This document shows positions 1-64,000 of a stretch of 64,000 bases of DNA, one piece after another. The stretch lies in assembly GCF_009498235.1 (NCBI RefSeq), contig NZ_CP044205.1:3969389-4033388 (forward strand), in the 5' to 3' direction. Under the pieces are notes generated by a model, which saw nothing but the letters and a program-made list of their open reading frames with translations, was not told where the DNA came from and did not search any database. Numbering within the stretch: position 1 is the first letter of the stretch; every line of letters starts with the position of its first letter. Source of the DNA: Candidatus Methylospira mobilis (GTDB lineage Bacteria > Pseudomonadota > Gammaproteobacteria > Methylococcales > Methylococcaceae). Made by a program: the position numbers and the translations under genes.

Positions 1-2
1 GA

Positions 3-1061
3 CTGGACCTGCTGCTGGATTTGACCGGCGTCGACCCTGCCGTGACCGGCAAACTGCGGCTGGTGAATCTGGCGGTAAACAGCCTGCACAACGGCGACTG
101 GCCGGAAGCGATCTTTCAAACCGAAAACGATATCAATACCTCGGCCAGCCCTGCCTACGTTGCGGCTTCGATTTTAAAACCCGTTCCCTCCGACGCGTAC
201 GACCGCACCCCGCTCGCATCGATAACCGGCATCAAACAAGCCAATATCCTGCAATTCTGTCTGAAAGACGACCCGAAGGTTAAGGCCGCCGCGCTGGACC
301 GGGCCAAACTCGATCAAATTCTTCATGCGCATGCCGACGAGGACGGTTTTTTCTGGGACGGCAAGCTCCTGACCTTGCCGGCAGGCAAAACAGTCGCCCG
401 CAACCGTCTGGTGCTGCTGATGAACAACACTTCGCAGCTAAACGGCGCCAGTCCCTACAGCGGAGTGGACTGGCAGGATACGCAGATATGGGAAATGCAG
501 GCGACCGGCGGCGGCGCGCCCTTCGCCATACCTTTCTATGTGGATCTGACCAGCGCCAACCCGGCGCCCGGCAATCCGGTAGCCGGCCAGAATTACAAAG
601 TGGCGCGCGCGACGTTTTTCGACCCGAAAACTGAAAACCAGACCATATCGCCGCAAAATCCGCATTATCCTGCATTGCAGCCCTCCTCTATCAAACCCGC
701 CGCGGGCAGTTACGAACGCTGGTATGTCGCCAATATCGGCAACCAGCAACCGCTGAGCGCGGCAATCATTACCCAAGGCGGCCCGGCCGTACCGGATATG
801 CATCCGTTTCATATGCATCTGGTCAACTTCGTAGTGCAACGGCGTTTTGTACTCAATCCGACCAGCAACGGCTTTGTGCCGGTCAGCCATGCCAACACCT
901 TCGACAACGAAGCGCGGCACGACACGGTACGCATCCAGTCCAACGAGCTGCTTGAGCTGCTGGTGTACTTCCCGCCCGGTTATAGCGGCCGTTACCCTTA
1001 TCACTGCCATCTGGTGGAGCATGAGGATATGGGCATGATGCTGCATTTCGAAGTGTCTTGA
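3..1061 (+). CDS. Multicopper oxidase (laccase-like), C-terminal part
   Basis: The reading frame is open to the left edge, so the N-terminus and first cupredoxin domains lie outside the window; about 352 residues are visible. The C-terminal cupredoxin domain carries the paired copper-binding motifs of multicopper oxidases: HPFHMH (type 1 and 2/3 ligands) and HCHLVEHEDMGMM, with HCH for the type 1/3 centres and a downstream Met as axial ligand. Family members oxidise phenols, metals or bilirubin-like substrates with O2, usually outside the cytoplasm. The substrate cannot be told from this part; CotA/bilirubin oxidase-like and metal oxidases are both possible. The family call is firm, the specific role unknown. 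Confidence 0.88.
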   Translation: MDLLLDLTGVDPAVTGKLRLVNLAVNSLHNGDWPEAIFQTENDINTSASPAYVAASILKPVPSDAYDRTPLASITGIKQANILQFCLKDDPKVKAAALDRAKLDQILHAHADEDGFFWDGKLLTLPAGKTVARNRLVLLMNNTSQLNGASPYSGVDWQDTQIWEMQATGGGAPFAIPFYVDLTSANPAPGNPVAGQNYKVARATFFDPKTENQTISPQNPHYPALQPSSIKPAAGSYERWYVANIGNQQPLSAAIITQGGPAVPDMHPFHMHLVNFVVQRRFVLNPTSNGFVPVSHANTFDNEARHDTVRIQSNELLELLVYFPPGYSGRYPYHCHLVEHEDMGMMLHFEVS

Positions 1062-1137
1062 ACCTGAGTGCGGTATTTTCGAAGCATGACGCGTTCTGTC
1101 GATCATTACCGTTTCTACTGACGACCCACAAAGCAAA

Positions 1138-1163
1138 AACGTACGTTATTATTGACGTACGTT
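1138..1163 (+). terminator. Possible terminator hairpin after the oxidase gene
   Basis: Perfect inverted repeat AACGTAC / GTACGTT with a 12-nt loop, followed by a T-rich run (GTTTTTG). It lies 77 bp after the stop of the oxidase gene. The stem is short and not GC-rich, so a protein-binding palindrome is an alternative reading. Confidence 0.3.
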
Positions 1164-1338
1164 GTTTTTGTCGTACCGTTAAATTACTCAAAGGAAAGTA
1201 AGGGTTATTTCATTGAGTTACGTGCTCCATTCAAGCCATTTCAGCCCAAAAGCGGTCGCCATGACACGCCCTGCCATTTCTTCTATAATGTATGTATATA
1301 TTGAATAGCAAGGGTGGGCAACCCTGCACCGCACCCCG

Positions 1339-1586
1339 ATGTATCTGCGGGACGGCCTGTATGAAAAGCTCAAGACGCGGTCGCGCAATGTCGGCGTGAG
1401 CATTTCCGGGCTCATACGCCGCTCCCAGGAAAAAGACATCCAGCAAGATGCTGTCGCGCTGACGCCAGAGCGTTTTTCGAACGCATCAATCCGCTGGAAA
1501 GCTTTGCCGGCATCGAACCGGAAAATTTCATTCGAGAACTGCGTAAAAACAGCCGACTACTCAGATCCGACAGCGATGATGCCTGA
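1339..1586 (+). pseudogene. Ribbon-helix-helix antitoxin, frameshifted
   Basis: The N-terminal half reads as an Arc/CopG-type antitoxin (YLRDGLYEKLKTRSRN, then a SISGLIRRSQEKD helix). After about 38 codons the frame must shift by one to continue as ARAFFERINPLESFAG and end RLLRSDSDDA at the TGA at 1584. That TGA overlaps the ATG of the PIN fragment that follows, as in intact vapBC operons. The ATG at 1339 may be internal: an in-frame CTG at 1324 sits where the family start is expected. A TATAAT-like box lies near 1283. Broken by a 1-nt change; a sequencing error is not excluded. Confidence 0.65.
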
Positions 1587-1671
1587 GCGGCTGATACTGG
1601 ATACCGATATCGTTATCCATCTGCTAAAAAACAGCAGGAAACCGTTGCCCGTTGTGGACAAACAACCGTAA
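1579..1671 (+). pseudogene. PIN-domain toxin (VapC-like), N-terminal stub
   Basis: Thirty codons beginning MPERLILDTDIVIHLLK, the first strand and first catalytic Asp (LDTD) of a PIN ribonuclease. The frame then runs into unrelated sequence and stops. Intact PIN toxins have about 130 residues and three or four conserved acidic residues, of which only the first is left. It overlaps the antitoxin stop, so this was once a normal type II toxin-antitoxin operon. No toxin activity is expected. Confidence 0.65.
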
Positions 1672-1754
1672 ACACTACCCGATGGTAGATATTGCCTTAT
1701 TCGAACCCGCATAACCGCCCCGCTAGACTCCGCCCGTAAATTGAGCCTCATACT

Positions 1755-4700
1755 TTGGACAAATCCGCATTAAACGAACTGGAACAGCAGCTAACCCACT
1801 GCATGCGCCGCGAGCAGCTTCGGCTGCGCAAAACCCTGGAAAGATTCAGCGTCGACCTCCGCAAAGGCAACAGCCTGGACGAAGCGCAATGGACATCGTT
1901 GCAAACGCGCGTTTCTGCCTCCGTCGAGCAATACGAAGCCCGCAAGCTCAGCATCCCGGCGCTGAACTACGCCGAAGAACTGCCGGTCAGCGAGCGCAAG
2001 GATGAAATTCTGGCGGCGGTGCGCGCGCATCAGGTGGTGATCGTCTGCGGCGAAACCGGTTCCGGCAAGACCACACAGTTGCCGAAGATATGCCTGGAAG
2101 CGGGACGCGGCCTGAGCGGTTACATCGGTCATACCCAGCCGCGCCGTATCGCCGCGCGCGCGGTGGCGTCGCGCATCGCCGACGAACTGAAACAGCCGCT
2201 GGGCGCAGGCGTGGGTTACAAGGTCCGCTTCAACGATCACACCCGCCCCGACAGCCTGATCAAGCTGATGACCGACGGCATCCTGCTCGCCGAAACCCAG
2301 CAGGACCGCTTTCTCGATCAATACGACACGCTGATTGTCGACGAGGCGCACGAACGCAGCCTGAACATCGACTTTCTGCTCGGCTATCTGCGCTGGCTGC
2401 TGCCGCGCCGTCCCGACTTGAAGGTAGTCGTGACCTCGGCCACCATCGACCCGCAACGCTTTTCGCGTCATTTCTTCGATGCGCCGATTATCGAGGTTTC
2501 CGGGCGCACCTATCCGGTCGATATCCGCTACCGTCCGGTGCAGACCGACGAGGAAGACGAAACCGAAGCGGTCGAACAGCGCGAAATTCTGTTCGCTGTG
2601 GACGAGCTGTACCGCGAAGCGCCGGGCGATATCCTGATCTTCCTGAGCGGCGAGCGCGAAATCCGCGAGACCGCCGAAGCCTTGCGCAAGCACCACCCCG
2701 CCGACACCGAGATTCTGCCGCTGTACTCGCGCCTCTCCGGCTCCGAGCAGGAGCGCGTATTCAAGCCCGGCAAAAAACGCCGCATCGTGCTCGCCACCAA
2801 CGTCGCGGAAACTTCGCTGACGGTGCCGGGCATCCGCGCGGTGATCGACACCGGCTACGCGCGCATCAGCCGTTACAGCCACCGCAGCAAACTGCAGCGC
2901 CTGCCGATAGAACGCATTTCGCAAGCCTCGGCCAATCAGCGCTCGGGCCGCTGCGGGCGTCTGGGGCCGGGCATCTGCATCAGGCTGTACAGCGAAGAAG
3001 ATTATCTGGCCCGCCCGGAATTCACCGACCCGGAAATACTCCGCACCAATCTGGCGGCGGTGATGCTGCAAATGAAGGCGCTGGGCCTGGGCGAGCTGTC
3101 CGATTTTCCGTTTATCGAGCCGCCGGACGAGCGCATGGTGCGCGACGCCGTCAAGACCCTGCAGGAAATCAACGCGATAGACGCCGGGCGCAAACTGACC
3201 GAACTCGGACGCAAGCTGTCGCGCCTTCCGGTCGACCCGCGTCTGGCGCGCATGCTGCTTGCTGCGTCGGAAGAAAACAGCCTGACCGAAGTGTCGATCA
3301 TCGTCTCTGCGCTCAGTCTGCAAGACCCGCGCGAACGCCCCGCCGACCGCCAGCAGGCCGCCGATCAGAAACATGCCCGCTTCAAGGACGAGCGCTCGGA
3401 CTTTTTAGGGCTGCTCAAGCTGTGGCAGGATTTCGAGAAGCAGAAACACGATCTGTCCAACAACAAGCTGCGCAAATATTGCCAGGACAGTTTCATCTCT
3501 TATCTGCGCATGCGCGAATGGGAGGAAATCCACCAGCAAATCCTGCAAGTCGCACGCGGCGAGCTGAGTCTGCGCTTTAACCAGGCGCCTTCGGAATATT
3601 TCGAAATTCATCGTCCGCTGCTGTGCGGTCTGCTCGGCAATATCGGTTTCCGTCAGGAACAAAACGAATATCTCGGCGCGCGCGGGCTGAAGTTCCAGAT
3701 ATTCCCCGGTTCGGCGTTGTTCAAGGCGCGCCCGAAATGGATCATGGCGGCGGAACAGGTGGAAACCTCGAAAGTCTACGGGCGCATGGTCGCCAAAATC
3801 GAGCCGGAATGGGTGGAAGCCTGTGCGCAGCATTTGCTGAAGCGCCATTATCACGATCCGCACTGGGAGAAAAAAGCCGCGCGCGTCGCGGTGTTCGAAC
3901 GCACCACGCTGTACGGCCTGACGCTGGTTAACGGACGCCGCGTGCCGTATGAAAACATCGATCCGGTCGCGGCGCGCCAGCTGTTCATCCGCTCGGCGCT
4001 GGTGACCATGGATTACGACAGCCGTGCGCCGTTTTTCGTGCATAACCGGCAACTGCTGGAGGAAGCGGATTACCTGCAGCAAAAAGGCCGCCGCGTCGAT
4101 TTGATGGCGGACGAGGAGGCGATTTATCAGTTCTACGATGAACGCATCCCGGCAGACATCAACAGCGGCGTGACCTTCGAATCGTGGCGACGCAAGATCG
4201 AAAAGAGCAATCCGCGCTTTTTATTTATGGCGCAGCAGGACATCGCGCGCAACGCGGAGCAAACGGTCAGCGATCGGGATTTTCCCGATCAATGCCAGGT
4301 GGGCGATATTCCCATCCGTCTCGAATACCGCTTCGAGCCCGGCAACGAGGACGACGGCGTTACCGCGCTGATTCCGCTGCATCAACTGAATCCGCTGACC
4401 CGCACATCGTTCGACTGGCTGGTACCCGGCCTGTTGGCGGAAAAAGTTGCGGCGCTGATCAAGAATCTGCCGAAAACCCTGCGCAAGCATTTCGTGCCGG
4501 TGCCGGATTATGCCGCGCAGGCACTGCAGCGCATCGACCCGAAAGAGCCTATTCTGACGCGCGCATTGGGAAAAGCGCTGCACGCGATAACCGGCGTGAA
4601 CATACCGAACGACGCCTGGAGCGAGGAAGGTTTGACGCTGCATTTGCGCATGAATTACGCCGTACTCGATGAAAACAGCGTGGTCATCGACCGTTCACGC

Positions 4701-5645
4701 GATCTGGAACAGCTCAAATGCAAGCACGCCCAACTCGGCGTGCAAAGCTTCACCGCCATCGCCGCAGACGTGCTGTCGCTGAGCGGCTGCCGCAGTTGGG
4801 AATTCGGCGACATCGCGCCGCAGGTGCAAACCCAGCAGGTGCAAGGCTACCCGGCGCTGATCGACGAAGGCGAAACCGTAGGCCTGCGCATCTTCGACAC
4901 CGCAGCCGCCGCGCGCGCCAGTCATGAGCAGGGATTGGTCAGGCTGTTCCGTCTGGCGATGAACAAGGAGCTGAAATACCTGCGCAAAAACCTGCCGTTC
5001 ACGCCCGCGAGCGAACTGGCTTACCGGCAGCTTCCGGCGCATCCGTACCGCAAGGATGAAAACATACGCGAAGCCGATCTGCGCGACGACACGCTGGATC
5101 GCATCATGGCGACGCTGTTCGTGGAAGGCGCGGAGGATATCCGTAGCGAGAGCGCTTTCAACGCACGACTGGCGGAAGTACGCTCGGAGCTGGTGCCAAC
5201 CGGCAACGCGGTAGCCGCCAGCATCGGCGACAATCTGACGCAATATGCGGCGCTGTCGGCGAAAATGAGCAAACTCCCCGTCGCCGCCAGCTCCGACATC
5301 CGGCAGCAATTATCGCTGTTGCTCTATCGCGGCTTTTTAACGCATACGCCTTACCGCGCGTTGAAGGAAATTCCGCGTTATCTGAAAGCCTTGGCGTTCA
5401 GGATGGAAAAAGCGCCGCAAGATCCGCAACGCGATCAGAAACTGTTGCAGGAACTGCTGCCCTATTGGAAGGCTTTTTGGGACAGAATCGCGCAAGGCAA
5501 GAAAACCACGCCGCCGGAGCGCGATGACTTCCGCTGGATGCTGGAAGAGTTCCGCGTTTCGCTGTTCGCGCAGTCGCTGAAAACCGCGTATCCGATTTCG
5601 GCCAAGCGGATCAAGGAGGCTTGGGAGAAGAGGTTGAAGGCTTGA
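1755..5645 (+). CDS. hrpA: ATP-dependent RNA helicase HrpA
   Basis: A DEAH-box helicase of 1,296 residues, the normal length for HrpA, which unwinds RNA and helps rescue stalled ribosomes in the cytoplasm. Motifs in order: Walker A GETGSGKTTQ (about 99-108), DEAH (about 196-199), SAT (228-230), the NVAETSLTVPGI motif, and QRSGRCGR (motif VI; usually QRxGRAGR). The long C-terminal region after the helicase-associated and OB-fold parts is the HrpA extension. The start is TTG at 1755; an in-frame stop at 1737 with no ATG between supports it, though no strong ribosome binding site is visible. It stands alone between TA remnants. Confidence 0.95.
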   Translation: MDKSALNELEQQLTHCMRREQLRLRKTLERFSVDLRKGNSLDEAQWTSLQTRVSASVEQYEARKLSIPALNYAEELPVSERKDEILAAVRAHQVVIVCGETGSGKTTQLPKICLEAGRGLSGYIGHTQPRRIAARAVASRIADELKQPLGAGVGYKVRFNDHTRPDSLIKLMTDGILLAETQQDRFLDQYDTLIVDEAHERSLNIDFLLGYLRWLLPRRPDLKVVVTSATIDPQRFSRHFFDAPIIEVSGRTYPVDIRYRPVQTDEEDETEAVEQREILFAVDELYREAPGDILIFLSGEREIRETAEALRKHHPADTEILPLYSRLSGSEQERVFKPGKKRRIVLATNVAETSLTVPGIRAVIDTGYARISRYSHRSKLQRLPIERISQASANQRSGRCGRLGPGICIRLYSEEDYLARPEFTDPEILRTNLAAVMLQMKALGLGELSDFPFIEPPDERMVRDAVKTLQEINAIDAGRKLTELGRKLSRLPVDPRLARMLLAASEENSLTEVSIIVSALSLQDPRERPADRQQAADQKHARFKDERSDFLGLLKLWQDFEKQKHDLSNNKLRKYCQDSFISYLRMREWEEIHQQILQVARGELSLRFNQAPSEYFEIHRPLLCGLLGNIGFRQEQNEYLGARGLKFQIFPGSALFKARPKWIMAAEQVETSKVYGRMVAKIEPEWVEACAQHLLKRHYHDPHWEKKAARVAVFERTTLYGLTLVNGRRVPYENIDPVAARQLFIRSALVTMDYDSRAPFFVHNRQLLEEADYLQQKGRRVDLMADEEAIYQFYDERIPADINSGVTFESWRRKIEKSNPRFLFMAQQDIARNAEQTVSDRDFPDQCQVGDIPIRLEYRFEPGNEDDGVTALIPLHQLNPLTRTSFDWLVPGLLAEKVAALIKNLPKTLRKHFVPVPDYAAQALQRIDPKEPILTRALGKALHAITGVNIPNDAWSEEGLTLHLRMNYAVLDENSVVIDRSRDLEQLKCKHAQLGVQSFTAIAADVLSLSGCRSWEFGDIAPQVQTQQVQGYPALIDEGETVGLRIFDTAAAARASHEQGLVRLFRLAMNKELKYLRKNLPFTPASELAYRQLPAHPYRKDENIREADLRDDTLDRIMATLFVEGAEDIRSESAFNARLAEVRSELVPTGNAVAASIGDNLTQYAALSAKMSKLPVAASSDIRQQLSLLLYRGFLTHTPYRALKEIPRYLKALAFRMEKAPQDPQRDQKLLQELLPYWKAFWDRIAQGKKTTPPERDDFRWMLEEFRVSLFAQSLKTAYPISAKRIKEAWEKRLKA

Positions 5646-5757
5646 TGGATAAACACCGCGCGCAGGGACGGAAAAGTGAAGCGCTCAGCGGATTGCATTC
5701 TTGTACTATTGGGGCGTATAAACGCATAAATCACAATTTTAACGAAGACAAACAACC

Positions 5758-5994
5758 ATGAGCACCATCCGCTGGAATGTCTCCGTCTCCGCCGAGACCG
5801 ATCAATCGCTACGCCTGTTTCTTGCCAATCAGGGCGGCGGCAAAGGCGATCTCTCCCGTTTCATAGAAGAAGCCGTACAGGCCCATATACTGGAGTTGAC
5901 CGCCGAACAGGCCAAGACCGCCAACGCCAAATTCAGCGAAGCCGAGTTATCCGACATGGTGGATGAAGCCCTGCAATGGGCTAAACAGCACTGA
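5758..5994 (+). CDS. Antitoxin, RHH type, partner of a broken PIN toxin
   Basis: A 78-residue protein with an N-terminal strand and helix (STIRWNVSVSAETDQSLRLF) and a GGGKGDLSRFIEEAV stretch, typical of ribbon-helix-helix antitoxins paired with PIN_3 toxins. The C-terminal acidic tail (SEAELSDMVDEALQW) would be the toxin-binding part. Its TGA overlaps the toxin ATG by one base (TGATG), the usual TA arrangement. The gene is open and apparently intact although its toxin is interrupted. Such antitoxins normally repress their own operon from a palindrome near the promoter; none was clear here. Confidence 0.7.
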   Translation: MSTIRWNVSVSAETDQSLRLFLANQGGGKGDLSRFIEEAVQAHILELTAEQAKTANAKFSEAELSDMVDEALQWAKQH

Positions 5995-6305
5995 TGCGCG
6001 TGGTACTCGATACCAACATTCTGTTAAGCGCGCTGATTTCACCTCATGGAGAGCTCCCGACGTTATTGACCGCGCTTGGCGCGCCGCGCCGTTTCGAAGT
6101 TGTCTCGTCACAACTACAGCTGGATGAAATCCGCCGCGCCAGCCGCTACCCCAAGCTGCAGGCGGTACTTCAGCCCTCTAAAGTCGGCGTCATGGTCAAT
6201 AACCTGTAGCGCGCCATCATACTGAAAAACCTGATCATCACCGATGAAGCAGATGCCCCTGACGACTCTTTTAAAAGACACGGCGAGTTTGCTGGTCGAA
6301 GCTAA
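5994..6305 (+). pseudogene. PIN-domain toxin with in-frame stop and lost C-terminus
   Basis: The first 71 codons give a PIN_3-type toxin start (MRVVLDTNILLSALISPHG; then SSQLQLDEIRRASRYPKL). A TAG at 6207 interrupts the frame, but the same frame continues with recognisable family sequence, RAIILKNLIITDEADAP and DDSF, before the sequence diverges and stops at 6303. The last conserved acidic region (DPDDSFLLA in the family) is therefore half lost. It reads as a nonsense mutation followed by decay of the 3' end. The antitoxin upstream is still open. Confidence 0.7.
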
Positions 6306-6465
6306 ACGGTGCAGTCTGCTGTACGATCTGCGGGGAGCTTTGCTGGACTAGCGATACGCGGGTTCATCTCTCCGACGCCGTTATCGAGGCGGCCTGTCAG
6401 GCTGTGGAGCATCATTGGATCGATCAGCTTACTCTGCCGCATTGATCGCAACGCGTTCAGCTTAT
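6306..6465. other. Unassigned stretch after the broken PIN toxin
   Basis: No gene is recognised. A short frame ending at the TGA near 6443 (VHLSDAVIEAACQAVEHHW) looks protein-like but is too short to assign and has no start. It may be another gene scrap, like its neighbours. Confidence 0.3.
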
Positions 6466-6569
6466 AACCGCTTCGTCATTAAACGACGCTTGTGGTCGTG
6501 GTAGCCTGTCCGTGCATAAAGCGCTGTTGCCCCCTGCTGTTATCGGCTTCCGATTCGAGCCGCACAGCC
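6466..6569 (-). repeat. Duplicated 3' scrap of a GNAT acetyltransferase gene
   Basis: This 104-bp stretch nearly repeats 11184-11285, which is the 3' coding end of the intact GNAT gene at 11177-11647. I see two substitutions and a 2-base difference in a C-run (GCCCCCTG versus GCCCTG). No start or upstream coding part is present, so it is a gene fragment left by duplication or recombination between the two spots about 4.7 kb apart. Confidence 0.85.
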
Positions 6570-6642
6570 GATAAAGAAGTAATCCGTCTCAACTTGGCTG
6601 TATCACTGTAATGGAACAATCGCAACGGACGATTGCAAACCG

Positions 6643-7281
6643 TTATACGCCCGTCCGGCTTCGCTCCTGTTGTTGCAATAACGCCGGAAGCAATGATCGA
6701 ATGCGCTCAATACCTGCGTTGATTGCCAGGCTTGCGGCACCCTCTCCATATGCCATGCCTTGCAGATAAACAAATTGTATTGATTTGAGGCCAACCGTCT
6801 GCAATGCACAACGCAAATAGTCGCTGAGGAAATCCGCTTGACTGGCCCGTTCACCCTGATGAAAGCCGCCGGATGTGACCACAACAAAAACCGGACGATC
6901 GTTTAGCCTTCCAATTTTTCCGGTCGGCGTAGCATCAAAGGTACGGTTAATCCGCAATACATAGTCGATCCAGGCTTTCAGCGCGGCTGGAACCGTAAAG
7001 TTATGTATCGGCGTGGCAATGATCAGCAAGTCGCAGGACTCCAGTTCACCAATCAGGATTTCGGATAACTCAAATGCCGGACTATCGTCAGCGGCTCGAT
7101 CCTGCACAGCTGTGGCGTATGCCGCCGAAGGCAAGATCATTTCCGGCGCAGACAACAGTCGGTGTACGGCTTCGGCAGTTGGCCACAGGACATGAATTTG
7201 CGCCAATAGAAATTCCACGACCGACCAACCGGAGCTTGCGTATACATGCGGACTGCCGTTCACAACTAAAATCCTAGGCAT
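6643..7281 (-). CDS. FMN-dependent NAD(P)H oxidoreductase, AzoR-like
   Basis: A 212-residue flavodoxin-fold protein of the NADH:quinone/azoreductase family. The N-terminal strand and phosphate-binding loop (ILVVNGSPHVYASSGWS), the ATPIHNFTVPAALKAWIDYV segment and the VVTSGGFHQGE loop are family hallmarks. It would reduce quinones, azo dyes or nitro compounds with NAD(P)H in the cytoplasm. Its ATG overlaps the end of the GNAT gene by 8 bp, and it is last in a three-gene operon whose divergent neighbour is a MocR regulator. This suggests an inducible stress or detoxification set. The family is clear, the substrate is not. Confidence 0.85.
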   Translation of the reverse strand: MPRILVVNGSPHVYASSGWSVVEFLLAQIHVLWPTAEAVHRLLSAPEMILPSAAYATAVQDRAADDSPAFELSEILIGELESCDLLIIATPIHNFTVPAALKAWIDYVLRINRTFDATPTGKIGRLNDRPVFVVVTSGGFHQGERASQADFLSDYLRCALQTVGLKSIQFVYLQGMAYGEGAASLAINAGIERIRSLLPALLQQQERSRTGV

Positions 7282-7720
7282 TGTTTACTCCATTGAGGCT
7301 TTCTACAAAGCGCATGCCTTTGGCTAATAAGCCTTGCCGATAATAAAACCGCTGGGCATAAGGCATGTACAAACCGGTATCGAGCACCAAATTTGCACAA
7401 TCAACCGTCAGCGCATATTTTCTGACATATTCGATCAGGCTTTTTCCGATACCACCGTTTTGGCTGGATGGTTCAACCACAAGATCATCCACATACAAAA
7501 ATTTGCCATACAGCAGGTTTTCGCCCAGACGAAACCCAATCAGGCCCTGCCATTGCCGGTCATGTCGGAATCCCGCCAAACGATAACCGGCTTGAGCTTG
7601 CCGCTGCACCCGGGCCGCAAATGCCGCCGCATCCGGCAAATGGGGGCGAAGTATGCTCATCAGTTGGTAAACCGCTACGATGTCATCGTTTTCAATAATC
7701 TCGTCAATAGATTGCATCAT
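7274..7720 (-). CDS. GNAT family N-acetyltransferase
   Basis: About 148 residues from the ATG at 7720, which is preceded by AGGAGG at good spacing; longer starts lack a binding site. Conserved GNAT parts: a central FLYVDDLVVEPSSQNGGIGKSLIEYV segment with the acetyl-CoA pyrophosphate loop (Q-x-G-G-I-G-K), and a C-terminal YAQRFYYRQGL. It transfers an acetyl group from acetyl-CoA to an unknown acceptor. It overlaps the AhpD-like gene upstream by 17 bp and the AzoR-like gene downstream by 8 bp, so the three genes are translationally coupled. Confidence 0.85.
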   Translation of the reverse strand: MMQSIDEIIENDDIVAVYQLMSILRPHLPDAAAFAARVQRQAQAGYRLAGFRHDRQWQGLIGFRLGENLLYGKFLYVDDLVVEPSSQNGGIGKSLIEYVRKYALTVDCANLVLDTGLYMPYAQRFYYRQGLLAKGMRFVESLNGVNNA

Positions 7721-8165
7721 TGGATTCCTCCTGCCTGATTTCCGGCGGCGTTCTCGATGCAATCATCAACCGGTTCCAGGCATTCATTTCGGCCACTGCA
7801 AGCGTCAGGTCGGATAATTCGTTTTCACTGAATTGCACTTTAGCCAACCGATAGACGGACTCCGGCACTTCGGCATCCCTTAGCGCCGTGACCGCCTCTG
7901 CCCAAGCCAAAGCAGCAAGTTCCCGCTCGGAAAACACATTGGCTTCCTTCCAGGCCGCCACCAGATGGATCTTGACGATGGATATGCCGTTCTGTTGCGC
8001 CAATGGCGCATGCATATTGATGCAATAAGCGCAGCCGTTGATTTGTGAGATGCGCAACCGTATCAGTTCGAGCAAGCCGTGGTCGAGCCCGCAATCCTGA
8101 ACGTATTGATGTAAACCGTACATGGCCTGATAGCCACTGGTTTGATAGCTGAAGCGTTTGGTCAT
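7704..8165 (-). CDS. Carboxymuconolactone decarboxylase family protein, AhpD-like
   Basis: A 153-residue protein with the CAYCINMH motif (CxxCxxxH) of AhpD-type alkylhydroperoxidases inside the CMD domain. In AhpD the two cysteines and the histidine carry out peroxide reduction. The ATG at 8165 follows AGGAG; a TTG two codons earlier is less likely. It is the first gene of a three-gene operon with GNAT and AzoR-like genes, divergent from a MocR regulator across about 116 bp holding three ACCAAT repeats. A role in peroxide or electrophile defence is an inference from motif and neighbours. Confidence 0.88.
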   Translation of the reverse strand: MTKRFSYQTSGYQAMYGLHQYVQDCGLDHGLLELIRLRISQINGCAYCINMHAPLAQQNGISIVKIHLVAAWKEANVFSERELAALAWAEAVTALRDAEVPESVYRLAKVQFSENELSDLTLAVAEMNAWNRLMIASRTPPEIRQEESNDAIY

Positions 8166-8210
8166 TTGCAACTCCTGTGTTGTTTATATGGCGAGCTGGA
8201 TGCTATTATC

Positions 8211-8265
8211 ACCAATGAAATGGTTTAACAAAAATACCAATAAGTTAAAAAACAACCAGACCAAT
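8211..8265. promoter_or_regulatory. Three ACCAAT direct repeats, likely MocR operator
   Basis: ACCAAT occurs at 8211, 8236 and 8260, that is at 25- and 24-bp steps in the same orientation, in the gap between the divergent AhpD-like operon and the MocR gene. MocR/GabR/PdxR regulators are known to bind directly repeated sites between divergent genes. The operator role is inferred. Confidence 0.5.
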
Positions 8266-8281
8266 TTACTGTAAGCAGGTC

Positions 8282-9829
8282 ATGAGACAAGCAGAACAGC
8301 TTGAACTTTCCATTGCAACGAAACCGGCACAATGCTCGATCAAAGATTGGGTTTACAGCGAGATACGCCTGGCCATTTTGAGTGGCCGTTTGAAACCCAG
8401 GGCCAGACTGCCCACTACCCGGGATTTTGCCAAACACTACGGTGTTTCTCGCAGCATGGTGGTTTTGGGTTATGAACAATTATTGGCGGAAGGCTATATT
8501 GAGTCCCATACCGGCAAAGGCACGTTTGTCTCAGCCAAATTGCCGGATAATCTGGATAGCGCACCTGCTCCACAAAACCGCGCCGCAGTTTCGCTAAAAG
8601 GCCGGTTATCCAGAATGGGCAAGGTATTGGCGGACAGCCCGTTTTTTTATGGTGCTGAAGAACCGGCTCCCGTTCCGTTCAAACCCAACCAGCCGGACTA
8701 CGGGCACTTTCCATTGAGCATCTGGAACCGCATTGTCTCGAAACGTGCAAATGCCTTGCGTCCTCGCAGCATGGGTTATGCAGATCCGGCCGGTTATCTG
8801 CCGTTGCGTGCTTCGATTGCGGAACATCTGCGTTATACGCAGCGTATTCGTTGCACGGCGGAGCAAGTGGTCATTACCAACAGCGCCCAGCAAGCTTTGG
8901 ATTTGTGTATACGTTTGCTGCTCGATCCGGGCGATACGGTGTGGATGGAAGACCCCGGTTATCCCGGCGCGAAAGCCTTGTTTTCAGCAGTTGGCGCCCA
9001 GGTGATTGCCGTACCTGTTGACGCAAACGGCATGGACATCCAGGCGCCAATCCAAATGGTTGCACATGCCAAGCTGGCCTATGTGACTTCCGCCCATCAA
9101 TCGCCAATTGGTCCTGCACTGAGTCTGGAACGGAGAATAGCACTGCTGGAATGGGCCGAGCAGCATCAAGCGACCATTCTGGAAGACGATTATGACGGTG
9201 AATTCAGGTTTAACAGTACGCCGGTTGCGCCGATCAAAAGTCTCGATTCCACCGACCGGGTGATCTACATGGGTACCTTCAGCAAACTGCTGTTTCCCAG
9301 TATCCGTTTAGCGTATGTGCTGTTACCGGAATGGCTGCAAAAACCGTTTGCGTCGGCAATGAGCCTGACCTGCCGCCATGTCGGTCTGGAAGCCCAAACC
9401 GTGCTGTGCGAATTTATTGCCGAAGGCCACTACGCCAGACATTTGCGCCGCATGAAGCTGATCTATCAAGAACGCGCCGAAGCGTTTACATCTGCCTGCG
9501 ATGAGCAGCTTGATGGGTTGCTCGACGTTTGCCCCATATCCACCGGACTCGATGCCTGCGCCTTTCTGCCGGAAAATTTCGATGATGTCGAGGTATCCTG
9601 GCGCTTGAAACAATGCGGCATCGAAGCGCGTCCATTATCGTTTTACGGCATCGAGCGCAAGCCACGCAATGGGTTAGTGTTGGGGTTTTCAGCATTCACG
9701 CCGGAACAGATTGTCAGCGGTGTTCAGCAGATGAGTAAAATCCTTGCGGAATATCAGGGCTCCAGTTCAGCGTTTCGAAACGAAGCTCCCACAAGAAACA
9801 TTTCGACCGCCCGGCCGATCATATGCTGA
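8282..9829 (+). CDS. MocR/PdxR-type regulator (GntR HTH plus aminotransferase domain)
   Basis: A 515-residue protein with an N-terminal GntR winged helix (about 20-85: IKDWVYSEIRLAILSGRL, then TTRDFAKHYGVSRSMVV) joined to a fold-type I aminotransferase domain. The latter has ILEDDYDGEFRF and the PLP-lysine segment GTFSKLLFPSIRLAY. Such proteins use PLP or a PLP-ligand adduct as effector and usually control a divergent operon. Here the divergent genes are AhpD-like, GNAT and AzoR-like, and three ACCAAT repeats lie between. The family has both activators and repressors. The final 30 residues (after EYQGSSSAF) look unlike the family and may be a 3' end altered by the junction with accessory DNA. 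Confidence 0.9.
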   Translation: MRQAEQLELSIATKPAQCSIKDWVYSEIRLAILSGRLKPRARLPTTRDFAKHYGVSRSMVVLGYEQLLAEGYIESHTGKGTFVSAKLPDNLDSAPAPQNRAAVSLKGRLSRMGKVLADSPFFYGAEEPAPVPFKPNQPDYGHFPLSIWNRIVSKRANALRPRSMGYADPAGYLPLRASIAEHLRYTQRIRCTAEQVVITNSAQQALDLCIRLLLDPGDTVWMEDPGYPGAKALFSAVGAQVIAVPVDANGMDIQAPIQMVAHAKLAYVTSAHQSPIGPALSLERRIALLEWAEQHQATILEDDYDGEFRFNSTPVAPIKSLDSTDRVIYMGTFSKLLFPSIRLAYVLLPEWLQKPFASAMSLTCRHVGLEAQTVLCEFIAEGHYARHLRRMKLIYQERAEAFTSACDEQLDGLLDVCPISTGLDACAFLPENFDDVEVSWRLKQCGIEARPLSFYGIERKPRNGLVLGFSAFTPEQIVSGVQQMSKILAEYQGSSSAFRNEAPTRNISTARPIIC

Positions 9830-9959
9830 ATCTGTGTTGGCGTTAATACGGGCGGACTTTGCTGGTAGAGCCGCGCATCCGTTTCAGCCCTCAAAAGCGA
9901 CAGGAACTGCAGAAGAGCAAATAAGTAGAGAATAGGATTCCACATTCCGTAGGCCGAGC

Positions 9960-10105
9960 CTAACTGTTTCCGTCTCTTTCGTTTGGCGGTGTCTCATTAG
10001 CCCTGCCTTAGTCAGTTGCTCCTGCCCTCCCTCATCAAACCGTGCATGCGCTATTAACGCACACGGCTTTCCGATGTTCTTCACACTGGGCATGCGCCGT
10101 TTTCC
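9960..10105 (-). mobile_element. Group II intron-like scrap
   Basis: On the minus strand this stretch contains GAACATCGGAAAGCCGTGTGCG, an AU-rich loop, then CGCATGCACGGTTTGATGAGGGAGG. This resembles the conserved hairpin flanking intron-encoded reverse transcriptase genes in bacterial group II introns; the call is from recall of that pattern. No intron-encoded protein and no domain V was found, so it would be a dead remnant. The rest of 9830-10132 holds nothing recognised. Confidence 0.4.
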
Positions 10106-10132
10106 AGCCTGGAGCGGCGGCACCGGCGTTGA

Positions 10133-10426
10133 CTAAGCGCGATGCAGTTCCTGGCGAATCGTATCCCTTATCACATCGGCCAAGGTCTGCCCTTCGGCAA
10201 ACTGTCGTAGCGCCTCATTCATTAATGTTTGGTAATTGCCGCCGCTCTTTTCGGCGCGCGCCTTAAAGATGGCCAGCGTAACGTTATCAACCCGCATCGT
10301 GATGCGCGTCTTTCCGCCCTGTTCGGCTTGAAGTTGCGCCAGCGCCGGGACTTCAACGACCGGCTTGGCATCGCCGAAGTCCATGTCGGCATATTGGTTA
10401 TAGAGCGGATCGGAATTGTTGTTCAT
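10133..10426 (-). CDS. brnA: BrnA-type antitoxin
   Basis: Ninety-seven residues. The C-terminal part carries the BrnA pattern TRITMRVDNVTLAIFKARAEKSGGNYQTLMNEALRQF (a ribbon-helix-helix DNA-binding fold). In BrnTA systems the toxin gene comes first and the antitoxin second. Here the antitoxin ATG lies inside the last codons of the toxin remnant (10398-10684), the usual overlap. BrnA binds BrnT and represses the operon. The gene is open although its toxin is frameshifted. The N-terminal 40 residues are less conserved. Confidence 0.8.
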   Translation of the reverse strand: MNNNSDPLYNQYADMDFGDAKPVVEVPALAQLQAEQGGKTRITMRVDNVTLAIFKARAEKSGGNYQTLMNEALRQFAEGQTLADVIRDTIRQELHRA

Positions 10427-10684
10427 AGCGTTTTCTTTGGGGTTGGTTGGCCTTCCATGCGGAAATCAAGCGGATGCTATCCTTGCGCAGCGTCCACACC
10501 ACAATCAAAATGCGCCCTTTTGCGCCCATGCCCAGCGTTACAAAACGCTGCTCACCATCGGCACCCTATCCTCGCGCGTCAGCGCGTAAGGGTCGAGCAA
10601 CACCGGCTTAGCCTCGTCAAAGGTAACGCCCTCATGATTGATCGGATTAGCGGCGGCTCTCTCGGGATCGAAGATTATATGCAT
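10398..10684 (-). pseudogene. brnT: BrnT-type toxin, frameshifted
   Basis: Reading from the ATG at 10684: HIIFDPERAAANPINHEGV, then TFDEAKPVLLDPYALTRED, the BrnT start. The frame then fails. In another frame the gene resumes as EQRFVTLGMGAKGRILIVV, then WTLRKDSIRLISAWKAN, and ends inside brnA at 10398. Together they cover the whole BrnT ribonuclease fold, so a single indel around 10560-10575 separates the halves. In intact form BrnT is a RelE-fold RNase. Loss of the toxin with a surviving antitoxin matches other loci in this island. Confidence 0.75.
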
Positions 10685-10876
10685 GACGGCATAATATGCA
10701 CGATTGTGCATATAGCCAAGCAATCAGGCATGTAATCCTCAGTGTCTAGCCGGCGTAATCTGACCGCTGGTGTAGGCTGATTGGAAGTATTTAAAACCAT
10801 GGTCGTAAAAAATGAATCGGAAACGGGTGTTTGTCTAATGTTGTAAACTAGGGCTACGAGGTACACTTCCATAGCT

Positions 10877-11120
10877 ATGATCACATTCGACACATTGACG
10901 TTTGTTAAAAAGCTGGAATCATCCGGCGTAGATGCCAAACAGGCAGAAAGCCATTGCCGAAGCGTTTCGCGATGTGCAATCTGAAGCTGATCCACTCACC
11001 AAAAAAGATTTGCAGATTGAACACGCACCCATCAGGTCCGATTTAACCATCGTGAAATGGATGATGGGATTCATATTCGCCGCAGAGGTTATGCCATGGA
11101 TATTCAAGCTGTTTGCATGA
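10877..11120 (+). pseudogene. DUF1640-like coiled-coil protein, frameshifted and shortened
   Basis: From the ATG at 10877 the frame gives ITFDTLTFVKKLESSG, then VDAKQAE, the start of DUF1640 (CCDC90-like) proteins. After a one-base shift it resumes as KAIAEAFRDVQSEADP, then a hydrophobic end (WMMGFIFAAEVMPWIF) that would be the C-terminal membrane helix. The middle coiled coil is much shorter than in intact members. Two scars, a frameshift and an internal deletion, point to a dead gene. Confidence 0.55.
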
Positions 11121-11176
11121 CAAACCGCGTTTACCGACTCCGCACGCCCAATGCGCGGTCACAAGAAGCATAGAGT

Positions 11177-11647
11177 CTAGTTAAACCGCTTCGTCATTAA
11201 ACGACGCTTGTGGTCATGGTAGCCTGTCCGCGCATAAAGCGCTGTTGCCCTGCTGTTATCGGCTTCCGATTCGAGCCGCACAGCCTTCATACCCAGACTG
11301 CCGCATAGTTTTTCCACCTGCTCAAGTACTTGGGAACCGGCTCTTTTTTGCCTGCTCGAAGGTTCGATAAACAACTCATCGACAAATGCGATGACGCCAT
11401 CGAACTCAAGGCTGAAGCAAAAAGCGATCAAGACATACCCGATCGCATTTCCGTTATTCTTAACGATCAACAAACGCCCCCGCGATTCGTCCTGGATAAA
11501 ATGCATCAGGGCATCGGTTTTCTGCGCTTCGTGATAGGGATACCCGAAATGATGATAAAACTGCCGGACCAAGGGTAACAGGACCGGTATGTCTTGTTGT
11601 TTGGCCGATTCCAGCAGGATCTGAAAACCGGGATTGGGATGTGTCAC
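11177..11647 (-). CDS. GNAT family N-acetyltransferase
   Basis: About 156 residues from a GTG at 11647 that follows AAGGAG; a GTG five codons earlier lacks a proper site. GNAT features: FVDELFIEPSSRQKRAGSQVLEQVE, containing the acetyl-CoA loop, then RLESEADNSRATALYARTGY, the usual C-terminal substrate and cofactor part. It acetylates an unknown small molecule or protein. Its last 100 bp are duplicated at 6466-6569. It is a single gene between a DUF1640 remnant and an intact vapBC pair. Confidence 0.85.
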   Translation of the reverse strand: MTHPNPGFQILLESAKQQDIPVLLPLVRQFYHHFGYPYHEAQKTDALMHFIQDESRGRLLIVKNNGNAIGYVLIAFCFSLEFDGVIAFVDELFIEPSSRQKRAGSQVLEQVEKLCGSLGMKAVRLESEADNSRATALYARTGYHDHKRRLMTKRFN

Positions 11648-11774
11648 GCGATACTCCTTCACTGCAAGCTAAAGCCTGGTTCGAATATGCAAAATGTGGC
11701 TTGGCATTTTTTGGGGGGCATGTCATTTTACAGAACGCGGCCTGTTGGTTTTTGTATTTCTGACACCCTTAAAT

Positions 11775-11808
11775 AAGTATATACTTTTCGTATATCATAC
11801 AAAGGAGG
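11775..11808 (+). promoter_or_regulatory. vapBC operator palindrome and ribosome binding site
   Basis: AAGTATATACTT (11775-11786) is a perfect 12-bp palindrome, followed by CGTATATC and by AAAGGAGG just ahead of the antitoxin ATG at 11815. AT-rich palindromes here are typical binding sites for the AbrB-type antitoxin, so the operon is probably autorepressed. Confidence 0.55.
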
Positions 11809-11814
11809 CATACC

Positions 11815-12045
11815 ATGGCATACGCACGCGTGTTTCAATCGGGCAATAGTCAGGCAGTCCGCTTACCTAAGGAATTTCGTTTTAAAACAGGCAAGGTGGA
11901 GATTTTTCGGCGCGGCAACGAAATTGTACTGCGTGAACAGGCCGACAATGCGCTGGCGATTTTCGAAGCGTTGAGCAGTCTGCCGGACGACTTTCTTGAG
12001 CAGGGTCGCGGAGATATGCCGCCGCAGCATAGAGATAGCTTCTGA
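11815..12045 (+). CDS. vapB: VapB/VagC-type antitoxin (AbrB fold)
   Basis: Seventy-six residues beginning AYARVFQSGNSQAVRLPKEF, the SpoVT-AbrB swapped-hairpin DNA-binding domain of VapB/VagC antitoxins. The C-terminal tail (LSSLPDDFLEQGRGDMP) binds and blocks the toxin in this family. A strong AAAGGAGG lies upstream, and a palindrome overlaps the likely promoter. Its TGA overlaps the toxin ATG by one base. Unlike most TA loci in the island, both genes look intact. Confidence 0.9.
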   Translation: MAYARVFQSGNSQAVRLPKEFRFKTGKVEIFRRGNEIVLREQADNALAIFEALSSLPDDFLEQGRGDMPPQHRDSF

Positions 12046-12452
12046 TGGCGGTGCGTTATCTGCTGGACACCAATATTTGTATTTACATCGCCAAACACAA
12101 CCCTCCGCAGGTGCGGGAACGTTTTGCCCTTCACGCGGCAGATGAGTTGGCTATGTCGGTGATTACCCTGGGCGAGCTGCGTTTCGGCGCAGAAAAGAGC
12201 CAGTATCGCGAACGCGCGCTGGGGGTGATCAGCCAGTTGGCTGCGATGATGCAAATTGCGGAGCTGACGGAAACCGTAGCGGAACACTATGGACAGATTA
12301 GGACTGCTTTGCAACGCAACGGGCAAATCATCGGCAACAACGACTTGTGGCTGGCTGCACATGCCCGCGCCGAGGGATGGATTTTGGTCACCCATAATGA
12401 GCGGGAATTTACGCGTGTCGATGGTTTAAAGGTCGAGAACTGGAGCGTTTGA
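12045..12452 (+). CDS. vapC: VapC-type toxin, PIN-domain ribonuclease
   Basis: A 135-residue PIN protein. The conserved acidic residues are all visible: D in LLDTN, E in LGELRFG, D in GNNDLWLAAHA and the THNEREF end. Members of this group cut tRNA-fMet or other RNAs with Mg2+ or Mn2+ until bound by VapB. The normal length, complete active site and tight overlap with vapB suggest a working TA pair. This is one of only two TA loci in the window without a visible lesion. Confidence 0.92.
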   Translation: MAVRYLLDTNICIYIAKHNPPQVRERFALHAADELAMSVITLGELRFGAEKSQYRERALGVISQLAAMMQIAELTETVAEHYGQIRTALQRNGQIIGNNDLWLAAHARAEGWILVTHNEREFTRVDGLKVENWSV

Positions 12453-12551
12453 TTCGATTATTTTTTTCAGTGCGTCTCGGTTTGTGGATATTGGGGGTAT
12501 TATTTCAACAGACCTTATACTACGGCTGTTTGTACTTATTCGGCCTTGGGT

Positions 12552-12647
12552 CTGCGGGTAAGGCTGTCGAGACACGCCGTGAATCCATCCCTGGAGGCTC
12601 GACTGCGACATCCCTGCCGCAGACGGTCTCGCCAACCTTACCCGCAG
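12552..12647. repeat. Palindromic intergenic repeat
   Basis: Perfect 12-bp arms CTGCGGGTAAGG (12552-12563) and CCTTACCCGCAG (12636-12647) enclose a core with CTGTCGAGACACGCCGTGAA and GGTCTCGCC. The same core words recur at 38680-38780 and 48025-48110, and a diverged, inverted version near 42965-43070. This is a dispersed non-coding repeat family. The rest of 12453-12769 holds no gene I can support. Confidence 0.6.
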
Positions 12648-12769
12648 CCCTTTTCGTGGCGTCACTTTCGGTAGTACTTTCAGCTATAAAAAGTGAAGCA
12701 ACGGGCGTCTTGGATCAATTTATTCTGACCCTATTCGCTTCCTCTTTAGTAAGCGCGTAACGCTACCAT

Positions 12770-12980
12770 CTATTCCAGCGATGCCGGCTGCTGTTCAATA
12801 TCCGCAACAGCAAACGGCAGCAACTCGTCTATACGGCTGTTGGGCCAGACAGGGAGTTTTTCCAGCGTGTCTTTTAATCATTACGCCGGGCGGATTAAGC
12901 CCATTGAGTTTGGCGGTGCCCAGTAAAGTTTGTATTGCAGAGACGCGTTGACCGCCGCGCTCGGAACCGGCGAACAGATG
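12770..12980 (-). mobile_element. IS66-family transposase remnant (C-terminus, frameshifted)
   Basis: The minus strand reads HLFAGSERGGQRVSAIQTLL, then GTAKLNGLNPP, the conserved end of IS66 TnpC transposases. After a frameshift it continues LKDTLEKLPVWPNSRIDELL and ends at TAG 12770. Only about 70 codons remain and no inverted repeats were found, so the element is dead. It lies just beyond the 3' end of the reverse transcriptase locus and may mark an old boundary of that island. Confidence 0.75.
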
Positions 12981-12984
12981 CTAG

Positions 12985-13175
12985 TTTTTATATAGACGGG
13001 TCGGCTGGGCGCTTACTCTTATTTAAGTTCCGCCTTATCATCAAGCAGCGCCATCACGTCACTATCGGAATTATTGGGCGCCGCCTACCTCCCATCGTGT
13101 GTGTGGCTAAGGTTTCCCAAAGCCCTTACAAACACCGAAGTGAGTGCAGAAACCTACGGAGGCAGGCGACATAAA
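12985..13175 (-). ncRNA. Candidate DRT3 template ncRNA, 3' of the RT genes
   Basis: Directly after the second RT stop, the minus-strand RNA can fold into a 13-bp stem: GUCGCCUGCCUCC (from 13158-13170) with GGAGGUAGGCGGC (from 13080-13092), with two G-U pairs. Inside it are a second stem (UAGGUUUC with GAAACC-U-UA, from 13149-13156 and 13108-13116) and a CAC-UUCG-GUG hairpin (13133-13142). CACACACAC (13097-13105) lies unpaired between the inner and outer 3' arms, as a template would. Further pairing (UUCCG/CGGAA or GGCGCU/AGCGCC) is possible toward 12995. The ends are estimates. From memory, DRT3 uses an ncRNA with an ACACAC template; the link is inferred from that and from position. Confidence 0.62.
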
Positions 13176-15113
13176 CTAGTTGTAAGAGAAAATATACTCT
13201 TTTTTCTCTAAGCTATTTTTTAAATATTCTGGGTCTCTCCAGCTAACAATAAAATCTTCATTAAGCGCTATTCGGCTTTGCGTATCCACATTGAATTGTA
13301 CTGGATTTTGTTTGCTATCAAAGGTAATTTTTTTAACGTTTTCTATCATATTTTTTCTCACTGCCCCATCAATGTATGGGCAAGCCAGATAATCAAAGTA
13401 GAACATAAAGTATTCAGAAGCTATAAACATATCGTCGCTTTTCAACAAGTAATCATCAGCTGCTTTAACCAGATCATCTCGTAGTTGCTCATACCCGGGC
13501 TTCTTCTTTATATATAGCATGAATGTTATCCAACGAAAATAGAAATCATTGGTTTCTGAATGCTTCTCCAAGCTACCAAAATACTCTTTCAGTTTATTCT
13601 CCGGCAGTTGATATTTTGATGGTAGCATTGTCAAAATAGTCAAGAGGTTTAATGTCTCAAGCCCAATCATGTCATTCGCATGATTAATAACTATATTTAT
13701 TGCTTGCTTAACATGGTTGAAAATTTTATTGTGAATTATTTCTTTATGGCTTTCCGACCAATCCGAAGTTCTTTCAAGCAGATCGTGAATTAATCGCGCC
13801 AATCTATCTGTTGGCCTTATCCGAATATCCATTGCATGAACAAAAAACAGCACATCCAAATCAACTAACAGCCAATTTAAATGAAACTCTTCTTTTGTAT
13901 CAATTTCTGCTACCTTTGACAAGTACATAAGCATTCGCTTTGTAATTGCACTAAACAGATAGTTTGAAATTGAGCTGTACTCAACTTTATGATTAGCCAA
14001 AGCCATTTTGATTTCAGATATTGTCTTATTGGCTTTAGAGCTTGGCTTTGTTAACTGAGCAATGGATTCTAAATCTGTGTCTTTTTCATTATAACGTGAA
14101 CTGTAGTATTCACCAATAGCATGGCTTAATGCGTGTTTAGCCAAGGATATCTCAGTTGCAAAAGGCCTTGAAGCTATTGTTGTTTTTGCTTCATTCAAAT
14201 ACATCTTATATTCCAATAGACATGATTTCAGGGCTTTTATGAAAACTGTTTTCACTTCTTCAGAGCGAAAGAAAACAAAATAATCATCGACATAGCGCCT
14301 AAAGTCATAGTCTTTCGAAATATGACGGTTTTTCTGACTCATTTTCTCGACCAGGTTTAAATCGATTTTCTGTAAAATAATTTCTGCAAAAATCCGACTT
14401 ACTTCAGGCCCTACGATAATACCGTTAGTCTCACGATAATTTGTGAGTTGCATTAAGCTGTCGAATTCCCCATCAAAACTTCCCTTTGATTTAGCTTTTG
14501 CCAATCGCTTATTTTTTACAGCCCAACCAATTGAATGCGTATAGATACTGGGAAAGCACTTGGATACATCAACCTGAAGCATGCTGTGAAACTGCTTTTC
14601 CAGTTTGTGATACTCATAAGACTCGAAAAAACGATATAGAAAAGGATACTTTTTGTATTTAAAATAGGAGCTTGAAACAATTCGTTCTTCGTCTGCGCTT
14701 TCAACACCATCAGTTAGCTTTGATCCTTCTTGGGTTTTACCATAGAAGTTGGTTGATTTTCTATAAGGGTGTCTTAAAGAGTATTTTGATTTTGTACAGT
14801 AATATTCGATTAGATCATCGTATTCATTATAAAAATCACAAACTTTCAACTGAGCTACCGGGTGCATGATTGATATTGCGCGTGACGTATTTTTACCGCC
14901 TCGACATACAAGGTAGTCCAAAGGAATATAGACTCCAGTTTTACTTTCAAAATCTAGAGCCGAAATAGCCTTATACGCATTAGCATGCGCTGGCGTACTA
15001 AACCGTTGATACATTGTGAAATTAGAGAACCATAAAGGTAGTTCATAGGGAAGAACATCGGTTAGCAACGTTCTTAACTTGTCATTAGTATCGACTTTAA
15101 TAATGTCAGACAT
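13176..15113 (-). CDS. drt3b: Anti-phage reverse transcriptase, Drt3b-like (UG8)
   Basis: A 645-residue reverse transcriptase. Motif A is LQVDVSKCFPSI (Asp182), motif B GIIVGPEVSRIFAEI (231-245), motif C RRYVDDYFVFF (YVDD 274-277). The last 350 residues are a helical extension without a recognised nuclease. The ATG overlaps the stop of the first RT gene by 8 bp, so the two are co-translated. The pair of unequal RTs (393 and 645 residues) fits DRT type 3, in which Drt3a (UG3) and Drt3b (UG8) act together with an ncRNA. From memory, Drt3b makes the second DNA strand without a nucleic-acid template, using an N-terminal Glu; Glu24 in LPYELPLWFSN is a candidate here. Much richer in A+T than its surroundings. 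Confidence 0.78.
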   Translation of the reverse strand: MSDIIKVDTNDKLRTLLTDVLPYELPLWFSNFTMYQRFSTPAHANAYKAISALDFESKTGVYIPLDYLVCRGGKNTSRAISIMHPVAQLKVCDFYNEYDDLIEYYCTKSKYSLRHPYRKSTNFYGKTQEGSKLTDGVESADEERIVSSSYFKYKKYPFLYRFFESYEYHKLEKQFHSMLQVDVSKCFPSIYTHSIGWAVKNKRLAKAKSKGSFDGEFDSLMQLTNYRETNGIIVGPEVSRIFAEIILQKIDLNLVEKMSQKNRHISKDYDFRRYVDDYFVFFRSEEVKTVFIKALKSCLLEYKMYLNEAKTTIASRPFATEISLAKHALSHAIGEYYSSRYNEKDTDLESIAQLTKPSSKANKTISEIKMALANHKVEYSSISNYLFSAITKRMLMYLSKVAEIDTKEEFHLNWLLVDLDVLFFVHAMDIRIRPTDRLARLIHDLLERTSDWSESHKEIIHNKIFNHVKQAINIVINHANDMIGLETLNLLTILTMLPSKYQLPENKLKEYFGSLEKHSETNDFYFRWITFMLYIKKKPGYEQLRDDLVKAADDYLLKSDDMFIASEYFMFYFDYLACPYIDGAVRKNMIENVKKITFDSKQNPVQFNVDTQSRIALNEDFIVSWRDPEYLKNSLEKKEYIFSYN

Positions 15114-16287
15114 TTTGCCAAACCTGCATTATTTGAGCTGTTTGCTTCTTGCTAAATTTCCCTATATTCCGTTTTCTTGCATTTCCATACATTGATATTT
15201 TCTTGATTTTATCTTTCTCTTGTTGGTTGAGTCCAAATCGAGGGTTGGCCAATTGTTGACAGAGAAAAGCATCAAGAGATTTTAAACACTCAAAGCCATC
15301 AGTCACATACTGATAGTTATGAGCAATGCCTGCTAACAAATCTCCGTTCTTACCCTTGCGTACTATTTTCAGCATACAAAGATATTCAAGCCTTCTTTTT
15401 AGAAGGGATATATTGTTTTTCTTTTTATGATCACAAAAACTGATTGCTATTCGAGATTTAATTTTATTTAACTTCGACCGAGAGATTTTCAAAGTTACTT
15501 TGTTTGGCTTATTATTTTCAGGTGCCACCTTGATCGCATAGCCTAAGTAATCAAACTCTGCTGAGTTTGAAGGCTTGCTATAGTACTTGCCGGGATTTAT
15601 ATTGAGACTGATCCCCATTTCATTCATGAGGCCTTCAACATAAGTTTGTACGCCACTTTCCTTACCTGCTGGCGTTAGAATAATAACATCATCAACATAT
15701 CTTGCGCTATATATCACATCAGGGTATGATGCCACCTTATTATCTAACGATTCTAAATAAAGCTCTGCAAGTGTTGGACTTATTGACAACCCTCTCGGCA
15801 AACCATGCATATCATGATTACTCGAAAGATCACTATAAATTCCGTTAAGTAACTTGATACATTCAGGGGCGAGAATCATATCATCTTCGAACCTATTGAT
15901 GAGATATTCAAATCTTATGGATTCATAGCAATCTTTGACATCTAGTCGAAGGACGTGATAGTTGCCAGCGTCTTTTAGTAGCGTTATTAGCTGTCTGACT
16001 ATTCGATTACGATCTGACTGCCTAACTTTATAAATTCGTCGAACAAACCGATCGAGCAGCTTGATTGCAAAATAATCTTCCATATTCGCCGCGATAAAAA
16101 CTGGCTTGCTCTTTACTGTCCTTGTCTCTAGTGATGATAAGGCATTGTTATATGACTTCCAGTACTGAACTGTGTGATCTACGGCTGTTTCGACATCACC
16201 ATAAACAGACAATAAATCCCATTGCCAAACGTCTGATGATGTAAGTGCTTTAGAAAGTTGTTCTCTATCAAAAACCTGTTTCAGCAT
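15106..16287 (-). CDS. drt3a: Anti-phage reverse transcriptase, Drt3a-like (UG3)
   Basis: A 393-residue reverse transcriptase with a complete active site. Motif A is RLDVKDCYESI (Asp116), motif B GLPRGLSISPTLAE (162-175), motif C ARYVDDVIIL (YVDD 197-200). There is no maturase (X/En) domain or group II intron RNA around it, and no retron msr/msd was seen, so it belongs with the 'unknown group' defence RTs. It is first in a two-gene operon with the larger RT. In DRT3 this enzyme is thought to copy the AC-repeat of the ncRNA into GT-repeat DNA. The ATG at 16287 lacks a clear binding site. Low G+C and surrounding repeats suggest horizontal gain. Confidence 0.8.
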   Translation of the reverse strand: MLKQVFDREQLSKALTSSDVWQWDLLSVYGDVETAVDHTVQYWKSYNNALSSLETRTVKSKPVFIAANMEDYFAIKLLDRFVRRIYKVRQSDRNRIVRQLITLLKDAGNYHVLRLDVKDCYESIRFEYLINRFEDDMILAPECIKLLNGIYSDLSSNHDMHGLPRGLSISPTLAELYLESLDNKVASYPDVIYSARYVDDVIILTPAGKESGVQTYVEGLMNEMGISLNINPGKYYSKPSNSAEFDYLGYAIKVAPENNKPNKVTLKISRSKLNKIKSRIAISFCDHKKKNNISLLKRRLEYLCMLKIVRKGKNGDLLAGIAHNYQYVTDGFECLKSLDAFLCQQLANPRFGLNQQEKDKIKKISMYGNARKRNIGKFSKKQTAQIMQVWQNV

Positions 16288-16388
16288 TGGTTCAGTCTAT
16301 CACTTAGAGTTGGCACCAAGGGTAATATCCGCCTAAAATCCTTATAGTTTTACTTGATTACCCATAAGCTGCAATAGCAACCAAGGAA

Positions 16389-16483
16389 CAAATAGGGTCT
16401 AGATAAGTTGCACCTATCATTTTCGACCAAAAGGGCTGGACGCCAGCCGTTTTCCAGTAAGTTAATCAGCTCGGTTAGCTACG
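16389..16483. repeat. Dispersed repeat, copy A
   Basis: Begins CAAATAGGGTCTAGATAAGTTG and runs through TTTTCGACCAAAAGGG and GACGCCAGCCGTTTTCCAG. It matches copy B (17370-17471) over about 95 bp with a handful of differences and copy C (18178-18236) over its first half. It supplies the 3' end and stop of the Doc pseudogene. Identity unknown; possibly an insertion-sequence end. Confidence 0.75.
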
Positions 16484-16847
16484 CACCGTATTCCGGCAAA
16501 GCCAGAGCGCCAGCGCATCAAAATGAAAAGCACCTTTTTCATATAAACCAGCGATGAACGCGTAAGTTTCCTCGGCGCTCGCGGTGAATGTCACACCGTT
16601 AACAGCCAGGAAGGTATACATTACCGCAAAAGCAGTTCGCTTGTTGCCGTCCAAAAAGGGATGGTTTTGAGCCAGGCTCTCCCAAAGCGCGGCCGCCTCT
16701 TCAATCAGGTCGGCGTGATCCGGTTTGGGGGCGATATAAAGCGGCTTCCAGCAGTCCGGCATCACGAATACCGGCGGTGCCGCCATAGCGCTCGATTTGG
16801 TCTTCATGAATAGCGAGAACTTCCGATAACGTCAGGTAATCGGTCAT
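16475..16847 (-). pseudogene. doc: Doc-type toxin (Fic fold), frameshifted
   Basis: From the ATG at 16847: TDYLTLSEVLAIHEDQIERY, then GGTAGIRDAGLLEAALYRPQTG, the Doc N-terminus. A frame break follows near 16725, after which the Fic core reads ADLIEEAAALWESLAQ, then HPFLDGNKRTAFA, with the catalytic motif HxFx(D/N)GNKR complete. Intact Doc phosphorylates EF-Tu. The two halves cannot be translated together as the sequence stands, and the extreme C-terminus is replaced by repeat copy A. The ATG overlaps the antitoxin stop region, as in a TA operon. Confidence 0.75.
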
Positions 16848-17071
16848 TGCGCGAGCTTCTGATAAAGGTCGCTGTATTTCGCATGGCTTTCCAGGTAAGC
16901 CGCCATGACATCTGGACGGGGACGCGCCTGCTTTCGTTTTTCCAGCAGATCAGCCAATGCTTCATCCACAAGCGCTTGAAGCTGCCGCCCCTCTTGTTCT
17001 GCCAAGGCGCGTACCGCTGCCAGAATTTCTCTATTGACTTGTGTGGCAAATTTTTCACGGACTTGAGACAT
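16844..17071 (-). CDS. Antitoxin paired with the Doc-type toxin
   Basis: Seventy-five residues (SQVREKFATQVNREILAAV, then RALAEQEGRQLQALVDEAL). The helix-rich pattern is of ribbon-helix-helix antitoxins rather than classical Phd, with an arginine-rich tail. AAGGGAAGG precedes the ATG at 17071. It overlaps the toxin start by 4 bp, so it was the first gene of a coupled TA operon. It is open and could still be made although the toxin is broken. Confidence 0.65.
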   Translation of the reverse strand: MSQVREKFATQVNREILAAVRALAEQEGRQLQALVDEALADLLEKRKQARPRPDVMAAYLESHAKYSDLYQKLAQ

Positions 17072-17194
17072 GACGCCTTCCCTTATGGTTTTCCAGCCGC
17101 CAACCTATCATGATAAATCATGAAACATCAAGACAAATACATGGGATAACTTCCGGGAGATTTTCCTGGCGATATCCTTATTAATCAACGGCAC

Positions 17195-17370
17195 CTAAGC
17201 TGCTTGTTGATTTTGTTCGTGCAGCAGTTCAAGCAGAAATTCCGGCGCTAGATCTGGCTCGTTGGCCCAGGCAACGGTTTTCATGACGGGGTGTTGATAG
17301 GCGGTTGCAAATAGCGCCTTATCTTTCAATGGCTCAAACATTTCGCCCCACAGTTCTTGTCCCAGATCGC
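17195..17370 (-). pseudogene. DUF2442-like gene, copy 1, 5' end lost
   Basis: The readable part is DLGQELWGEMFEPLKDKALF and onward to LLELLHEQNQQAA, the C-terminal half of DUF2442 proteins. The 5' half is replaced exactly at 17370 by repeat copy B. The matching gene at 18420-18676 has the 5' half but carries a frameshift, and about 224 bp (17147-17370 versus 18379-18602) are duplicated between them. An open frame continues into the repeat (MISLLENGWRLS...) but this start is not a true family start. Confidence 0.65.
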
Positions 17371-17471
17371 AAATAGGGTCAGGTCTAGATAAGTTGCATC
17401 TATCATTTTCGACCAAAAGGGATAGACGCCAGCCGTTTTCCAGTAAGCTAATCAAGTTCGGTTATCTACGG
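17370..17471. repeat. Dispersed repeat, copy B
   Basis: Nearly the same as copy A (16389-16483): CAAATAGGGTC, an extra AGG, then TCTAGATAAGTTGCATC and the same 3' half to CTACG. Its left edge cuts the DUF2442 copy 1 gene, which shows that the repeat arrived by insertion or recombination after the gene duplication. Confidence 0.75.
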
Positions 17472-17517
17472 AAGCAAGGGGTCTTGTTATTTGCTGCATG
17501 ACATAGAAGAAACATTG

Positions 17518-17898
17518 TCATCCTTTCTCGACGCCATTTAATCCCAATGCAAGTATTGCCGTATCGCGTGTCAGCAGCGTCAACCCTTCATTCTGCGCTT
17601 GTGCGATGAGCAGCCGATCAAAGGGATCGGCATGTACGCAAGTCAGGTAGCGCACGGCTTCTATGTGGCGCGGCAGGACTGGCAGCAGGATAAAGCCCTG
17701 TGCTTCAAGTTGTTCGGTTATATCGCCTTGGGGCAAGGGTAGTTTGCCTTTGGTATTTTTCAGCACCATCTCCCATATGCTGAGGGTGCTCACGACGATT
17801 TCAGCCTTAGTGATGGTATTTTGTGTGGATGTTCCGAGACAAACATCTGCTGTCATCCACCAGTAGATCAGATGTGTATCAAGAAGGTATCGCGTCAT
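17518..17898 (-). CDS. PIN-domain toxin, intact
   Basis: A 126-residue PIN ribonuclease beginning TRYLLDTHLIYWWMT. Acidic active-site positions are present: D in LLDTH, E in SIWEMVLKN, D in DPFDRLLIAQA and the LLTRDTAIL end. The SIWEM and HADPFDRLL pattern is that of the Sll0205-like PIN subgroup, which pairs with Phd/YefM antitoxins, as here. The start overlaps the antitoxin stop by 4 bp (ATGA). With vapBC at 11.8 kb, it is one of two TA pairs in the window without a visible defect. Confidence 0.88.
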   Translation of the reverse strand: MTRYLLDTHLIYWWMTADVCLGTSTQNTITKAEIVVSTLSIWEMVLKNTKGKLPLPQGDITEQLEAQGFILLPVLPRHIEAVRYLTCVHADPFDRLLIAQAQNEGLTLLTRDTAILALGLNGVEKG

Positions 17899-18140
17899 GG
17901 GTATTCACTGCCGGTGATCTCGGCGGCAATGGCTGCATTGGTAGCAGGCGAATCCCAATCGGGATCAGCTTTGGGTAACGCCGACCACGCACCAGGCTTG
18001 CGTCTGACATCCTGCTTCTCAACTTTTACCAGCCTGACAACCGGAATCCCGTTGTTGGCAATTACCACGTCCTCGCCAGCCAGTGCTGCTTGTACCAGTT
18101 GCGATAGCTGGCTTTGAGCATCGAGTATATTGCATTGCAT
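17895..18140 (-). CDS. Phd/YefM-type antitoxin
   Basis: Eighty-one residues from the ATG at 18140, preceded by AGGAGC; an earlier in-frame start lacks a site. The MQCNILDAQSQLSQLVQAAL, then AGEDVVIANNGIPVVRLV pattern is the Phd/YefM DNA-binding fold, and the C-terminal tail (LPKADPDWDSPATNAAIA) would wrap the PIN toxin. It is coupled to the toxin by an ATGA overlap. Upstream is repeat copy C and the doubled string ACAAGGGGTCA. Confidence 0.85.
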   Translation of the reverse strand: MQCNILDAQSQLSQLVQAALAGEDVVIANNGIPVVRLVKVEKQDVRRKPGAWSALPKADPDWDSPATNAAIAAEITGSEYP

Positions 18141-18177
18141 GGGTTGCTCCTGAAAAAACAAGGGGTCAAAAAAAACA

Positions 18178-18236
18178 AGGGGTCATGTCTAGATAAGTTG
18201 CATCTATCTTTTTCGACCGACCTAAAGGGTCAGACT
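18178..18236. repeat. Dispersed repeat, copy C (short)
   Basis: TCTAGATAAGTTGCATCTAT and TTTTCGACC match copies A and B, after which the sequence leaves the family (GACCTAAAGGGTCAG). It is preceded by two copies of ACAAGGGGTCA. It lies upstream of the Phd/PIN operon, so it could influence its promoter. Confidence 0.65.
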
Positions 18237-18419
18237 CCTTTGATTCGCTGATAGTGTCGCAAACAAACGTCGCATCTTCAGTTCAATGCCTTTATCATAA
18301 CCCATCACGCTCCGTTATTCGTCAGCAGCCACAACCCTCATTATCCATTAGCGCGCTTCGCTCTCCACGATAACTTCCGGTAGATTATTTCTTGCGACAT
18401 CCTTATTAATCAACGGCTC

Positions 18420-18676
18420 CTAAACCGCTTGTTGATTTTGTTCATGCAGCAGCTCAAGCAACAATTCCGGCGCCGGATCTGCCTCGTTGGCCCAGGCGAC
18501 GGTTTTCATGACAGGATGTTGATAGGCGGTTGCAAATAGCGCCTTATCTTTCAGTGGTTCAAACATTTCGCCCACAGTTCTTGTCCCAGATCGATTTGAC
18601 CGGATTCGCCATTGTTGAAGACGAGCCAAAGCTGATATTCGCCAGGATATTTGACTTCAGTAGTATGCAGAATCAT
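18420..18676 (-). pseudogene. DUF2442-like gene, copy 2, frameshifted
   Basis: From the ATG at 18676: MILHTTEVKYPGEYQLWLVF, then NNGESGQIDLGQELW, a full DUF2442 N-terminus. A missing base near 18570 (CGCCCAC here, CGCCCCAC in copy 1 at 17347) breaks the frame, and the rest, EMFEPLKDKALFATAYQH, is in another frame. DUF2442 genes commonly sit after DUF4160 genes and the two may act as a TA-like pair; the DUF4160 gene is directly upstream. The comparison with copy 1 shows that one base was lost. Confidence 0.7.
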
Positions 18677-18681
18677 GTCGG

Positions 18682-18938
18682 CTACTCCAGGGGCTCAATT
18701 GTATTCAAGGGTTTGCACTGTTGCGCCAATGCCCAATCTTCAAACAACTCATCGTGATGAATCACCAGCCATTCAAACACAAGAGATAAGGCTCGCTTCG
18801 GCAGGCTACCGTTCAAGACTTTTCCATTAAGACTTACCAGGGCTCCATGATCGCCATAACAGGCGTGAATATGCGGCGGGTTATGGTCGCGCCAGTTCAT
18901 ATAAATGATGATGCCAAAAAATGCGCCAATTCCGGCAT
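18682..18938 (-). pseudogene. DUF4160 gene with 5' frameshift
   Basis: The main frame, MNWRDHNPPHIHACYGDHGA to the stop at 18682, is a DUF4160 domain with the DHNPPHIHA hallmark. Family members start about 15 codons earlier with a FFGIIIYM segment. That segment is present but in a different frame from the ATG at 18938 (MPELAH...), which has GGAG upstream; one base is missing near 18922. It could still be translated from the internal ATG at 18900. The ATG at 18938 overlaps the stop of the DUF2157 gene. Paired with DUF2442 copy 2. Confidence 0.65.
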
Positions 18939-19981
18939 TACTCCGACTGCGCTTGCCGTAGAAGTCGGCATTGCAGCGGCAACGGCAGCAATTCGCGCAA
19001 CCGTTTGCTGATGGCCTGTTCGTGGCGTTGCCAGACGATGCCGAGATAAATAATCGCCAGACCGATGAGGGTGAGGGCGAATGGAAACATCAGGCTGTCC
19101 TTGAAAACATCGTAAGCCAGATGACCGAAATAGCCCGTAGCGCCCAGCCCGCCGAAAACCGCGAAAACACGGCGGGATATCATCGCGCCGACGCCTATCA
19201 TCAGCAGATTGATGCATAGGTAAATGAATTTGTTGCGTTCGCTGTCCGAATCCATCAGCGATAAACCGCCCCAGAACGCAATGACGCCAAACAGGTAAAG
19301 CCAGAACGCATAGTCCTTGCCGCTACGGTTGCGAATATCCACCCAGAAAGAAAGCAGCAGCATGCCCAACCCAAACCACAGAGAAACCCATTGCCGCAGC
19401 TTCCAGTCCGGGTCATCTTCGCCGAACAGCAGCGGCGTGAAATCCATGCTCATGTACCAGAGCGTGACCGCAATCGGCATCATCAGAAACGGTAAACGGT
19501 AACGCCATAGCATCAGGATTCCGCTGGCGAGCGTTGCCAGCTCCATGAAGACCCAGCGCCAGTCGATATGGGTGTTGTATTCGCGGAAAACCCGCCCGTC
19601 CGCCCACCAGCCCAGCGCATGCTGAAGACCATAAACCGCGAGCGGCGTCAGTACGACCACAAAAGTCGCGGTAATACCGGCGGGGATCGGCAGGCGTTTG
19701 CGTTTCAGAAAGAATTCGGTGAGTGCGAGTCCGGCTGCGGCATAGGCCAATGCAATCGACAACAAGCCCCAGCCGCCGAAACTTTCCCAGCCCAGCGTCA
19801 TGAACAGACTCATCGCGCCGATGGCGATCAGGCCGCCGAGGTAGTAAAGCACATGCGTGAAGTTAAATCCCGGCGTATCCTGTGCGCGCGCTTGCAGAAA
19901 CTCCCAAAGCCGTTCTGCCTGCTGCGTGCTGATGAGTCCGCGTTCCGCCGCCTGTTTGAGATCGCTACGAAACAATTCCAT
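18938..19981 (-). CDS. DUF2157 membrane protein
   Basis: A 347-residue protein. A cytoplasmic N-terminal part (FRSDLKQAAERGLISTQQAERLWEFL), the hallmark of DUF2157, is followed by about ten hydrophobic segments (for example VLYYLGGLIAIGAMSLFMTL and YLFGVIAFWGGLSLM). The ATG at 19981 has a G-rich site upstream. Function unknown: family members are inner-membrane proteins without an established role. Its stop codon is shared with the start of the DUF4160 remnant. Confidence 0.82.
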   Translation of the reverse strand: MELFRSDLKQAAERGLISTQQAERLWEFLQARAQDTPGFNFTHVLYYLGGLIAIGAMSLFMTLGWESFGGWGLLSIALAYAAAGLALTEFFLKRKRLPIPAGITATFVVVLTPLAVYGLQHALGWWADGRVFREYNTHIDWRWVFMELATLASGILMLWRYRLPFLMMPIAVTLWYMSMDFTPLLFGEDDPDWKLRQWVSLWFGLGMLLLSFWVDIRNRSGKDYAFWLYLFGVIAFWGGLSLMDSDSERNKFIYLCINLLMIGVGAMISRRVFAVFGGLGATGYFGHLAYDVFKDSLMFPFALTLIGLAIIYLGIVWQRHEQAISKRLRELLPLPLQCRLLRQAQSE

Positions 19982-20045
19982 GATACCCCCCGAAATAGTA
20001 ACTATTGGTTTTTATGGCTACGACCCTGAATGCAAAATTGATGTT

Positions 20046-20924
20046 TTAGCCTGGCCGGAAACGAACGGCAATACGCGGCCCGAACAGGTTGATACACAGT
20101 CCGCCTATCACCAGCACGGCGGCGATGAGCTTCCAGGACTGCAGCGGTTCGTCCAGCACCAGCGTCGACGCAGTAAATCCGAATACCGGCACCAGCAAAG
20201 TGAACGGGGCTACGGTCGATGCGGGATAACGGCTTAACAGCCAGCTCCATGCCGCAAACCCGAGCAGGGTTACCGGGTAGACGATGTATCCGATTGCGCC
20301 AACGGTCAGCCAGGAAATATGCGTAAAGACTTCGATGCGCCAGCTATCCGGCTCCATAAGCGAAGACAGCAGCAACAGCGGCGGCCAGGCAATGAGGCTG
20401 CTCCAGACCACCAGCGCCAGCATGTCGATTTTGCCGAACTGCTTCGACATCAGGTTGCCGATTCCCCACAGCGCAGCCGCCGCGACGATCAGAATCAAAC
20501 CGTAGGCCGAAACTTCGCCGCCGATATTGGCGGCAACGAAGCCGATTCCCGAAAATGCAACCAATGCCCCCCCGATCTGCCAAACCGATGGCCGTTCCGC
20601 CAGAAACACCACCGCCAGCAAGACGGTAAAGAATACCTGAATCTGCAGTAGCAGCGACGCCAGACCTGCCGTGGTACCGGCATGCATGCCGGAAAACAGT
20701 AGCGCGAACTGAAGCGCGAACATGATCAAGCCGAACTTGATAATCATGTAGAAAGGAACCGGGGGGCGCTTGATGAAAAAGATGGCCGGAAACGCGGCCA
20801 GGAAAAACCGCAGCGCGCAAAGCAGTATCGGCGGAATTTCTTTAAGCCCCACTTTGATGACAACAAAGTTGATCCCCCAAATGGCGACCACCAGTAGCGC
20901 CAACGCCATGTGATGTAGACGCAT
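20046..20924 (-). CDS. EamA-family (DMT) exporter
   Basis: About 292 residues from the ATG at 20924, preceded by AGGAG; a longer frame upstream looks non-coding. There are ten predicted membrane helices in two EamA repeats (MALALLVVAIWGINFVVIKVG begins the first; GLILIVAAAALWGIGNLMSK the second). These drug/metabolite transporters of the RhtA/YdcZ type usually export amino acids or small metabolites. The substrate is unknown. Single gene, about 250 bp from the GlxA-type regulator. Confidence 0.88.
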   Translation of the reverse strand: MRLHHMALALLVVAIWGINFVVIKVGLKEIPPILLCALRFFLAAFPAIFFIKRPPVPFYMIIKFGLIMFALQFALLFSGMHAGTTAGLASLLLQIQVFFTVLLAVVFLAERPSVWQIGGALVAFSGIGFVAANIGGEVSAYGLILIVAAAALWGIGNLMSKQFGKIDMLALVVWSSLIAWPPLLLLSSLMEPDSWRIEVFTHISWLTVGAIGYIVYPVTLLGFAAWSWLLSRYPASTVAPFTLLVPVFGFTASTLVLDEPLQSWKLIAAVLVIGGLCINLFGPRIAVRFRPG

Positions 20925-21175
20925 TATCACTCCTGCGATTTGAAGTTCCGCCGCCGGTAGGCCGCGCTCAATGAACCAGCTTGGCGAAATCCTGGAATAG
21001 CCCGTTTTAAACGCGAATGCCGCCGAATGACGCTTGCGGCGCTTCATCAATACACATCAACAGGGCCAAACGCTAATACGGGGTGTTTCTAATTTAATTT
21101 CTTATCAGGATATGACCTTATTGATTCCTATTTGTTTCAAAAAAACCTCACCATTGCAGAAATACCTACGTGTCT

Positions 21176-22141
21176 TCAGTTTAATGAAACCTGCTTTCGT
21201 GTGGTTCTTCGTAACTCCTGTGGCGTACGCCCAAAAACGTTTAGACAACTGCGGCACATTTTTTCCGCGGTGCCGAAACCAACATCTTTGGCAATTTTTT
21301 CAAGAGACTCTGAAGTCTCTTCAATTTTCGGGCGGGCAACATCCAGTCTTAGGCGTTCAATGGCTTTAGCCGGCGTTACTCCCGTTGCCTTTAAAAAATT
21401 ACGATTGAATTGGCGCAAGCTCAAGCAGGCAACGTCGGCCAGTTGATTCACGGATAACGGCTCACCCAAATGCTCACGCGCGTAACACATCACATCCCTG
21501 ATACGTCCGGACGGCGGCGTCATGTCCAACATGGCAGAATACTGGGACTGACCGCCCAGTCTGCGATGGTACACGACCATCTCTCTTGCAATATTTTTAG
21601 CCAAATCCGCGCCAAAATCATTCTCTATCAGCGTCAAAGCCAGATCTATACCGGCTGTCATGCCGGCAGATGTCCAAATATTGCCGTCCTTGATAAATAT
21701 TCGATCCACATCGACCTGAACCATGGGATATTGAGTCTGTAGCAGACCCGCATAGCGCCAGTGCGTCGTCACTCGTTTGCCATTCAGCAATCCGGCTGCC
21801 GCCAGAAGAAATGTGCCGGTACAGACACTACCTACTCGATTGGCGGTATGACGAGAATTTTCGGCAAACAATTCTTTAGTGTCCGCGTCCAATTCAACAA
21901 GGTGAGCCGTAGGTCCTCCCACCACGAGTATCGTTCCAGCGCTTTCGTAACCTTCGGTCAACTTGCATGATTCGATGCTCAAGCCCGCCCTTGCTGTGAT
22001 TGGTCCTCCTGTTGCAGATACCACATTGATGCCATAACCCGCGCCAGACAACTCATTTGCCAGGTTGAATGCGGCGCATGGACCGGTTAAGTCTAGCGAT
22101 TCGAATTCCGGATATACGAAGAAAATAATTTTTCGTTTCAT
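21176..22141 (-). CDS. GlxA-type transcriptional regulator (DJ-1/PfpI plus AraC HTH)
   Basis: A 321-residue two-domain protein: residues 1-195 form a DJ-1/PfpI fold (with GSVCTGTFLLAAAGLLNGKR holding the nucleophile-elbow Cys), and the C-terminal 100 residues an AraC double helix-turn-helix (LSVNQLADVACLSLRQFNR; IAKDVGFGTAEKMCR). Such regulators respond to amines, amides or related ligands. It follows a DJ-1/PfpI enzyme gene by 70 bp on the same strand, probably in one operon, which suggests that it controls the neighbour or shares its ligand. Confidence 0.9.
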   Translation of the reverse strand: MKRKIIFFVYPEFESLDLTGPCAAFNLANELSGAGYGINVVSATGGPITARAGLSIESCKLTEGYESAGTILVVGGPTAHLVELDADTKELFAENSRHTANRVGSVCTGTFLLAAAGLLNGKRVTTHWRYAGLLQTQYPMVQVDVDRIFIKDGNIWTSAGMTAGIDLALTLIENDFGADLAKNIAREMVVYHRRLGGQSQYSAMLDMTPPSGRIRDVMCYAREHLGEPLSVNQLADVACLSLRQFNRNFLKATGVTPAKAIERLRLDVARPKIEETSESLEKIAKDVGFGTAEKMCRSCLNVFGRTPQELRRTTRKQVSLN

Positions 22142-22211
22142 CTTTGCGTTATGCCGCGAACATCATCGTTTCCATGAGCCGTAGAAACGATGACGCCGCT
22201 TTTATATGTCG

Positions 22212-22976
22212 TTATGCGGATACCCGCTGTTGATAGGCCGATATGGCTCCCAGACTGTAATCCTGGATAATATCAGCTATCAAACCTTCATAGAGACCGG
22301 CAATATCTTTGCCTACATTCTGAACCGTTCCTGGACCAAGCGGCGGATGCGGATCGTATTCGATGACCAGATTGGCCAATTGGGCGGATTTACGGCCCAA
22401 AGCGATATCTGCAACCATCAATGCGGCCTCAAAACTGCCAATGCTCGGCCTGGCCGTATACAAATTACCGTCGACCGCGACGCCACCTGTGGTCACCACT
22501 TCGGCGGCGCCCAGTTTTGTCAAAAGCGGGAGCGAATTGAGGCTAGTCGTTACCCGCTTGCCTTTCAATAGTCCGGCTGCGCCAAGTAAAACCACACCGT
22601 TACAAACGCCAATCACGTATTTGGCTTTGCGGCCTTTTTCCGCCACAAAAGCAATTACCTCGGGGTCATTTACCGTTTCAGGCGCCAACATCGGGACAGC
22701 GAATACGTCCAACTCATCCGGGCAATCGGCAAACGTTGTCGTTGGCTTGGTCCACCAAGCCGGGAACCCTTCCACCAAATCCAGCGACTTCCATATCAGA
22801 TGGATTTCAACTCCAGGACAAAAGCCAAAGACCGCATGAACACCCACCATATCCATCGGCAGAAATCCAGGACCAACAAGAATGCCGACTCGGAACAGCG
22901 GCGTTCCCGGTGGAGAGATACCCTGCGCAAAACTTTCATAAGATTGCAGTTTATTAGAAGTGGTATTTTGAACCAT
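22212..22976 (-). CDS. DJ-1/PfpI family protein, isonitrile hydratase-like
   Basis: A 254-residue protein with a DJ-1/PfpI domain. The nucleophile Cys lies in YVIGVCNGVVLLGAAGLLKG, followed by KRVTTSLN and VVTTGGVAVDGNLYT, the pattern of isonitrile hydratase-like enzymes. About 30 N-terminal residues precede the fold. It is upstream of a GlxA-type regulator on the same strand. The enzyme activity is a family-level guess; a glyoxalase or protease role is also possible. Confidence 0.82.
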   Translation of the reverse strand: MVQNTTSNKLQSYESFAQGISPPGTPLFRVGILVGPGFLPMDMVGVHAVFGFCPGVEIHLIWKSLDLVEGFPAWWTKPTTTFADCPDELDVFAVPMLAPETVNDPEVIAFVAEKGRKAKYVIGVCNGVVLLGAAGLLKGKRVTTSLNSLPLLTKLGAAEVVTTGGVAVDGNLYTARPSIGSFEAALMVADIALGRKSAQLANLVIEYDPHPPLGPGTVQNVGKDIAGLYEGLIADIIQDYSLGAISAYQQRVSA

Positions 22977-23232
22977 GATTTATATCCTCCGAATTTTAGG
23001 AATATGGGTGAAATTTACCCATCCACATGGTTACAAATTACATTCCTTCCTAAAGGACATTAAAGCCGCAAATCAGGACATGTTAAGATGAGCAGGCATC
23101 TCCGGAACACCGCATCGGGATTGCCGCTTCAAAACCATCTCCTGTGCGCCAGCCGCCATAATTGCAGCAATGCGCTGTTTATGACCACGTAAATACGATG
23201 CAAAACCCGCTCAGTTCTCGGCGCCATGGCAT

Positions 23233-23454
23233 TTACCTGTCTACTGGCAGGACGGTATTACGAATCACTACCATCCGTTGCCTGTTGACGGCAGGAGTGC
23301 ATTCCGCTTGAAGCCGGCCAAGATTGCTCAGACAGGGTGCGCTTTCTTCAACAGTGTTATTGTGGCTTTGCAAGTCAGCGCTCCCGTGCCTGCTCTCGCA
23401 CCCTGGGAAAACGGCGCAGCCCAAGCCTGCCAGTATCGTTATTAATTTCGCCAT
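23233..23454 (-). CDS. Small possibly exported protein, unrecognised
   Basis: About 73 residues from the ATG at 23454, which has GGAG 7 bp upstream. It starts AKLITILAGLGCAVFPGC, a short hydrophobic signal-like segment with Cys residues but no strict lipobox. The rest (ESRHGSADLQSHNNTVEES) matches nothing I know. It is divergent from the MocR gene at 23560. Coding is uncertain; the 22977-23232 stretch beyond its end holds nothing recognised. Confidence 0.25.
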   Translation of the reverse strand: MAKLITILAGLGCAVFPGCESRHGSADLQSHNNTVEESAPCLSNLGRLQAECTPAVNRQRMVVIRNTVLPVDR

Positions 23455-23512
23455 GAGCAAGCTCCGTCCATAAGACTGGCGATAGATTATCGATTGCAAC
23501 CGGCACACTACA

Positions 23513-23547
23513 TGTACAATTTATAATTCAATTATAAAAACTGTACA
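23513..23547. promoter_or_regulatory. Operator-like sites ahead of the second MocR gene
   Basis: TGTACA occurs at 23513 and 23542, and between them lies the perfect palindrome TTATAATT-C-AATTATAA (23521-23537). The cluster ends 12 bp before the MocR ATG. Autoregulation by the MocR protein is likely but inferred. Confidence 0.5.
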
Positions 23548-23559
23548 GGTCAAAACACC

Positions 23560-24978
23560 ATGCCAGTTACGCCGCATATACTCACGCTGAACCCGCTCGA
23601 TCCGGTCCCGCTGGTGGAACAAATCGTTTCCGGCATCAAGCGCCTTATCGAAGAGCGCGTATTGCGCGTTGGGACGCGGTTACCCTCCATACGTAATTTC
23701 GCCGTTCTCCACAGTGTCAGCCGTTTCACCGTGGTGGATGCTTATGACCGGCTGGTGGCTTTGGGTTATCTGGCTTCGCGCCGTGGCTCCGGTTTTTATG
23801 TCGCGACCAGGCAGCAGATTGAAATACCGGCTTCAGGCGCTTGCCGGCTGGAACAGGCCGACGATGTGCTATGGCTGCTGCACAACACGTTTCAGCAGAT
23901 GCCGGGGGCGGTGAGGCCGGGTTGCGGCTGGTTGCCTGGCGACTGGCTGGACGGCGGCGTTATTCAGAAAAGCCTGCATGAACTGTCCCGGAAATCCGGC
24001 GAGTATCTGACCGGTTATGGAGACGTCAGCGGCTATCTGCCGCTACGCCAGCAGCTGCTGCAAAAACGCCTTTCCGATATCGGCATCGGCGCGGAACCGG
24101 GCCAGATCATCATGACCAACGGCGCAACACACGGCCTCGATCTGACAGCGCGCTTGCTGCTCCGTCCGGGCGACGCGGTTTTGGTGGACGACCCCGGCTA
24201 TTACACGCTGTTCGGGTATCTGAAAAGCCGGGGCGCGACCTTGCACGGCATAGCGCGCAATGTCGACGGCCCCGATGTAGGGCAGATGGAGCAATTAATC
24301 CGGGAATTTCATCCCAAGCTGTTTTTCACCAACACCGTGCTGCATAACCCTACCGGCACCAGCACCAGCCTCGCGGTGGCGCATCAAATCCTGCAACTGG
24401 CGGAAAAACACGGGATGTACCTGGTGGAGGACGATGTTTACGGCGATTTCAATCCCAGCCTGGCTCCGCGACTGGCAACGCTGGATCAGCTCAAACGCGT
24501 GATTTATGTCAGCAGTTTTTCCAAGACCATTTCCGCCGGCCTGCGCGTCGGGTTCGTCGCCTGCGGCAAGGAACTTGCGGCCAGACTGCTGGATCTGAAG
24601 CTTCTGTCCGGTCTCACCAGTTCGGAAATCAACCAGCGCGTCATGCACCAGATTTTGCTGGAAGGCCGTTACCGCAAACACATCGAGCGGGTACGCTCGC
24701 GTCTGCAGGAAAAGCGCGGACAGGTTATTGTGAAATTGGAACAGTGCGGTTTGCAGTTGCACGCGGAACCCGGTGGCGGCATGTTTGTCTGGGCGCGCTT
24801 ACCGGAAGGGCGCAACGCCGCCGAAATCGCCAGTCTGGCCGCGCGCGCAAACATCATGCTGGCGCCGGGCAACCTGTTCCGGCCTTACCAGGAACCCTCG
24901 CCCTGGCTGCGTTTTAACGTGGCGCATTGCGAAGACGAGCGCATTTTCGATTTTCTGGCACCGCATGTAGGCAAATAA
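23560..24978 (+). CDS. MocR-type regulator / PLP-dependent aminotransferase-like protein
   Basis: A 472-residue protein: a GntR helix-turn-helix (about 15-75, with TRLPSIRNFAVLHSVSRFTVV) joined to a type I aminotransferase fold. Visible are YLVEDDVYGDFN and the PLP-lysine site YVSSFSKTISAGLRVGF. It is shorter in the linker than the MocR protein at 8282-9829 and shares only family-level resemblance. No divergent enzyme gene lies to its left, only a doubtful small ORF. The aminotransferase and transglutaminase genes to its right run toward it, so its target is unclear. Confidence 0.88.
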   Translation: MPVTPHILTLNPLDPVPLVEQIVSGIKRLIEERVLRVGTRLPSIRNFAVLHSVSRFTVVDAYDRLVALGYLASRRGSGFYVATRQQIEIPASGACRLEQADDVLWLLHNTFQQMPGAVRPGCGWLPGDWLDGGVIQKSLHELSRKSGEYLTGYGDVSGYLPLRQQLLQKRLSDIGIGAEPGQIIMTNGATHGLDLTARLLLRPGDAVLVDDPGYYTLFGYLKSRGATLHGIARNVDGPDVGQMEQLIREFHPKLFFTNTVLHNPTGTSTSLAVAHQILQLAEKHGMYLVEDDVYGDFNPSLAPRLATLDQLKRVIYVSSFSKTISAGLRVGFVACGKELAARLLDLKLLSGLTSSEINQRVMHQILLEGRYRKHIERVRSRLQEKRGQVIVKLEQCGLQLHAEPGGGMFVWARLPEGRNAAEIASLAARANIMLAPGNLFRPYQEPSPWLRFNVAHCEDERIFDFLAPHVGK

Positions 24979-25060
24979 CGCAAAAGTCGCAGTGCCTGCG
25001 GGACCAATCAAACGGCGCGATATTCGCAATAGATTGCGCCATTCAAGCTGTTTACGCTAA

Positions 25061-25194
25061 GGAAACGCTGATTAAGTCCTTCGACCGGCTCAGGACGAAC
25101 GGCAGCTTATTGTTTTCATTCATGGGCGTAGCGCCGCGAATACGGCTGGAGTGCTTGTCGAACCATGAACGAAAACGCTTTATTCAGCGTTTCC
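25061..25194. repeat. MITE-like element with inverted ends
   Basis: GGAAACGCTGATTAA (25061-25075) and TTATTCAGCGTTTCC (25180-25194) form terminal inverted repeats with one mismatch, enclosing CCTTCGACCGGCTCAGGACG. The inner words resemble the CTTCGACAGGC/GGAC motif at 50003-50032. It is non-coding and lies between two convergent genes. Confidence 0.6.
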
Positions 25195-25239
25195 CCAGGG
25201 AGCCTTACCGCACTCATCCTAACCCTAAAACGGGTCTCC

Positions 25240-25863
25240 TTATCCTTCAAAAATGCCGCTGTTATTCCAATTGACGGCAGCGCTCATTTCCGCCTCTTCA
25301 ACATCAGGCAGGTTTTCATAAACCTGTTCTACCGTCGTATTTTGCGTCAATGCGGCAATCACTATCGGCAGCGGATCGGCCCATATTCCGGAAATATCCC
25401 TTTCCATAACGGGCAAAACCGGGAAAGCCAGTTTTTCAACGGGCGGGATAAACTCGGCAGCCACCCCCGGTTTATTGCCGCGCGCATCGCTCCGATACCA
25501 GCCGTATTGCTCAAGGTACACTGCGTTCAGGCCATGCAGGCAATAAGGCGGTCCCTCCGCGGCTACCGCCAGCCGCTGGTAGCACAGCCCCGCAGGAATA
25601 CCATTGGCTCTCAACAGAGCGGCCAGCAAATGGCTTTTTGCATAGCAATAGCCTGTGCCATGCAGCAAAACCTCCGAAGCCTTACAGGTAACCGGATTCA
25701 TCCGGTAGTCCCAACTGTGCTTGATGCAATCGCGGACAAATTCAAAACAGCGTCTGGCTACCGCCTCATCGCCCGACACGCCATCGGCCAATTCTGCCGC
25801 CTTCGCCATCAGCAACGGATGGCGCCAGTCGATGTACTCGCTGTCCGCCAGGTAAGCCCTCAT
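25240..25863 (-). CDS. Transglutaminase-like protein
   Basis: A 207-residue cysteine-protease-fold protein. The catalytic Cys lies in GTGYCYAKSHLLAALLRANG and the His region in YCLHGLNAVYL, followed by YGWYRSDARGNK, the typical Cys-His-Asp order of bacterial transglutaminase-like domains. No signal peptide or membrane segment is seen. The start codon overlaps the stop of the aminotransferase gene (ATGA), so the two are co-translated; a shared pathway, perhaps in amide or peptide metabolism, is inferred. Actual substrate unknown. Confidence 0.82.
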   Translation of the reverse strand: MRAYLADSEYIDWRHPLLMAKAAELADGVSGDEAVARRCFEFVRDCIKHSWDYRMNPVTCKASEVLLHGTGYCYAKSHLLAALLRANGIPAGLCYQRLAVAAEGPPYCLHGLNAVYLEQYGWYRSDARGNKPGVAAEFIPPVEKLAFPVLPVMERDISGIWADPLPIVIAALTQNTTVEQVYENLPDVEEAEMSAAVNWNNSGIFEG

Positions 25864-27041
25864 TGCAGTTCCTTCAATATCTGCCGCAGCAAGCCCAGTC
25901 CTTCGTCCACCTCCGCCGAAACGCTATTCAGCGCGGGCATAAAGCGTAGACAATGTGGCCGGGGGGCGTTCAGCAGCAATCCCTTTTCTCTGGCTGCGGT
26001 GACTATTTCCGGTCCGGCGTTACTGCCAAGCTCCAGTGCGAGCAAAGCGCCTTTCCTGCGCACTTCGCCCAGATCAAATTCCTTCGATATCGCGGACAGT
26101 CCTTCGGCCAGTTGCGTACCAACTTTACGGCTTGCTTCCAGGAATCCATCGGATAACAAAGTTCGCATCACCGCCACGCCGGCAGAAACGGCCAGCGGAT
26201 TCCCGCCAAACGTTCCGCCCTGGTCTCCGTAATCGAAGCAGGAGCATGACCGCCTGGCCAGCAACGCCGAGATTGGCACGCCGCCGCCCAATCCCTTACC
26301 CAGCGTCATGATGTCCGGTTCGACGCCGTATTGTTCATGGGCGAACAGCGTACCGGTACGACCGCACCCCGTTTGTACTTCATCGACAATCAGCAACAGC
26401 TCGTTGTCGTCGCAAAGCTGCCTCAATGCTTTAAGGAATTCTGCATTGACCGGTATGACGCCCGCCTCGCCCTGTATAGGTTCCAGCATGACGGCCACAG
26501 TCTGCGAATTGACGAGCGCTGTGACCGAGTTGATGTCATTCAGCGTTGCTTTCGGAAAACCGTTGACCTGCGGAGCAAAGATTGTGTCCCATCCGACTTT
26601 TCCGCTCGCCGACATGGTCGCCAGCGTGCGCCCGTGAAAACTGTTGGCGAAGGTGATGATCTCGAAAGCACCGCTTTTGTATTTCTGCCCCCACTTTCTT
26701 GCCAGCTTGATTGCGCCCTCATTGGCTTCTGCGCCGGAGCTGCCAAAAAACACCTGATCGAAGCAGCTGTTCGAAATCAAAAGCCCGGCGAGTTCAAGCG
26801 CAGGCGCGTTGTAAAAAGCCGGCCCAACGTTAAGCAACCGTGAAGCCTGGGTACTCAGCGCCTGCACAATCACCTCGGGAGCATGACCCAGACAGTTCAC
26901 CGCCCATCCCTGCACCCAGTCCAGATAGCGGCGATTGTTTTGATCAAACAAATAGGCCCCTTCTCCTCGTATGAACACGATGTCCGGGCGTGGCGTAGTC
27001 GCCATCAAACAATCCTTGGTATGCGCAAGTTCTGTACTCAT
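25860..27041 (-). CDS. Class III aminotransferase, acetylornithine aminotransferase-like (ArgD)
   Basis: A 393-residue PLP enzyme. Family signatures: FFGSSGAEANEGAIKLARKW, FANSFHGRTLATMSASG, EPIQGEAGVIP, LLIVDEVQTGCGRTG and the PLP-lysine in DIMTLGKGLGGGVPISA. It would transfer an amino group from N-acetylornithine or a similar omega-amine to 2-oxoglutarate. The length and order fit ArgD, but the operon with a transglutaminase-like gene, and no other arg genes, leaves other omega-amino acid substrates open. A structured leader with terminator (27065-27098) precedes it. Confidence 0.85.
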   Translation of the reverse strand: MSTELAHTKDCLMATTPRPDIVFIRGEGAYLFDQNNRRYLDWVQGWAVNCLGHAPEVIVQALSTQASRLLNVGPAFYNAPALELAGLLISNSCFDQVFFGSSGAEANEGAIKLARKWGQKYKSGAFEIITFANSFHGRTLATMSASGKVGWDTIFAPQVNGFPKATLNDINSVTALVNSQTVAVMLEPIQGEAGVIPVNAEFLKALRQLCDDNELLLIVDEVQTGCGRTGTLFAHEQYGVEPDIMTLGKGLGGGVPISALLARRSCSCFDYGDQGGTFGGNPLAVSAGVAVMRTLLSDGFLEASRKVGTQLAEGLSAISKEFDLGEVRRKGALLALELGSNAGPEIVTAAREKGLLLNAPRPHCLRFMPALNSVSAEVDEGLGLLRQILKELQ

Positions 27042-27064
27042 CGGCTCTCTCTATTTTTTCAGCG

Positions 27065-27098
27065 AAAAAAAAAGGCCACGGGGGTTAGCCGTGGCCTT
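27065..27098 (-). terminator. Strong intrinsic terminator / attenuator ahead of the aminotransferase gene
   Basis: On the minus strand a perfect 10-bp stem AAGGCCACGG / CCGTGGCCTT with a 7-nt loop is followed by nine Ts. It ends only 24 bp before the aminotransferase start at 27041, so transcripts from upstream would stop before the gene unless termination is relieved. Confidence 0.8.
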
Positions 27099-27116
27099 GT
27101 TGGGAAACTTTCTAAA

Positions 27117-27230
27117 TCAGTCCGGCGGATTCGCCAGTCTTCCGATTGAAATATCGCAAACGCAGCACGGCATGCCCGAGTCGTGTCGGGCATCGGCGCT
27201 ACGTCGCATATTTCTGGAAAAAGTATTCAT
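27117..27230 (-). CDS. Possible leader peptide (37 aa, Cys-rich) in a structured leader
   Basis: An open frame MNTFSRNMRRSADARHD, then SGMPCCVCDISIGRL, then ANPPD ends 19 bp before the terminator hairpin. The RNA also forms an 8-bp stem ATGCCCGA / TCGGGCAT within the frame. A TTGACA at 27261-27266 with CATCAT 17 bp on could be the promoter, placing the transcript start at the ATG itself; no ribosome binding site is seen. It may be a leader peptide for attenuation or a non-coding leader or sRNA. Identity not recognised. Confidence 0.33.
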   Translation of the reverse strand: MNTFSRNMRRSADARHDSGMPCCVCDISIGRLANPPD

Positions 27231-27495
27231 GTGCTGGATGATGATTGCGATGGCCTGTTTTGTCAAGCGGTCGTGGAGCGGGCGAGGAGGGCCGGCGTTC
27301 GCTTCGCGATTTGCACGGTAACGTCAACGGCGACATCGCGCCTGCCATTTTGTCTTAACATGCGATAGTTAAACAGTGGGTACTTCATTGATGGCGTCCA
27401 CTATTGACAACCCAGATCACCCATGCCTATGCTCGATCCCACTTACAAAGTCGTCCATACAAATTCAGGGCGACCATACAAAACACGGATTTTCC

Positions 27496-28008
27496 ATGCG
27501 TAATTTACTGACTGTCCTGACGATGCTGCTAGTCTCCTGTACAGGTATTCCGCAAGGTATAACACCAGTCCAGGACTTCGAACTGAATCGCTATCTGGGA
27601 ACCTGGTATGAGATTGCTCGTCTGGATCATAGTTTCGAACGCGGCTTGACCGATATTCGCGCCGGATATAGTTTACGCGATGATGGTGGCGTTAAAGTGC
27701 TTAATAGTGGTTACAATCCGACGAAAAAAAGCAGGGATACAGCAGAAGGCAAAGCCTACTTTGTCGGCAAAAGCGATCTTGGCCGTTTACAGGTTTCATT
27801 TTTCGGTCCATTTTATGGTGCCTACAACATCATCGCACTGGATAAACAAGACTATCGCTGGGCAATGATTTGTGGTCCTAACCGAGATTATCTATGGATA
27901 TTGTCGCGTACACCTATCCTGGATGAATCAATCTTACAAACCTTGATCAGTGAGGCCAAAGCGCTGGGGTTCAGCACTGAGCAATTGATTTTGGACAGCC
28001 ATTCCTGA
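27496..28008 (+). CDS. blc: Lipocalin (Blc-like outer-membrane lipoprotein)
   Basis: About 170 residues from the ATG at 27496. A short signal with a lipobox (TMLLVSC; Cys15) is followed by the lipocalin signature YLGTWYEIARLDHSFERGL and the barrel strands GKAYFVGKSDLGRLQVSFF and RWAMICGPNRDYLWILSR. Blc-type proteins bind lysophospholipids at the outer membrane. A longer frame upstream exists (27376) but lacks a signal-like start. It is a single gene, convergent with the M20 peptidase gene to its right. Confidence 0.88.
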   Translation: MRNLLTVLTMLLVSCTGIPQGITPVQDFELNRYLGTWYEIARLDHSFERGLTDIRAGYSLRDDGGVKVLNSGYNPTKKSRDTAEGKAYFVGKSDLGRLQVSFFGPFYGAYNIIALDKQDYRWAMICGPNRDYLWILSRTPILDESILQTLISEAKALGFSTEQLILDSHS

Positions 28009-28126
28009 TACTTAATGTCGAACAAGCACTCTCGGAACAATCTCCGGAAGCCAAGAGCATAGGGCTTGCTTTTGCCATCATTATGTAAGAGAGCTTTGAA
28101 AAAGCTTCCGGCGGCGCTACACCTAT

Positions 28127-29281
28127 TCACCAGTCGGTTGAGTTATGCTCATCCACCGCCAAACAGAGCGCCGCATAGATGTTTGCTGCCGCACATACTT
28201 CGGAAAACGCAACTTGTTCGTCGGGCGTATGCGCAGCTTCCAGCGCGCCGGGGCCGAGTATGATCGGTTTGGCGCCGGCAGCGAAAAACAGATTGCCGTC
28301 CGAATGCGAGCGAAAACCGTCCAGACGCAGCTGCAGCCCCAGCGATTCATAAATAGCCGGCAAACTGCGCGCCAAATCGTTTTCGACGCCAAGACTGTAT
28401 CCCGGCGCTGCAAAATCGAATTCGACCTGCAAGTCCAGGCCGGGAATGGCGCTATCGGCTGTAGACGCAATGCGCATCATTGCTTCCTGAAGCTGGGCGG
28501 GGTCTTTTTCCGGCTGCAGATGCAAGTCTATCCAGGTCTCGCAACGATCGGGCACCACAAACCCGGCGCGCGACGAACTCATCTCCCTGATAGAGTAGAC
28601 GATCTCCGATTTTTCGTTTTCCAATAGCGGATTGTTCCAGATGTGCAGCAAGACGCGCAGCATCGATTCGACCGCATTGTGTCCGAATTCGGGCAGTGAG
28701 GAATGGCTGCGGCGTCCGGTCGTCACCAGATGCGCTTCGAGATAGCCGAAATGCGCAAAACAAGCCGTCAAACCGGTCGGTTCGCCGATCACGGCCCATG
28801 ACGGCGGACCGTAGGCCTCCAGAAACGCAACGCTGCCGTCGCCGTTCTCTTCTTCTCCCACGACCAGCAACAACCCTATCGACGGACGCTCCGCCGGCGG
28901 CAGCGCCTCGGCTATGGCCAACCAGGCTTCGAGCATGGCGGCACAGCCGCCTTTCATGTCGGCGCTGCCGAGACCGTGCACGATATCGCCATCCTCTCTC
29001 GGCTCGTACCGATCCAGATCCCAGGCGCGGACGGTATCGACATGTCCGATCAGGTAGAGACGCGGGGTATCGCTACCCATGGTCGCATGCAGGTTATAGC
29101 GGTCTTCTTCGACCGGCTGACGTTCCACGCTGAACCCGGCCTCGATCAGGCGCGCCTCCAGATACAGTTGAATATCTTCTTCCTTCCCTGACGGCGAATA
29201 GATGGCCAGCATTTCGAGGAACGTCTTTCTCAGCCGCTCGGCGTCTATGGCCTGCCGAACTTTTTCGAAGCGCTGGTTCAT
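28127..29281 (-). CDS. M20-family metallopeptidase / deacylase (ArgE/DapE-like)
   Basis: A 384-residue two-zinc hydrolase. Metal-binding and catalytic parts: LIGHVDTVRAW (His, Asp), GLGSADMKGGCAAML (Asp), VVGEEENGDGS (catalytic Glu-Glu) and a C-terminal HTPDEQV His. The dimerisation domain sits between (VTTGRRSHSSLPEFGHNAVE). Such enzymes remove acyl or carboxy groups from amino acids (ArgE, DapE, carboxypeptidase G2). The exact substrate cannot be read from this. The ATG overlaps the stop of the GNAT gene by 4 bp, so a deacylase and an acetyltransferase are coupled, which suggests a shared N-acyl compound. Confidence 0.87.
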   Translation of the reverse strand: MNQRFEKVRQAIDAERLRKTFLEMLAIYSPSGKEEDIQLYLEARLIEAGFSVERQPVEEDRYNLHATMGSDTPRLYLIGHVDTVRAWDLDRYEPREDGDIVHGLGSADMKGGCAAMLEAWLAIAEALPPAERPSIGLLLVVGEEENGDGSVAFLEAYGPPSWAVIGEPTGLTACFAHFGYLEAHLVTTGRRSHSSLPEFGHNAVESMLRVLLHIWNNPLLENEKSEIVYSIREMSSSRAGFVVPDRCETWIDLHLQPEKDPAQLQEAMMRIASTADSAIPGLDLQVEFDFAAPGYSLGVENDLARSLPAIYESLGLQLRLDGFRSHSDGNLFFAAGAKPIILGPGALEAAHTPDEQVAFSEVCAAANIYAALCLAVDEHNSTDW

Positions 29282-29832
29282 GTTTTTTTCCTTGCAGTCG
29301 TTTTCTTTTTTCTGCGCGTAAGATTCAGCGTCATATACACATGCTCGCGGATATTGCCGAATCCCTGCTTATGAAAAAAGCGGATGGCGGCCTTGTTGTC
29401 AGCCGAGGTATCGATCATGATGATGCGCACGCCCTGCTCACGCATGCGGCGCTTGATTTCCTTGAACAGTTCGCTGCCTACTCCGCTTTGCTGTATATCT
29501 CTGCGCACGCCCATCCACACCAGGTATCCGTATTTCCACGATGAATGATGCTTCTCCACCGTGGTTCCCATCGCAAAGCCAAGCGTTGTTCCGCCGGCTT
29601 CCGCCACCAGACACAGTTCGGTATCGGAATTGTACAGCGTCGTCACCTCGTATTCGTCCCAGGTGCGGTACAGACTTTGGGAATAGTCGGCAGTGAAAAT
29701 CTGTTCGCCGATATGAAAAACCATGGGGAAATCGTCTATCGTCATTTCCCGAATGCGGATGGTTTTCTCATCCTTTTTGATTTCCGGCGGGTTAAGATCG
29801 GGACTTTTTGCTTTAATGATATCTTCTTGCAT
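29278..29832 (-). CDS. GNAT family N-acetyltransferase (RimI-like)
   Basis: A 184-residue protein with a charged N-terminal extension (residues 1-25) and a GNAT domain: IRIREMTIDDFPMVFHIGEQ, LVWMGVRRDIQQSGVGSELF (the acetyl-CoA loop) and IMIDTSADNKAAIRFFHKQGF. The C-terminal tail is rich in Lys/Arg (RRKKKTTARKKT). It is first in an operon with the M20 hydrolase (ATGA overlap). The substrate is unknown; an N-acetylated amino compound handled by both enzymes is an inference. Confidence 0.87.
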   Translation of the reverse strand: MQEDIIKAKSPDLNPPEIKKDEKTIRIREMTIDDFPMVFHIGEQIFTADYSQSLYRTWDEYEVTTLYNSDTELCLVAEAGGTTLGFAMGTTVEKHHSSWKYGYLVWMGVRRDIQQSGVGSELFKEIKRRMREQGVRIIMIDTSADNKAAIRFFHKQGFGNIREHVYMTLNLTRRKKKTTARKKT

Positions 29833-30003
29833 ATGCCTAGATAATAGGTCGGTGCGATAGCCTGCGTAAGTTTACCACTATAGCTCCTTATGCGTTCGCG
29901 GCCAGGAATTGCAAGAGGCGGGTTCGCACCCACAAAAAACGGAATTGAAAGTAAACCATCCCGTGTTATGCTTCGGCTACACACCCGCCGAAAGGAGCCG
30001 CCC

Positions 30004-31431
30004 ATGTCTCTGCGCCTGACCGCAGCCGCAACCAGCTTGATTCTTGCTTTGCCTGCCGCAGCCGAATCGACCAGCACGCTACAGGATCAGCAAAGCGTCG
30101 CGGTCACCATTTATAACGAAAACCTCGCACTGGTGAAGGATCAGCGCAAAATCGGCATCGCCGGCGGACACGGTACGCTGGCGTTCCGCGATGTCAGCGC
30201 GCAAATCCGGCCGGAAACCGCGCTGCTGAGAAGTCTCTCCAGTCCCGGCAAGCTCGCCGTAATCGAACAGAATTTCGACTTCGACCTGTTGACGCCGCAA
30301 AAACTGCTCGACAAGTATGTCGGCAAGACCGTTACCGTCGTCCGCACCAACCCTTCCACCGGTGCGGATAGCAGCGAATCCGCACAGGTACTGGCAACCA
30401 ACAACGGCGTGGTGATGAAAATCGGCGACCGCATTGAAACCGGCATGCCGGGGCGTATAACCTACCCCGATGTTCCAGCCAACCTGCGCGAGCGGCCCAC
30501 GCTGGTAATGACGCTCAACAATAGCGGCGCGGCGCAGCAGGAAGTGGAGCTGTCCTATCTCACCGGAGGTCTGGGATGGAAAGCCGATTACGTTGCCGAA
30601 CTTAACGCCGGCGATGACAAGCTGGATATTTCCGCCTGGGTTACGCTGACCAACACCAGCGGCGCCGCCTACCAAAACGCGCGCCTGCAACTAGTGGCCG
30701 GCGATGTAAACCGCGTGCAAGACGAAATCGCCCCGCCGCACGTCATGGCCAAGATGGCAATGGCGGCTCTCGCCCCCGCTCAGCGCATGGCCGAAGAATC
30801 GCTGCTCGAATATCATCTTTACACGCTGGACCGTCCGACCACCATTGCCGAAAATCAAACCAAGCAGGTCGCGCTGCTGTCGGCAACCGGCATCCCCGCG
30901 CGCAAGGAATTGCTGTTGCGCGGTTTGGATTACTACTATCAGAGCAGCTACGGCGACCTCGGCCAAAAACTCAAGGCCGGCGTCTTTATCGAGTTCGACA
31001 ATAAGGAAAGCGCGCAGCTCGGCATGCCGCTGCCCAAGGGCATTATCCGCGTTTACAAGAAAGACGCTGCCGGCAGCGCCCAGTTCGTCGGCGAAGACCG
31101 CATCGACCACACGCCCAAAAATGAAAAAGTCCGACTCAAACTGGGCGAATCATTCGACGTCACCGCCGACAAAAAACAGACCGACTTCAAAAAACTTCCC
31201 GACCCGGCGAAGGGCAGCGCTTTATACGAAAGCGCTTACGAGATCGTGCTGAAAAACGCCAGGAAGGAAGCCGTCGTCATCACAGTGCAGGAACCCATCC
31301 CCGCCGACTGGAAAATACTCAAGGAATCCCAGCCGCATACCAAAGCCGCAAGCAATACCGCCGTGTGGAAAGTCAATATTCCGGCTGAAGGCCAAACGAC
31401 ACTGGCTTATTCCGTACAGGTGAAATACTGA
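30004..31431 (+). CDS. DUF4139 domain protein, exported
   Basis: About 475 residues from the ATG at 30004, which follows AAAGGAG; an upstream frame lacks a site. The signal peptide SLRLTAAATSLILALPAAAES is typical. The mature part contains the DUF4139 domain (SYLTGGLGWKADYVAELNAG, then the C-terminal IVLKNARKEAVVITVQEP, immunoglobulin-like). Function is unknown; related proteins carry a mucoidy-inhibitor or outer-surface annotation. It is a single gene; the 361-bp stretch after its stop has no support for another. Confidence 0.82.
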   Translation: MSLRLTAAATSLILALPAAAESTSTLQDQQSVAVTIYNENLALVKDQRKIGIAGGHGTLAFRDVSAQIRPETALLRSLSSPGKLAVIEQNFDFDLLTPQKLLDKYVGKTVTVVRTNPSTGADSSESAQVLATNNGVVMKIGDRIETGMPGRITYPDVPANLRERPTLVMTLNNSGAAQQEVELSYLTGGLGWKADYVAELNAGDDKLDISAWVTLTNTSGAAYQNARLQLVAGDVNRVQDEIAPPHVMAKMAMAALAPAQRMAEESLLEYHLYTLDRPTTIAENQTKQVALLSATGIPARKELLLRGLDYYYQSSYGDLGQKLKAGVFIEFDNKESAQLGMPLPKGIIRVYKKDAAGSAQFVGEDRIDHTPKNEKVRLKLGESFDVTADKKQTDFKKLPDPAKGSALYESAYEIVLKNARKEAVVITVQEPIPADWKILKESQPHTKAASNTAVWKVNIPAEGQTTLAYSVQVKY

Positions 31432-31792
31432 GCTGGTTTCGCAACCGCGTTATTATGCGATCAATTATAGATACAGGCAGACAGCACACCTGCACAGAAC
31501 CAAACACGACAGAGGTTTTGCGGCGAAACGACTTTTCGATCGAGGTTGTCGTCAGCGACACCGAGCGTTCGGCCCGATCATCGTTGTTTTCCGGTGCCAG
31601 GACCTCGTCGGATTTCAGCGACTTGACGAGCGAAGCCGAATAGCCCGGAACAAGTCGTACGGAAGCGCGCAAATTCACATTTTCTGCGCGAAAGCGGTTG
31701 CGTTCATTCTCAATACGCGGCATGTTAGTCGACATTCAGCTCAGACTGATTTAATAACTCGATAACAGCGCCATCACCTTAAGGAACCCTCA
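31432..31792. other. Intergenic, nothing recognised
   Basis: Between the DUF4139 and AI-2E transporter genes. A minus-strand frame (31373-31735) is open but overlaps the end of the DUF4139 gene and has no recognised domain, so it is not called. Confidence 0.5.
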
Positions 31793-32917
31793 ATGCCGAT
31801 CCCTCGTATTTCCTCGTTGCCCGACAAAGCGCTGGAAAAAATCATCTCACGCAAATTGCTGGATTTGTTCATTCGAGTCGGTTTGATCGGCTTTCTGGTG
31901 GTTTACTGCTACCAGATTTTCAGGCCATTTATCGGTTTAATGCTGTGGGCGTTGATTCTGGCGGTGGCGTTGTATCCACTGCATGCATTGATAGCTCGCA
32001 AAATGGGCGGCAGACAAAACCTTGCCGCAACAACTTTGGTTCTGGTCATATTGCTGGGCGTGCTGGTTCCCGCCACGCTATTGGCTATTTCATTCGCCGA
32101 TTCTACGAACGCGCTGGTGAAGGAAGTGCAAAATGGAACGATCAGGATACCCGCGCCTGTCGCTTCGGTCGCGCAATGGCCGATGATCGGCGAACAGGTA
32201 TATGCATTCTGGTCTACGGCATATACGGATATCGGTAGCGTAATCGCCAAACTCGAGCCCAAAATCGGCGCGGTCACCAAACAAATTCTGGCTTATGCGG
32301 CAAGCGCCGGAGTCGCGGTTTTAATGTTTCTGGTTTCATTGATACTGGCAGGCGTGCTGATGGCGCATGCATCGTCCAGCCATGCAGCGGCCATAGCGAT
32401 CGCCAAACGGATGACCGGACCGGAAAAAGGCGGCGAGTTCGTCGAGCTATCGACCGCGACTATTCGCGCGGTAGCTCAGGGCGTGATTGGCATCGCCTGT
32501 ATCCAGGCTCTGCTACTGGGAGCGGGTTTTATGGTCGCCGGTGTTCCCGCCGCCGGTATCCTGGCATTACTGGTGCTGCTGATAAGTATCGTGCAAATTC
32601 CTGCGATGTTGATTACGGCTCCCGTCATCGTTTATGTGTTTTATACTCAGGAATCCACCACGGTAGCGGTCATTTTTACAGTGTATAGCTTGATCGCGGG
32701 ATCGGTTGACAACGTACTTAAACCCTTGATGCTGGGACGCGGCGTCAACGCGCCAATGCCCGTTATTTTATTAGGCGCGCTGGGTGGCATGGCGGGTGGT
32801 GGAATTATCGGCCTGTTTTTGGGAGCGGTGATGCTGACGCTGGGCTATCAACTGTTTATGGCTTGGGTGCATGGCGATAACGAACAGGAAAACATGAAGA
32901 CCATTACCGAAGACTGA
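31793..32917 (+). CDS. AI-2E family transporter
   Basis: A 374-residue membrane protein (PF01594). Eight hydrophobic segments include the N-terminal pair (LIGFLVVYCYQIF; GLMLWALILAVALYPL) and the family's C-terminal part with VFYTQESTTVAVIFTVYSLI and LKPLMLGRGVNAPMPVILLG. Members export diverse compounds; despite the name few have been shown to move AI-2. AAGGAA lies just upstream of the ATG. A single gene ahead of an IS4 remnant. Confidence 0.9.
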   Translation: MPIPRISSLPDKALEKIISRKLLDLFIRVGLIGFLVVYCYQIFRPFIGLMLWALILAVALYPLHALIARKMGGRQNLAATTLVLVILLGVLVPATLLAISFADSTNALVKEVQNGTIRIPAPVASVAQWPMIGEQVYAFWSTAYTDIGSVIAKLEPKIGAVTKQILAYAASAGVAVLMFLVSLILAGVLMAHASSSHAAAIAIAKRMTGPEKGGEFVELSTATIRAVAQGVIGIACIQALLLGAGFMVAGVPAAGILALLVLLISIVQIPAMLITAPVIVYVFYTQESTTVAVIFTVYSLIAGSVDNVLKPLMLGRGVNAPMPVILLGALGGMAGGGIIGLFLGAVMLTLGYQLFMAWVHGDNEQENMKTITED

Positions 32918-32982
32918 GAGCGTAGCCGAAGTTTCGCGAAGCAAGGAAGGATCGCAAACAACCGACACACGGCACAGATGTC

Positions 32983-33466
32983 GGTTACGAATTGCAAAGT
33001 ACGCTACTGGCGAGTGATCCGAGCGGCGCGCCGCTGGCGGCCCCGGTTCAGAATGGGGTCACCGGTGAAAGGGTATGGCGAACGCGAGTGCCGGATTGAC
33101 AGGGCGACGGTCAGACGCATCCGGACGAACTGACGGAACGGATCACATGGTTGGAAAACCAGGGATTCAGTCGGCCATTGGTGCATCTAATTGACCGGGA
33201 AGCGGATTCGGCTGGCCATTGGCGGCAATGGAACACAGCCGGGCAAAGATGGCGGGTACGGATCAGGGGCGAATAAAAAGTTCACTTTGAAAATCGGGCC
33301 CATAGCGTTGCGGAGGCAGCCCGGCAGCTGGTGTTCGAGCAGGTGCGTGGAGTGGATTGCAAAGGTCGGACGGGGGAACAATGGCTGGCCAGTGCCGAAG
33401 GGGTTGTCACCCGTCCCGCCCGCCCCAAAGGAAAAGACGCCCAAGGCCAACGGGTAACGGGTAACG
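32983..33466 (+). pseudogene. IS4-type transposase, left half, interrupted by the transposon
   Basis: In one frame the sequence reads LLASDPSGAPLAAPVQNG, HPDELTERITWLENQ, VHLIDREADSAGHWRQWN and EGVVTRPARPKGKDAQGQRV, typical of a DDE transposase of the IS4 group (LIDREADS). TGA and TAA codons interrupt it (near 33100 and 33276), so it was dead before or after the transposon landed. The right half resumes in frame at 37341. GGGTAAC occurs three times in tandem at the junction. Confidence 0.75.
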
Positions 33467-33472
33467 GGTAAC

Positions 33473-33710
33473 TGTAACGACCCGCAATCGAAAACACATG
33501 AACCCGCAATCAGCGCATCGGCAAACCCAGATTAAGTGAGAATGAAAATAGCGCTCGACCCACATTATTTGAGAATGAGCCCGCAATCAACCGCACCGAC
33601 CTGCAATCAACCGCGACCAACCCACATTATTTGAGAATGACCGCTGCACCCAAAAACGGCAGGCGGCGCTCAAATTCCTCCCTGACGCCAGTCAAGAAAA
33701 CGAGGGTTTT
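33473..33710. repeat. Left terminal inverted repeat of the transposon (238 bp)
   Basis: Contains CCCACATTATTTGAGAATGA twice and the variant CCCAGATTAAGTGAGAATGA, plus four copies of CC[CT]GCAATC. These spaced repeats are likely transposase binding sites. It matches 37102-37339 in inverted orientation. Confidence 0.9.
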
Positions 33711-33761
33711 CCTTACTGTTTCCGGCAACCATACAGATCATCGTAAAACAGCCCAAAACCA

Positions 33762-33823
33762 GTAAATAAATTCGGTAAGGAATACAACTTTAATTTATAC
33801 TTCCTTCACACGAGTTTATTTAC
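33762..33823. promoter_or_regulatory. Candidate resolution (res) site upstream of the resolvase
   Basis: GTAAATAAA (33762-33770) and TTTATTTAC (33815-33823) form an inverted pair in the AT-rich stretch between the left repeat and the resolvase gene, where res sites of this type of transposon lie. Only the pairing is visible; function is inferred. Confidence 0.4.
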
Positions 33824-33865
33824 AACTCAGCCATGCCGCCCCGCCCTTTTTTCCATCACCGACGC

Positions 33866-34453
33866 ATGAGTAGTGTAATGCTTATTGGTTATGCCAGGAT
33901 TTCTACTGATGATCAGAACCTTGACCTGCAGCACGACGCGCTCACGCAGGCCGGCTGTTCCAAACAGTATGAAGACAAGGAAAGTGGGGCCAAGGCGGAG
34001 CGCCCCGGTCTGCTGACCGCTCTGGATGTGCTGCGTGACGGCGACACGCTGGTGGTCTGGCGGTTGGATCGGCTGGGGCGCTCCCTCAAAGACCTGATTG
34101 CCTTGGTCGAGAAGCTTGAGAAGCGCGGGGTTGCACTCAAAAGCCTGCAGGAAAATATCGACACCGGCAGTAGCGGCGGTAAACTGGTGTTTCATCTGTT
34201 TGGCGCGCTGGCTGAATTCGAGCGCAACCTGATCCGCGAACGCACCCAGGCAGGACTGTCAGCCGCCAGGGCGAGAGGACGAACCGGCGGACGTCCTAAG
34301 GCGCTGGATTCCAATAAGCGGCAACTCGCCATTCGCCTTTACCATGAACGCCAGCACAGTATTGATGAGCTCTGCCGGATGATGGGCATCTCAAAACCAA
34401 CGCTGTATAGCTATTTGGCGGAAGCCGATGCCGACGCCATTCACGCGGCATAA
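33866..34453 (+). CDS. Serine recombinase / resolvase of the transposon
   Basis: About 195 residues from the ATG at 33866; several closely spaced Met codons make the exact start uncertain. The catalytic Ser lies in IGYARISTDDQNLDLQHDAL, followed by the resolvase core (VVWRLDRLGRSLKDLI; GALAEFERNLIRERTQAGLS) and a C-terminal helix-turn-helix (SIDELCRMMGISKPTLYSYL). It would resolve transposition cointegrates at a res site, probably the AT-rich inverted pair just upstream. Its end overlaps the transposase start by 26 bp. Confidence 0.92.
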   Translation: MSSVMLIGYARISTDDQNLDLQHDALTQAGCSKQYEDKESGAKAERPGLLTALDVLRDGDTLVVWRLDRLGRSLKDLIALVEKLEKRGVALKSLQENIDTGSSGGKLVFHLFGALAEFERNLIRERTQAGLSAARARGRTGGRPKALDSNKRQLAIRLYHERQHSIDELCRMMGISKPTLYSYLAEADADAIHAA

Positions 34454-36110
34454 GCAAATACCCATTGATTCCCTGCTGCAATTGCGGCAGCGGCTTGATC
34501 GTTTACCCCGCAAGAGTTCCGAGCGCGCGAATCAAATCGCTGCTGTCGCCACACTGTACGGTGTTTCGATTGCGACGGTCTACCGGGCATTAACCGAATT
34601 CAACAGACCACACGCAGCGCACCGTGCCGACCACGGTAAGCCGCGCATACTGCAAGCGTCTGAACTGGAGCGCTACTGCGAGTTGGTTGCCGCACTTAAA
34701 TTGCGCACGACGAATAAGAACGGTCGGCATCTGTCCACCCGGCGTGCTATTGGGCTGTTAGAGGACTACGGCGTTGAGACCGCATTGGGTTTGGTGCGAG
34801 CACCCAAAGGACTACTGACACGCACGACTGTAAACCGGTACCTGTCCTTGTGGCATCTGGATCAGCCACGCCTGACGCGCGAGCCTGCCGCCGTGCGTTT
34901 CCAGGCCGAATGCAGCAACGATTGTTGGCAGTTCGATATGTCGCCTTCCGATCTCAAGCATATCGACAAGCCTGAATGGGTTGATCCTTCGAAGGGCCAG
35001 CCGACGCTCATGCTGTTTAGCGTGGTGGATGACCGTAGCGGCGTGAACTATCAGGAATACCGCTGCGTCTATGGTGAGGATGCAGAATCCGCTTTGCGCT
35101 TCCTGTTCAACGCAATGGCGCCGAAAGCCGATGCGGCGTTTCCCTTTCAAGGGATGCCAAAAATGATTTATTTAGACAATGGCCCGGTCGCCAAGAGCCG
35201 GGTATTCCAGAACGTCATGCTGGCACTGGGCATTGAGTGGCAAACGCATATGCCGGCAGGGAAAGACGGCAGGCGTACCACGGCTCGATCAAAAGGCAAA
35301 GTTGAGCGCGCCTTTCGCACCCTCAAGGAAGCCTATGAGACGCTGTATCACTTCCACAAGCCGGAAACCGAGCGGCAGGCCAACGAGTGGCTGTTGCGTC
35401 ATCTGATCCATATCCATAATGCGCGCCGGCATCGCTCCGAACCCCACACGCTGATGGACGACTGGCTGAAGAATCTGCCGTCGGAAGGCGTGCGCGAGAT
35501 GTGCGCCTGGGAACAGTTCTGCCGTTTCGCCCGCGAGCCGGAACGGCGCAAGGTCGGCATCGACGCCCGCCTCAGCGTTGGCGGCACCGAGTATGAAGTA
35601 GAGCCAGACATGGCGGGCGAGCGTGTGGTGTTACTGTGGGGCTTGTTCGACGACGAGCTGTATGTCGAGTTCAAAGGTGAACGCTTCGGCCCTTATCATC
35701 CCGTGTCCGGCCCGATCCCGCTACACCGGTACCGCAGCTTCAAACGGGGCAAAGCAGATGAACGCGCCGATCATATCCGCGCCCTGGCCGATCAGCTGGG
35801 TCTGCCTATCGCCGCACTGTCTGGCAACGATGTGAGACTTTCACCGCCGACGGCAGCTGCGGCAGCGCCGATACCGAAACAGCCTTTTAATGCCGAAGCA
35901 CATGAGTATCACTTTCCCAGCGTCATTGCGGCCAAACTCGCCATCGCTGACGATCTCGCGCAACCGTTGGCGAAGCTACCACCAGAAGATCGGTCATTTA
36001 TCGACCAGGTGCTGAGCGAAACGCTCGTGCGCCGTATCGTGCTGGAGCGCGTGCGCGATTACTTTCGACGCAACAAGAAAAAGGGAGACAAACCATGCGG
36101 GTTGACGTGA
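34428..36110 (+). CDS. TniA-type transposase (retroviral integrase core)
   Basis: A 560-residue transposase. The N-terminal HTH (ANQIAAVATLYGVSIATVYR) is followed by the DDE integrase core: Asp in CWQFDMSPSDLK, Asp in IYLDNGPVAKSRVFQN and Glu in KGKVERAFRTLKEAYE. A C-terminal beta-barrel (VGGTEYEVEPDMAGERVVL) and a helical tail follow. It needs the AAA+ partner encoded next, as TniA needs TniB. The start overlaps the resolvase end by 26 bp, and the stop overlaps the ATPase gene by 16 bp. Enzyme and ends appear intact. Confidence 0.92.
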   Translation: MPTPFTRHKQIPIDSLLQLRQRLDRLPRKSSERANQIAAVATLYGVSIATVYRALTEFNRPHAAHRADHGKPRILQASELERYCELVAALKLRTTNKNGRHLSTRRAIGLLEDYGVETALGLVRAPKGLLTRTTVNRYLSLWHLDQPRLTREPAAVRFQAECSNDCWQFDMSPSDLKHIDKPEWVDPSKGQPTLMLFSVVDDRSGVNYQEYRCVYGEDAESALRFLFNAMAPKADAAFPFQGMPKMIYLDNGPVAKSRVFQNVMLALGIEWQTHMPAGKDGRRTTARSKGKVERAFRTLKEAYETLYHFHKPETERQANEWLLRHLIHIHNARRHRSEPHTLMDDWLKNLPSEGVREMCAWEQFCRFAREPERRKVGIDARLSVGGTEYEVEPDMAGERVVLLWGLFDDELYVEFKGERFGPYHPVSGPIPLHRYRSFKRGKADERADHIRALADQLGLPIAALSGNDVRLSPPTAAAAAPIPKQPFNAEAHEYHFPSVIAAKLAIADDLAQPLAKLPPEDRSFIDQVLSETLVRRIVLERVRDYFRRNKKKGDKPCGLT

Positions 36111-37072
36111 TGAAACATTACGGCCTGACGGTGCCATTGAATCAGGCAGGCTACTACGAAACCAGTCATAACCAGCAGTTAATGAGCGATATTCGCGGCG
36201 CTATCCTCGATGGTCGGCTGGTGGCTTTGTCCGGCGTGATCGGCATCGGCAAGACCGTCATGCTGGAGCGTATTCGGCAGGCGCTGGAAGAGGAAAAGCA
36301 CGTCATCGTGTCGCAGTCCTTTGCCATCGACAAGCGCGCCATCAAACTATCGACCCTGGTTACGGCGCTGTTCTACGACCTGTCTGGCGATAAACAAATG
36401 CGTGTGCCGACCGACATCGAGACCCGTGACAGGCAGTTGCACGAACTGATAAAAAAACGAAAACGCCCCGTCGCCCTGTTCATTGATGAAGCACACGACC
36501 TGAACACCTACACTTTGACCAGCTTGAAACGCCTGATTGAGCTTGCGCGGAGTGGCGGTGGCGGCGGTCGACTGTCGGTGGTACTCGCCGGCCACCCCAA
36601 ACTGAGGAACGATCTACGTCGGCCCACGATGGAGGAAATTGGTCACCGCACCACACTCTTCTCCCTGGACGGCATCACCGGCAGCCAGCGCGAATATATC
36701 TATTGGCTGCTTGAAACGTGCACTGAAGGCCAGGTAGAAGCGGAGTCCATCCTATCTGAAGACGCGATCTACCTACTGTCCAGCAAGTTGCGCACGCCGT
36801 TACAGATAGAGGACTACCTGACTCAAGCCTTGACTGCAGGTTACCAAACCGGCGAAAGGCCTGTCTCCGTTGAGATCGTCAATACCGTATTGACGCGTCA
36901 TTCAGACGATATTGAAGCGACACTGACGCGCAACGGCTACCGTATCAAGGATCTGGCGGAGCAGTTCGACGTCAAGCCGGCAGAAATCAGGGCGCTGTTC
37001 ACCCAGACACTCGATCCAGTACGCACGAGTGAGTTGCGTGAAAAGATGTTGAAGGCAGGGCTGCCAATATGA
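36095..37072 (+). CDS. TniB/ExeA-like AAA+ ATPase of the transposon
   Basis: A 325-residue ATPase: Walker A GVIGIGKTVMLERI and Walker B VALFIDEAHDLNTYTLTSL, with a following sensor (VVLAGHPKLRNDL). The C-terminal part ends in a helix-turn-helix (IKDLAEQFDVKPAEIRALF). In Tn7/Mu/Tn5053-like transposons such ATPases (TnsC, MuB, TniB) choose the target and activate the transposase. GGGAG precedes the ATG at 36095; a second ATG at 36110 overlaps the transposase stop as TGATG, so translation is coupled. Confidence 0.9.
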   Translation: MRVDVMKHYGLTVPLNQAGYYETSHNQQLMSDIRGAILDGRLVALSGVIGIGKTVMLERIRQALEEEKHVIVSQSFAIDKRAIKLSTLVTALFYDLSGDKQMRVPTDIETRDRQLHELIKKRKRPVALFIDEAHDLNTYTLTSLKRLIELARSGGGGGRLSVVLAGHPKLRNDLRRPTMEEIGHRTTLFSLDGITGSQREYIYWLLETCTEGQVEAESILSEDAIYLLSSKLRTPLQIEDYLTQALTAGYQTGERPVSVEIVNTVLTRHSDDIEATLTRNGYRIKDLAEQFDVKPAEIRALFTQTLDPVRTSELREKMLKAGLPI

Positions 37073-37101
37073 TGGATAATCGCACGCCGAATGATGTTAA
37101 A

Positions 37102-37339
37102 AAAACCCTCGTTTTCTTGACTGGCGTCAGGGAGGAATTTGAGCGCCGCCTGCCGTTTTTGGGTGCAGCGGTCATTCTCAAATAATGTGGGTTGGTCGCG
37201 GTTGATTGCAGGTCGGTGCGGTTGATTGCGGGCTCATTCTCAAATAATGTGGGTCGAGCGCTATTTTCATTCTCACTTAATCTGGGTTTGCCGATGCGCT
37301 GATTGCGGGTTCATGTGTTTTCGATTGCGGGTCGTTACA
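37102..37339. repeat. Right terminal inverted repeat of the transposon (238 bp)
   Basis: Inverted copy of 33473-33710, including the two CCCACATTATTTGAGAATGA words (here read as their complement). It ends GGTCGTTACA, directly followed by the GGTAAC target duplicate. Confidence 0.9.
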
Positions 37340-37340
37340 G

Positions 37341-37789
37341 GTAACAGCCATTCCGGGCCACCCCTTAGCCGCCCGCTGGGTGGTTGGCCGGATACGGGAC
37401 CAGGAAGGCAAGCTCCTCGCGGAATGGTATCTGCCGACCAACGTGGAGTTATCTGTTCCGGCAGAGCGGATTACCTTGTGATACAACTATCGCCGGCAGA
37501 TAGAATCGTTCTTCAAACTGCTCAAGGCAGCGGGCATCAGTTGGAATGCTGGAACAGGAAACCGGTGAACAGACGGTGCGCACGCGGGAGTTTTGGTGCG
37601 TTTATCGGGACGGCAAACGAAGCGAACGCGCCCGATCACCGCGCCCGCTTTGTTGGATGGTGTCTGTTCAAGCGCTTCAGCCTGTTGGACGTCTTGAATG
37701 AATATTCCATTGAGGAATTGCAAGCTTTCGCCGACTTTGCCTTTCCTCGAAGGTTTGAAACTCCAGGAAAGGCGAAGGGAGATGTGTAG
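37341..37789 (+). pseudogene. IS4-type transposase, right half, decayed
   Basis: Resumes in frame after the target duplication: VTAIPGHPLAARWVVGRIRD, LLAEWYLPTNVELSVPAERI, then a TGA where the family has Trp (TL-stop-YNYRRQIESFF), and KLLKAAG, ending at a further stop. IS4 transposases carry the Y-(2)-R-(3)-E-(6)-K signature, visible here as YRRQIESFFKLLK. A C-terminal part (LDVLNEYSIEELQAFADFAF) lies in another frame. Dead independently of the transposon insertion. Confidence 0.75.
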
Positions 37790-37850
37790 ATACGCATGCC
37801 CGGAGGAAGAGAGGATTTTCATTTTTATGGAAGAAACGAGAGGCGCAACT

Positions 37851-38630
37851 TTAACGCTTGGGTGCGACCATCGCGAATATTGCACCGTGCGGATCAAGGC
37901 ATTGGGCTATCCAGCGGCCGCCGGGGACTTGCATCGGCCCATTGACGATATTGCCACCGGCTTGACCGACTCGCGCGACGGCGTCGTCGATGGCGTCGAC
38001 ATTGACGTAAAAAAGCCAGAAAGGCTGAGGCGTTTGCGGCATTTTGGTCATCATGCCGCCCGCCGGTTCGCCGCCCATTGAAAAAAGCTGATAAACGCCC
38101 ATCGGCCCCATATCGATAGCCTCGGCCTTGGTCCATCCGAAAAGGCCAGAGTAAAAGGCAAAGGCGCTTTCCCCATCGCCCGCATGCAACTCGTGCCAGC
38201 CGATATGGCCGGATGTAGCGGGCGCTACGGGTTCCCCCGCCTTATCGCAAGTGTTGCTAAACAACATAAACACCGCGCCATGCGGATCGGCCACGACAGC
38301 GAAACGGCCAACGCCGGGAATGTCGTCGGGAGCCCGGCGTAGCGCGCCGCCGGCTGCCTGAACGCGCTCGGCATAGGCGTCGACATTGTCGACCAGAACA
38401 TAGCCCGTCCAGCAGGGCGGAATGCCTTTTGCCGATACTTCTTCGGGTATAGCCATCAGACCGGCTATTTTTACCGCTCCGGCGGAGAAAATCGTATAAG
38501 GGCAATCGGCCATACCGGAATCTTCCGCATCCCAGCCGATTACCTGCCGGTAGAAAGATTCGGCGGCCTTGCAGTCGTTGGTCATCAACTCGTACCAGAC
38601 GAATTTTGGTGTTATATTCGGCATAAACAT
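37851..38630 (-). CDS. VOC family protein, two glyoxalase-like domains
   Basis: A 259-residue protein with two vicinal-oxygen-chelate domains: KFVWYELMTNDCKAAESFY to VADPHGAVFMLF, and GHIGWHELHAGDGESAFAF to LDPHGAIFAMVAP. The arrangement matches a group of single-chain VOC proteins often annotated as lyase or hydroxylase-like; no activity can be assigned. AAGGAG lies upstream of the ATG at 38630, with a second in-frame ATG two codons later. A MITE-like repeat lies upstream. Confidence 0.85.
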   Translation of the reverse strand: MFMPNITPKFVWYELMTNDCKAAESFYRQVIGWDAEDSGMADCPYTIFSAGAVKIAGLMAIPEEVSAKGIPPCWTGYVLVDNVDAYAERVQAAGGALRRAPDDIPGVGRFAVVADPHGAVFMLFSNTCDKAGEPVAPATSGHIGWHELHAGDGESAFAFYSGLFGWTKAEAIDMGPMGVYQLFSMGGEPAGGMMTKMPQTPQPFWLFYVNVDAIDDAVARVGQAGGNIVNGPMQVPGGRWIAQCLDPHGAIFAMVAPKR

Positions 38631-38654
38631 TTACTCCTTGATTTAAAAGTCTAG

Positions 38655-38818
38655 GTAACTATTCAGCGAGTGTTTTTGAGTCCTGACCGAAGCCTATCGG
38701 AAGTGAGGCAAGCCAGCCGAGACAGGCTGCAAGTCAGCTCTCTGCGCCCATCCATGGGCGCAGAAGGTCTCGCCTGACTCACCTCACTTCCTTTCCAACG
38801 GGTATGTTGAATAGTTAC
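38655..38818. repeat. MITE-like repeat, copy 1
   Basis: Terminal inverted repeats GTAACTATTCA (38655-38665) and TGAATAGTTAC (38808-38818) enclose a non-coding core with CCAGCCGAGACAGGC, GCGCCCATCCATGGGCGC and GGTCTCGCC. A second copy is at 47982-48147. It lies between two minus-strand genes. Confidence 0.75.
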
Positions 38819-38849
38819 AAGTTTAGTTTGTGTAAATCCGCCCCGGATA

Positions 38850-39260
38850 TCAGTCATTATCAGTCTCCCCGTCGACATAAAACCAGCGATCCTGCTCGCG
38901 CACGAAATGGCTGATTTCATGCAGGCGATGCGCACGGCCGCCGCCGTTTTTGTAGCGCGCGACGAATTCCACCTCCGCACGATCCGGTTGCAGCGGGTTG
39001 CAATAATAACGCTTGACGTTCAATCCAAGCCAGCGGGTATGAATATCCGTTTCCTCCAGATGCAGCGCTGCCGGGCGCGTCGATACGTACCAGGTGGCCA
39101 GCAAATAATCTTCACGCCGCAGCGTATACGCGCTGTAACGCGAACGCATCAAACGCTCGGCATCGTCTGCATATTCGCCACCGTCGAGATAGCGCCCGCA
39201 GCAATCGGAGAATTTTTTACCCGAACCGCAAGGACAAGGAGATGAAGACAACGCTGACAC
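38850..39260 (-). CDS. ychJ: YchJ-family SEC-C protein
   Basis: A 136-residue protein starting with a zinc-binding SEC-C motif, SPCPCGSGKKFSDCC, followed by the YchJ domain (YLDGGEYADDAERLMRSRYS, then YVSTRPAALHLEETDIHTRW). It matches the UPF0225 family in length and order. Function is not known; the SEC-C motif usually binds zinc and proteins. The adjacent glyoxalase gene is 10 bp upstream on the same strand. Confidence 0.9.
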   Translation of the reverse strand: MSALSSSPCPCGSGKKFSDCCGRYLDGGEYADDAERLMRSRYSAYTLRREDYLLATWYVSTRPAALHLEETDIHTRWLGLNVKRYYCNPLQPDRAEVEFVARYKNGGGRAHRLHEISHFVREQDRWFYVDGETDND

Positions 39261-39270
39261 TGCGCCGGAC

Positions 39271-39651
39271 TTATTGTTGTATCAATTCGATTTTGTAGCC
39301 GTCAGGATCGCTCACGAAGGCAATCACCGTCGTGCCGTGCATCATCGGGCCGGCTTCACGGGTGACGGTTCCGCCCAATTCCTTTACGCGCGCGCAGGTC
39401 TCATAGGCATCGTCGACTCCGATCGCGATATGCCCGAATGCATTACCCAGATCATAGGATTCGACGTCCCAGTTATGCGTCAGCTCAATAACCGCGGCGC
39501 TTTGTTCATCCTCATAGCCGACAAAAGCCAGCGTGAATTTTCCGCCGGGGAAATCGTGCCACCGCAGCAATTTCATGCCCAGAACACGGGTATAGAAGTC
39601 GATGGAACGATCCAGGTTTCCAACACGTAGCATGGTGTGCAGTATTCGCAT
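39271..39651 (-). CDS. gloA: Lactoylglutathione lyase (glyoxalase I)
   Basis: About 126 residues from the ATG at 39651. Metal ligands of the GloA type are visible: His in [15 protein letters not shown], Glu in VIELTHNWD, His in [11 protein letters not shown] and Glu in KIELIQQ at the C-terminus. It converts the methylglyoxal-glutathione adduct to lactoylglutathione in the cytoplasm and is usually nickel-dependent in Gammaproteobacteria. A short N-terminal extension to 39669 is possible but unlikely. Ten bp separate it from ychJ. Confidence 0.93.
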
Positions 39652-39692
39652 GTTTAGTATCCCTATCAATCAGTCGCTAAGTCAATCGGGCT

Positions 39693-40286
39693 TTAACCCA
39701 GTGGCGGCCCTTTAACCGGCACCGCCTCGGGCAGGCCGAATAATTCGCTCAATGCGATTTCGAACCCGTCCAGCGCATGTAATGGCAACACATCGTCAGC
39801 GGCATAAACTTCCGCTTCGCAGAAATGCTGCTGGTTGTCCAGCCGCCAAGCCTGAACATAGTTCGCCGATGGGTCGATAACCAGATATTCGCGCACTCCG
39901 GCGCGTTGATAAAGCGCTTTCTTCTCGCGCAAATCCCTGGCGGCGGTAGAGGGCGACAGCACCTCCACCACCAGATCGGGCGCTCCCTGAATGTTTTTTT
40001 CGGTGATTTTGGCCGGATCGCAAACGACGATAACGTCGGGCTGCACCACATCGCGTTCCGACAGGATGACATCCACCGGGGCGATAAACGGCTGACAGGG
40101 TTTGCCGCGCAGCTTTTCCTTCAAACGCACAAACATTTCTCCGGCGATATTTTGATGTATGATCGCGGGCGCCGGGCTCATGTTGTAAGCCACGCCGTCA
40201 ATCAGTTCCCAGCGCTCGTCGTCGTTCCAGCTAAGATAGTCAGTTACGGTATAACGGTTATCGGACTGCCGCACAATAGCGTTCAT
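39693..40286 (-). CDS. Uma2 family endonuclease-like protein
   Basis: About 197 residues from the ATG at 40286, which has GGGAGGTG just upstream; a longer frame lacks a site. The Uma2/DUF820 pattern is clear: YLSWNDDERWELIDGVAYNM, VQPDVIVVCDP (Asp), PDLVVEVLSPSTAARDLREK (Glu-Val-Leu-Ser-Pro-Ser) and YQRAGVREYLVIDP. The PD-(D/E)XK-like active site suggests a nuclease, but no activity is known for most members. It may be a member of an expanded family; no partner gene is next to it. Confidence 0.85.
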   Translation of the reverse strand: MNAIVRQSDNRYTVTDYLSWNDDERWELIDGVAYNMSPAPAIIHQNIAGEMFVRLKEKLRGKPCQPFIAPVDVILSERDVVQPDVIVVCDPAKITEKNIQGAPDLVVEVLSPSTAARDLREKKALYQRAGVREYLVIDPSANYVQAWRLDNQQHFCEAEVYAADDVLPLHALDGFEIALSELFGLPEAVPVKGPPLG

Positions 40287-40446
40287 GAACACCTCCCAAG
40301 GGGACTTGCATCGTTTCGAGCATCTTATTCCAAAGCCGCTTGATCCGCCAATAGGCTCAAACAACCGTTCTTTTCACCTTATCAATCATGCTATGGTATG
40401 AATACCCCGCGTCATCGGGAACGGGGAAAAACGAGGAGGATAGTAT

Positions 40447-41391
40447 ATGTCCGGTTTTTCGGTTTTCGCGTTTTTTCTAGTGGTGCTTGCCATCGTTCTG
40501 GTGGTGCAAAGCGTCAAATTCGTGCCGCAGGGCATGGAGTACACCTTGCTGCGATTCGGCAAATACACCAATACATTGAGTCCCGGACTCAATGTGATCG
40601 TCCCCGTCATTGATCAGGTAGGCGCGCGCATCAACATGATGGAACAGGTCATGGACGTGCCTTCGCAGGAAATCATCACCAAGGACAACGCGATGGTGCG
40701 CGTCGACGGGGTGATTTTCTTCCAGGTGGTGGACGCCGCGCGTGCGGCCTATGAAATTACCAACCTGCAAATCGCCATCAACCAGCTGACCATGACCAAT
40801 ATCCGCACCGTCATGGGTTCCATGGATCTGGACGAACTGCTGTCCAAGCGCGACGACATCAACACGCGCCTGCTCGGCGTGGTCGACGACGCCACCACGC
40901 CGTGGGGCATTAAAGTCACCCGTATCGAGATCAAGGATATACGCCCGCCGCAGGATCTGGTGGACTCGATGGGGCGGCAGATGAAGGCCGAGCGCGACAA
41001 GCGCGCGCTGATCCTGGAAGCGGAAGGCGCGCGTCAGGCGGCGATACTGCGCGCCGAAGGCGAAAAACAGGCCATCGTGCTCGACGCGGAAGGACGCAAG
41101 GAAGCGGCGTTCCGCGACGCGGAGGCGCGCGAACGCCTGGCGCAAGCCGAAGCGCAGGCCACGCTGTCGGTATCGAAAGCCATCGCCGAAGGCGATTTGC
41201 AGGCCATCAACTATTTCGTCGCGCAAAAATATGTGGAAGCGCTGAAAAATATCGGCTCCGCCCCGAACAGCAAACTGGTGCTGATGCCGCTGGAAGCCTC
41301 CAGCCTGATCGGCGCGCTGGGCGGCATCGGCGAACTGACCAAACAAACGTTCACCCCAAAATCATCGGAAAAAACCGGTCATGGCGCTTGA
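40447..41391 (+). CDS. SPFH/stomatin-like membrane protein (QmcA-like)
   Basis: A 314-residue protein with an N-terminal membrane segment (FSVFAFFLVVLAIVLVVQSV), the SPFH/band 7 domain (KYTNTLSPGLNVIVPVIDQV to IKDIRPPQDLVDSM) and an Ala/Glu-rich coiled coil (about 180-250). GAGGAGGA precedes the ATG. It overlaps the NfeD-like gene by 11 bp, the standard pair in bacteria. Stomatin-like proteins form membrane rings and modulate proteolysis or lipid organisation; the specific role is not known here. Confidence 0.9.
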   Translation: MSGFSVFAFFLVVLAIVLVVQSVKFVPQGMEYTLLRFGKYTNTLSPGLNVIVPVIDQVGARINMMEQVMDVPSQEIITKDNAMVRVDGVIFFQVVDAARAAYEITNLQIAINQLTMTNIRTVMGSMDLDELLSKRDDINTRLLGVVDDATTPWGIKVTRIEIKDIRPPQDLVDSMGRQMKAERDKRALILEAEGARQAAILRAEGEKQAIVLDAEGRKEAAFRDAEARERLAQAEAQATLSVSKAIAEGDLQAINYFVAQKYVEALKNIGSAPNSKLVLMPLEASSLIGALGGIGELTKQTFTPKSSEKTGHGA

Positions 41392-41821
41392 ATGGGTTTA
41401 TTGGCATTGGTTTGCTGTCGCGGCGCTGCTGCTGATTGTAGAGCTACTGGCTCCCGGCCTGTTTTTTCTATGGCTGTCGGTCGCGGCGGCGCTGACAGGG
41501 GTGGTATTGCTGCTGTTGCCGGATTTGAGCATCAGTCATCAACTGATAGGCTTTGCCCTGCTCGCCATCATCAACATCGGCTTGTTCCGCCGCATCTTCC
41601 AGCACTACCCGACACAAACCGACGAACCCCGGCTCAACCGGCGAGCAGAGCAATATATAGGACGCGTGTTCACTTTGGAAAAACCGATAGTCAACGGTCA
41701 GGGTAAACTGCGGGTGGACGATTCGTGGTGGAAAATTGAAGGTGTTGATTGTGCTGCTGGGGGAAAGGTCAAGGTTGTGGCGGCGGATGGGGTTATTTTG
41801 CGGGTAGGGCTAGAAAGATAA
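41381..41821 (+). CDS. NfeD-family membrane protein
   Basis: A 146-residue protein with two or three membrane helices (WHWFAVAALLLIVELLAPGL; FLWLSVAAALTGVVLLLL) and a C-terminal OB fold (RRAEQYIGRVFTLEKPIVNG to VVAADGVILRVGLER). Short NfeD proteins act with the stomatin encoded next to them, here by an 11-bp overlap. The long N-terminal protease domain of class a NfeD proteins is absent, as usual for class b. Confidence 0.9.
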   Translation: MALEWVYWHWFAVAALLLIVELLAPGLFFLWLSVAAALTGVVLLLLPDLSISHQLIGFALLAIINIGLFRRIFQHYPTQTDEPRLNRRAEQYIGRVFTLEKPIVNGQGKLRVDDSWWKIEGVDCAAGGKVKVVAADGVILRVGLER

Positions 41822-41879
41822 AGGTTTTCCTGATTAGTAACGATTCTTCAGTCAATTCGTATCGCATGGTCGTAGTCGT

Positions 41880-42010
41880 CATTCCGCCAGAGCCTGCCCC
41901 AGACTTGATCCGGAGGGACTGCCGGAATCCAGGCCTAATGGATGGCTCGGAGCTTGCCGTCCATGGCTCAGGACACCCGCTTCTTGGTGGGTATCCTGAG
42001 CATGTTGGTT
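41880..42010. repeat. Repeat-like intergenic sequence
   Basis: Holds GTCATTCCGCCAGAGCC / CTGCCGGAATCCAGG and GGACACCC / GGGTATCC, imperfect inverted pairs of the kind found in dispersed bacterial repeats. No gene is supported in 41822-42101. Confidence 0.4.
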
Positions 42011-42101
42011 CAGAAGAAGAATCCTGGTAATCAGGAAGAGTATTGACCACAAGCCCCAAAGAATATCTTCGCTCACCTCAATCCCGCCGCGCCCAATCCA
42101 C

Positions 42102-42860
42102 CTATACCGAAGGCGCATAATTCAACAACCGCCGGTAACCGAACCACCAGTTTACGTGCAAATAACGCCTGACAGGCGTTTTAATCACCGATACGCACAG
42201 CGCGATGGAAAACAGGCACCACACGGCGGCATATTCGTTCGGGTTACTGGTCAGCACATCGGAAATCAACGGTCCGACCAGATAGTGAAAGCCGACAAAA
42301 CGCCACGAGCCGTAAAGCAGCGGCAGGTAAAAGGCCGTAACTATGTAGGCGAATCCGTGCAGGCCGTAGCGGAATCCGACAGGATTGCCCGGGTAATCCG
42401 ACATTAATCCGTTCAGCGGCAGTTGCCAGGCGATATGCCAGTCGCCCGACACCGAACAGGCCTGCTCGCCGCAGAAGCCCTCGAAACCGATGATACATTT
42501 CCCCGCCCAGGCCATCGGGTACATTTTGACCAGCATCGCTACTGCGCCGACTGCGCACAGCGCGTAAATATAAACCCCGATTTTCCGCTTCACCGCCTCG
42601 GGAATAAAATACATCGCCACCATGTTGACGAAAAACGGCTGAAATGCGATGTGCAGATATCCGAATAATGTCAGCATCTGATTGGGCGGCGCATCGCACA
42701 AATTGATATATACATAGGTAGCCGCCTGTAGCAGCTCCATGCAGACAAAATAGGTCAGCGGTATCCATAACTCTTTCGATTCGCCTCTCCAGGCGACATA
42801 GGCAGCAGTTCCAAAACCCGCCCCAGCCAGAACCGCCGACGCTTCACCACTCCAACACAT
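42102..42860 (-). CDS. DUF5765-type polytopic membrane protein
   Basis: A 252-residue protein with about seven membrane helices (for example LWIPLTYFVCMELLQAATYV; GYLHIAFQPFFVNMVAMYFI) and loop Cys residues (GFEGFCGEQACSVSG). The start MCWSGEASAVLAGAGFG follows GAGGAGAGGG. It fits a small family of unknown integral membrane proteins (DUF5765, from recall). Function is unknown; it is a single gene bounded by non-coding stretches. Confidence 0.65.
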   Translation of the reverse strand: MCWSGEASAVLAGAGFGTAAYVAWRGESKELWIPLTYFVCMELLQAATYVYINLCDAPPNQMLTLFGYLHIAFQPFFVNMVAMYFIPEAVKRKIGVYIYALCAVGAVAMLVKMYPMAWAGKCIIGFEGFCGEQACSVSGDWHIAWQLPLNGLMSDYPGNPVGFRYGLHGFAYIVTAFYLPLLYGSWRFVGFHYLVGPLISDVLTSNPNEYAAVWCLFSIALCVSVIKTPVRRYLHVNWWFGYRRLLNYAPSV

Positions 42861-43164
42861 ACCCTCTCCTCCTCAGGATTGTTATTTGTGGCTATTCAAT
42901 ACAACCGAGGGTATCGTTCTGAAAAGAGGCCGGGGAGAGGTTGGCAAAACCGTGTTTTGTCAGAAATCCAAAACTCGAGCCTCCATGGCCTGCCCTGAGC
43001 GGAAGCCGAAGGGAACGGATAGGACGGATTTACAGCGTTTCTCGACAGCCTTACCCAGCCCGCCAATACCGGTAGCTGAATAGCTATTCTTTTTTTGTTA
43101 TTAAACCAATATTTTTTCGGCGGCGATGCCCTCCATAACGGGCTCCGTGCACCCGCCGGTAAAG
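42861..43164. other. Intergenic with a repeat-family core
   Basis: Contains CTCGAGCCTCCATGG and CGTTTCTCGACAGCCTTACC near 42965-43070, the complement of the core words CTGTCGAGACACGC / GGTAAGG in the repeat at 12552-12647. No open frame with support. Confidence 0.45.
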
Positions 43165-43773
43165 CTATACCACCCGCAGCAAACCGTCCGCCGGATCGTT
43201 CATCAACTCCCGCACACGCGCATGCTCCGATGCGCAGCACAACCAAACCTTGAACGACGCATGCTCAATAAATCGCGGAAATGCTTCATCGATCCAGCCG
43301 CGTTCGACCGGTACGCGCACCGGCAAACCGGATTTACCGATATCGTCGGCGAACGGCAAACGGGTGGATTTTACCAGCATTAAATGTTCGGCATGCAATT
43401 GACCCGCAAGCCATGCGGCCAGACTATCTGATGTAACTTGCCATGATACCGGCACGCCGGCCTGATTCAGCGCATCGGGATCTGGCAGCCACACTACAGC
43501 GCGATCATGAGGCGGCTGGAACCGGCCGGTTTTTTTAAATACCGGCAGCCCGGCCATATCGCCAAGCATGCGGCCATACTGCTGCATGGACAATATCGCC
43601 ATATCGTGCGCGGCCTGCTCGCCAAACCCCCAGCGTTGCTGCATCACGCGCACGGTGTCCGCAAACGCGCCGCCGCCGGGTACGATAACCGCGTTGGCAT
43701 GCGCCACCGCCTTCAGCCAGAACGGCAAAACCTCGGTGTTGAGCAGGCTCCCGCCCAGTTTAATAACCCACAC
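43165..43773 (-). CDS. mfnE: Amino acid kinase family protein, MfnE-like
   Basis: A 202-residue protein starting from GTG at 43773: WVIKLGGSLLN (phosphate-binding lysine region) and VIVPGGGAFADTVRVMQ, typical of aspartokinase/UMP kinase folds. In methanofuran biosynthesis MfnE phosphorylates the aminomethylfuran phosphate. The four-gene operon with MfnD- and MfnF-like proteins makes that role likely. It overlaps the pabB end by 14 bp. Short members of the kinase family such as this (about 200 residues) are also seen in methylotroph C1 clusters. Confidence 0.75.
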   Translation of the reverse strand: MWVIKLGGSLLNTEVLPFWLKAVAHANAVIVPGGGAFADTVRVMQQRWGFGEQAAHDMAILSMQQYGRMLGDMAGLPVFKKTGRFQPPHDRAVVWLPDPDALNQAGVPVSWQVTSDSLAAWLAGQLHAEHLMLVKSTRLPFADDIGKSGLPVRVPVERGWIDEAFPRFIEHASFKVWLCCASEHARVRELMNDPADGLLRVV

Positions 43774-45175
43774 GATCCGCCCAGGTATTTTCGGCCTGCA
43801 ACTTGGTTAGCACTTCGATCATTGCCGCCGCCTTGTCGTAGCATTCCTGATACTCCTGCTCGGCATCCGAATCGGCGACGATGCCGCCCCCCGCCCAGAA
43901 TCGTATCCGGTCGCTGGTATGCACCAGGGTGCGAATGGCGATATTGGTATCCATGTTGCCGTCGTGACCGATATAGCCGATCGCGCCGCAATAAACGCCC
44001 CGGCGATGAGGCTCCAGTTCCTCAATGATCTCCATCGCCCGGATCTTGGGCGCGCCGGTGATCGAGCCGCCGGGGAAACAGCCGCGCAGCAGACTCAGAG
44101 CATCCTGCTCCGGCGCAAGCCGCCCGCGTATCGTACTCACCAGATGATGTACTGTGGCATAGCTTTCGATGGCAAACAGCTCGGGTACATGCACCGAGCC
44201 GGGAATGCAGCTTTTGCCGATGTCGTTTCTGAGCAGATCGACTATCATCAGGTTTTCCGCCCGATCTTTTGCGCTTTTCAGCAATGCGTCCCTGCGCTTG
44301 TTGTCTTCCGCCATCTGGCTTGAGCGTGGACGCGTTCCCTTGATAGGGCGGGTTTCGACCTGACCGTTTTCGACGCGAATAAACCGTTCCGGCGACGAGC
44401 TCAACACGCGCGCCTGAGGATAGTTCAGAAAGGCGCTGAACGGCGCCGGGTTGATATGCCGCAAAACCTGATAAGCCGACCAGGCATTGCCTTCGCCAGT
44501 GGCGGTAAAATGCTGCGCAAGGTTGACCTGATAGCAATCGCCTTCATGAATATAGCGCTGAATCTTTGCAAACGCTTTCCGGTAATCGGCACGGGTCATG
44601 TTGCTGACAATATCTCCGGTAACATGAAAGTCGGTCTGCTTCCACGCCAACGTCTGTATCTGACTGAAGCTTTTCACCAGATGCGGCCAGCGTTTCGCCG
44701 TAGCCGCATCGCGACCTTGCCCCACCAGCCAGCTTTTGCGCTCGCGATGATCGACCACGACCGCCCAATCGTAAATGCCTACGACCATTTCCGGCACCGC
44801 CTCGCTGTCGCCTGCCGTCGACGGCAGGCGTTCCAGCCTGCGCGCCAGATCGTATCCGAAGTAACCGATGGCCCCGCCGCAGAACGGCAACCCGGAAATC
44901 GCGGGTACAATATCTCCCAACCGGTTTTTCACCAGCTGAAACGGATCGTCGGACAGCAGCGTTGTTTCGCCATGCGCCCTGACCTCGGTCAGATTGCCGC
45001 GCGTCACCAGCGTACACCACGGATCGGCTGCCAGAATGTCATATCGTCCCTGATTGCAATAAGGATAACCGCTGTCGATGAATACCGCCCAACTGCGATC
45101 GGCCCAAGGCATGAACAAGGCCGCGCTGTCGCGGAAATAAGGCAATTCGGTAATAAGAGGGAACGCTATTTTCAC
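43760..45175 (-). CDS. pabB: Aminodeoxychorismate synthase component I (PabB)
   Basis: About 471 residues from a GTG at 45175 that shares GTGA with the mfnF stop. The chorismate-binding domain is clear: RYIHEGDCYQVNLAQHF, LSSSPERFIRVENGQVETRP, then IKGTRPR. The Lys in PIKGT separates ADC synthase from anthranilate synthase (PIAGT). Then DLLRNDIGKSC, PGGSITGAPKIRAMEI and FWAGGGIVADSDAEQEYQE. It makes aminodeoxychorismate for p-aminobenzoate, which feeds folate and, in methylotrophs, (tetrahydro)methanopterin. Its position inside an mfn operon fits the latter. No fused lyase domain. Confidence 0.93.
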   Translation of the reverse strand: MKIAFPLITELPYFRDSAALFMPWADRSWAVFIDSGYPYCNQGRYDILAADPWCTLVTRGNLTEVRAHGETTLLSDDPFQLVKNRLGDIVPAISGLPFCGGAIGYFGYDLARRLERLPSTAGDSEAVPEMVVGIYDWAVVVDHRERKSWLVGQGRDAATAKRWPHLVKSFSQIQTLAWKQTDFHVTGDIVSNMTRADYRKAFAKIQRYIHEGDCYQVNLAQHFTATGEGNAWSAYQVLRHINPAPFSAFLNYPQARVLSSSPERFIRVENGQVETRPIKGTRPRSSQMAEDNKRRDALLKSAKDRAENLMIVDLLRNDIGKSCIPGSVHVPELFAIESYATVHHLVSTIRGRLAPEQDALSLLRGCFPGGSITGAPKIRAMEIIEELEPHRRGVYCGAIGYIGHDGNMDTNIAIRTLVHTSDRIRFWAGGGIVADSDAEQEYQECYDKAAAMIEVLTKLQAENTWADRVGY

Positions 45176-46218
45176 ACTACCTGTCTCGCAAGGAAGGCGA
45201 CCGCCAATGCCGGCGCGCAATCCGCTATTTGAAATTCGCCATCTCTCCTGTCCATGGCTACCAGCTCGTCGAAGTCCTTATAGGGGCGCCGCACTCGTTC
45301 CGCCACCTCCTTCACCAGAAAACGTCCGGCTCCGGCGCCTATGATCGGCATGTCCGCATCGGTCAATCCTCGCGAAAGCTGGCGCATGGCGGCGTCGGTC
45401 AGGCGCTGCAACTGTTTTTCCCTGAAATGGTACGCCAGACTCTCCCACGAAGACGGGTCGCTCATCGCCACATCCTGCCCGACCAAACGCGCGAGACGCC
45501 GGATACTGCCTTCCCGGGTTTTTTCTCCGGCATCGGCCGCCGGCACCTGATCGGTGTACTCCTGCAGCTCTCCGGTCAAACGATACACATCGGCGGTGCT
45601 GGCGAAATGTTCCGCCATCACGTTGACCCATTCCCCTTCGAAAATAACGCGTCTGGCGAAAGACATCAACGAAGTGCGCACGACGCCGGTATACACCAGC
45701 TCGTCATAACGCAAACGCTCATGATCGGTATAGCCTCTGACCCAAAGCTGCCGGTTGCCGATTAAAAACAAATCGCTGGAGGTGCTTCCGACGTCGATCA
45801 GCAGCGCTTCGGATACCAGCGCCGCGGCAAAGCGGGCGGTAGCCAGCCAGTTGGCGGAAGCAATGACGGGAAGATCCGCCGTCTGCACGACGGGCAACGG
45901 CAAAAAACCCTGCATGCCCGCGAACACGCACACGTAGTCCGGATCGCAATGAGCGGCCACCGTGCGCAGGATACTGGTCACGCCGGTATTGCGATCAGGA
46001 AACAGATCAACCATTTCGCCGCTCATGGTGAATACATGACGGCAATGCTTAACCGGCTTTATGGCCTGTATCATTTCTTCCAGCGCCTGATCCAGCTGAC
46101 CCAGCCCCTGCCATAGCGGACATGCACGCTGCATGACCTCATGCACGCGATCACCCTGTAAGGCTACCGCCTTGACGTGGGCGCCGCCAATATCCCAACC
46201 AATCAAATCAATACTCAC
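45172..46218 (-). CDS. mfnF: Methylofuran-type cofactor synthase, MfnF-like (H4MPT-linked C1 pathway protein)
   Basis: A 348-residue protein of the hydantoinase/oxoprolinase-related ASKHA fold: IGWDIGGAHVKAVALQGDRV (phosphate 1 loop), LLIDVGSTSSDLFLIGNRQ (phosphate 2 loop) and MPIIGAGAGRFLVKEVAERV (adenosine site). In archaea MfnF joins the aminomethylfuran phosphate to the glutamyl-tyramine unit; in methylotrophs homologs belong to the tetrahydromethanopterin-linked C1 gene set. It overlaps mfnD by 4 bp and pabB by 4 bp. A bacterial homolog's precise substrate is inferred from the archaeal enzyme. Confidence 0.82.
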   Translation of the reverse strand: MSIDLIGWDIGGAHVKAVALQGDRVHEVMQRACPLWQGLGQLDQALEEMIQAIKPVKHCRHVFTMSGEMVDLFPDRNTGVTSILRTVAAHCDPDYVCVFAGMQGFLPLPVVQTADLPVIASANWLATARFAAALVSEALLIDVGSTSSDLFLIGNRQLWVRGYTDHERLRYDELVYTGVVRTSLMSFARRVIFEGEWVNVMAEHFASTADVYRLTGELQEYTDQVPAADAGEKTREGSIRRLARLVGQDVAMSDPSSWESLAYHFREKQLQRLTDAAMRQLSRGLTDADMPIIGAGAGRFLVKEVAERVRRPYKDFDELVAMDRRDGEFQIADCAPALAVAFLARQVV

Positions 46219-47219
46219 AGTAACGGCCCCTTATCCTTATTGAGATGCACTCGCCATATTTCATCGGTTCGACAAACAAACGGCGCTATTTTACCCGTTT
46301 GCAATAATTTCAATACCTGTTCAGCCGGATTAACGCCCGTAGCAGGCCTGATGCCTGCATACGAAGAAGTCAACCGCGGGTTAACCTCCAGTATCGACGG
46401 CCCGGTTGCCGTCATGATCAAATCGATACCGGCATACCCCCACAATCCCGGCATGGCGCGGGCTACGCGCTCCAGCAAATGCTGCCACGCGCCATCGCGG
46501 TCGTCATAAATGTTGACTTCACAGGCCGTTAATACGATGGGCGTCTGCGTTACGTCGATAACTTGCCGGTTCACGCTCAATAATAGAGCATCCCCATGAC
46601 AAAATACCCCGGACAGACTGAGGCTTTCTCCACTTAACCAGGGTTGTACGAGAAAATCGGCAGGCAATAATAACGAATCAGGCAGTCCATCTGCAAAATA
46701 CGACATGCCGTCACAGCCGGCTCCGTCGTCCGGCTTGACAATTACCGCCAGTCCGGGCGGACACACGGCTTCATGCAAGCGGCAGGTTTCCACTACCGGC
46801 AACCCATGCGTCCTCAAAACCCGGCAGGTTTCCAATTTACTGCTTGCCATGCTGACTGCGCTTGCTGAGCTGTTAAGCAAACGGCGGCAGCCGGCCTCCA
46901 CGCTATGGCATAAACCGCTCAGTATCCCTGCGGTTTCCGGCGCTATCGGCCATACCGCGTCGCATTGCGCTGCATGAGACTGCCAGCAGGCGGAAAAATC
47001 GGTGCTTACGCCCACAGCAACAACCCGGATATCGCCGGCTATTCTCAGCGCGGGCAGACGGTCGTCGCGCAGTACCACCAGCTCCGTAACACCGTTTATA
47101 TCCATCAGATCGCGGAGCAGGGCATGCAGCATCAGCTCCGCTTCCGCCGCCAGGCCGTCAGGCAGGGATTCCTGACGCATCCCGCCTCCGGTAACATATT
47201 CCAGTATGAGTATTTTCAC
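46215..47219 (-). CDS. mfnD: ATP-grasp ligase, tyramine-glutamate ligase-like (MfnD)
   Basis: About 334 residues from a GTG at 47219 (KILILEYVTGGGMRQESLPD); earlier Met codons overlap the divergent gene. ATP-grasp features: VIVKPDDGAGCDGMSYFADG, VQPWLSGESLSLSGVFCHGD, and the metal site YAGIDLIMTATGPSILEVNPRL. In methanofuran biosynthesis MfnD couples glutamate to tyramine. It heads the operon mfnD-mfnF-pabB-mfnE, each overlapping the next by 4-14 bp. A leaderless or weak start is possible because no binding site is visible. Confidence 0.8.
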   Translation of the reverse strand: MKILILEYVTGGGMRQESLPDGLAAEAELMLHALLRDLMDINGVTELVVLRDDRLPALRIAGDIRVVAVGVSTDFSACWQSHAAQCDAVWPIAPETAGILSGLCHSVEAGCRRLLNSSASAVSMASSKLETCRVLRTHGLPVVETCRLHEAVCPPGLAVIVKPDDGAGCDGMSYFADGLPDSLLLPADFLVQPWLSGESLSLSGVFCHGDALLLSVNRQVIDVTQTPIVLTACEVNIYDDRDGAWQHLLERVARAMPGLWGYAGIDLIMTATGPSILEVNPRLTSSYAGIRPATGVNPAEQVLKLLQTGKIAPFVCRTDEIWRVHLNKDKGPLL

Positions 47220-47280
47220 TACAAGTAACAGGGTTGAATGCAATGCGTAGTTTAATTCATGGACGGCCGGGACCTCATCA

Positions 47281-47952
47281 TTGAAAATCATACCAGTCAT
47301 TGATCTGCTCGGCGGTCAGGTCGTGCACGCCGTCAAAGGACAACGCGCGCTTTACCAGCCGCTAAAAAGCACCTTGTGTTCCGGCTGCGAGCCGGTCGCA
47401 GTCGCAAACGCGCTACTCAGGCACACCCGCTCGGAAACGCTGTATATCGCCGATCTGGACGCTTTAACGGAAAACAAGCCGCAAACGCAGCTTATCCATA
47501 CATTACGGACGGAGCTGCCCGGCGTCGAACTCTGGCTGGACAGCGGCTATCCACCCTCAGTGAAGGCCTGCCCCGGATTGAGACCGGTCATCGGCAGCGA
47601 ATCGCTCGACAGCGATACATGGAAAAGGCTGCAGAGCAGCCCTGTCAAAAGCTGGATACTTTCGCTGGATTTTTTTAACGGCGCGCCGAAAGGCTATGCA
47701 GGCGTACAGGCGCAAGCCGAAGGCTGGCCCGACCACGTCATCGTCATGAGCCTCGACAACGTCGGCAGCTTTAATGGGCCGGACTGGCTGCAGCTGGAAA
47801 ACATGCTGACACGTAAACCCCCGCATTGCAGCATCATTGCGGCGGGCGGCGTCAGACATCATGCCGATATTTCACGTCTGAGCCAAATGGGGATTTCCGC
47901 CGTTCTGGCCGCCAGCGCCTTGCATGCAGGCATCGAGCTGGCCGCATTGTAA
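47281..47952 (+). CDS. HisA/HisF-related TIM-barrel protein of C1 cofactor clusters
   Basis: A 223-residue (beta/alpha)8 protein related to HisA: the start KIIPVIDLLGGQVVHAVKGQ, YIADLDALTENKPQTQLIHT, VIGSESLDSDTWKRL and IIAAGGVRHHADISRLSQMG. The start is TTG at 47281. No histidine genes are nearby, and HisA-like proteins of this group (COG1411) occur with tetrahydromethanopterin/methylofuran genes in methylotrophs, so a cofactor role is inferred. It is divergent from mfnD over about 61 bp and probably shares a control region with it. Confidence 0.78.
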   Translation: MKIIPVIDLLGGQVVHAVKGQRALYQPLKSTLCSGCEPVAVANALLRHTRSETLYIADLDALTENKPQTQLIHTLRTELPGVELWLDSGYPPSVKACPGLRPVIGSESLDSDTWKRLQSSPVKSWILSLDFFNGAPKGYAGVQAQAEGWPDHVIVMSLDNVGSFNGPDWLQLENMLTRKPPHCSIIAAGGVRHHADISRLSQMGISAVLAASALHAGIELAAL

Positions 47953-47981
47953 AAAAAACAGGTTGAAAAAAATCAAGCCAG

Positions 47982-48147
47982 ACTATTCAGTGAGTGCTTT
48001 TAAGTCATGACCGAAGCAGTCGGGTTGGGGCAAGCCAGTCGAGACACGCTACAAGTCCGTCCCGGAGCTCTATGCGCCCATCCATCGGCGCAGAGGTCTC
48101 GCCAGGCTCGGTTCACTTCCTCTCCCGCGGTTAGGTTGAATAGTTAC
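47982..48147. repeat. MITE-like repeat, copy 2
   Basis: Ends ACTATTCAGTGAG and TGAATAGTTAC match copy 1 at 38655-38818, and the core has CCAGTCGAGACACGC, GCGCCCATCCATCGGCGC and GGTCTCGCC. It lies between a plus-strand and a minus-strand gene. The rest of 47953-48334 contains no supported gene. Confidence 0.75.
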
Positions 48148-48334
48148 AATCAAGCAACGAAGACCACGAAAAAAGTTTTAGCCTATCAACGCTCCGCCTA
48201 CTTAGGCTTGCAGGTTTACTATTATCTACCAGCGCGTAAGATGCGATGGAAAGTAGCTGGGAGGTGGCACGATTATGACGGCGGGTCTCCACAGACCTTA
48301 TCCCTACATCAAAGGCGGCCGGACAAATAGTCAG

Positions 48335-48658
48335 CTATATGCTGAAACTCTCTCCACAGCCGCACGTAGCCTGCGCGCGCGGATTATGAAAACGGAACGC
48401 GGCATTGATTCCTTCACGGGCGTAATCGACCTGCAAGCCGTCGAGATAGGGCAAGTGTTCCTCGTCGATGATGACTTTGACGCCGTGATATTCAAAAACC
48501 GTATCGTTTGCCGACAATACATCCGCATAATCCAGCACATAGGAATACCCGGAACACCCCGACTTGCGCACCCCCAGCCGCAGTCCCAACCCGCCGCCGC
48601 GTTTCGACAATTGTCTGGCGACCTGTTGCGCCGCCTGCTCAGTCAATGAAATTGACAT
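48335..48658 (-). CDS. iscA: IscA/HesB-type iron-sulfur assembly protein
   Basis: A 107-residue A-type carrier with the three conserved cysteines: SGCSGYSYVLDYAD and the C-terminal CGCGESFSI (Cx~60CxC). It would accept clusters or iron from the IscU/IscS machinery and hand them to target proteins. GGGGGTGGA precedes the ATG at 48658. It follows the cysteine desulfurase gene by 14 bp. No iscU or iscR lies next to it, so this is a partial cluster; a dedicated minor system is possible. Confidence 0.9.
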   Translation of the reverse strand: MSISLTEQAAQQVARQLSKRGGGLGLRLGVRKSGCSGYSYVLDYADVLSANDTVFEYHGVKVIIDEEHLPYLDGLQVDYAREGINAAFRFHNPRAQATCGCGESFSI

Positions 48659-48672
48659 GTTTCCACCCCCGA

Positions 48673-49788
48673 CTACTTCCGAAAATCAGTTATCACCTGC
48701 TGCAGCACGTCAACAAACTGCTCCAGCTCCGCTTGCGTATTCTCTTTGCCCAAACTGACACGTACCGCTGTACGCGCCATTTCGGGATCAACGCCCATTG
48801 CCGTCAAAACCGCGCTTGGCTCGCCGCTGCTGCTGGAGCAGGCCGATCCGCTGGACAGAGCTACACCCTGCTTATCCATGGCCATCACCAGGGCGTCGCC
48901 CTCCACTCGCGCAACGCTGAACAAAACCGTATTTGGCAAACGCGGCGCCTGCCGTGCAAACACTGCTACCCCCGGAAAAGCTTCGAGCTTTTTCTCCAGA
49001 AAAACCCGGAGATCGTTTAGCCGCGAAAAATCTCCCAGTAAACCCTCCTGCGCCAGCTCAGCCGCTTTTCCAAAGCCGACTATTGCCGCTACGCTTTCCG
49101 TGCCGCCGCGCAGCCCGTTTTCCTGGCCGCCGCCATGCAATAACGGCTCAAATGAAACGGATTTTTTTGCGATTAAAGCACCGACGCCTTTAGGACCATA
49201 AAGCTTATGCGCTGAAACAGACAATAAATCGATCGGCGAACGCTTGAAATCGAAGGCCAGCTTGCCCAGCATTTGCACCGCATCGCAGTGCAGCAAACAT
49301 CCGCTATCTGCGGCTATCTGTTGCAGCAAAGCCGTATCCGCCACCACGCCGGTCTCATTATTGGCGAGCATGACGGAAACAAAACGCAGGGAGTCGGGCA
49401 GCCGCGCCGGTCGGCATATTCGCCCTTCGCCATCAACCGGGAGTTCGTCGACTACCCAGCCGCGCCCTTTCAGAGAAAGCGCGGATTCGCGCACCGACGG
49501 ATGTTCCGTGGCGCCGAACGCCATCGTCCCCAAGGGCAACTTCGCAGCCAAACCCTTGATCGCCAGATTATTGGACTCCGTTCCTCCGGAGGTAAAATAA
49601 ACTTCGGACGGATCGGCCCCAGCCAAACGCGCAACCTGTTCTCGCGCGAGGTTTATCGCATCGCGGCTGATACGCCCCAAGCGGTAAAGTCCGGAAGCAT
49701 TCCCGTAAAACCTGCCCAGATATGGCAGCATGGCATCGAGAACCCGCTTATCCAGCGGTGTCGTCGCATTGTGATCCAGATATATCAT
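48673..49788 (-). CDS. iscS: Cysteine desulfurase, IscS/NifS family
   Basis: A 371-residue PLP enzyme: IYLDHNATTPLDKRVLDAM, GGTESNNLAIKG, CLLHCDAVQMLGKL, LSVSAHKLYGPKGVGALIA (PLP lysine) and GVALSSGSACSSSSGEPSAV with the active-site cysteine. It supplies sulfur for iron-sulfur clusters or tRNA thiolation. It forms a two-gene unit with iscA. The Cys loop (SGSACSSSSGEPS) and short length fit group I NifS/IscS enzymes. Confidence 0.92.
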   Translation of the reverse strand: MIYLDHNATTPLDKRVLDAMLPYLGRFYGNASGLYRLGRISRDAINLAREQVARLAGADPSEVYFTSGGTESNNLAIKGLAAKLPLGTMAFGATEHPSVRESALSLKGRGWVVDELPVDGEGRICRPARLPDSLRFVSVMLANNETGVVADTALLQQIAADSGCLLHCDAVQMLGKLAFDFKRSPIDLLSVSAHKLYGPKGVGALIAKKSVSFEPLLHGGGQENGLRGGTESVAAIVGFGKAAELAQEGLLGDFSRLNDLRVFLEKKLEAFPGVAVFARQAPRLPNTVLFSVARVEGDALVMAMDKQGVALSSGSACSSSSGEPSAVLTAMGVDPEMARTAVRVSLGKENTQAELEQFVDVLQQVITDFRK

Positions 49789-49919
49789 GATACTTGCAAC
49801 ATGTGCAGAAGGGTTGAATCAAGAACAAATAATACGCCAAACGCCTGCAACAACATGAAGTATTTTCTCCTGTCCATGAACGCGACAAGATGGCTTAACT
49901 CCATGGACAATACCATTAA

Positions 49920-50032
49920 TTACGCTCAGCGAGGAAAAGCCGTTCGGCTACGCTCAGGAAAGCCTTGTCGAACCCTGAACGTCTTCCATCAAGTTTTTCC
50001 GCCTGTCCTTCGACAGGCCGAGGACCAACGGA
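49920..50032. repeat. REP-like intergenic repeat
   Basis: Holds GCCGTTCGGCTACGCTCAGG, CTTGTCGAACCCTGAACG and CCTTCGACAGGCCGAGG, words shared with the MITE-like element at 25061-25194. No gene is supported in 49789-50089. Confidence 0.5.
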
Positions 50033-50089
50033 AATCTCCTGCCTTAACGGCATTGGCCCATGAATGCGCTTAGTCTTATCCTAAAGGGT

Positions 50090-50488
50090 TCAACTCTGTT
50101 CCCAAGGCAAACCATGAAAACGCCAGCCACTGACCGTGCTGCGATGCTTCTGTGCATCCATTCCGCCTTCGAAGCCTTCGCCAACATTGGTCAAATCCTG
50201 AAATCCATCCGCCGCCAGCGCCTTGGCCGCCTCCAACGATCGCTGTCCGCTACGGCATAACAAAAAGACCGGCGTATTCGGCGATACCCCGCGCGACTTT
50301 ATTTCGCGAACGAAATCGGGGTTCGGCGTCCAATCCGGCGCAATCTTCCACGGGATATTGATAGCGCCCGGAGGATGACCCACCATGGCGTACTCGATAC
50401 GATCCCTGACATCGATAAACAAATGGCGAGGCGCCGCCTGCATCGCATTCCAGGCTTCCTGAGGCGCGAGCTCTTTTATGTCCGACAT
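50090..50488 (-). CDS. Rhodanese-like sulfurtransferase
   Basis: A 132-residue single rhodanese domain. The active-site loop is FLLCRSGQRSLEAAK with the catalytic Cys, and the LFIDVRDRIEYAMVGHPPGA region is the usual first part. Such enzymes move sulfane sulfur, or act in cyanide detoxification or signalling. AAAGGAG precedes the ATG at 50488. It lies 10 bp after the methyltransferase gene on the same strand, probably one operon. Confidence 0.92.
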   Translation of the reverse strand: MSDIKELAPQEAWNAMQAAPRHLFIDVRDRIEYAMVGHPPGAINIPWKIAPDWTPNPDFVREIKSRGVSPNTPVFLLCRSGQRSLEAAKALAADGFQDLTNVGEGFEGGMDAQKHRSTVSGWRFHGLPWEQS

Positions 50489-50498
50489 GAAAACTCCT

Positions 50499-51089
50499 TT
50501 ACGTTATTTGTGACTTGATCCCTACCAACGCCGCTTCGTTACGCCACCCTAGCGACAAATCGCCGACAATACCGTCCTCGCGATAATAAAGTGGACGCAA
50601 CGCTGAAAACAGCGAAATCAACTCTCCGGGCTTCAAAAGATAATCGGGATTACGAGGCCCTTCTTCAGCAAGCTTTTCCGTCGTATAGGTTTGGTAAAAC
50701 AACAACCCGCCCGGCTTCAGAGCCGAAACAATCCGGGGAGCCAATGCCCTGCATAAAAAATGGCTGACGACAAGGACATCAAAGCTTTCCTGCGGCAAAT
50801 CGCCGCACTCTACGTCGCATTGTCGAGTGTTGATTTCCAGACCCCGGCCGCACGCCTGTTTTTCGAGTGCATGCAGCGCAATATCGGAAATATCCCAGGC
50901 ATGCGCAGCCAGCCCGCGTTCGGCCATCAACAGCGCATTTCCTCCCAAGCCGCACGCCAAATCCAGCGCCATTCCCGAGCCGGGCAGCAAATGCGTATTT
51001 TCCAGCAATACCCTGCTCGGCGCCAGAGAGCGGCTAAGGCCCCCACTATATATTGCATTCCACTTTTCCTGCAACGACACAGGCATCAT
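50499..51089 (-). CDS. Class I SAM-dependent methyltransferase
   Basis: A 196-residue protein with motif I MALDLACGLGGNALLMAERG, motif post-I (HAWDISDIALHALEKQA) and motif III-like ALKPGGLLFYQTYT. It is similar in size to TehB and thiopurine-type methyltransferases, which modify metalloids or small molecules. The substrate is unknown. AGAGGG lies upstream; two adjacent ATG codons make the start uncertain by one residue. It is followed by a rhodanese and preceded by ntrX on the same strand. Confidence 0.88.
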   Translation of the reverse strand: MMPVSLQEKWNAIYSGGLSRSLAPSRVLLENTHLLPGSGMALDLACGLGGNALLMAERGLAAHAWDISDIALHALEKQACGRGLEINTRQCDVECGDLPQESFDVLVVSHFLCRALAPRIVSALKPGGLLFYQTYTTEKLAEEGPRNPDYLLKPGELISLFSALRPLYYREDGIVGDLSLGWRNEAALVGIKSQIT

Positions 51090-51117
51090 CCCTCTTTCGA
51101 CATTGATTCAATACAGA

Positions 51118-52494
51118 TCACAAGTCAAGCTTCTTGTCCCTGAATTTGATGCCAAGGGCATTCAGTTTGCGATAGAGATGGGTGCGTTCCAGACCTATGG
51201 CATTTGAAAGGCGCGCCACGCTGCCGCCGAATTTATCCAGATGGTATTCCAGATAACCTTTCTCGAAACTGTCCCGCGCCTCCTTGATCGGCATTTCGTA
51301 GTAATCGGGCACGCGGCTGCGCGCGTCGCCCATCGCCGGTTGCTCACCCAATACCGCCTTGACTTCATCCAATGTAATTTCTGTCCCGCTACCCAGTATC
51401 AATAAACGCTGCACCAGATTTTTCAGTTCACGCAAATTTCCGCACCAAGCGTAATGGCGCAGATAGTTTTGCACCGGCACCGGAAATTTGCGGAATGGCA
51501 ATTTTTCCCTGCTGACAAAATAATCCACGTAATAATTCAATAACTCGGGAACATCTTCACTGTGCTCGCGGAGCGCGGGTGTTTTCAGCGTCAAGCCGGA
51601 AAGAAGATAAAACAATTCCGGACGGAAACGCCCGGCTCGCATTTCATCGGCCAGCGGCTTGCGTGTTGAGGCAATCAACCGGAAATCAACCGGTATCGCA
51701 CGCGTACCGCCGACACGGATAAAACTCTGCGTCTCCAACACGCTTAATAATCGCGATTGAGCGCCATCATCCATATCCGCCACCTCGTCGAGAAACAGGA
51801 CGCCTCCATAAGCCTGTTCCAGCAAGCCGCGACTGACGACACCGTCGTCTTCTTTTCCGAACAACGCTATCGATGCTGACCCGTGCGCCAGCAAGCCGGT
51901 GCCGACATCGATAAAAGGCCCGTTGCGGCGCGACGACTGGGCGTGAATATAGCGGGCCAGCACTTCTTTGCCGCTACCCGGCTCCCCTACCAGCAGCAAG
52001 CCAGCGTCATGCTGAGCCAAACGCCGCGCCTGTTCTCTTAACCGCTCCATCGCCACGCTTCTGCCTATCGGCTCGACCACCGGCTCAACGCGGCGCAGCA
52101 GCCGGGTGTTTTCCTGCTTCAGGCGCGCATGCTCCATTGCGCGCTCGACCGTCAGCAGCAGCTTTGCCAGAGAAAGCGGCTTTTCGAGAAAATCGTATGC
52201 GCCCAAACGGGTGGCTTCGACCGCGGTTTCTATGGTTGCATGGCCGGACATCATGATCACCGGAAACGAAACATTACCCGCCGTCATCCAGTCGCTGAGC
52301 AAGGTAACCCCATCCTCATCAGGCATCCAGATATCAAGCAAAACCAGATCCGGCGTCCGGCTCTCACGAAACTGGCGCGCCATCGCGGCATTTTCCGCGA
52401 CAGCTACCTCGTAACCCTCATCCGCCAGGATTTCACTCACCAACTGCCGGATATCCGGCTCGTCGTCCACAACCAGAACGTATGCCTCGGGCAT
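51118..52494 (-). CDS. ntrX: NtrX-type response regulator without a GAFTGA loop
   Basis: A 458-residue protein: receiver domain (phospho-Asp54 in LVLLDIWMPDEDGVTLL), AAA+ domain (Walker A GEPGSGKE, Walker B GGVLFLDEVADM), and a C-terminal Fis-type helix-turn-helix (VARLSNAIGLERTHLYRKLN). The GAFTGA loop needed to contact sigma-54 is absent: the stretch reads IALFGKEDDGVVSRGLLEQA. It therefore probably works as a DNA-binding regulator of sigma-70 promoters. NtrY, the partner kinase, is encoded upstream with a 98-bp gap. Some NtrX proteins elsewhere share this loss. Confidence 0.9.
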   Translation of the reverse strand: MPEAYVLVVDDEPDIRQLVSEILADEGYEVAVAENAAMARQFRESRTPDLVLLDIWMPDEDGVTLLSDWMTAGNVSFPVIMMSGHATIETAVEATRLGAYDFLEKPLSLAKLLLTVERAMEHARLKQENTRLLRRVEPVVEPIGRSVAMERLREQARRLAQHDAGLLLVGEPGSGKEVLARYIHAQSSRRNGPFIDVGTGLLAHGSASIALFGKEDDGVVSRGLLEQAYGGVLFLDEVADMDDGAQSRLLSVLETQSFIRVGGTRAIPVDFRLIASTRKPLADEMRAGRFRPELFYLLSGLTLKTPALREHSEDVPELLNYYVDYFVSREKLPFRKFPVPVQNYLRHYAWCGNLRELKNLVQRLLILGSGTEITLDEVKAVLGEQPAMGDARSRVPDYYEMPIKEARDSFEKGYLEYHLDKFGGSVARLSNAIGLERTHLYRKLNALGIKFRDKKLDL

Positions 52495-52592
52495 GCAATA
52501 TTCTCCATGAATCCTGTGACAGGAGCGAGCTTCAGCTCGCGGTTTACCGATTTTTCGCGAGCTGAAATCCGCACCTGCAGCAAGTTATACTC

Positions 52593-54740
52593 TTACGCGG
52601 CGGGCAACCTGATTATGAAACCCGCCCCGTCATGATACGCGGTGTCCAGCCATATGCTGCCGCCATGCTCTTCAATAATCTTTTTTACGATCGCCAGGCC
52701 GAGTCCCGTACCCTTGCTTTTGGTGGTAACGTAAGGCTCGAACAAGCGTTCCGCCTGCTCCTGCGGAACCCCCGGACCATTATCCCTCACAATCAACTCG
52801 ACCATGTCGCCGTCTGCAATATGCCGAAGCGCAAGCAATAGTTTACAGCGCTGTTCCGAACCACAGGCTTCCATGGCATTTTTGAACATATTATGTAATA
52901 CCTGCCGCATCGCGACCGGGTCCGAAAAAATATAAAACAACCCCGGATCCAGCTTGAAATCAAAATCGGCACCGCTCTGCCGCGGGTAAAGCGCAATCAC
53001 TTCGCCAACCAATTGTGCGATATCCATGCGCTGCAGATTGATGGCGGCCGGCTTGGCGTATTCCGCAAAGGCATTAACCATGCTTTTCATCGCTTCGACC
53101 TGTTGCACTATCGTACGCGTGGAGCGCTCCAGCATCGCCGCATCCGCATCGCTGGTCAAGACCTTGGACAGCTTGTGCTGCAACCGTTCGGCGGAAAGCT
53201 GAATCGGCGTCAACGGATTCTTGATCTCGTGCGCCAGGCGCTGAGCGACTTCGCCCCATGCCGCGCGGCGCTGCGCCTGCATGAGCGCGGTCACATCATC
53301 GAAAACGACAACAGCGCCCTGCCATACATTTTCCTGATCGAATAATGGCGTCCCCCTGCACAACAGCTGTTGCCGGCCCCCGGCGCCGTCGAACTGCACA
53401 TCGTCCTGCCAGGATTTTTTTCTGGATAAATGCTCGCCTATGGTTTCCAGCAATTCCATAAGATCCGGATACTCATCCGCCACAGCAGGCAGAAATTGGC
53501 CATGCAAAGACTCCAGATCTGCGTGCAATATGGTATCGGCAGCCTGATTGCTGGTTTGCAGGCGCATATCGCTGTCAAAGCTCATGATGCCGCTGGACAG
53601 ATTGCCCAGCACCGTTTGCAGATAGGCGCGATGACGCTCCACTTCGAGCCGGGATGAATGCGCTTCATCCCTGGCGCGCGCAATCCTGGCCGTCATGATG
53701 TTAAACGATTCCACCAGAAACCCCAGCTCGTCGCGCGTATTCACCGGCAACTTCTGTTCGTAATGCCCCTCGGCGACAGCCTGCGTGCCTTCCGCCAGCC
53801 TGCGTAACGGCGCAACGATGCTGCGTATACTCAAAAACGCCGACCAGATCGCCGCCAGCAGACTCAGCAACAGGATCAGGGACAATGTCAACGCAAAACT
53901 GGTCTTCAGCGAACTGCGCAGATAGGTCAATTCACGATAATGTACGAATGCCCCTTCAACCGTTTCAGCCAGCTCGGATAAACGCGAAGAAACCGGGTGC
54001 AAAATCTGCACGTAGTATTCTTCACCGTCGCCGCGCACAAAAGCGACAGCGCGAATTCTTAACCTTCCGCCCGAAGAAGGCTCCAGTCCGACATACGGCT
54101 TGCCGGGTGCGATCTGGAATAATACACCTTCGCCGGGTAAATCCACGATGATATTCTGCGACTCGTAGCCCAGCGACAGCAGGACTTTGCCTTCGCGGGA
54201 AAACAATATCAGTTCGCTATCGTCATCCGAGCGGTCGTGCAATTCGTCCAATGTGATGGCAAGCATCGACTCGGGAATATTTTGCAGCGCATAGGCGGTT
54301 TGCTCTGTTTGTTTCAAAACCGTGCGCATGCGTTCATCCAGGGCGGCCTGCCCCAACTCCAGCGCATCTTCCATGGCATGGTCGATTCTGACATCAAACC
54401 AGCTATCTATACTCTGCTGCAAAAACTGCATTGAGTAATAAAAAACGATGGAAGACGGAGCCAATGCGAGCAGGATAAATAAAAACGTCATGCGCGCGGT
54501 CAGGCGCGAGCCGGCCACGCGTTTTTTGAGCTGCAGCAGCAGCCAGTAAATATTGACCCCTACCAGCAGCAGCAGCAGAAACGAACCCAGCGAGTTGATA
54601 AGCAGCAGTTTTGAATACATGCCGCCCAGGGCTGACGAATCCTGCGTCGCGGAACTCATCAGGTGCAGCGAAATAACCAGCACGACGAACAGCGCAATCA
54701 GCGATAAACCTAACGGGGGCTTCAGCCTTCGAATGTCCAT
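52593..54740 (-). CDS. ntrY: NtrY-type sensor histidine kinase
   Basis: A 715-residue membrane kinase. The N-terminus has three or four hydrophobic segments (LSLIALFVVLVISLHLMS; LLINSLGSFLLLLLVGVNIYW), then a periplasmic part and another helix (FALTLSLILLLSLLAAIWSAF), HAMP (VAPLRRLAEGTQAVAEGHYE), PAS, the His box (RLAHEIKNPLTPIQLSAERL) and the ATP-binding part (VRDNGPGVPQEQAERLFEPY; GTGLGLAIVKKI). In other bacteria NtrYX links nitrogen, redox and respiration control. It overlaps the DUF4390 gene upstream by 19 bp. Confidence 0.93.
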   Translation of the reverse strand: MDIRRLKPPLGLSLIALFVVLVISLHLMSSATQDSSALGGMYSKLLLINSLGSFLLLLLVGVNIYWLLLQLKKRVAGSRLTARMTFLFILLALAPSSIVFYYSMQFLQQSIDSWFDVRIDHAMEDALELGQAALDERMRTVLKQTEQTAYALQNIPESMLAITLDELHDRSDDDSELILFSREGKVLLSLGYESQNIIVDLPGEGVLFQIAPGKPYVGLEPSSGGRLRIRAVAFVRGDGEEYYVQILHPVSSRLSELAETVEGAFVHYRELTYLRSSLKTSFALTLSLILLLSLLAAIWSAFLSIRSIVAPLRRLAEGTQAVAEGHYEQKLPVNTRDELGFLVESFNIMTARIARARDEAHSSRLEVERHRAYLQTVLGNLSSGIMSFDSDMRLQTSNQAADTILHADLESLHGQFLPAVADEYPDLMELLETIGEHLSRKKSWQDDVQFDGAGGRQQLLCRGTPLFDQENVWQGAVVVFDDVTALMQAQRRAAWGEVAQRLAHEIKNPLTPIQLSAERLQHKLSKVLTSDADAAMLERSTRTIVQQVEAMKSMVNAFAEYAKPAAINLQRMDIAQLVGEVIALYPRQSGADFDFKLDPGLFYIFSDPVAMRQVLHNMFKNAMEACGSEQRCKLLLALRHIADGDMVELIVRDNGPGVPQEQAERLFEPYVTTKSKGTGLGLAIVKKIIEEHGGSIWLDTAYHDGAGFIIRLPAA

Positions 54741-55291
54741 GTATACCAGGGGCTGCTTAAATACCAGGCCGGAGAGAAATAGGCAATCGGACGCAACGGC
54801 AACGGCAAGGCCTCGATATCCAGCGTCACCGCAACACGGGCCTGATAATGCTCGCCATGAATCAATCTACCAGCTTTTTCCAGCACGATACTCAATTTGC
54901 TCATTTGCCGGACCAGAGAATTCAAACTGACAAAACTGCGTTTATCGCCGGTATCGAGCAAGGTCAATTGGTAGTTTTTAGTCAGCGAATAAAAGCGGAT
55001 TTCAAAATTTTTTCGCTCCTGCAATATGTAGGCATCCCACGACCACGCATTTTCGCGCATGACATCGAGTTTGATAACAAGGGTAAGCGGAACGCCATGA
55101 TCGAGCGCATCGATCACCGCATTACTGAAACCATAGTCGATATCGACATCAAGCTGATGCTGGCCTTGCCGTAACGGCAACTCGGCACGCATTATGCGGA
55201 AACCGGTATCGTCCGCACGAGCATGCGCCAGCATGCCAAAGGTGAGCATTAAGAAAATCAGACTTTGCCGTATTATTTTCAGTCCGTTCAT
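54722..55291 (-). CDS. DUF4390 protein, exported
   Basis: About 189 residues from the ATG at 55291, whose ATGA is shared with the rsmB stop. It has a signal peptide (NGLKIIRQSLIFLMLTFGML, then AHARA) and a single DUF4390 domain (IMRAELPLRQGQHQLDVDID to the C-terminal SPAWYLSSPWYTWTF). Members are exported proteins of unknown role, found consistently between rsmB and ntrY in Gamma- and Betaproteobacteria. The position suggests a link to NtrY sensing, but this is speculation. Confidence 0.85.
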   Translation of the reverse strand: MNGLKIIRQSLIFLMLTFGMLAHARADDTGFRIMRAELPLRQGQHQLDVDIDYGFSNAVIDALDHGVPLTLVIKLDVMRENAWSWDAYILQERKNFEIRFYSLTKNYQLTLLDTGDKRSFVSLNSLVRQMSKLSIVLEKAGRLIHGEHYQARVAVTLDIEALPLPLRPIAYFSPAWYLSSPWYTWTFEG

Positions 55292-56568
55292 CGCGTCAAA
55301 CGAGCATAATAAAAACCGTCCATGCCATCCGCTCCGGTCAATATCTGCCTTCCACAGCTTACGGCCTCTCCCCAATCGGCCCGGATGGCGACCTCACTCG
55401 CTTCGGGATGCTCGTTGAGAAATGCGGACGTCTGACGCTCATTCTCGCTGCGCAGAATCGAACAGGTGGAATAGACCAGTATGCCCCCCGGTTTCAGCAG
55501 AGGCCATAATGCGCCGAGCATTTGACGTTGCACCTGGATCAGTTGGGGAATATCTTCCGGCTGTCTGAGCATTTTAATATCCGAATGCCGCCGTATCACG
55601 CCGGTTGCCGAGCAAGGCGCATCCAGCAGTATCCGATCAAACGGCTTTCCATCCCACCATGCCGCGGGATCCGACGCATCGCCTGCACGCGCCTGCGCGT
55701 CGAGACCGGCGCGCTGCAGATTCTGCTCCACGCGCCGTAAACGCTCGGGCGCATGATCAATCGCCAGCAGATCGATGTCCGGGCAGCTTTCGAGCAAATG
55801 CAGGGTTTTTCCGCCCGGAGCGGCGCAGGCATCCAGCACTCGCATGCCGGGCTCGACCGCCAGCAGGCTCGGAGCCAACTGAGCGGCCCCATCCTGCACG
55901 GAAACCCAGCCGGCGTCGAATCGCGGCAATTGCTCCACCGGGGCCGGTTGCGCCAGAATTATGGCGGACTCAACCCGCGCGCAAGCTTCCGCGGCAATGC
56001 CCGCTTCGCGTAGCAGCGCCAGATAAGCGTCGCGGCCCGTTTTCAGGCGGTTTACGCGTAGCGCCATCGGCGGCGGCTGGTTGGCTGCGTCCAGCACCAC
56101 GGTGTATTGCTCCGGCCAATCGCGCTTGATCGCCTCAAGCAGCCAGTCCGGATGGGAATAAACCGCGGCGTAGCTGGATTGCATTTCCAGACGCAAGGCA
56201 TCCTGCCGCCGCTGCCAGCTCCTCAGCAAAGCGTTCAACAATGGCTTGGCCCATTGTTTTCTTTCCGCCGCCGCGACGGTTTCAGCGACCGCGGCATGCG
56301 GCTTGACGCGGCTGTGAATCAGTTGGTACAAACCCAGCAGCGCCAGCATGCGGATTTCATCGTCGCGTATCGGCTTGGCCGCCAAACGACTCAGGATCCA
56401 GTCCAGCTGCCAATACCAGCGCAGCACGCCAAAACTCAATGACTGCACGAAAGCTCTGTCGAGCGCGCGCGGAATCGTCGGCAATATGTCTTCCAGAACG
56501 GCAGTCAGTGACCTGGATTCGGATACCACGCCGCGCAACGCGCGCGCGGCCAACAGCCGCGTATTCAT
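55288..56568 (-). CDS. rsmB: 16S rRNA m5C967 methyltransferase RsmB
   Basis: About 426 residues from the ATG at 56568 (NTRLLAARALRGVVSESRSL). It has an N-terminal NusB-like RNA-binding part (about 1-130), then the SAM domain with VLDACAAPGGKTLHLLE, ILLDAPCSATGVIRRHSDIK (Pro-Cys) and GGILVYSTCSILRSENERQ with the catalytic second Cys. It methylates C967 of 16S rRNA. The ATG overlaps the fmt stop (ATGA). It also overlaps DUF4390 at its other end. Confidence 0.95.
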   Translation of the reverse strand: MNTRLLAARALRGVVSESRSLTAVLEDILPTIPRALDRAFVQSLSFGVLRWYWQLDWILSRLAAKPIRDDEIRMLALLGLYQLIHSRVKPHAAVAETVAAAERKQWAKPLLNALLRSWQRRQDALRLEMQSSYAAVYSHPDWLLEAIKRDWPEQYTVVLDAANQPPPMALRVNRLKTGRDAYLALLREAGIAAEACARVESAIILAQPAPVEQLPRFDAGWVSVQDGAAQLAPSLLAVEPGMRVLDACAAPGGKTLHLLESCPDIDLLAIDHAPERLRRVEQNLQRAGLDAQARAGDASDPAAWWDGKPFDRILLDAPCSATGVIRRHSDIKMLRQPEDIPQLIQVQRQMLGALWPLLKPGGILVYSTCSILRSENERQTSAFLNEHPEASEVAIRADWGEAVSCGRQILTGADGMDGFYYARLTR

Positions 56569-57512
56569 TCGACGGCACCGGACAAACGCATGCCGGAACA
56601 ATCATGCGCGTTCAGAAACGCCTGCGCATCCAGGCGCTTGCCGCCCGGTAACTGCACTTCCAGCAAGCGCAGCACGCCGTTTCCGGTCGCCACATCGAAG
56701 ACATGGCGTCCTTCCAGCACGGTTCCCGGCAACGCCGAATCCGGCGCGCGCACACCCGCCGGGGCCAGGGCCGCGCGCCAGATTCTCAGTTTCTCTTCAC
56801 CAAACCCGGCTTCCGCCACCGGCCAGGGATTAAGCGCATTCACCTGGCGCAACAACTCGAAAGCCGGACGCTTCCAGTCCAGCAACGCCTCCTGCTTTTC
56901 CAGTTTGCCGGCATACGTCGCCAGCGATTCATCCTGTTCGATCGCATGCAAGCCGGGCAAGCCGATTTGTTCAAGGCATTGCTTCAAAGCTTCCGCGCCC
57001 AGCACTGAAAGACGGTCATGCAGTTCGGCCGCGCTCAACTCCGGCAAAATCGGACAGCTCAGGCGATGCAACATGGGACCGGCGTCCAGCTTCGACACCA
57101 TGGACATGATGGTGACGCCGGTTTCGGCATCCCCCGCCATGATCGATCGCTGTATCGGCGCGGCGCCGCGCCAGCGCGGAAGCAGGGATGCATGCACGTT
57201 AACGCTGCCGCGCAACGGCGCATCCAGAATACATTTGGGTAAAATCAGGCCGTAAGCGACAACCACCAGCAGATCCGGCTTCAGCGCGCAAAAACGCGCC
57301 TGCTCTTCCGAGTCGCGCAAGGATACAGGCTGCATCACTTCGATGCCGTGCTGCTGCGCCAATAATTTGACCGGGCCGGGCCGGGTGTGACGCCCCCTGC
57401 CGGCCGGGCGATCCGGCTGGGTGTAAATCGCGCAAATTTCATGCCCGCTATTCAGCAGCATCTGCAAAACCGGGACGGCGAACTCCGGGGTGCCGGCAAA
57501 CACAATTCTCAT
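56565..57512 (-). CDS. fmt: Methionyl-tRNA formyltransferase
   Basis: About 315 residues from the ATG at 57512 (RIVFAGTPEFAVPVLQMLLN); two Met codons upstream are possible starts. Core motifs: VVAYGLILPKCILDAP, NVHASLLPRWRGAAPIQRSI, TGVTIMSMVSKLDAGPML. It formylates the initiator Met-tRNA with N10-formyl-THF. Together with def and rsmB it forms the usual translation-related group. The C-terminal domain (DAQAFLNAHDCSGMRLSGA) shows a normal end. Confidence 0.95.
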   Translation of the reverse strand: MRIVFAGTPEFAVPVLQMLLNSGHEICAIYTQPDRPAGRGRHTRPGPVKLLAQQHGIEVMQPVSLRDSEEQARFCALKPDLLVVVAYGLILPKCILDAPLRGSVNVHASLLPRWRGAAPIQRSIMAGDAETGVTIMSMVSKLDAGPMLHRLSCPILPELSAAELHDRLSVLGAEALKQCLEQIGLPGLHAIEQDESLATYAGKLEKQEALLDWKRPAFELLRQVNALNPWPVAEAGFGEEKLRIWRAALAPAGVRAPDSALPGTVLEGRHVFDVATGNGVLRLLEVQLPGGKRLDAQAFLNAHDCSGMRLSGAVE

Positions 57513-57597
57513 TATTATCACATAGTTAAATTGAATCAGCGTAAGCCGGCGCTCTGACTTCGATCCGTCCGGCTACGCCTTATCAGACTAACCCGGC

Positions 57598-58161
57598 CTA
57601 CAAACCCGGCAAGTGTGAGGCGGCAGACGCTGCGGAATTATTCTTGGACGGGGGACTGTGCGCCGCCTGCTTCCTGTCTTTTTCCAGTTTCTTGCGCGCA
57701 CGCAAGCGTTTTATCGATGACAAATGATCGACAAACAACCTGCCCTCAAGATGATCTATTTCATGCTGTATGCATACGGCAAGCAAACCCTCGGCCTCCA
57801 TTTCGAACGGCTGACCGCGCTGATCCAATGCCCGCACCCTGATGCGCGCGGCTCGTGTCACCTTCTCGAAAATACCGGGCACGGACAAACAGCCTTCCTC
57901 CATTTCTTCGCTGCCGGTTTTTTCCTGTATTTCCGGGTTAATAAAACATAGCGGTGTATTTTTTTCTTCGGAAATATCGATAACCACGATACGTTTATGC
58001 ACGTTGACCTGGGTGGCCGCCAGGCCGATGCCGGGCGCCGCGTACATGGTTTCCAGCATATCATTCACAAATGACGTTATAATTTCATCGACCGCCTGCA
58101 CCGGAAGCGCTTTTTTGCGCAGCCGGCTATCGGGATATTCGAGTATAGTTAACACAGGCAT
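57598..58161 (-). CDS. def: Peptide deformylase
   Basis: A 187-residue metallohydrolase with all three motifs: [15 protein letters not shown] (motif 1), [14 protein letters not shown] (motif 2, Cys ligand) and [17 protein letters not shown] (motif 3, two His ligands and catalytic Glu). It removes the formyl group from new proteins. The C-terminal tail ([20 protein letters not shown]) is longer than in E. coli but unstructured in look. An 85-bp gap separates it from fmt. The exported-protein gene to the right is divergent. Confidence 0.96.
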
Positions 58162-58271
58162 GCTATTCTCAAGGCCTATTCATTTTCATTGAAAAGCTTT
58201 TTCGACAATTCTAGCTGAAATCGTCCGCCCTTTCATCTGACAAAGCAAAGCATCGACAAAACGGACCGGGC

Positions 58272-59093
58272 ATGTCCTTTAGCACCATAATCAGGCTCAT
58301 ATTTCTGCTCGCCTTATCGTGCAGCGCAGCGCATGGCGACGGAGATATCATCCGCCTCCAGCCCCGCATCCGCACATTGCCGGGCTCACCAGACAGTTAC
58401 GGCATCCCGCTCGCCGCTATCCGTCCTTTTCTCGCGACTATGCGCGCGCTGGAACCAGCCGAACTGGACAAGACGGCGCGCATCGTCAATTTTGCCGACG
58501 AACATCTCGTTGCGGGGGCCGGCGACGTACTGTATGCGGAACCGGTCAAGGACAACGGCAGCGCCGGCTACCAGCTGTTCAGGCCCGGCGAGGCCTGCCT
58601 GGATGCGCATAGCGGAGAATTACTCGGCTACGAAGCGCTATATATCGGCACCGCGTCGATGGAATCCGCGGGCGACCCGTCGGTATTCCGCTTGACGGAA
58701 ACCGTGCGGGAAGCACATATCGGAGACCGTTTGTTGCGTAGCGAAGCGGAACCGCTGTTATCGCACATAATTCCGGCACGGCCGGATTTCGCCATAGCCG
58801 GCAGCATCATCGGCGTGGTTGACGGCGTAACCCTGATGGGTCAATATCAGGCGGTCGTCATAGACCGGGGGTTGAGAAACGGCCTGAAAGCCGGCCATAT
58901 ACTGCGAATAGTCCAGGATACGAGGGCGCATCGCGAAATTTTTGAAAAAAATCCAGGCCAGGATCATACGCGCTACCCGCAGGAAACCAAGGGACGGCTC
59001 ATTATCATCCATCCTTATGAAAAATTGAGTTTTGCATTAATCATGAATACCCGGAAAGCGGTCCATGTATTCGATACGGTAGCGGCGCCTTGA
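58272..59093 (+). CDS. Exported protein of the LysM/DprA-neighbour family, without the LysM domain
   Basis: A 273-residue protein with a signal peptide (STIIRLIFLLALSCSAAHGD) directly followed by IIRLQPRIRTLPGSPDSYGI, which is the part that in homologs comes after an N-terminal LysM domain. The rest (LDKTARIVNFADEHLVAGAG; MGQYQAVVIDRGLRNGLKAG) matches the C-terminal region of these DprA-linked proteins. The usual LysM peptidoglycan-binding motif (about 60 residues, with GDTLWDI) is missing. TTGA overlaps the dprA start. Function unknown; cell-envelope location is expected. Confidence 0.7.
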   Translation: MSFSTIIRLIFLLALSCSAAHGDGDIIRLQPRIRTLPGSPDSYGIPLAAIRPFLATMRALEPAELDKTARIVNFADEHLVAGAGDVLYAEPVKDNGSAGYQLFRPGEACLDAHSGELLGYEALYIGTASMESAGDPSVFRLTETVREAHIGDRLLRSEAEPLLSHIIPARPDFAIAGSIIGVVDGVTLMGQYQAVVIDRGLRNGLKAGHILRIVQDTRAHREIFEKNPGQDHTRYPQETKGRLIIIHPYEKLSFALIMNTRKAVHVFDTVAAP

Positions 59094-60205
59094 GAGGAGC
59101 AGAATACCGCAAGGAGTTGAAATGGTGGCTGGCGTTTTTGCGTACGCCGGGAATTGGCGCGCGCAAATTTCTGCTCTACCGCGAATTTTTCGGCTCGCCG
59201 CAAGCTATTTTCGAATCATCCGCTACATCGCTTAAGTCCGCCGGTTTCAAGGAAAGCGCCATAACCTGGATCAAAAAACCGGATTGGGCATTAATCGAAA
59301 CCGATCTGGCGTGGGCTGCGGCTCCCGGTCAGGACTGCCTGCTACTGCACCACCCGGATTACCCTGAACGGCTGAAGGAAATACCGGACCCGCCGCCGGT
59401 ACTGTTCGCGCAGGGCAGCGTCGATAAACTGTCGTCGCCGCAACTGGCCATCGTCGGCAGCCGCAACCCGTCGCCCGCGGGCGCAAAAGTGGCTCACAAA
59501 TTTGCACACGCGCTGGTCGAGCTTGGACTTACGATAACCAGCGGTCTCGCGTTGGGCATAGATGCCGCCTCGCACCGCGGCGCGCTTGATGGAGGAGGCG
59601 CAACCGTGGCCGTTACCGGCACCGGACTGGACCAGGTCTACCCGGCGCAACATCGCCGTCTGGCCGCCGATATTATCGAGCAAGGCGGCGTGCTGGCATC
59701 GGAGCTGCCGTTAGGCGCCCAACCCCTCGCGCGCAATTTCCCGCGCCGCAACCGCATAATCAGCGGACTTTCGGCTGGCACGCTGGTCGTTGAAGCGGCT
59801 CTGCGCAGCGGGTCGCTGATTACGGCGCGCATGGCGCTGGAACAAGGCCGCGAAGTTTTTGCGATGCCGGGTTCGCTGCATAATCCGTTGGCGCGAGGCT
59901 GCAACGCCCTGATCAAACAGGGCGCAAAACTGGTGGAAACCGTCGACGATATTATAGAAGAGCTGCAACTATCCTTACCAGCATTGTCCAATATTCGAAA
60001 CAGGGGCGCGAACAGTAATGAACCACAAAATTGCACTGACGATACCTTGTTACAATTGCTGAAATATATTGCGTATGAACCAACCTCCGTGGATACTTTA
60101 ATAACGGAAACCGGAAAGACGCCCGATATCATTGCGCAAATGCTGCTGACACTGGAACTTGACGGTCGTATTATTTCCAGTAACGGCGGATACAGCCGGG
60201 TATGA
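59090..60205 (+). CDS. dprA: DNA-processing protein DprA
   Basis: A 371-residue protein with a SAM-like N-terminal domain (WWLAFLRTPGIGARKFLLYR), the Rossmann-like DprA core (LAIVGSRNPSPAGAKVAHKF; ITSGLALGIDAASHRGALDG; PRRNRIISGLSAGTLVVEAA; GREVFAMPGSLHNPLARGCN) and a short C-terminal winged-helix (LLQLLKYIAYEPTSVDTLIT). It loads RecA onto incoming single-stranded DNA in transformation. The start is TTG at 59090, sharing TTGA with the preceding stop. Confidence 0.94.
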   Translation: MRGAEYRKELKWWLAFLRTPGIGARKFLLYREFFGSPQAIFESSATSLKSAGFKESAITWIKKPDWALIETDLAWAAAPGQDCLLLHHPDYPERLKEIPDPPPVLFAQGSVDKLSSPQLAIVGSRNPSPAGAKVAHKFAHALVELGLTITSGLALGIDAASHRGALDGGGATVAVTGTGLDQVYPAQHRRLAADIIEQGGVLASELPLGAQPLARNFPRRNRIISGLSAGTLVVEAALRSGSLITARMALEQGREVFAMPGSLHNPLARGCNALIKQGAKLVETVDDIIEELQLSLPALSNIRNRGANSNEPQNCTDDTLLQLLKYIAYEPTSVDTLITETGKTPDIIAQMLLTLELDGRIISSNGGYSRV

Positions 60206-60238
60206 GGCGCTGAAGCGTCCACAATTATAGAGACAAGC

Positions 60239-60706
60239 ATGAAAGAAAATGTTTTTGACGTTCTGATCTACCTCTTCGAAAATTATATGGACGAAGAAAT
60301 GGACGCTTCGCCCGATGTGGACGTAATCAGGACGGAATTGCTCGAAGCCGGATTTCCCCAGCACGAAGTAAACCGCGCCTTCGACTGGCTGGAATCCCTG
60401 TCCGAGCAAAGGCCGATTACCACGGCATCCCTTCCTGCTTTCCGGATTTTTTCCGATATGGAATGCGCAAAACTGGATACGGAATGCCGGGGATTGCTGA
60501 TTTTTCTGGAACAGACAGGTATCTTGACACCGGCCAGCCGAGAACTGGTAATCGACCGTGTCATGGTGCTGAACGAAGCGAGCATCTCGCTGGAAAATCT
60601 GAAATGGGTGGTGCTGATGGTTTTGTTCAGCCAGCCGGACGAGGAAATCGCCTTTGCGCGCATGGAGACACTGGTGTATGAAGCATTACCCGAATTTTTG
60701 CACTGA
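60239..60706 (+). CDS. smg: Smg protein (DUF494)
   Basis: A 155-residue protein matching Smg: ENVFDVLIYLFENYMDEEMD, then DVIRTELLEAGFPQHEVNRA and the C-terminal LKWVVLMVLFSQPDEEIAF. It lies in the conserved order dprA-smg-topA. The family has no established molecular function; its constant link to dprA and topA suggests a role tied to DNA or translation. The ATG at 60239 follows a weak site. Confidence 0.93.
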   Translation: MKENVFDVLIYLFENYMDEEMDASPDVDVIRTELLEAGFPQHEVNRAFDWLESLSEQRPITTASLPAFRIFSDMECAKLDTECRGLLIFLEQTGILTPASRELVIDRVMVLNEASISLENLKWVVLMVLFSQPDEEIAFARMETLVYEALPEFLH

Positions 60707-60814
60707 AATGCAGCGCTCCGTTATTGCCTGCCCTGACATGAACCCGTGTCCGCAGCGATAAAAACGCTTGCCGTCCCGTCCCTTACCGAACCAACTCCTG
60801 ACGAATACCCGAGC

Positions 60815-63118
60815 ATGAGCCAGAACCTGGTCATTGTTGAATCCCCTGCGAAAGCCAAAACCATAGAAAAATATCTGGGCAAGGATTTCCATGTTTTGGC
60901 TTCCTACGGCCATATTCGCGACCTGGTGCCCAAAGAGGGTGCGGTAGACCCGGAACACGACTTTGCGATGAAGTACGAGGTCATCGAAAAAAACCAGCGC
61001 CATGTCCAGGCTATTGCTGCAGCGGCGAAAAAAGCCGACGCGCTGTATCTGGCGACCGACCCGGACCGCGAAGGCGAAGCCATTTCATGGCATTTGTACG
61101 AAATACTGAAGGAAAAAAAACTGCTCAAGGACAAACCGGTGCATCGCGTGGTTTTTCACGAAATAACCAAACGCGCAATCACCGAAGCCATTGCCAATCC
61201 CGCAGAACTTTCCATTGACCTGATCAACGCCCAGCAAGCCCGGCGTGCGCTGGATTACCTGGTCGGATTCAAACTGTCGCCGCTGCTGTGGAAGAAAATA
61301 CGGCGAGGACTATCCGCCGGACGCGTACAAAGCCCCGCGCTCAGAATGATCGTGGAGCGCGAAGCGGAGATTGCCGCGTTTCAAACGCGCGAGTACTGGA
61401 CCATCGAATCGGTATCCTCTACGGATGGGCACTCGTTCAAGGCGCGCCTGACTTATTATCAGGACGAAAAGATCGAGCAATTCAGTATCGTCAATGAAGA
61501 ACAGGCCTACGGCATCAGAGACCGGCTGCTGGAGTTGGCTCAGGGCCATCTCGTCGTGGAAAAAGTAGAAGAAAAGGAACGCAAACGCAACCCGGCGGCG
61601 CCCTTCACCACATCCACATTGCAGCAGGAAGCCGCACGCAAACTCGGATTCACCACGCGCCGGACCATGAGCGTCGCGCAACAGCTCTATGAAGGTATCG
61701 ATCTTGGCGGCGAGAGCGTCGGCCTGATCAGCTACATGCGCACCGACTCGGTCAATCTGGCCAATGAAGCGGTACAGGAAATACGCGATCTCATCGCCCA
61801 GCGCTTTGGCAAGGCCAACGTACCCGGCACGCCGCGCACTTACAAAACCAAAAGCAAAAACGCCCAGGAAGCGCACGAAGCCATCCGCCCCACATCCGCA
61901 ATGCGCGCTCCGGAACAAGTCAAACCGCATCTGAGTCCGGACCAGTTCAAACTGTACCAGCTGATATGGAAACGCACAGTTGCCTGCCAGATGATACACG
62001 CCACTATCGGCACAACGGCGGTCGATCTGCAATGCGGAGAACGGAATATACTACGCGCCACCGGTTCGACCGTCATCAACCCGGGCTTCATGGCCGTCTA
62101 CCTGGAAGGCAGGGACGACGCGCCCGCAGGCGATGAAGATGAAAGTTTTTTACCCGCCCTGAAGCAAGGGCAGCGTGTGGAACTGCTCGATCTGATCGCA
62201 GGACAGCATTTTACCGAACCACCACCCCGCTATACGGAAGCCAGTCTGGTCAAAACGCTTGAAGAGTTCGGCATCGGCCGTCCGTCGACCTACGCCTCCA
62301 TTATTTCGACGCTGCAGCAACGGCGCTACGTCGAGCTGGACAACAAACGCTTCGTACCGACCGATGTCGGAACCATCGTCAACAAATTTCTTACCGAGCA
62401 TTTTACCCAGTACGTCGATTATCACTTTACAGCCAATCTGGAAGACGAACTTGACGCGGTCTCTCGCGGCGAAAAAAACTGGATACCGCTGCTGAAAGAC
62501 TTCTGGGGACCGTTCCAGTCGCTGATAACCGAAAAAGACGGCAGCCTGAAACGTGCAGATGTGACGCACGAAGCCATCGAAGAAGCTTGTCCGCAATGCG
62601 GCGGGCCACTGTCGATACGCCTTGGACGCAACGGACGCTTTATCGGCTGTAACAGCTACCCGACCTGCAAATACACCCGCAACCTTAACGACGACAGCGC
62701 CCCCGCGGAACCGGAAGTGGTGGAAGGCCGCACCTGCCCGCTATGCGACGCCCAACTGGTGGTCAAAACCGGACGTTACGGCAAGTTTATCGGCTGCAGC
62801 GGCTACCCGACCTGCAAGCACATAGAACCGCTGGAAAAACCGCAGGATACCGGCATCATCTGTCCGGTATGTGGAAAGGGCAACCTGACGCAACGCAAAT
62901 CGCGTTTTGGAAAACTGTTTTATTCGTGCTCGACCTATCCCGGCTGCACTTATGCAGTGTGGAACCCCCCTCTGGGCGAACCCTGCCCCAATTGCCGCTG
63001 GCCGATACTGACGCTGAAAACCACCAAACGCAGAGGCACTGAAAAAGTCTGCCCGCAAAAGGAATGCGGCTACGCCACCCCATACGAGGGAGACATCAAC
63101 AGCGCGGAACCAGCTTGA
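60815..63118 (+). CDS. topA: DNA topoisomerase I
   Basis: About 767 residues from the ATG at 60815 (SQNLVIVESPAKAKTIEKYL); an earlier in-frame Met lacks homology. The Toprim domain has DPDREGEAISWHLYEILKEK, the active-site Tyr is in GLISYMRTDSVNLANEAVQ, and the C-terminal region has zinc ribbons with paired CxxC motifs: CPQCGGPLSIRLGRNGRFIG, CPLCDAQLVVKTGRYGKFIG and CPVCGKGNLTQRKSRFGKLF, plus CPNCRW. It relaxes negative supercoils. The TsaC gene overlaps its stop. Confidence 0.97.
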   Translation: MSQNLVIVESPAKAKTIEKYLGKDFHVLASYGHIRDLVPKEGAVDPEHDFAMKYEVIEKNQRHVQAIAAAAKKADALYLATDPDREGEAISWHLYEILKEKKLLKDKPVHRVVFHEITKRAITEAIANPAELSIDLINAQQARRALDYLVGFKLSPLLWKKIRRGLSAGRVQSPALRMIVEREAEIAAFQTREYWTIESVSSTDGHSFKARLTYYQDEKIEQFSIVNEEQAYGIRDRLLELAQGHLVVEKVEEKERKRNPAAPFTTSTLQQEAARKLGFTTRRTMSVAQQLYEGIDLGGESVGLISYMRTDSVNLANEAVQEIRDLIAQRFGKANVPGTPRTYKTKSKNAQEAHEAIRPTSAMRAPEQVKPHLSPDQFKLYQLIWKRTVACQMIHATIGTTAVDLQCGERNILRATGSTVINPGFMAVYLEGRDDAPAGDEDESFLPALKQGQRVELLDLIAGQHFTEPPPRYTEASLVKTLEEFGIGRPSTYASIISTLQQRRYVELDNKRFVPTDVGTIVNKFLTEHFTQYVDYHFTANLEDELDAVSRGEKNWIPLLKDFWGPFQSLITEKDGSLKRADVTHEAIEEACPQCGGPLSIRLGRNGRFIGCNSYPTCKYTRNLNDDSAPAEPEVVEGRTCPLCDAQLVVKTGRYGKFIGCSGYPTCKHIEPLEKPQDTGIICPVCGKGNLTQRKSRFGKLFYSCSTYPGCTYAVWNPPLGEPCPNCRWPILTLKTTKRRGTEKVCPQKECGYATPYEGDINSAEPA

Positions 63119-63666
63119 CGCCGTTCCGCAGCCAACTGGCCGTCCGGCATTTGCGCAACGGCGGAATTCTCGCCTACCCTACGGAAGCAGTGTATGGTCT
63201 GGGCTGCGATCCGCTCAACGCCGATGCGGTGGAGCGGCTGCTGGCCCTAAAACAACGTCATTACGGAATGGGCTTGATCCTGATCGCCGCAGCCATGGAG
63301 CAATTGGGGCCGTACATCCAGCCGCTTGACGCCGACACAGACAAACGCTTGCAATCCAGCTGGCCGGGGCCGGTTACCTGGATATTGCCGGCGCAAATCT
63401 GGGTTCCCCCCTGGTTAACCGGAGCAAGTCATGAACTGGCTCTCAGGGTAACGGCCCATCCCGGCTGCGTGGCGCTTTGCAAAGCCTTCGGCGGACCGCT
63501 GATTTCAACCAGCGCCAACCCGCACGGCTCCGTCCCGGCAAAAACGGCTCATAGGACACGAAGATACTTTCCGCATGCCGATTTGCATTTTTTTCCGGGC
63601 AATATCGGCGAGCTTCAATATCCCACGCGCATCATTCATGCGCAGAGTGGGCGAAGTTTGAGATAA
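63115..63666 (+). CDS. tsaC: Threonylcarbamoyl-AMP synthase (TsaC/YrdC)
   Basis: About 183 residues from TTG at 63115, which shares TTGA with the topA stop; a longer frame to 63064 runs through topA. The YrdC motifs are present: GGILAYPTEAVYGLGCDPLN, LLALKQRHYGMGLILIAAAM (KxR), SWPGPVTWILPA, LALRVTAHPGCVAL and GPLISTSANPHGSVPAKTAH. It makes threonylcarbamoyl-AMP for t6A37 of tRNA. The length fits the short TsaC type. Confidence 0.95.
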   Translation: MTPFRSQLAVRHLRNGGILAYPTEAVYGLGCDPLNADAVERLLALKQRHYGMGLILIAAAMEQLGPYIQPLDADTDKRLQSSWPGPVTWILPAQIWVPPWLTGASHELALRVTAHPGCVALCKAFGGPLISTSANPHGSVPAKTAHRTRRYFPHADLHFFPGNIGELQYPTRIIHAQSGRSLR

Positions 63667-63692
63667 TAAAACAAAGCATGACAGAACCAGGC

Positions 63693-63722
63693 TTGACACA
63701 TCCGGGGCTAGCTCCCTACGAT
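63693..63722 (+). promoter_or_regulatory. Promoter ahead of ispB
   Basis: TTGACA (63693-63698) and TACGAT (63717-63722) with an 18-bp spacer, a near-consensus sigma-70 promoter. It lies after the ATG at 63678, so it argues that the real ispB start is further downstream. Confidence 0.55.
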
Positions 63723-63812
63723 ACCGAAATGCGCAATCAAAAACCCAGCCATCTTCCTATTCGCATGACCATAACCGCTGCGCCAGAGAGTACACCGACA
63801 CAGGAAAACGTC

Positions 63813-64000
63813 TTGAAACAGGATTTTTTCGCCATTCAAAATCTGATCAGTCCGGAAAAAGCGGCTACGGATGCGCTGATTATTCGCGAACTCAGTTCCG
63901 ATGTGATACTGATCAATCAAATTGGTCACTACATCGTCAACAGCGGCGGGAAAAGGCTGCGTCCCACACTGCTGCTGCTGACGGCAAAAGCGCTCAACTA
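63813..64000 (+). CDS. ispB: Polyprenyl diphosphate synthase IspB, start of gene
   Basis: The frame runs off the right edge. It reads KQDFFAIQNLISPEKAATDA, IIRELSSDVILINQIGHYIV and NSGGKRLRPTLLLLTAKALN, the N-terminus of long-chain polyprenyl synthases (octaprenyl or similar), used for ubiquinone side chains. TTG at 63813 follows CAGGAAAA and gives a normal-length N-terminus. The frame extends to ATG 63678, but a promoter inside that extension argues against it. The first DDxxD motif would lie past the edge. Confidence 0.85.
   Translation, partial: MKQDFFAIQNLISPEKAATDALIIRELSSDVILINQIGHYIVNSGGKRLRPTLLLLTAKALN

Follow-up and report, generated by a model that had tools for sequence, protein, structure and literature searches.

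Two reverse transcriptase genes overlap in a toxin-antitoxin-rich part of the chromosome of Candidatus Methylospira mobilis. Do they form a complete DRT3 anti-phage system together with an RNA encoded behind them, or are they reverse transcriptases (RTs) of another kind? The question was raised by a first-pass annotation of a 64,000-nt stretch of this chromosome (contig NZ_CP044205.1; hereafter the window), which read the pair as a likely DRT type 3 (UG3 plus UG8) with a downstream RNA. We find that the unit drt3a-drt3b-ncRNA is indeed a complete DRT3 anti-phage system and not a new kind of system.

The reverse transcriptase pair and its surroundings

The host genome is a single 4.70-Mb contig with two pmoA-family (PF02461) genes, which makes the host a methanotroph. 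An ORF check of the window returned drt3a and drt3b as two minus-strand ORFs sharing 8 bp, with the lengths of 393 and 645 residues and the coordinates already annotated. The cassette and its genes are as follows.

13067..16352, minus strand: whole cassette, the block common to other bacteria in unrelated surroundings (blastn against nine relatives)
15106..16287, minus strand: drt3a, Drt3a/UG3 reverse transcriptase, 393 aa (PADLOC, NCBIfam, PDB matches)
13176..15113, minus strand: drt3b, Drt3b/UG8 reverse transcriptase, 645 aa (PADLOC, NCBIfam, PDB matches, residue mapping)
15106..15113, minus strand: overlap of the drt3a end with the drt3b start, 8 bp, kept in 10/10 clade members

As the first-pass annotation had described, both RT genes are rich in A+T (GC 36-37% compared with mostly 50-60% in the rest of the window) and lie in an island of toxin-antitoxin types, the neighbours being a BrnA antitoxin, two PIN-domain genes, a Fic/Doc gene and a Phd-like antitoxin. 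Local duplications accompany this low-GC block among the toxin-antitoxin genes. Repeats of 39-79 bp near 16390-18218 occur in three copies genome-wide, all confined to the local toxin-antitoxin array; being local to this array, they were rejected as a cassette end.

Both proteins were assigned by wide margins. Among the PADLOC models Drt3a is matched best by the Drt3a model (415 bits, E=7.2e-125), with UG17 as runner-up at 115, and Drt3b by the Drt3b model (665 bits, E=3.9e-200), with Drt6 as runner-up at 170. The NCBIfam models agree, with 339 bits for Drt3a against the equivalog NF041747 (cut-off 200) and 630 bits for Drt3b against NF041748 (cut-off 350). The best solved full-length matches are PDB 9z6y_A for Drt3a (E=1e-31) and PDB 26cz_A and 9z6y_H for Drt3b. 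Both RTs are thus homologous over their full length, with divergent sequence, to those of the 9z6y/9z6z complex (Drt3a 426 aa, Drt3b 650 aa); this is presumably the 6:6:6 complex that PMC13314766 describes for DRT3. The YVDD motifs are intact, as annotated, at residues 197-200 of Drt3a and 274-277 of Drt3b, and D116, R196, D199 and D200 are invariant among 18 Drt3a sequences.

Could the two proteins nevertheless be RTs of the retron, group II intron or diversity-generating retroelement type? The RVT_1 domain is common to all of these types, Drt3a matches the model of group II intron RTs with E=4e-21, and the AlphaFold model of Drt3a, of middling quality (pLDDT 68), finds reverse transcriptases in general as its fold matches. 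However, the group II model reaches only 75 bits against its cut-off of 300 and the retron RT models only 39 bits against 235, while the Drt3a and Drt3b models exceed theirs and win; the reading as a diversity-generating retroelement falls to these same Drt3a and Drt3b matches. Pfam gives RVT_1 only on both RTs, with no maturase and no further RT-associated domain, and no Rfam family reaches its gathering score across the 64-kb window, so that no group II intron is present there. We consider an origin from one of these RT types to have a negligible probability; the low scores of the retron and group II models, together with the missing maturase and intron, bear out the DRT3 call of the first-pass annotation on this point.

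The published work on E. coli DRT3 assigns roles to individual Drt3b residues: E22 gates dATP and R241 does so for dCTP, R71 forms a stack with the incoming base, F187 touches the sugar, D182 binds Mg2+ together with the YVDD aspartate, and Y666 primes synthesis (PMC13174585). All E. coli residues with an assigned role are kept in the Drt3b of the window, with E22, R71, D182, F187, R241, Y276-D279 and Y666 corresponding to E24, R78, D182, F187, R240, Y274-D277 and Y644. E24, R78, D182, F187, R240 and D276, and hence the gate residues E24/R78/R240, were placed by phmmer alignment to 26cz, and Y644 was matched to Y666 as the penultimate residue in both proteins. A 19-sequence alignment shows no variation at D182, F187, R240, Y274, D276, D277 and Y644, and at least 90% conservation at E24, R78 and V275. 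By analogy, Drt3b is predicted to be a protein-primed, protein-templated poly(dCdA) polymerase, and Drt3a is predicted to be an RNA-templated poly(dTdG) polymerase. The AlphaFold model of the RT half of Drt3b was of too low a quality for use, which we counted against our best explanation.

The template RNA

Directly 3' of the drt3b stop codon and on the same strand lies an RNA block of ~110 nt that is conserved at ten loci from different families. Its parts are listed below.

13066..13178, minus strand: DRT3 ncRNA, approximate limits, starting at or before the drt3b stop codon (conservation in 10 loci, fold, co-occurrence)
13158..13171, minus strand: closing helix P1, 5' strand UGUCGCCUGCCUCC, 14 bp with 13079-13092
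13127..13148, minus strand: hairpin P2 (pairing in 10 sequences)
13105..13124, minus strand: hairpin P3, adjoining the template 5' end, candidate template-boundary element (pairing in 10 sequences)
13105-13097, minus strand: run CACACACAC containing the template (sequence)
13097..13104, minus strand: RNA template 5'-ACACACAC-3', 8 nt, invariant in the clade
13079..13092, minus strand: closing helix P1, 3' strand, 4 nt past the template, pairs with 13171-13158

The downstream RNA proposed at first pass thus exists and carries an ACACAC template, but it is shorter than was thought. Its conservation ends near 13067 and the sequence beyond is unrelated from genome to genome; the stretch 13066-12985 is not shared with any relative compared. 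Furthermore, the fold z-score is -4.0 for the RNA of 106 nt and, less remarkably, -2.5 for the longer stretch of 191 nt. An RNA reaching 12985 was rejected on these two grounds. When both strands of the 64-kb window were scanned, the template run was the sole (AC)4-or-longer run, and an AC run follows drt3b in all full-length DRT3 loci that we examined.

In the fold that leaves the template open, P1 encloses P2, P3 and the template. Across the ten sequences 96% of the P1 cells are paired, with three pairs changed on both sides; P3 is paired in 95% of cells and mostly invariant, and P2 in 85-90% with one pair changed on both sides. Overall, 94% of the pair cells are standard, a value matched by none of 500 shuffles, whereas slid versions of the same fold give 36-49%. 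The covariation score was matched in 13/500 shuffles and the count of changed pairs in 27/500, so that with ten close sequences the covariation support for the RNA is modest. The free RNA may adopt an alternative fold: in the structure of lowest computed energy the template is paired with GGUGUUUGU, and this structure is favoured over the open one by 6.5 kcal/mol. The open template is therefore expected to need protein binding. RNAalifold also proposed the pairing of the template with GGUGUUUGU. We did not prefer it because it rests on the invariant template and breaks in some relatives (L008 and L043); as it would hide the template, the open-template fold was used instead.

A covariance model of 41 DRT3 systems has been published (PMC13174585). 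Our own covariance model, built from the ten clade loci, matched 5 of the 311 genomes of the order, exactly those with the Drt3b of this clade; the other three Drt3b-bearing genomes of the order (31-40% identity) hold other DRT3 lineages without this RNA. Searched against other DRT3 clades, the model of this RNA gave no match, and therefore RNA homology across DRT3 rests on the layout and the AC run. In a simple pairing test, a significant closing helix was missing in some of the other DRT3 clades.

For the comparison with EcoDRT3 we used the E. coli locus L050 as reference, whose Drt3b is near-identical to the solved 26cz protein. The two systems share the gene order drt3a-drt3b-ncRNA, the YVDD in both RTs, the Drt3b gate residues E/R/R with the penultimate tyrosine, and an AC template followed, after a spacing of 4 nt, by the 3' strand of the closing helix. 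They differ in identity (~34% for Drt3b, ~29% for Drt3a), in the closing helix (14 bp in the window, 10 bp in L050), in the template run (CACACACAC versus ACACAC) and in the gene junction, which is an 8-bp overlap in the window and a 3-bp gap in EcoDRT3. Unlike EcoDRT3, the window RNA has a short hairpin immediately next to the template, and no P4-like satellite surrounds the cassette. From P1 end to P1 end the RNA core measures ~93 nt, compared with ~134 nt in L050, and the template RNA of the window is unusually short for DRT3.

A related RNA-templated principle is known from the Class 2 systems DRT9 and DRT10, in which a template motif in a structured RNA is copied repeatedly into repeat DNA (PMC13174585, PMC12632851). 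DRT3 shares this repeat synthesis with them, but DRT9 and DRT10 operate with a single RT and have no Drt3b partner, and among the PADLOC models Drt9 is far behind Drt3a in its score for the Drt3a protein.

A clade of mobile cassettes

The Drt3a and Drt3b trees agree in placing the window in one ten-member clade (support 100/100), which sits on long branches apart from EcoDRT3. Methanotroph-order genomes are among the nearest relatives of the cassette in public data. Six same-clade cassettes (L002-L007) come from Methylomonas sp. WSC-7, a Methylococcaceae MAG, Marinobacterium, Oceanospirillum, Vreelandella and Shewanella, the first two of which are among these nearest relatives. Their Drt3b proteins are 78-89% identical to that of the window, and they have the same RNA, the same 8-bp overlap and the same cassette limits. 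Unlike these limits, the neighbours of the cassette in these other gammaproteobacteria differ each time, for example a T4SS coupling protein, HsdR, an acyl-CoA dehydrogenase or recD. In blastn against the nine relatives the homology starts 0-65 nt upstream of drt3a and ends ~100-110 nt past the drt3b stop, with nothing further in close relatives. Because the shared block is drt3a-drt3b-RNA plus at most 65 nt upstream, with new neighbours each time, we conclude that the bare cassette is transferred horizontally. No close relatives of the cassette were found in IMG/VR and phage records.

Against five relatives the dN/dS values range from 0.08 to 0.27, so that drt3a and drt3b are both under purifying selection; together with the E-values of 7e-125 for Drt3a and 4e-200 for Drt3b this excludes chance. 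The same values bear on the idea that the locus is a decaying, non-functional DRT3 remnant within the toxin-antitoxin array. Such a reading would fit a low-GC, foreign block amid toxin-antitoxin genes with local duplications, and broken DRT3 copies do occur elsewhere (L009, L010 and L049). In the window, however, there is no stop or frameshift, all key residues are there, dN/dS is low and the RNA is conserved to both of its ends. We therefore regard a remnant as very improbable. The conservation and the anatomy of the cassette are direct readings of the genomes compared.

DRT3 is uncommon in the genomes sampled. With samples that take in the genome of the window itself, 8 of 311 genomes from the order and 2 of 369 from the class have a Drt3b match at E<=1e-20, and in a phylum sample 2 of 398 lie above the NCBIfam cut-off. 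The first-pass annotation had known of no DRT3 reported from a methanotroph-like chromosome. This holds for the papers, as none on DRT3 in methanotrophs was found in the literature searched (partial in coverage and hence weak evidence), but not for the public databases, in which DRT3 is present in several genomes of the methanotroph order.

Predicted mechanism and meaning

The mechanism published for E. coli DRT3 (PMC13174585) is, with high probability, the best explanation of the locus as a complete DRT3 cassette. Carried over from that work and its review (PMC13314766), it predicts that drt3a-drt3b-ncRNA would be one minus-strand transcription unit, as inferred from the E. coli system. Drt3a would bind the RNA with the template open between hairpin P3 and closing helix P1 and would copy ACACAC repeatedly into poly(dTdG), with P3 blocking read-through beyond the template. 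A Drt3b oligomer would prime DNA on its own Tyr644 and alternate dC and dA, E24 gating dATP and R240 gating dCTP, to give poly(dCdA) without a nucleic-acid template. Both strands would then anneal to TG/CA-repeat dsDNA, which is probably toxic. RecBCD would hold this dsDNA at a low level until a phage disables RecBCD, or another trigger acts, and the repeat DNA accumulates; the infected cell would die or halt its growth and the population would be spared. Expression, DNA products, the complex and phage defence are thus predicted for our cassette by analogy with E. coli. Points against this explanation are the free-RNA fold that hides the template, the missing match of the RNA model in other DRT3 clades, the modest covariation and the low identity (~34%) of Drt3b to EcoDRT3b.

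RecBCD and GreA are the host factors named in the E. coli work (PMC13174585). The host genome encodes RecB, RecC, RecD and GreA, the first three intact; as RecB-family genes and GreA are widespread, their presence is permissive and not diagnostic.

One may ask whether the system, although DRT3 by descent, has a product or trigger unlike that of E. coli, such as repeats that differ in sequence or length, or activation by something else than inhibition of RecBCD. The separate position of the clade, on long stem branches in the trees of Drt3a and Drt3b alike, the ~34% identity of Drt3b to EcoDRT3b and the compact RNA, which is unmatched across clades, point in this direction. The template, on the other hand, is still pure ACACACAC, and E24 and R240 match the residues that set the C/A alternation in E. 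coli. The intact RecB, RecC and RecD of the host also speak for the E. coli type of trigger, though they discriminate little because RecB-family genes are common. On balance we judge a differing product or trigger to be unlikely, and the published DRT3 mechanism remains our preferred reading.

In summary, the cassette of the window adds a new member to the DRT3 family, whose working was explained only recently, and brings a clade-specific compact RNA, a novelty that is modest. We tentatively suggest, as a possibility that we would not favour over its opposite, that it is a compact DRT3 variant: an RNA of ~100 nt with one hairpin against an 8-nt template may suffice for templating and Drt3b assembly, the bare 3.3-kb cassette may move without accessory genes, and the control of repeat length or the trigger may differ from EcoDRT3. 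The picture of how DRT3 works is unchanged by this cassette. Through this locus, the range of DRT3, which combines RNA-templated and protein-templated DNA synthesis, grows by a methanotroph and by a distinct clade with a compact RNA. This clade is also an independent test of the gate and priming residues proposed for Drt3b, all of which are conserved at ~34% identity. Moreover, with so small an RNA, the minimal set of template, boundary and scaffold parts could be defined.

Variation at the Drt3b dATP gate

At the E22 position of Drt3b (EcoDRT3 numbering, PMC13174585), which is the dATP gate, aspartate replaces glutamate in some lineages (DRT3 loci L031 and L046), and both keep an ACACAC-type RNA template. 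This combination matches the reported tolerance of the E. coli Drt3b toward E22D.

Shortened and altered Drt3b copies

Three DRT3 copies carry a shortened Drt3b:
L010, 5001-5465, Zobellella
L009, Cloacimonadota MAG
L044, genome G947

The match to the Zobellella Drt3b covers only 155 residues, and no long AC run was found 3' of the truncated gene at any of the three loci. Judged from their sequences, these copies have apparently decayed.

A different alteration is seen in one E. coli copy:
4460-6499, Drt3b of L049, E. coli CFSAN064035, annotated length 679 aa

Its C-terminus differs from that of the close relative EcoDRT3 (L050), whose Drt3b ends RTAYE. Because the priming tyrosine is gone and the reading frame extends into the RNA region, the L049 copy is probably inactive.

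Cassette neighbours and recBCD genes

Beside the cassette of the window lies an array with local duplications:
16390-18593, toxin-antitoxin array

A repeat of 39-79 bp (TCTAGATAAGTTGCATCTATC...) occurs there three times and has no further copy in the host genome; the array also contains a 186-bp duplication (copies at 17163 and 18388).

The host recBCD genes occupy three scattered chromosomal sites outside the window rather than a single operon:
G000:C1 2620834, recB
G000:C1 2874317, recD
G000:C1 3019726, recC

In Vreelandella (L006, 7207-11858), a recD-like gene, itself beside a large gene, adjoins the DRT3 cassette. Since RecBCD reportedly restrains DRT3 (PMC13174585), this adjacency, which may be due to chance, is of interest.
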